A DNA stretch of 16,561 bases from assembly GCA_013330055.1 (NCBI GenBank), contig DUJB01000022.1, positions 7,364 through 23,924 on the forward strand, written 5' to 3'. Below the pieces are notes generated by a model that worked only from the letters and a program-made list of their open reading frames with translations, did no database searches and had not been told where the DNA came from. Made by a program: the position numbers and the translations under genes. Shown here piece by piece: positions 1 to 16,561 of the stretch. Source of the stretch: Nitrosopumilaceae archaeon (GTDB lineage: Archaea; Thermoproteota; Nitrososphaeria; Nitrososphaerales; Nitrosopumilaceae). Each line of letters begins with the position of its first letter. Position 1 is the first letter of the stretch.

Positions 1-1
1 G

Positions 2-3000
2 GATTCTGAAGCTCACGTTGTAATCAATGAGATAGATATTAATCCCCCTGGAAATGATTCAAAAAGCGTTTTTGAATGGATTGAACTATACAACCCTACT
101 GACACTGCGGTCGATTTGGGAGGATGGAAAATTGGTGCAACCAGTGGAATAAAAAAGACATACACAATAACAGAGGGCACGAAATTAAAGAGTGGAGGGT
201 TTGTTACTTTTTCTTATGGCCCACTATGGTTTCCCGATACTTCCTCAGTGATTCAACTAAAGGATAAAAATGGAGAAATTGTTGATTCGACTCCAACATT
301 AAGGGATATTGAAAACGGCCTCAAATCTTGGCAGAGGACTACAGATGGATTTGATACAAACTCTTTTACTGATTGGATTTTTAGAGCAGCAAACGCGGGT
401 TCATCAAACGGCAAGACTGGTTTTACCACAACAAACGAATTTCTATCAATAAACGTTTCAACTGACAAAACGATTTATGTTTCTGGTGATGTGGTAAAAA
501 TTAGTGGCGAAGTTTCAAAAAAAGTTACTTTGCCAGATCAAAAATATACTATACAACAAATACATCTCAAAATAACAGGACCACAAAATTTCAAAAAATC
601 CATTTCATTGTTCGCCGATAGAATGAATGCCTTTAAAACAGAAATGAAAACTGATATAGTCCTAAACGTACCAGAAGGTAATTACAAAGTTATTGCAGAC
701 TATGCAGGCGAGATTGCACAAACATCGTTTGTCATTTCCAAAAAAACCTCTGCTTCTCAAGAAATTGAATTATCACCAACAATCTCAATTGGTGTGGACA
801 AGTCAGTCTACCTACCAGGTGAAACAGCAATTCTTAGCGCTAATACATCAAAAATTGTTCCATTTGCAGGAATGAAATTCAAAATTTTCGATCCCAAACA
901 AAAACTAATCTATGATGGAACATTATATCCAGACACCAAAGGAAAATTCTCAACAAAATTTTTCATAAATTCAATCAAACCAGTCTTTGGAGAGTACAAT
1001 ATAGCTGCAACATATGACAAAGAAACAGCTCTGGCTTCATACCAACTAGTACCAGAAATTAAAGAAGATGTCATAATATCCTTATCCATAGACAAAAAGG
1101 TCTACGGACTAGGAGATGTTGTAACAATTAGTGGACGAAGCAACAAAGTCTGGGTTTCTTCTCTTGATCTAGAAATTGTACAATCCTATAAAAGCAAAGA
1201 TATCACCGATACCTTTGTTGTCAAGGATCTTCTCAGACTAGAAGGAGACGGCACCTTCAAATACGAATTCAAAATTCCAAACGACGAAAAACGATTTGGT
1301 GATTACAAAGTAAAGATATTCGGTGAAATCGGTTCTGCAGAAAGTTCCTTTAATGTAGTGGAAAATCCAAACGATTTTGTCGAATTAGAGTCAAAGCCAC
1401 TTTTGATTTCAACTGACAAAGAATCCTATAACATTGGTGACAAGATAGTTATCTTGGGCAAAGTAGCAGAAATAAAAAATTATGTAAGTCAAGTAGTGCT
1501 GATCTCGGTTGCTAACGCAGATGGGACACCAATAATTTCAAAAGCTGATCCTCGAGGGACTGCAGGTGACAAGGATGCAAGATATTCTTTTACTGGAATA
1601 CCCGATGCATCAGGAAATTTTGAGGTATCAAGTTCAATCTCAAGAAATATTTTTGCTAGCGGAAAATATATTCTAAAGGCAGTTTATGGCAATGACCATG
1701 CTTCCACTTCATTTGAGGTAAAGGATTCTCTTGACAGAAGTAGTGGGGTAGTAATTATTGCTTCTACAGATAAAGAGGTATACGGCGTGGGCGAAAAGGT
1801 AACACTAACAGGTGGTGTTTCCACCTTTACTGCTCAGTCATCCTACACCATACTGCTGACATATCCTAACGGCAAAACTACACAGGGTGGTGTAACACTT
1901 GATAAAGGGCAATTTTCATGGTCGTGGACAGTACCCTCGCGTGGCACTGTTTATGGGCTATACAAAATAACAGTACGCTCAGACTCGGATCAAACAAATG
2001 CATTCTTTAAAGTATCAAAAGATCCGGAATCAGAACCAAAATTACAGCCACTAATGATTGAAATTGACAAGGACGTATATCATAGCGGAGAAACTGTCAA
2101 TATTTCTGGTAGTGTGATAAAGGAAGTTTCTGGGACAGAAGGACTGGTTGTTAATCAAAAACCAGAAATTATAGTAAAAAATGAAAAAAACAAAGTAGTT
2201 TTCACAGCATCTCCAGATCTTGGTGCGGATGGTGGATTCAAAACCTCAGTAAAACTAGTTCCAGGTGTTTTTAAGACTGGACAATACAAAATATCTGCAA
2301 AATATTATAATGAAAAAGACCAGGCTGTTTTTAAAGTTGATGATAGATTCAATATCGGCCAAGACATTCCTCTAGTTTTACTTCTAGAAACTGATAAAGA
2401 AAAATATCTACCAGGAGAAACTGTTAAGGTATCGGGAAAAACAAGTAGGATAATATCAGTTTTTGATGTAGACGTGAAGATAACCAAAGATTATGTTTTA
2501 ATTTCTGATGCTACTGTGAAATTTGATGGGTTGGGTTCTTTCCACTTTGATTATGCCATTCCTCAAAATGAAAATCTTGGAAATTACACAGTAGAAGCTG
2601 ATACTGACTTTGACTCAACTACTGTTTTGTATGAAGTGGTAAATGAATTGCCGCCTGAGATAATTGCACCACCTGCAGATAAATCAACAACTGATACAAA
2701 CAAACCTGCTGTACCTAAGAAACTAACCGATGTAGTAAACAGGATCACAGACTCTTCAATCCCAATAACGGTTGAGGCAAAAGATGTTGGAGAAAAAATG
2801 TTTGTACCAACACTTGTTGAAGGAATACTACGTGTAAACGTAGGTGATGAATCCAAAGTGAACATTAAGGTGACCTCTGGTGACGGAACATGCCTTATAG
2901 GGCAAGACGATGATTGTAAAATAACAAAATCTACACGAGAAGGCAGCTCCTTGTATAAGATTGTTAAAGTAGGTGATACTGATCTTAAGATAAGATATAG

Positions 3001-3148
3001 CGGGCATGGAACAAAATTAGAAAAATTCACAATTTTGCCAGAAGGTAAAGATGGAACAATTCCTGAAGGTGACTGGAACGTGGAAATAATAAAAGACAAA
3101 CAAATTTCTAGATTCTACTACAAGATTTCATATACTTCTATAGAGTAA
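2..3148 (+). CDS. Large surface protein: lamin-tail-like domain plus seven Ig-like modules (5' end outside window)
   Basis: The frame is open from the first bases, so the gene starts upstream; 1,048 residues are visible. Residues about 6-140 look like a lamin-tail domain: 'VVINEIDINPPG', 'EWIELYNPTD', 'LGGWKIG', then 'SWQRTTDGFDT' and 'DWIF'. Seven modules of roughly 95-115 residues follow, each opening with a variant of DKxxYxxGexvxisG, at about nt 448, 784, 1075, 1403, 1750, 2050 and 2386. They resemble the macroglobulin-type (MG2-like) beta sandwich. A different C-terminal module (nt 2740-3145) has a close cysteine pair in 'GTCLIGQDDDC' and ends in 'RFYYKISYTSIE'. No transmembrane segment is visible; any signal peptide would be upstream. 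I infer an extracellular structural or adhesive role. Substrate and partners are unknown. The domain calls rest on motif recognition. A TTG at 116 could be read as a start, but the lamin-tail fold clearly begins before it. Confidence 0.85.
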   Translation, partial: DSEAHVVINEIDINPPGNDSKSVFEWIELYNPTDTAVDLGGWKIGATSGIKKTYTITEGTKLKSGGFVTFSYGPLWFPDTSSVIQLKDKNGEIVDSTPTLRDIENGLKSWQRTTDGFDTNSFTDWIFRAANAGSSNGKTGFTTTNEFLSINVSTDKTIYVSGDVVKISGEVSKKVTLPDQKYTIQQIHLKITGPQNFKKSISLFADRMNAFKTEMKTDIVLNVPEGNYKVIADYAGEIAQTSFVISKKTSASQEIELSPTISIGVDKSVYLPGETAILSANTSKIVPFAGMKFKIFDPKQKLIYDGTLYPDTKGKFSTKFFINSIKPVFGEYNIAATYDKETALASYQLVPEIKEDVIISLSIDKKVYGLGDVVTISGRSNKVWVSSLDLEIVQSYKSKDITDTFVVKDLLRLEGDGTFKYEFKIPNDEKRFGDYKVKIFGEIGSAESSFNVVENPNDFVELESKPLLISTDKESYNIGDKIVILGKVAEIKNYVSQVVLISVANADGTPIISKADPRGTAGDKDARYSFTGIPDASGNFEVSSSISRNIFASGKYILKAVYGNDHASTSFEVKDSLDRSSGVVIIASTDKEVYGVGEKVTLTGGVSTFTAQSSYTILLTYPNGKTTQGGVTLDKGQFSWSWTVPSRGTVYGLYKITVRSDSDQTNAFFKVSKDPESEPKLQPLMIEIDKDVYHSGETVNISGSVIKEVSGTEGLVVNQKPEIIVKNEKNKVVFTASPDLGADGGFKTSVKLVPGVFKTGQYKISAKYYNEKDQAVFKVDDRFNIGQDIPLVLLLETDKEKYLPGETVKVSGKTSRIISVFDVDVKITKDYVLISDATVKFDGLGSFHFDYAIPQNENLGNYTVEADTDFDSTTVLYEVVNELPPEIIAPPADKSTTDTNKPAVPKKLTDVVNRITDSSIPITVEAKDVGEKMFVPTLVEGILRVNVGDESKVNIKVTSGDGTCLIGQDDDCKITKSTREGSSLYKIVKVGDTDLKIRYSGHGTKLEKFTILPEGKDGTIPEGDWNVEIIKDKQISRFYYKISYTSIE

Positions 3149-3157
3149 ACATACACG

Positions 3158-3652
3158 ATGCAAGTGCAAGTATTGATGTTTAAGCAGGATGATCCAAAAA
3201 AATGTACAGCGGCAAAAATTGTAAAATTCAAACTTGCGACAAGTGTTAGAACAACTTTATCGAATACATTGCTGTTAGACCCATTTGCACAAAAAACACT
3301 TTTGAGAAGTGATGTTTCTCTTGTAGATTCTATAACAGGGATTGACTGTTCTTGGGAGTTGGCAGGAAAAACATTTACAAAAAAATTTCTTGGCATTGCA
3401 AGAAAACTACCGCCCCTTCTAGCAGGAAATCCAGTAAATTACTCAAAACTTAACAAACTCACAACAGTTGAAGCTATCGCAGGAGCTGCCTTTATCATGG
3501 GTTTTGAAAGTCTTGCGCTAGATCTTCTTGGCAAATTCAAATGGGGTCACACTTTTTATGAGTTGAATCAAAATCTTCTTGAAGACTATTCTAAAGCAAA
3601 TTCTGAAGAAGAGATCAGATCTATCACAAAAGAATACCACCTTTTGGTTTAA
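3158..3652 (+). CDS. tsr3: Tsr3-type SSU rRNA aminocarboxypropyltransferase (DUF367)
   Basis: 164 residues, a normal length for archaeal Tsr3. In this family the enzyme moves the 3-amino-3-carboxypropyl group of S-adenosylmethionine to a uridine-derived base of small-subunit rRNA, in the cytoplasm. Diagnostic blocks occur in family order: 'DDPKKCTAAK' near the N-terminus, 'LLLDPFAQK', 'GIDCSWE' at about 65, 'RKLPPLLAGNPVNYSKLNKL' at about 87-106, 'TVEAIAGAAFIMGF', and 'KFKWGHTFYELNQNLLEDY' at the C-terminus. The ATG at 3158 gives a first beta strand (QVQVLMF) of the expected length; the internal ATG at 3176 would remove it. The upstream surface-protein gene stops 9 nt before, so co-transcription is possible, but 'tttcatatac' at 3126-3135 could be a private TATA box for a leaderless transcript. 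The two neighbours share no obvious function. Confidence 0.92.
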   Translation: MQVQVLMFKQDDPKKCTAAKIVKFKLATSVRTTLSNTLLLDPFAQKTLLRSDVSLVDSITGIDCSWELAGKTFTKKFLGIARKLPPLLAGNPVNYSKLNKLTTVEAIAGAAFIMGFESLALDLLGKFKWGHTFYELNQNLLEDYSKANSEEEIRSITKEYHLLV

Positions 3653-3675
3653 AGCCAAAAGATTTTCTCCTTTAC
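3641..3675 (+). terminator. Possible hairpin/T-rich terminator spanning the tsr3 stop codon
   Basis: CTTTTGG (3641-3647) pairs perfectly with CCAAAAG (3655-3661) across a 7-nt loop that contains the tsr3 stop codon. The T-rich stretch 'attttctccttta' follows. Archaea usually terminate on U-tracts alone, so the hairpin may be incidental. It could also stabilise the mRNA 3' end. Confidence 0.3.
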
Positions 3676-3699
3676 CAGGCGTATTAGTCAACGGGTAGA

Positions 3700-3710
3700 G
3701 ATTTATTCAA
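3700..3710 (+). promoter_or_regulatory. Candidate TATA element of the APC permease gene
   Basis: 'tttatt' at 3702-3707 lies 28-33 nt before the ATG at 3735. That is the spacing expected if transcription begins at or next to the start codon. No Shine-Dalgarno sequence is visible before the ATG. Confidence 0.4.
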
Positions 3711-3734
3711 CCATTTTTTCCACACGGATAGGAT

Positions 3735-6089
3735 ATGTCTACTGAAAAGTCATCATCAGGTCTTGTTCGCAGTCTCTCTCTACTAGATATAACTATGGTA
3801 GGAATTGCCGCAATGATCGGCGGCGCAATATTCGTACTGGTAGGTCCTGGTATGCATGAAGCAGGACCTGCTCTGATTATCGCTTTTTTGATAAACGGAA
3901 TAATTACTGTGTTCACAGCCCTGACATATGCTGAACTTGGTTCTGCATTACCTGAAGCTGGTGGAGGATACAAGTGGATAAGAGAGGGTCTTCCAAGGCC
4001 AAATGCATTCATCAGCGGTTGGATGGCATGGTTTGGTCACATGATTGCGGGAAGTCTATATGCTGTTGCTTTTGGCTCCTTCTTTGGTCATCTGCTTACT
4101 GTTACTGGGATCGCAGGTTTTCTTGGTGGTATTCCTCCTGATAAATTAATAGCAGTTCTTGTAATCATACTCTTTACTTACATTAATGTCAAAGGAGTTT
4201 CAGACACTGGAAAAATAGGTAACGCTATTACCTTTTCACAACTCGCTATTATTGGAATTCTTATTGTGGCAGGCTTGTTTGCAATGGCCTTTACAAATCC
4301 TAATTGGCCAACGAATTTTGAAGAATTTTTTCCAAATGGAAGTATTGGTTTGATTATTGCTATGGGTCTGACATTCATTGCGTTTGAAGGATACGAAATA
4401 ATAGTACAAACTGGTGAAGAAGTAAAAAATCCAAAAAAGAACATTCCTAGAGCAATTTTCATTTCATTAGGAGTTGTTGTAACTCTTTACATTGTATTTG
4501 CATTTGTATTCATTGGTGGTTTAAATTCAGCAGAAATTGGAAAAGCATCATGGCAGTTTATAGGTGAGCATAAAGAACTTGGAATAGCAGAAGGTGCAAA
4601 ATTTCTATTACCTTTTGGCGCTCTCATAGTTCTTGCAGGCGGACTCGTGTCAACCCTTTCTGCCTTAAACGCTACAACATTCTCATCAAGCAGAGTTGCA
4701 TTTGCAATGGGGAGGCAATACAATCTTCCTGTAAAATTTAGTACAATTCATCAAAGGTACAAAACACCATATTTTGCAACACTTGCATCTGGATTCATCA
4801 TGATAATCTTAGCGGTATTGTTACCCTTGGAACAAATTGCTTTAGCTGCAAGTGTGATGTTTTTGTTTCTCTTTGCTCAAGTCAACGTGGCGGCAATAAC
4901 AATCAGAAGACTCTATGGTCACAAACTTGACTATGGATTTAAGACTCCACTCTTTCCATTTTTACCACTAATTGGAGTTTTTTCTACGATAGGCTTAGCG
5001 ATATATCTTTTAATTTATAATCCGCTTAGCTGGCTAATTGCAATAATCTGGGTAATAATTGGGTTCTCAATTTACAAAGTGTACTCTATTAAAAAGGAAC
5101 TAGAACACTATGCACCATTAGTAGCAAGTGAAGGCCCACAAGAAAGGAAAGACTACCGTATAATGATCGTTTACCAACCATCTAGTGCAGAAAAGTTAGC
5201 AAAAATAGCTTCTGCCCTGGCACAAGATAAAGATGGTGAAATTCTATTTCTTAATGCGGTAATAGTTCCAATACAACTTCCTTTGTCTTCTGCCCAAGGA
5301 TTTGCAGAACCTGCTATGAAGTCTTTTGATGAATTAAAAAAAGTGCTGCCAAAATCTGTCGAGCATAGATATCTTGTAAGGCTTTCACATGATACTACTG
5401 AAGCCATACTTGCAACAGTTGAGGAGCAAGGAATTAATCTACTTATTATGGACTTTCATAGTCTACGGAGCAACAGAAAACTACTCTCCCTTACCACATG
5501 TGATATTATTGGAGTTAACATCAAAGAAAACTTTGAAAAGGAATTGGCAAACATTGTGGTGTCATATGATAAAGGAAGACATTCAAATCTTGGATTGGAA
5601 ATTGCAAATTCTGTCTCAAATTCATTAAACAGTAAAATACGAATTGTTAGGGGCGTTGTTGAATCTCCTGAAGAAGAACGTGACATTTTGGGTAGAATTA
5701 ATGAAAGGATGTTTGATCTTGACATGAAAAAAATTCCAGTAGAAAGAGTTTATTCACAAACAGATAATGTGACACAAAGTCTTCTCCAGAATTTTGACAA
5801 TGGAATACCAGAAATAATAATAATTGGAGCAGGGAATCAATCAGACCAAGCCTTTAGCCCAAAAACAATGGAGGTTATAGAAAAATCTCCAAAGACAGTA
5901 TTTGTTATACGTGATTCTAGGTTGTCAGGAATACAAGCTAGATATTTCTGGAATGTAATTGCACCTAGACTCAGAGAAAACCGATTTATTTATAGAATGT
6001 ATCTGGATGGTCTAAGGCTGATCTTTTTCATTAGAATGAAACGGGCAAAAGCTCGTTCTGATGAAGATTACTTTACACCAACAATGTAA
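3735..6089 (+). CDS. APC-superfamily amino acid/polyamine permease with C-terminal USP-like domains
   Basis: 784 residues. Residues about 15-450 form an APC-type transporter of about 12 membrane helices. The first helix carries the glycine-rich, unwound substrate-binding segment 'GIAAMIGGAIFVLVGPG' (23-39). 'TYAELGSALPEAGGGYKWIRE' follows helix 2, and 'FIAFEGYEIIVQTGEEVKNP' lies at about 214-233. It likely imports or exchanges an amino acid or polyamine across the cytoplasmic membrane; the substrate cannot be read from sequence. Residues about 473-597 and 604-728 look like two universal-stress-protein folds ('YRIMIVYQPS', 'NLLIMDFHS'; 'NIVVSYDKG', 'IIIIGAGNQS'). The Walker-like Gly-2x-Gly-9x-Gly-Ser/Thr ATP motif is not intact in either, so nucleotide binding is doubtful. 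A basic amphipathic tail ends the protein (737-784). The ATG at 3735 gives the usual short N-terminus before helix 1. It appears monocistronic, followed by the RNase P RNA gene. Confidence 0.88.
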   Translation: MSTEKSSSGLVRSLSLLDITMVGIAAMIGGAIFVLVGPGMHEAGPALIIAFLINGIITVFTALTYAELGSALPEAGGGYKWIREGLPRPNAFISGWMAWFGHMIAGSLYAVAFGSFFGHLLTVTGIAGFLGGIPPDKLIAVLVIILFTYINVKGVSDTGKIGNAITFSQLAIIGILIVAGLFAMAFTNPNWPTNFEEFFPNGSIGLIIAMGLTFIAFEGYEIIVQTGEEVKNPKKNIPRAIFISLGVVVTLYIVFAFVFIGGLNSAEIGKASWQFIGEHKELGIAEGAKFLLPFGALIVLAGGLVSTLSALNATTFSSSRVAFAMGRQYNLPVKFSTIHQRYKTPYFATLASGFIMIILAVLLPLEQIALAASVMFLFLFAQVNVAAITIRRLYGHKLDYGFKTPLFPFLPLIGVFSTIGLAIYLLIYNPLSWLIAIIWVIIGFSIYKVYSIKKELEHYAPLVASEGPQERKDYRIMIVYQPSSAEKLAKIASALAQDKDGEILFLNAVIVPIQLPLSSAQGFAEPAMKSFDELKKVLPKSVEHRYLVRLSHDTTEAILATVEEQGINLLIMDFHSLRSNRKLLSLTTCDIIGVNIKENFEKELANIVVSYDKGRHSNLGLEIANSVSNSLNSKIRIVRGVVESPEEERDILGRINERMFDLDMKKIPVERVYSQTDNVTQSLLQNFDNGIPEIIIIGAGNQSDQAFSPKTMEVIEKSPKTVFVIRDSRLSGIQARYFWNVIAPRLRENRFIYRMYLDGLRLIFFIRMKRAKARSDEDYFTPTM

Positions 6090-6115
6090 TTTAACACACA
6101 GATAGTATTAACAAT

Positions 6116-6125
6116 CTTAAAATAG
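6116..6125 (+). promoter_or_regulatory. Candidate TATA element of the RNase P RNA gene
   Basis: The A/T-rich 'cttaaaatag' is centred about 28 nt upstream of the predicted RNA 5' end at 6149. It lies in the 59-nt gap after the permease stop codon. The position suits a primary transcript that starts at the mature 5' end. Confidence 0.35.
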
Positions 6126-6148
6126 AAATTTTTACTTTGTATTTACAA

Positions 6149-6429
6149 GTGCGAGCTGGTGCACGAGCTACTGCTAAGGCAGAGGAAACTCCTCCCTCCA
6201 TGCAGTAAGTGTGATCCAGAGATGGATAATCAGAGATGGTTGGCTCCAGAACAGAAAAAGATCTGACCCGGCGTACTATGATGGCAAAACCTGAGGTTTC
6301 CGGCAAAGAATGAAAGAGCTGCCCCACACGGAGCAAGGCCAAACAAAACTATAAGGACTGCACTTTGTTTAGGTAGGCCGCATAGCTGAATCTCGTAAAA
6401 ACAGAAGGAGGGTTACGGCTGGCACGCAC
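6149..6429 (+). ncRNA. rnpB: RNase P RNA (archaeal type)
   Basis: Catalytic RNA of ribonuclease P, which removes the 5' leader of tRNA precursors. The ends come from helix P1: 6149-6156 pairs with 6422-6429 (one A-A mismatch). The conserved 'gaggaaactcc' begins at 6182, and 'acagaa' at 6401 is followed by 'ggagggtta'. These form P4 with its hallmark bulged U: A6187-A6188-C6189 pair with G6412-T6413-T6414, T6190 is bulged, and 6191-6195 pair with 6407-6411. The core segment 'gagcaaggccaaaca' (6331-6345) matches the archaeal/bacterial consensus. The length, about 281 nt, is normal. Only about 25 nt lie between P1 and the P4 strand, so P2/P3 must be short; I could not fold them confidently. An 83-codon open frame on the other strand here is not a gene. 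The RNA ends 11 nt before the stop codon of the convergent gene. Confidence 0.93.
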
Positions 6430-6432
6430 TAA

Positions 6433-6446
6433 CTTTTATTTTATTG
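6433..6446 (+). terminator. T-rich tract, probable RNase P RNA terminator
   Basis: 'cttttattttattg' begins 4 nt after helix P1. Runs of T on the coding strand are the usual archaeal termination signal. The tract overlaps the stop codon (6441-6443) of the convergent gene, so the two 3' ends share these bases. Confidence 0.45.
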
Positions 6447-7499
6447 GCCTCTTTGTTTTTTGAGCTTTCTATCGCTCCATACTAAAACAAAGACTGCAAC
6501 AGCACCACCCATGGCTGCCATTCCGTACATTACACCTACTGGAAATCCTCCAGTAGAAGTTGTTGCATAACCTTCTGGTACTTTGGGACTAGAGCCAAAG
6601 TATTCTGCCTCATCTACTGTAACATCAGTAACAAATCCGTCTATTGAAATAGTTGCAGAATTTGCTGACTCTACTGTTCTAATTACATATTTTTTATCAG
6701 TGGTAAACTCTACCTCTTTTTCTTTCTCAGTTTGAATTCCTTCTCTTAGGCTACTTTCACCCATGGTAAAACTTGTAATTACTAATTTCTCTTTGTATCC
6801 CCACTTGGCTGTTTCTGAAATTGTTCCAGACGGATCAAAGAGATGATGCCAGTTGGAAAGCGGTTGAGACAATATTCCACTTGCATCGATCAAACTATCA
6901 TTCAAAAGAGTTTCCCCTTCTGTACCTAATATTTTTTCATAGACTTCAGGAACCTCTTTCTTTAAGAACCCTGTCAATGTATTAATATCGACATCACCAT
7001 GCTCTGCATCTGTTATTGTTACTGGCCCCTTTACTGTTATTCCTCTCCAATGAGAGTCAATAAGAGCTGAATTTGTATCGTCTGCTGGACGTAAAAGATA
7101 GTTTGTCATTGTGGGTACGAGGGTTACTTTATAATCTACTGCAGCTTGTCCACCCTGACCCTGGATATGAGCTCTATATGTTAACTTCAAATCAGTAACA
7201 AAAACAGTGCTGTCTATACTTTGTAAATTAGAATTCATTTTTTGTATGAGTTCAGAAACACCTGGGGTGTCTTTGTCTGCCTCGATACTTACCAAAACAT
7301 CCTCACCGTTCAATAATTCTGAAATTTCTCCTCCATCTGGATATTCTATAAAGACTGTCTTTAAGAATTTGAAAGTAGGTTGTACCTCAGTTAGATGTGT
7401 GCTTAGTCTTGCATCGAGTTGAGCTGCCCAAATAGGGGAAATGCTACCAATAACTAAAAGGCCAATTAATCCAACTGAGAAAATCAGACTTCTTGACAC
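6441..7499 (-). CDS. Secreted, C-terminally membrane-anchored protein of unknown function
   Basis: 352 residues. I do not recognise the family. Residues 1-25 are a clear Sec signal peptide (basic start, hydrophobic core, 'ISPIWA' cleavage-like end). Residues about 26-315 form a hydrophilic, presumably extracytoplasmic region of mixed predicted strand and helix, without cysteines. Recognisable stretches include 'KTVFIEYPDGGEI', 'AAVDYKVTLVPTMTNYLL' and 'SNWHHLFDPSG'. A transmembrane helix at about 320-341 is followed by the basic tail 'DRKLKKQRGQ', placing the C-terminus in the cytoplasm. The start is GTG at 7499-7497; 'atttatta' (complement of 7523-7530) lies 24-31 nt upstream, supporting a leaderless GTG start. 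The gene stands alone, divergent from cofD. The topology suits a surface-exposed anchored protein, perhaps lineage-specific. Confidence 0.85.
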   Translation of the reverse strand: MSRSLIFSVGLIGLLVIGSISPIWAAQLDARLSTHLTEVQPTFKFLKTVFIEYPDGGEISELLNGEDVLVSIEADKDTPGVSELIQKMNSNLQSIDSTVFVTDLKLTYRAHIQGQGGQAAVDYKVTLVPTMTNYLLRPADDTNSALIDSHWRGITVKGPVTITDAEHGDVDINTLTGFLKKEVPEVYEKILGTEGETLLNDSLIDASGILSQPLSNWHHLFDPSGTISETAKWGYKEKLVITSFTMGESSLREGIQTEKEKEVEFTTDKKYVIRTVESANSATISIDGFVTDVTVDEAEYFGSSPKVPEGYATTSTGGFPVGVMYGMAAMGGAVAVFVLVWSDRKLKKQRGQ

Positions 7500-7520
7500 G
7501 GGGAAACTGCTTTTGCTGAG

Positions 7521-7530
7521 TGTAATAAAT
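7521..7530 (-). promoter_or_regulatory. Candidate TATA element of the anchored orphan protein gene
   Basis: Read on the minus strand this is 'atttattaca', 22-31 nt before the GTG start. The spacing suits a leaderless transcript and supports the GTG as the true start. Confidence 0.45.
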
Positions 7531-7554
7531 CTTCTTTTTCAAAATGTATTGGTT

Positions 7555-7586
7555 TAATAATTTGAGGTCATCTAGCAAAATTATTA
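7555..7586. repeat. 9-bp inverted repeat between divergent genes (candidate operator)
   Basis: TAATAATTT (7555-7563) and AAATTATTA (7578-7586) are perfect inverted copies separated by 14 nt. Their half-site centres are about 23 nt apart, near two helical turns. They lie between the divergent starts at 7499 and 7629. This could bind a dimeric regulator, but A/T richness makes chance occurrence plausible. Confidence 0.35.
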
Positions 7587-7598
7587 TTGTGCATGTAT

Positions 7599-7608
7599 CT
7601 TCATAAAC
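7599..7608 (+). promoter_or_regulatory. Weak candidate TATA element of cofD
   Basis: 'cttcataaac' lies about 21-30 nt before the cofD ATG at 7629. It is a weaker match than the other elements in this window and is chosen mainly on spacing. Confidence 0.28.
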
Positions 7609-7628
7609 AAATCTTGGTGAACTAGAAA

Positions 7629-8549
7629 ATGATAACAATACTTGCTGGTGGAACCGGTTCTGTGAAACTTGTTCGTGGAATTTCTTCACAAACAAGAGAC
7701 ATCAATGTTATATCAAACGTCGGTGACAACTACTGGCTTTACGGCCTGTATGTATGTCCTGACATAGATACGATTCTTTATGGACTTGCTGACTTGCTTG
7801 ATATCGACAAAGGCTGGGGAATAAAAAAAGACACTTTTGGATTTTTACGTCAAATGGAAATACTTGGGGAAGAAACTTGGTTTAAGATTGGTGATAGAGA
7901 TGTTGCAACTCATCTTCTAAGAACTAACATGCTAAAAAATGGCAAAAATCTAACCGATATTACTGCTTGGATGTGTCAAAAATTTGCAATTGATACTAAG
8001 ATAATTCCTGTAACAGACAATAGTGTTGAAACAAGAATTGTGACAAACAAAGGCGAACTTCACTTGCAAGAATACTGGGTAAAATACAGGGGTCAAGACA
8101 AAGTAGATGGAATAAAATATCTTGGTGCTGACAAGGCACGCGCAAATCCTGCAGCAGTTAATGCGATCCATGATGCAAAGTTGGTTGTAATTGCGCCAGG
8201 TAATCCACTTACTAGTATAGGGCCTATTTTGTCTATTAAAGGAATTAAGAAGGAACTTTCAAAATCAAAAAAGAAAGTTGTTGTTGTGAGTCCGCTTGTT
8301 GGTAACAAAGCAATTAGTGGCCCTGCCGTAAAGTACATGGAAGCAGCAGGAATGGAAGTTTCTGCTTATGGACTTGCCAAGATGTATTCAGAAGTTGCAT
8401 CACATATGGTAATAGATTCATCAGATCGATTACTTACAAGAAAGATCGAAAACCTAGACATGCATGTGTATGAAACTAAAATAAAAATGAAAGACAAAAT
8501 TGAAGAAGATGCACTTGCTTCATTTATTCTAAAACAAATGCATGTCTAA
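7629..8549 (+). CDS. cofD: CofD, 2-phospho-L-lactate transferase (coenzyme F420 biosynthesis)
   Basis: 306 residues, normal for CofD/FbiA. In the family the enzyme transfers the phospholactyl (or phosphoenolpyruvyl) group from the GDP-activated donor made by CofC to the deazaflavin Fo, giving F420-0 or its dehydro form, in the cytoplasm. Family blocks in order: 'ILAGGTGSVKLVRG' (4-17), 'NVGDN' (30-34), 'CPDIDTILYGLA' (43-54), 'WFKIGDRD' (84-91), 'IAPGNPLTSIGPIL' (188-201), 'VVVVSPLVGNKAISGPA' (217-233) and 'GLAKMYSEVASHMVID' (248-263). The motif usually ending in two aspartates reads GDN here. The ATG at 7629 sits immediately before the first beta strand, as expected. cofC overlaps the last 8 nt, so the two steps of the pathway are translated from one mRNA. 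Confidence 0.95.
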   Translation: MITILAGGTGSVKLVRGISSQTRDINVISNVGDNYWLYGLYVCPDIDTILYGLADLLDIDKGWGIKKDTFGFLRQMEILGEETWFKIGDRDVATHLLRTNMLKNGKNLTDITAWMCQKFAIDTKIIPVTDNSVETRIVTNKGELHLQEYWVKYRGQDKVDGIKYLGADKARANPAAVNAIHDAKLVVIAPGNPLTSIGPILSIKGIKKELSKSKKKVVVVSPLVGNKAISGPAVKYMEAAGMEVSAYGLAKMYSEVASHMVIDSSDRLLTRKIENLDMHVYETKIKMKDKIEEDALASFILKQMHV

Positions 8550-9174
8550 TTTTAGAACTGCAGCGATAGTTCCTGTAAAAACTTTTTCAAGGGCTAAAAA
8601 GCGACTTAACCTTTCTCCTGAAAAAACTGAGATTATCTGCAAGTTAATGCTAGAGGAGGTCCTAAGTACGATTTCAAAATCTAATCTAATAGAAAAGACT
8701 GCGCTTGTAACTAAAGATGAAGCGGCGTTTGCTATTGGGAAAAGATTTGGGTGCATAGAAATCATAGACGAAAAAGAATTGGGAGTAAATAATGCGGTCT
8801 CTTTGGCAGATGGATATTTTCTAAATGATGGGTTTGACGCTTCATTTGTGTTCCCTCAAGATATACCAATAATGCAACCAGATGATATCCAGACTTTGTT
8901 TAATTTTAAAAATTCTCAAAAATGCGCGCTTGTTGTTCCTTCAAGAAAGTTTGATGGTACAAATGCTTTATTTCGTACTCCTGTAAATTTAATGAAAACA
9001 CACTACGATGAAGACAGCTACAAAATTCATCTTAGTACAGCACAGGAAATCGCAGCTTCATCAGCACTTGTTTTAATAAGAAGAATCATGCTTGATGTAG
9101 ACGAGGTATCTGATCTACAATACATTTCAAAATATGTCAAACCTTCGATTTTAAAAATAATTCAAGATTTGTAA
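8542..9174 (+). CDS. cofC: CofC, 2-phospho-L-lactate guanylyltransferase
   Basis: 210 residues, the usual size. CofC joins GTP with 2-phospho-L-lactate (or phosphoenolpyruvate in other lineages) to form the GDP-linked donor used by CofD, releasing pyrophosphate. It has a nucleotidyltransferase fold of the MobA type. Visible signature: 'AAIVPVKTFSRAKKRLNLSP' (7-26) for GTP binding, 'GVNNAVSLADGYF' (81-93), 'FVFPQDIPIM' (103-112), 'VPSRKFDGTNALF' (131-143), 'YDEDSYKIHLSTAQE' (154-168) and a C-terminal 'MLDVDEVSDL'. The ATG at 8542 lies inside the end of cofD (8-nt overlap, different frame) and leaves room for the first strand; no other start is credible. The stop codon is 1 nt from that of the convergent CPBP protease gene. 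Confidence 0.92.
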   Translation: MSNFRTAAIVPVKTFSRAKKRLNLSPEKTEIICKLMLEEVLSTISKSNLIEKTALVTKDEAAFAIGKRFGCIEIIDEKELGVNNAVSLADGYFLNDGFDASFVFPQDIPIMQPDDIQTLFNFKNSQKCALVVPSRKFDGTNALFRTPVNLMKTHYDEDSYKIHLSTAQEIAASSALVLIRRIMLDVDEVSDLQYISKYVKPSILKIIQDL

Positions 9175-9175
9175 G

Positions 9176-10165
9176 TTATAACAATGCAGTCTGTTCTTTT
9201 TTTGATTTAAAATAATTTAAGATGAAAATAATTATAGCTAATGTTCCTGAGATCAAAAATAAAACTTCAAGTGTGTTAAGAAATGGATTTGATGTTTCGT
9301 TTAAAGGTTGATTCATGTCCGACATGAAAAAAATATATGAAAATATAAAATAATTTGTTGCCCAATGAAGTAAAATCGCTGGAGCTAAACCATGTCTGAC
9401 ATAAACCCATCCTATTATTACCCCACTTATAGCGGCTTGAGCAAACTTACCTGTACTCCATGGCGAACCAGAAATTATGTGTGCCGCTCCAAAAAATATT
9501 CCGACTACAATGACTAGACCTAATACTTTTTTGTAATTTGTAATTTCTAGATTCTGTGAGGGATGCCATAATGACTTGACGAAATTTCCAATTGATATTT
9601 TTGTGGCAAACATTGCAAAAAGTGGTAAACCAATAAGAAACATCCTAAATCCTATTTCTTCAATTAATGGTGACTCTGTTATGAGAAAAAACTGAATTAA
9701 CTTGTTTTTTACTTCTGGTGGTTCTACAAATATTCCAAAACTTTGTTGTATAGAATCTATAATAACAGACACTACAATTAAGATTGAAAACCAAGTTAGC
9801 ATACCAAGAAGATAATTATTTTTTATATTGTGCAACCCATCACTTATTAGAGAAGAAAGCGCGTGAGAAAAATTAGTTTTAGGACCAAAAATAGAGACTG
9901 CAAACAAAACCAGATAAACACACCATACTATAATGAAACCATCACCTAGCTCGAATTGAATGGGAATCTTTAGGCCTATCCCAGCAATAAAAACATCAAT
10001 GCCATCAATAGGAAAATCAAAAATTATTTCCTTGCCGATGTCTGAATTAAAAACTACATATGCTCCGATAGGAAAGGAAACTATCATCAACCCAAATATC
10101 ACTGATGTTAATGCAGAATATGGCGTGCAAAGAGCTTTGAAGAGTTTATCGCTTCGCAAATCCAC
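9176..10165 (-). CDS. CPBP family intramembrane metalloprotease (Rce1-like)
   Basis: 329 residues with about eight predicted membrane helices. The catalytic signature of the CPBP (CAAX protease and bacteriocin-processing, Rce1-related) family is complete: E169-E170-x3-R174 in 'ESPLIEEIGFRMFLIG', F225-x3-H229 in 'FFGAAHIISG', and H267-x3-N271 in 'HWATNY'. These glutamates and histidines form the glutamate-type active site inside the membrane. The substrate is unknown; archaeal members are mostly uncharacterised. The N-terminal ~160 residues hold extra helices, including an extracytoplasmic loop around 40-75. The GTG start (10165-10163) overlaps the last base of the aIF1 TAG stop as TAGTG, which implies translational coupling. 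No promoter is visible of its own, so it should be expressed with aIF1. Confidence 0.9.
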   Translation of the reverse strand: MDLRSDKLFKALCTPYSALTSVIFGLMIVSFPIGAYVVFNSDIGKEIIFDFPIDGIDVFIAGIGLKIPIQFELGDGFIIVWCVYLVLFAVSIFGPKTNFSHALSSLISDGLHNIKNNYLLGMLTWFSILIVVSVIIDSIQQSFGIFVEPPEVKNKLIQFFLITESPLIEEIGFRMFLIGLPLFAMFATKISIGNFVKSLWHPSQNLEITNYKKVLGLVIVVGIFFGAAHIISGSPWSTGKFAQAAISGVIIGWVYVRHGLAPAILLHWATNYFIFSYIFFMSDMNQPLNETSNPFLNTLEVLFLISGTLAIIIFILNYFKSKKEQTALL

Positions 10166-10473
10166 TAATGAACTTCTATGCTAGACTCAGGAAATCCTAA
10201 CTTTACCAAAGTTCCCTTGATTGTATCTCTATGGTCTCCTTGAAGAAGTATGTAACCATCTTTTACCGTGCCACCACACGCATACTTCGCTTTTAACTCT
10301 CTTACTACTTTATCAAGATCATTCATCTTTGGATTTACTCCTTCGATCATGGTTCCTTTCTTTTTAAATCGTCTTTCTTCTATACGAACAACAATCTGAG
10401 TTGCATCTTTTTCAAGTTCCCCACAGGCGCATAAATCATTAGGAAGTCCGCATGTATTGCAGATAACCGCCAT
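10165..10473 (-). CDS. Translation initiation factor aIF1 (SUI1 family)
   Basis: 102 residues, the normal size. aIF1 binds near the P site of the small ribosomal subunit and helps select the start codon. The N-terminus carries the archaeal zinc-knuckle-like cysteines C5, C8, C15 and C17 ('CNTCGLPNDLCAC'). The SUI1 core then follows: 'IVVRIEERRFKKKGTMIEGV', 'KVVRELKAKYACGGTVKDG' and 'YILLQGDHRDTIKGTLVKLGF'. The ATG at 10473-10471 precedes the cysteine motif directly. A candidate TATA element lies 25-32 nt upstream, in a 78-nt region shared with the divergent SSSCA1-like gene. The CPBP protease gene begins on the last base of its stop codon. Confidence 0.95.
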   Translation of the reverse strand: MAVICNTCGLPNDLCACGELEKDATQIVVRIEERRFKKKGTMIEGVNPKMNDLDKVVRELKAKYACGGTVKDGYILLQGDHRDTIKGTLVKLGFPESSIEVH

Positions 10474-10497
10474 TCAAAATAAAAAGTCGCTTTCCCA

Positions 10498-10505
10498 CTA
10501 TTAAG
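10498..10505 (-). promoter_or_regulatory. Candidate TATA element of the aIF1-CPBP operon
   Basis: Read on the minus strand this is 'cttaatag', 25-32 nt before the aIF1 ATG. The spacing fits a leaderless mRNA. The divergent gene starts only 78 nt away, so the two promoters must lie side by side. Confidence 0.4.
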
Positions 10506-10551
10506 CCTTGTCCGTATCTATCTTTTTTACTTGGACTTGCAAACAAGATTT

Positions 10552-10869
10552 ATGTCAAAGGATCTTACCAAAAAAGCTGTAGAGATGCTCCTTAAAGGTG
10601 CCACTCTAATAAGCGATCCATGTCCTTACTGTAAAGGGGTTCGAGTAATGAAAAATGGCCATGCACTTTGTGTAAATTGTGGTAGAGAAGCAAAAGAAGA
10701 AGACGTTCCTGTTCAGGAAAAAACTGAAAATACCCCCTTTACCAAATTTGAACAAAAACTAAAGGAACTCTATGAGGAACTTGAGCATGAAAAAGATCAC
10801 CAAAAACAACAGCAGATAATGAAATCAATAACAGATTTAATGGCATTAATAGAGAAACTCAAAAAATAA
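10552..10869 (+). CDS. SSSCA1/UPF0148-type zinc-ribbon protein with C-terminal coiled coil
   Basis: 105 residues from the ATG at 10552. An upstream TTG at 10531 is in frame, but the family typically begins close to 'KKAVEMLLKGATLIS', and the ATG gives exactly that. Residues 6-45 hold the characteristic helix, then a four-cysteine zinc ribbon, 'CPYC' and 'CVNC' separated by 'KGVRVMKNGHAL'. The segment from about 66 to the end ('KFEQKLKELYEELEHEKD', 'MKSITDLMALIEKLKK') is a predicted coiled coil. The family is named after the human Sjogren/scleroderma autoantigen 1; I know of no defined archaeal function. It lies upstream of Sec61-beta and DUF2070, but Sec61-beta has its own TATA-like element, so shared transcription is uncertain. 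Confidence 0.85.
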   Translation: MSKDLTKKAVEMLLKGATLISDPCPYCKGVRVMKNGHALCVNCGREAKEEDVPVQEKTENTPFTKFEQKLKELYEELEHEKDHQKQQQIMKSITDLMALIEKLKK

Positions 10870-10878
10870 CACAAAAAG

Positions 10879-10890
10879 TATTTATGTAAA
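10879..10890 (+). promoter_or_regulatory. Candidate TATA element of the Sec61-beta/DUF2070 operon
   Basis: 'gtatttatgtaa' includes 'tttatgta' at 10881-10888, 25-32 nt before the ATG at 10913. It is one of the clearer promoter-like elements here. It supports the ATG at 10913 rather than the in-frame GTG-type start at 10895 for Sec61-beta. Confidence 0.5.
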
Positions 10891-10912
10891 AATCTTGCCC
10901 TCCAAGACAACC

Positions 10913-11077
10913 ATGGCTAGCAAGAAATCTGCACCTCTGCCTGCATCAAGCGCCGGTCTTTTGAGGTTCTTTGAGGATGAAACTAAGGGATATCGTGTAC
11001 GACCTGAGATAGTAGTATCTATCCCGACCAGTTTGATTGTAGTCTCTTGGATTCTAAAATTGTTCTTCCTACCATGA
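10913..11077 (+). CDS. Preprotein translocase Sec61-beta subunit (archaeal SecG)
   Basis: 54 residues, typical of the archaeal small translocon subunit. It is a single-span, tail-anchored protein peripheral to the SecYE channel. The N-terminus 'MASKKSAPLPASSAGLLRFF' is the usual flexible, positively charged cytosolic segment. 'EDETKGYRVRPEIVVSIPTS' corresponds to the conserved 'E-E-x-G-hydrophobic-K-hydrophobic-P-E' region before the membrane helix at about 33-53. The start is set at the ATG at 10913: it begins at the conserved N-terminus and sits 25-32 nt after a TATA-like box. The final TGA overlaps the ATG of the DUF2070 gene (ATGA, 11074-11077). Confidence 0.92.
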   Translation: MASKKSAPLPASSAGLLRFFEDETKGYRVRPEIVVSIPTSLIVVSWILKLFFLP

Positions 11078-12810
11078 CTGAAAACGCTGACAATGTCTCC
11101 AATATTCATAGGAGATACTCACTGACTCTGCTTACTCCTTCTTCTCCACATCTTTCCCTTTTTGTTTCCGTTGTTGTTGCATCAATACTTGTACTATTGG
11201 CAGAGCTTGCATATTTTGAAAACTATGACAAGTTTTTCATACATCTGTTTGTAACAATAGGTGTACTACTTTCCACACAAATTATTGATGCTCATCTTTT
11301 ACATACAGAAAAATCCAAAGTTAGACACGTTTCAGGATTTGGAAGTCTTTTATGGCTTGTAACAGCATTAGGTGGTTTAATTTCTGTACCTTTATTTTCT
11401 AAGCCAGAACTTTTGCCAATATATCTTACTGAAGGGATGTTTTTGTTTGCAAGTTTTAGAATAGGGATATTTACTTCAGTTATTGGTGCAAAAGTAAAGC
11501 TGGCTTGGGCGATATGCTTGATGCAACCCCTTGCAATGTTTTTTGTTATTGTTCCATATCAGTTTTGGATTCCAATGCTTACTGACTTGCAAGCAATTGG
11601 ATATGGAATTATCTTTTTGACAGTGGGAACAATTTGGACTATAATAACAGACAGAGCCGGTGGTCCCAAAGTTCCAAGCACACATAAGGTATTACAAGCA
11701 TACGTTGCAGCATGGACACGGAATAATCCTTCTGAGATGGAACGTCTAATAGAGGAACGTTCTCAACCATCCAAAGTTTCAACATTTCAAATTAGATTCA
11801 AGACAAAAGACAATGAGTTTAGGCTCGTTTTACCAGACGTTCACCCAGGACCGTTTCATCCAATAGGTGGAAGTAACATTCCATATCAGATATACAAAAA
11901 CCTAAACTCATCTGCAATGGTGATGCACAGCATTTCTGATCATTCTCTTAACTTGCCATCAAAATCTCAAGTTGATACTTACTTGGCTAGCTTTGCAAAT
12001 AGTTCTGTCTTTGATCGGGGCAACAAATGTACAAAACCAGTTACCGTCCAGGTAAATAATGCAAGAACGGTTGGCCTGTTGTTTGACAAGACAGCGGTTC
12101 TCATATTGTCGTTATCTCCGCACGGAATGGAAGATGTTCCACTTTATGTAAAAAATGAACTAGATCAATATGCGACAAATCGTGGCTTTGACAAACTCTT
12201 AATTGTTGATAGCCACAACGCAATGGGAGAAGAAATATCGCCAACTGATGCTGATGATCTTTTCAAAGCCGCAAAATCAAACCTTGATACATTGATAACA
12301 AAAGAAACCTTACCACTAGAAATTGGATTTGCAAACTTGGAAAATCAAAAAATTCTTGCAGATGACCTTGGACCTGGTGGCATTGGAATCTTGTGCATGA
12401 AAATAGGAGATGAGAAATTCTTTCTTGGATGGTCAGACTCTAATAACATGCAAAATGGCGTTCGTGAAGAAATTGTAAACTCCCTTTCAAAAAATGGATA
12501 CAACTTGATTGAAATGTGCACATCTGACACTCACTTTAAAACAAAAGAGGCAAGAAACAAACACGGTTACTTTACATTTGGTAGCCTGTCTACGCCTCAA
12601 GACGCATCCTCTTGGTATCTAGATCTGGCTAAAAAAGCAGAACAGAACATTTCCGAGGCTTCATTTGAAGCACTCCAACATCAAACAGATGTTAAGATCA
12701 TGGGAACCACACTTCTTGAAGATTATTCAAAATCGCTTGATCGTACAATGAGAATAACGCAGGCTTTTTTGATAGGAACTACCATCTTCTTTTTCTTAAC
12801 TATGTTCTAA
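11074..12810 (+). CDS. DUF2070 family membrane protein
   Basis: 578 residues from the ATG at 11074. This ATG overlaps the Sec61-beta stop as ATGA, so I prefer it to an in-frame upstream TTG at 11047. Residues about 25-200 contain roughly six or seven membrane helices. A large soluble domain (about 210-555) follows, and a last membrane helix ('QAFLIGTTIFFFLTMF') ends the protein. The soluble domain shows conserved-looking acidic/histidine motifs: 'LPDVHPGPFHPIGGSNIP' at about 251-268, 'MHSISDHSLNLPS' at about 284-296 and 'DSHNAMGEE' at about 379-387. DUF2070 is archaeal and, as far as I know, uncharacterised. The clustered Asp/His residues suggest a metal-dependent hydrolase, which is inference. 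Coupling to Sec61-beta suggests a role in membrane biogenesis or export. The last 15 nt overlap the convergent nuclease gene. Confidence 0.85.
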   Translation: MTENADNVSNIHRRYSLTLLTPSSPHLSLFVSVVVASILVLLAELAYFENYDKFFIHLFVTIGVLLSTQIIDAHLLHTEKSKVRHVSGFGSLLWLVTALGGLISVPLFSKPELLPIYLTEGMFLFASFRIGIFTSVIGAKVKLAWAICLMQPLAMFFVIVPYQFWIPMLTDLQAIGYGIIFLTVGTIWTIITDRAGGPKVPSTHKVLQAYVAAWTRNNPSEMERLIEERSQPSKVSTFQIRFKTKDNEFRLVLPDVHPGPFHPIGGSNIPYQIYKNLNSSAMVMHSISDHSLNLPSKSQVDTYLASFANSSVFDRGNKCTKPVTVQVNNARTVGLLFDKTAVLILSLSPHGMEDVPLYVKNELDQYATNRGFDKLLIVDSHNAMGEEISPTDADDLFKAAKSNLDTLITKETLPLEIGFANLENQKILADDLGPGGIGILCMKIGDEKFFLGWSDSNNMQNGVREEIVNSLSKNGYNLIEMCTSDTHFKTKEARNKHGYFTFGSLSTPQDASSWYLDLAKKAEQNISEASFEALQHQTDVKIMGTTLLEDYSKSLDRTMRITQAFLIGTTIFFFLTMF

Positions 12811-13446
12811 TGTGTTAAGATCATCCAAATTTCCATAAAACTCTTCACAAAAAGAACTAAGCTGAAAAATTGGAATGACTGGAACTTTGTCTATGAACAT
12901 TAATTCTTCTTGATATAAGGTGACGATTGCAGGAATTGCGGTCTTGACATTTTCGGTTTTAAGAAAACGCTTTGTTCTTTCTATCTGTTTTTTTACTGCT
13001 TTTTCTAAAGATGATTGGTTAGCTCTTTTCCAGTGCTTACAATCAATTAGTATTGCAACATCTGATTTTACACCTACTACATCTATCTGCATTCTTGGTT
13101 TTGTTAATATTAGATTCCGGGTTGTTTCAAACTCACTAGCCTCTAAAATTTCTGCAGCAAGTGATTCGAAATCTTTCCAATCAAGAGATCTTGAGACCTC
13201 ATCAACAGGTGCACCCATGCGTATTGCTAAAAGGCAAGTCTTTAATCTGTCATTTTCATCAAAGAAAACCTGATGATCCTCATACGTCCCTATACCATTC
13301 TGTAAGAAACTATCAAGCATACTCCTGGCAGTTTCTTCATCCGTTCTTGTGACCACAGAAAAATCCTTAATCGAAATGCCTCCAGGAATTATTCCGTCAA
13401 TTCCTCTGACTAGAGTTTGGAGATTCAATAGAGCAGATTTTCTCAT
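12796..13446 (-). CDS. Winged-helix plus PD-(D/E)XK nuclease-like protein
   Basis: 216 residues. Residues about 1-75 look like a winged-helix DNA-binding domain ('GISIKDFSVVTRTDEETARS', 'FLQNGIGTYEDHQVFF'). Residues about 88-200 look like a restriction-endonuclease fold: helix 'WKDFESLAAEILEASEFETT' with E99, strand 'MQIDVVGVK' with D122, then 'AILIDCKHWKR' with D135-C-K137. E...D...DxK is the catalytic pattern of the PD-(D/E)XK superfamily (Mrr/Hjc-like). I infer a DNA-cleaving or repair enzyme; no methyltransferase or other restriction gene is next to it, so a classical restriction system is unlikely. ATG start at 13446-13444, with 'tttattat' on the minus strand about 19-26 nt upstream. Its 3' end overlaps DUF2070 by 15 nt on the opposite strand. 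Confidence 0.8.
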   Translation of the reverse strand: MRKSALLNLQTLVRGIDGIIPGGISIKDFSVVTRTDEETARSMLDSFLQNGIGTYEDHQVFFDENDRLKTCLLAIRMGAPVDEVSRSLDWKDFESLAAEILEASEFETTRNLILTKPRMQIDVVGVKSDVAILIDCKHWKRANQSSLEKAVKKQIERTKRFLKTENVKTAIPAIVTLYQEELMFIDKVPVIPIFQLSSFCEEFYGNLDDLNTLEHS

Positions 13447-13464
13447 TCTATTATATACATTTTA

Positions 13465-13472
13465 ATAATAAA
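13465..13472 (-). promoter_or_regulatory. Candidate TATA element of the nuclease-like gene
   Basis: Read on the minus strand this is 'tttattat', 19-26 nt before the ATG at 13446. The whole region is A/T-rich, so the exact element is uncertain. Confidence 0.3.
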
Positions 13473-13490
13473 TGGTAAAAAATGGTAAAA
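13471..13490. repeat. Tandem 10-bp direct repeat AATGGTAAAA
   Basis: Two perfect adjacent copies of AATGGTAAAA lie upstream of the nuclease-like gene, next to its presumed TATA element. The 10-bp period is one helical turn, so a regulator could bind both copies on one face. Two copies may also arise by slippage. Confidence 0.5.
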
Positions 13491-13584
13491 ATTTGGGAAG
13501 ATCAATTTTTTCAAGTATTTAACATCTTTGTAATGCGATCATCTAAGCCCATGTCGATGATATAGAACGATACAAACCAAAGAA

Positions 13585-13594
13585 GATTAAAAAC
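13585..13594 (+). promoter_or_regulatory. Candidate TATA element of the ABC transporter operon
   Basis: 'gattaaaaac' lies 20-29 nt before the ATG at 13614, suiting a short or absent 5' leader. The rest of the 167-nt gap back to 13447 holds the direct repeat and a weak hairpin (13538-13543 with 13556-13561), and no gene. Confidence 0.35.
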
Positions 13595-13613
13595 AGTTTC
13601 AATCAGTCAAATA

Positions 13614-16076
13614 ATGAAACTCTTTCTAATAGTGATACTGGCTATCTTTGTTTTTGGTTCAGTTGTTGCTTTTGCTGATAAAGGAACTTTTGTTGATAAA
13701 GTGCAGTTTATCCAATACGTGGACGAAAACACAGCACTAGAAGAAGTGAGAAATGGAAACTTGGACATCTATTATTATAGAGTCTCTTCGGACAGAATTG
13801 AGGACGCTAAATCAAGAGAAGGACTGAACGTATTCCAGTCGACAGGTGGATCTTTTAGTATTCTTGTAAATCCAGCCACCTCTGATAAATTCAATCCATT
13901 CTCATTACATGAGGTAAGATTTGCACTTAATTATCTGATCGACCGAGAATTGATTGTAAACGAATTTCTTGGAGGGTATGGTACTACCATGATATCAGCA
14001 TACAATCCGTTTGATCCCGATTATCTTCTTGTCTTAGAGGAACTTGAATCATTTAACTTTAGATACAATCCTAAACTTGCAGAAGAAATGATTTCTAATG
14101 CTCTTGTCACATCTGGGGCTGAAAAAATTGATGACAAGTGGTTTTATGATTCAAAACCAATTGAGGTAATAATTTTTATCAGAAGTGATGATCCAGTACG
14201 AAAATCAATTGGGGAAATTCTTTCATCGCAATTAGAGAAATTTGGGTTTACAGTGAAAAAAGATTTTGGGGATCTTAACAAGGCTTTTTCTATAGTTTAT
14301 GGAAGCGATCCTGCTGAACAAAAATGGAATATCTACACTGAAGGATGGGCAGGAAGATCTGCGTTTGTAAAATATGACTCACTTGTAACTGCTCAGATGT
14401 ATTCTCCATGGTACTGTAACATGCCGGGATTTTGCAATCCATCATACTGGAATTATAAAAATGATACAATTGATTCTTTATCGATGAATGTTTTCAATGG
14501 TAACTTTACATCTGCCCAGGAACGTGCGGATCTTTTAAAACAAGCAACAAACATGGGAGTAAAAGAATCTGTAAGGATATTTCTTGCAAGCAAAATTGAT
14601 CAATATGTTTCAAATGATAGAATTAGAGGAATAGTAAATGACTTTGGTGCTGGGGTACCAAGCAGATTCACACCAATAAATGTAAAAAGTGATTCTGATT
14701 TTGTAAAAATTGGAGTAAAACAGATCTACCAAGGCGCATGGAATCCGATAGGTGGATTAAGCGATCTTTACAGCAGGGCAATATGGGATAATGTTTCTGA
14801 ACCTTTGATATTCAAACATCCATACACCGGGGTTAGTATTCCAATTAGGACACAATGGCATGTTGAGGCGCCAGGACCTACTGAAAAACTTGTAGTTCCA
14901 GAAGATGCAATAAAGTGGAATTCTACCCAACAAAGTTGGATCAAAGTAGGAAAAGGAAATCAAGCTACCACCAAGGTAACATTTAATCTAAAGTTTAGCA
15001 ACTGGCACAATGGTCAACCAATGGACATGAATGATCTCATGTATTCGATTTATTTTTTGTATGAATGGACGTGTGAGACAGAGGAAGATAAGACATGTGA
15101 TTCTGAATATTCATCCAAAGCCTACCAGGCTGCACAAACGCTTGTTGGAGTAAGGGTGATTGACAAGGATACCATCGAAGTCTATCAAAATTATTGGCAC
15201 TTTGATGAGGCAGAGATTGCAGATTCTGCAGGAGTGTGGGCAAGTATGCCTTGGGAGATAATGTTTGCAATGGAAAAATCTGTCACTGATGGCAAAGCCG
15301 CATTTTCAAGATCAAATGCTATTGGTAATGACGTTGAATGGCTTTCGTTAATTGTGCCAGATGATGCAAACATGATAAAATCAAATCTTGAAGAATTCAA
15401 ACAATCAAATTTTGTTCCACCAGCACTTGCAACTTTTGAATCTGATCCTTCATACTATGATTCAAGATATGATTCCTCAATATCATGGATTGCGCAAAAA
15501 AATCATGCAATAATTAGCAATGGCCCGTTTTATCTTGAGAATTATTCGCCTGAAGCAAGAACTATTACGATTCATGCTTTTGATGATCCAACATATCCAT
15601 TTGAGGCAGGATACTGGAAAGATTTTGCAAACGTAAAACTTTCTAAAATAAATCATGTTGAAATACCCGACGTTATATCAATAGGAAAAGAAATAACAAT
15701 TCCTGTTTTTGTTAATGACGAATCTACAATTTACTATTATTTTATTAATGCTGACAACAAAGTTGTTGCGTCAGGAACAAAAAAATCTGAGAATAACAAA
15801 ATCGATATTATATTATCAAAGGATAAGACCGCACTTTTTAGCGTAGGCGCAAACGACTTGAAGATATTTTCCGTATCGGATTCTGCATTGAGACCTGACA
15901 TATTTCGCACTAGCTTTTTGGGGATAAAAGGCGAATACACTGCACCTCCTGAAAGATTGAATATTGAATCAGAAATTTTGTCTGTGGAGCAGGACTATGT
16001 TATGCCAGTAATTGTAATTATTGCAATAATCATAGGAATTTTCATTGTACTAAAAAGAAAAAGGAGACAACAATAG
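13614..16076 (+). CDS. Peptide/nickel-type ABC substrate-binding protein, apparently circularly permuted, membrane anchored
   Basis: 820 residues, longer than the usual 500-600. Residues 1-21 are a signal peptide. Residues about 27-355 match the C-terminal part of the SBP_bac_5 fold: 'ALEEVRNGNLDIYYYRV', 'HEVRFALNYLIDRELIVNEF', 'YNPKLAEEMI', 'ILSSQLEKFGFTVKKD', 'TEGWAG', 'RADLLKQATNMGVKESVRIF'. Residues about 363-670 match the N-terminal part: 'AWNPIGGLSDLYSRAIWDNV', 'EPLI', 'KVTFNLKFSNWHNGQPMDMN', 'VRVIDKDTIEV', 'ISNGPFYLENYSPEARTITI'. The two halves are therefore in reverse order. A beta-rich segment (about 680-765) and a membrane helix (about 795-813) with 'KRKRRQQ' follow, so the protein is tethered outside the membrane. 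It captures a peptide-like or other solute for the permease beginning 36 nt downstream. The ATG start is fixed by the signal peptide. Confidence 0.9.
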   Translation: MKLFLIVILAIFVFGSVVAFADKGTFVDKVQFIQYVDENTALEEVRNGNLDIYYYRVSSDRIEDAKSREGLNVFQSTGGSFSILVNPATSDKFNPFSLHEVRFALNYLIDRELIVNEFLGGYGTTMISAYNPFDPDYLLVLEELESFNFRYNPKLAEEMISNALVTSGAEKIDDKWFYDSKPIEVIIFIRSDDPVRKSIGEILSSQLEKFGFTVKKDFGDLNKAFSIVYGSDPAEQKWNIYTEGWAGRSAFVKYDSLVTAQMYSPWYCNMPGFCNPSYWNYKNDTIDSLSMNVFNGNFTSAQERADLLKQATNMGVKESVRIFLASKIDQYVSNDRIRGIVNDFGAGVPSRFTPINVKSDSDFVKIGVKQIYQGAWNPIGGLSDLYSRAIWDNVSEPLIFKHPYTGVSIPIRTQWHVEAPGPTEKLVVPEDAIKWNSTQQSWIKVGKGNQATTKVTFNLKFSNWHNGQPMDMNDLMYSIYFLYEWTCETEEDKTCDSEYSSKAYQAAQTLVGVRVIDKDTIEVYQNYWHFDEAEIADSAGVWASMPWEIMFAMEKSVTDGKAAFSRSNAIGNDVEWLSLIVPDDANMIKSNLEEFKQSNFVPPALATFESDPSYYDSRYDSSISWIAQKNHAIISNGPFYLENYSPEARTITIHAFDDPTYPFEAGYWKDFANVKLSKINHVEIPDVISIGKEITIPVFVNDESTIYYYFINADNKVVASGTKKSENNKIDIILSKDKTALFSVGANDLKIFSVSDSALRPDIFRTSFLGIKGEYTAPPERLNIESEILSVEQDYVMPVIVIIAIIIGIFIVLKRKRRQQ

Positions 16077-16112
16077 CTTTGTTATTAACTATGGGTAGTA
16101 AATGATGGCAAA

Positions 16113-16561
16113 ATGAGCTTCAAACGATATCTTCTGACTAGGGCAGTAACGATGTTTGGAGTTCTAATGGCTACGCTTCTAGTTACAATAGCGCTTGTTG
16201 GCTCTAATATGGATGCCATTTTAAAACAAAGCGTGACCTTTGAAGTAAGACAGCAAGTCACTGACAATAAACAATTGGTTGCTAGCTTTGCAAGTCCAGA
16301 CGAACTTGATTCTTTTATAACCGCCCAGATTGAACAGAGAATCAAGGTACTTGGTCTGGATGAACCTTGGTATTCGCCACCAAGACTAGGTCTAACAATG
16401 TACAAAATTTTACTCCTTGATTTTGGCCATGCAACATTTCTTACAAGCGATTCTGGTTCCTCTGATGTCAAAGACATTTTGCTTGAAAAACTTCCACGAA
16501 CGATTTTACTTTTTACTACTGCAACCATAATTGTTTCTTTGATTGGAATATTTCTTGGTGC
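16113..16561 (+). CDS. ABC transporter permease, DppB/OppB type (3' end outside window)
   Basis: 149 codons are visible before the window ends. The product begins 'MSFKRYLLTRAVTMFGVLMA', with a first membrane helix at about 10-30. An extracytoplasmic stretch follows with 'EQRIKVLGLDEPWYSPPR', then 'MYKILLLDFGHATFLTS', 'DVKDILLEKLPRTILLFTTA' and a second membrane helix ending 'GIFLG'. These match the DppB pattern: 'LGLDxP', 'DFGxS', then 'V...I...LPxT' before helix 2. The protein forms half of the membrane channel that passes the solute delivered by the binding protein upstream. The ATG at 16113 is the first that gives the complete N-terminal helix. A four-codon frame (ATG at 16102, stop TGA at 16114-16116) overlaps it. 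A 147-codon open frame on the opposite strand (16085-16528) is a shadow of this gene. Confidence 0.9.
   Translation, partial: MSFKRYLLTRAVTMFGVLMATLLVTIALVGSNMDAILKQSVTFEVRQQVTDNKQLVASFASPDELDSFITAQIEQRIKVLGLDEPWYSPPRLGLTMYKILLLDFGHATFLTSDSGSSDVKDILLEKLPRTILLFTTATIIVSLIGIFLG

Follow-up and report, generated by a model that had tools for sequence, protein, structure and literature searches.

The stretch of archaeal DNA analysed here (16,561 nucleotides from a Nitrosopumilaceae contig, hereafter the window) encodes a substrate-binding protein in which sequence blocks that normally lie late in the chain seem to come first. This raises the question of whether the protein is a circular permutant of the SBP_bac_5 family, as the initial annotation proposed, and how its arrangement relates to that of binding proteins elsewhere in the Thermoproteota.

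Gene and protein layout

The binding-protein gene is an open reading frame of 820 amino acids at window positions 13614-16076 on the forward strand, and all of its features lie on this strand. Its product starts with a putative signal peptide (residues 1-22, 13614..13679), read from a hydrophobic core followed by AFADKG and modelled as a helix at residues 2-15. The later part of a canonical SBP_bac_5 protein follows (residues 26-355, 13689..14678), and a junction that fills the gap between the matched parts (residues 356-362, 14679..14699) then joins the natural C-terminus to the natural N-terminus. This junction is similarly short in close relatives and longer in some distant ones. The earlier part of a canonical protein occupies residues 363-675 (14700..15638), and a beta-sandwich domain (residues 676-774, 15639..15935) separates the binding body from a putative C-terminal transmembrane anchor (residues 795-815, 15996..16058; helix 796-819 in the model) with a basic tail. 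The signal peptide ahead of the later part had been recognized in the initial annotation, and the residues before 26 indeed read as one; of the extent it proposed (13614..15625), the start holds, while the end leaves the beta domain and the membrane anchor outside.

A dppB-like permease gene, named by sequence reading and context, follows at 16113..16561 (+) and is interrupted by the window end. Right after window position 16561, inside dppB, the contig has undetermined bases (about position 8925 of our longer locus L054; X in the ORFs), and the ORFs beyond the window include a dppC-like gene after the dppB-like one (L054 9407-10762; sequence reading). Elsewhere in the window, positions 2-3148 encode a large surface-type protein, open at the window start, whose recurrent 'D+..Y..G' motifs resemble repeated beta domains, and positions 7629-9174 hold an adjacent gene pair that we take to be cofD- and cofC-like genes of F420 synthesis.

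Reversed order of the two parts

The whole protein matches the Pfam model PF00496 (SBP_bac_5) with 109.5 bits (E 2.6e-31), well above the curated cut-off of 32.4 bits, and does so in two stretches. The best of these aligns residues 27-249 with model positions 148-350, and the second aligns residues 452-686 (92-326 of the second half, P0003, plus 360) with model positions 16-158. A PF00496 search of the genome gives the same reversed order of pieces. Searched singly, as the initial annotation had recommended, the halves return model positions 148-350 in the first (E 3.4e-26) and 16-158 in the second (E 6.2e-6), the latter at 26.0 bits and thus below the cut-off; membership in SBP_bac_5 is given by the whole-protein score.

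Comparison with solved structures leads to the same picture. Against PDB sequences, the first half (residues 30-279) matches 7fi3 325-597 with an E-value of 8.2e-24, and the second half (residues 371-663) matches 7fi3 18-310 with an E-value of 5.9e-35. A PDB search with a profile built from 20 permuted relatives also places 7fi3 on top (E 1.9e-97, in two stretches), and, among the 40 matched sequences listed, the best stretch of each sequence lies within one part.

Because significant matches lie on both sides of the junction with the pieces swapped, the order is reversed, and this reversal is confirmed as real and far beyond chance; the claim that later-type blocks come first and earlier-type blocks second is borne out by the PF00496 order and by the 7fi3 matches on either side of the junction. 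Both SBP_bac_5 parts are present, once each, and each has the cluster C fold, but the canonical cluster C order, with the earlier part ahead of the later, is absent. Since each part occurs once, we see one permuted protein and not a tandem pair; neither a profile alignment in normal order nor two complete tandem proteins, the outcomes that would have spoken against the initial annotation, was seen. An assembly error is ruled out by the presence of the same order in one-contig genomes of several families. Profile order, the closest solved relative, the predicted structure and the relatives described below thus support a binding protein that is circularly permuted relative to its canonical relatives.

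Predicted structure and position of the cut

The full chain is modelled with a pLDDT of 83.6 and a pTM of 0.77, and the second part with 86.6 and 0.81, respectively. In structure searches with these models, 7fi3 matches a single part each time (TMq 0.32). Beyond 7fi3, most of the top rows for the second model are matches to the beta domain; among the top rows listed, the matches for the body are SBP_bac_5-type proteins, as judged by their titles. Segment 23-360 of the model matches residues 207-507 of Escherichia coli DppA, which agrees with a permutation.

This match also bears on where the chain has been opened. We take domain I of DppA to comprise residues 1-260 and 479-507, and by these limits the first segment would contain the second lobe, flanked by the end of domain I on one side and by the C-terminal tail of that domain on the other. 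Given these limits and the match of segment 23-360 to DppA 207-507, the new chain ends, with a cut at about DppA 206/207, probably lie inside domain I, and their placement in the linker between the lobes by the initial annotation is probably wrong. As such, the permutation is not a clean exchange of two lobes. A plausible origin is a duplication after which the outer halves were lost; the only footprint of such an event at the cut is, in some proteins, an overlap of about 10-20 model positions, too weak for use.

Conservation among relatives

A search of the relatives of the window's own genome finds a match in 50 of 61 genomes, own genome included, and a survey of related archaeal proteins, as had been proposed, returns the same order in two sets of loci. 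Specifically, all 65 fetched loci with both parts are permuted (56 distinct sequences; copies of the window and repeats are included in the 65), as are all 80 named loci, which are the best 80 of 250 relatives among the 254 stretches found in a scan of named genomes. Both sets were collected by similarity to the window's protein and represent its relatives, not a sample of all binding proteins. Titles among the best 80 include Nitrosotalea, Nitrosopumilus, Nitrosarchaeum, Nitrosotenuis, Marine Group I and others. With a permuted profile, one collinear match across the junction (a single match from model position 120 or below to 640 or above) is found in 90 of 120 genomes of the class and in 88 of 151 Thermoproteota genomes. 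On these counts (65/65, 80/80, 90/120 and 88/151), the permuted arrangement is old and fixed.

In the window's genome (77.6% complete), PF00496 finds no SBP_bac_5 ORF other than this gene. Among 13 genomes of the same taxonomic family (f1), 12 have exactly one such ORF, and no such gene was found in the remaining one (G093, near-complete). A record titled Gammaproteobacteria bacterium BBSC-SA02 (L137) carries an archaeal-type gene that is 55% identical, possibly from a mislabelled or mixed assembly.

Permuted families across Thermoproteota

The survey of chain order covers Thermoproteota genomes and bacterial plasmids, together with named controls for which no order is shown. PF00496 yields 71 rows in 58 ORFs of 18 Thermoproteota genomes. 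Within the model, 27 of these ORFs are contiguous and canonical, 13 have both pieces with the later first, 17 show just the later piece (some of these are short frames, and one is G199, canonical on other evidence) and 1 has another arrangement. In two of the 27 (G171 and G192), the permutation lies past the end of the Pfam model.

At least four cut points (A, B, D and E) occur in the phylum. Cut A lies at about DppA 206/207 and cut B before the C-terminal segment; presumably, by the DppA domain limits given above, cut D is near the hinge and cut E inside the second lobe. The window's family (family I) consists mostly of frames of about 800-1100 amino acids and has canonical-order relatives in 7fi3 and L148/L149. 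Family II has frames of 675-940 amino acids, with Pfam E-values down to 3e-69. In family III-A (seven proteins, L221-L227) the cut is at about place A and the examined members have an N-terminal helix, and in family III-B (three proteins, L218-L220) the C-terminal segment has moved to the front. The closest pair between the two, G169 and G171, is 60% and 59% identical in the two pieces, and other III-A pieces give 39-60%. Cut D is found in L243 and L244, with an N-terminal membrane helix in the examined members, and cut E in L260, from one complete genome.

Several further observations concern individual loci. L199/L209 and L212/L221 are homologues (up to 60% identity) with two different cuts, in which the N-terminal helix and a Thr/Pro-rich linker are unmoved. 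The complete genome G045 (L260 1-8001, L261 and L262) encodes several permuted SBP_bac_5 proteins, and in L260 the boundary between the matched pieces falls at local model positions 363/364. L046 contains one 2102-aa frame (4820-11125, -) that unites FG-GAP repeats and an SdrD_B domain with a permuted SBP_bac_5 body and with Peripla_BP_6/ANF_receptor (type I binding) domains in two stretches each, giving two different binding folds on one surface protein. Similarly, a 1094-aa frame in L048 carries a permuted body and one Peripla_BP_6/ANF_receptor-type domain.

Among bacterial plasmids, the P0001 query gives partial matches only, in 49 records. A family II query matches 2369 records, and in 4 of the 30 listed a single place covers at least 80% of the query. 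One of those four (H41) was read, and the five bacterial proteins read for order are all canonical.

History of the permutation

Trees were built after all sequences had been put into canonical order, and in these families I, II, III and D are separate. Within family I (rows from 48 hand-picked loci), the canonical L148/L149 group with the permuted L150, L151 and L179 (100/99), and the permuted L167 falls between the L148/L149 group and 7fi3 (100/96). Trees of each part repeat the placements of L148/L149, L150/L151/L179, L167 and 7fi3, and disagree on other branches (L049, L162 and L165). An arrangement with all permuted rows of family I on one side of a branch (44 rows versus 3) is rejected by an AU test (P = 2.96e-5) that used one model on sequences of uneven composition.

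When rooted with five bacterial rows, one of which falls outside the others, families I and II group with two G045 proteins in one clade (support 94), to which the three canonical family I rows also belong, and the tree requires at least seven order changes. These trees rest on quick support values and hand-picked rows, with uneven composition and long branches (L260). As near-copies or long branches, 13 of 105 rows were dropped from the first tree, 19 of 100 from the rooted tree, and L186 ahead of the family I tree; L177, in which the local profile found no earlier part, was left out of the trees, and L131 was too short for the alignment of the second model.

Canonical rows nested among permuted ones could reflect either a return to canonical order or several independent cuts at one place, and because family I lacks a fixed root, a return is just one reading. 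Overall, the Thermoproteota family seems to have undergone permutation more than once, with cuts at several places. A broader proposal is that cluster C surface binding proteins in this phylum have repeatedly evolved by permutation and continue to do so, with at least four cut points, two or more independent cuts at A (families I/II and III-A), permutants with differing cuts that are up to about 60% identical, and canonical order regained at least once inside a permuted clade (L148/L149, perhaps also the Thermococcus OppA). We put this forward tentatively, with our own judgement evenly divided.

Alternative explanations

Could the window's protein instead be two tandem binding proteins, or fused halves of two, each lacking a part and folding as separate domains? 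The family does fuse binding domains, since in L048 and L046 the permuted body is followed by Peripla_BP_6/ANF_receptor domains, but here the two parts together span about 660 residues, against 732 in 7fi3, and a single chain is predicted with a pTM of 0.77. Tandem proteins are rejected because each part is found once and trees of the two parts give the same key placements, despite differences in other branches, and we regard this explanation as scarcely credible. It is also quite improbable that the permutation is genuine and the active form a domain-swapped dimer, in which the first part packs on the second part of another chain. The short junction and the altered chain path permit such a form, and swapped elements are reported for circularly permuted constructs of ribose-binding protein (PMC10601554); against it stand the same pTM for a single 820-residue chain and the bridging of the natural ends by about 8 residues, as we would expect if they were adjacent in the fold.

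The initial annotation also hinted that the membrane anchor explains the permutation, and an adaptation of chain order to a C-terminal anchor would suit the window's protein and family II members L173, L174, L175 and L178, where the permuted body leads into a tail that contains a hydrophobic helix at the C-terminus. Tethering is likewise suggested by the authors of work on Treponema TpMglB-2 for their own case (PMC4990184). However, in permuted families III-A, III-B and D the examined members carry their helices at the N-terminus, ahead of a linker or beta domain, L202 of family II is permuted without such a C-terminal helix, and the canonical-order L148 has one. As a general cause, an anchor is thus unsupported, and we consider the adaptation unlikely.

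Genomic context and function

In the window's contig, dppB and dppC, as identified by sequence reading, lie downstream of the binding-protein gene, and the genome has two oligo_HPY ATPase genes, adjacent to each other on another contig, as a dppD/dppF-like pair. Among 75 named relatives, a dppB match lies next to the gene in 24 (by a distance rule) and overlaps the gene end in 2 more (L080 and L081); in the other 49, the same dppB query finds no adjoining match. A dppC match lies nearby in 25 of the 67 named relatives with room for one, and elsewhere the query finds none. Two oligo_HPY matches occur in each of 6 genomes, with one partial match in G019.

We conclude, at a probability of about 0.9, that the gene encodes a circularly permuted substrate-binding protein of a Dpp/Opp-type (cluster C, SBP_bac_5) ABC importer with one bilobed body. 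With export and removal of the signal peptide, residues 26-355, the canonical later part, would be made first, and the chain would then pass through a short loop into residues 363-675, the canonical earlier part, followed by the beta-sandwich spacer and the C-terminal membrane helix. Both parts may pack, within one chain, as an ordinary bilobed venus-flytrap body whose cleft would take up a peptide-like ligand and pass it to DppB/DppC, powered by the DppD/DppF ATPases. Peptides are the likely ligand class by family, and 7fi3 holds a pentapeptide. The permuted form probably works in this order, because it is the sole candidate binding protein for the transporter (12 of 13 f1 genomes).

Comparison with known systems and implications

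Among solved structures, 7fi3 gives the best match to both parts, whether compared by sequence or by model; it is the archaeal oligopeptide permease A of Thermococcus kodakarensis (OppA, 732 aa, with an endogenous pentapeptide) and falls inside family I in the trees. It has canonical order, whereas the window's protein puts 7fi3 325-597 first and 18-310 second. Compared with E. coli DppA and bacterial cluster C proteins, the chain starts at the equivalent of DppA 207, and it ends with an extra beta domain and membrane helix that DppA lacks.

A search of open-licence papers found no report of a permuted SBP_bac_5 or cluster C binding protein, nor of a permuted archaeal one, and few natural circular permutants of ABC binding proteins. 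Treponema TpMglB-2 (Tp0684) is described as a naturally permuted glucose-binding protein of 'Type Ic / Cluster Bc', a cluster that also covers its bacterial kin, with tethering raised as a possible reason (PMC4990184). Like the window's protein, it is a natural, tethered ABC binding-protein permutant with a reordered N-lobe, but it is bacterial, belongs to the sugar-binding cluster B and has had that lobe's first three strands relocated to the end (PMC4990184); its permutation is most likely a separate event from the archaeal one. The CPSARST report treats glycine-betaine-binding proteins, molybdate-binding proteins and CysB as a circular-permutation family, which likewise links binding-protein folds by permutation, but that family is structure-based, with less than 24% identity, and is neither one sequence family nor cluster C (PMC2395249). 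The window's protein is SBP_bac_5 by sequence and not canonical cluster C by topology, and by TpMglB-2-style naming it would be 'Cluster Cc'.

Natural permutation of an ABC binding protein is therefore already known from TpMglB-2, and the larger point is that it is common and seemingly recurrent in Thermoproteota, with one cluster C family permuted through much of a phylum. Because local profile matches ignore order, automatic annotation can hide such arrangements, and models that assume canonical order would have the wrong chain path. The multiple cuts, nested canonical members and pairs with up to about 60% identity amount to a natural experiment on how permutations arise, one that could show how permutation affects folding, export, anchoring and docking.
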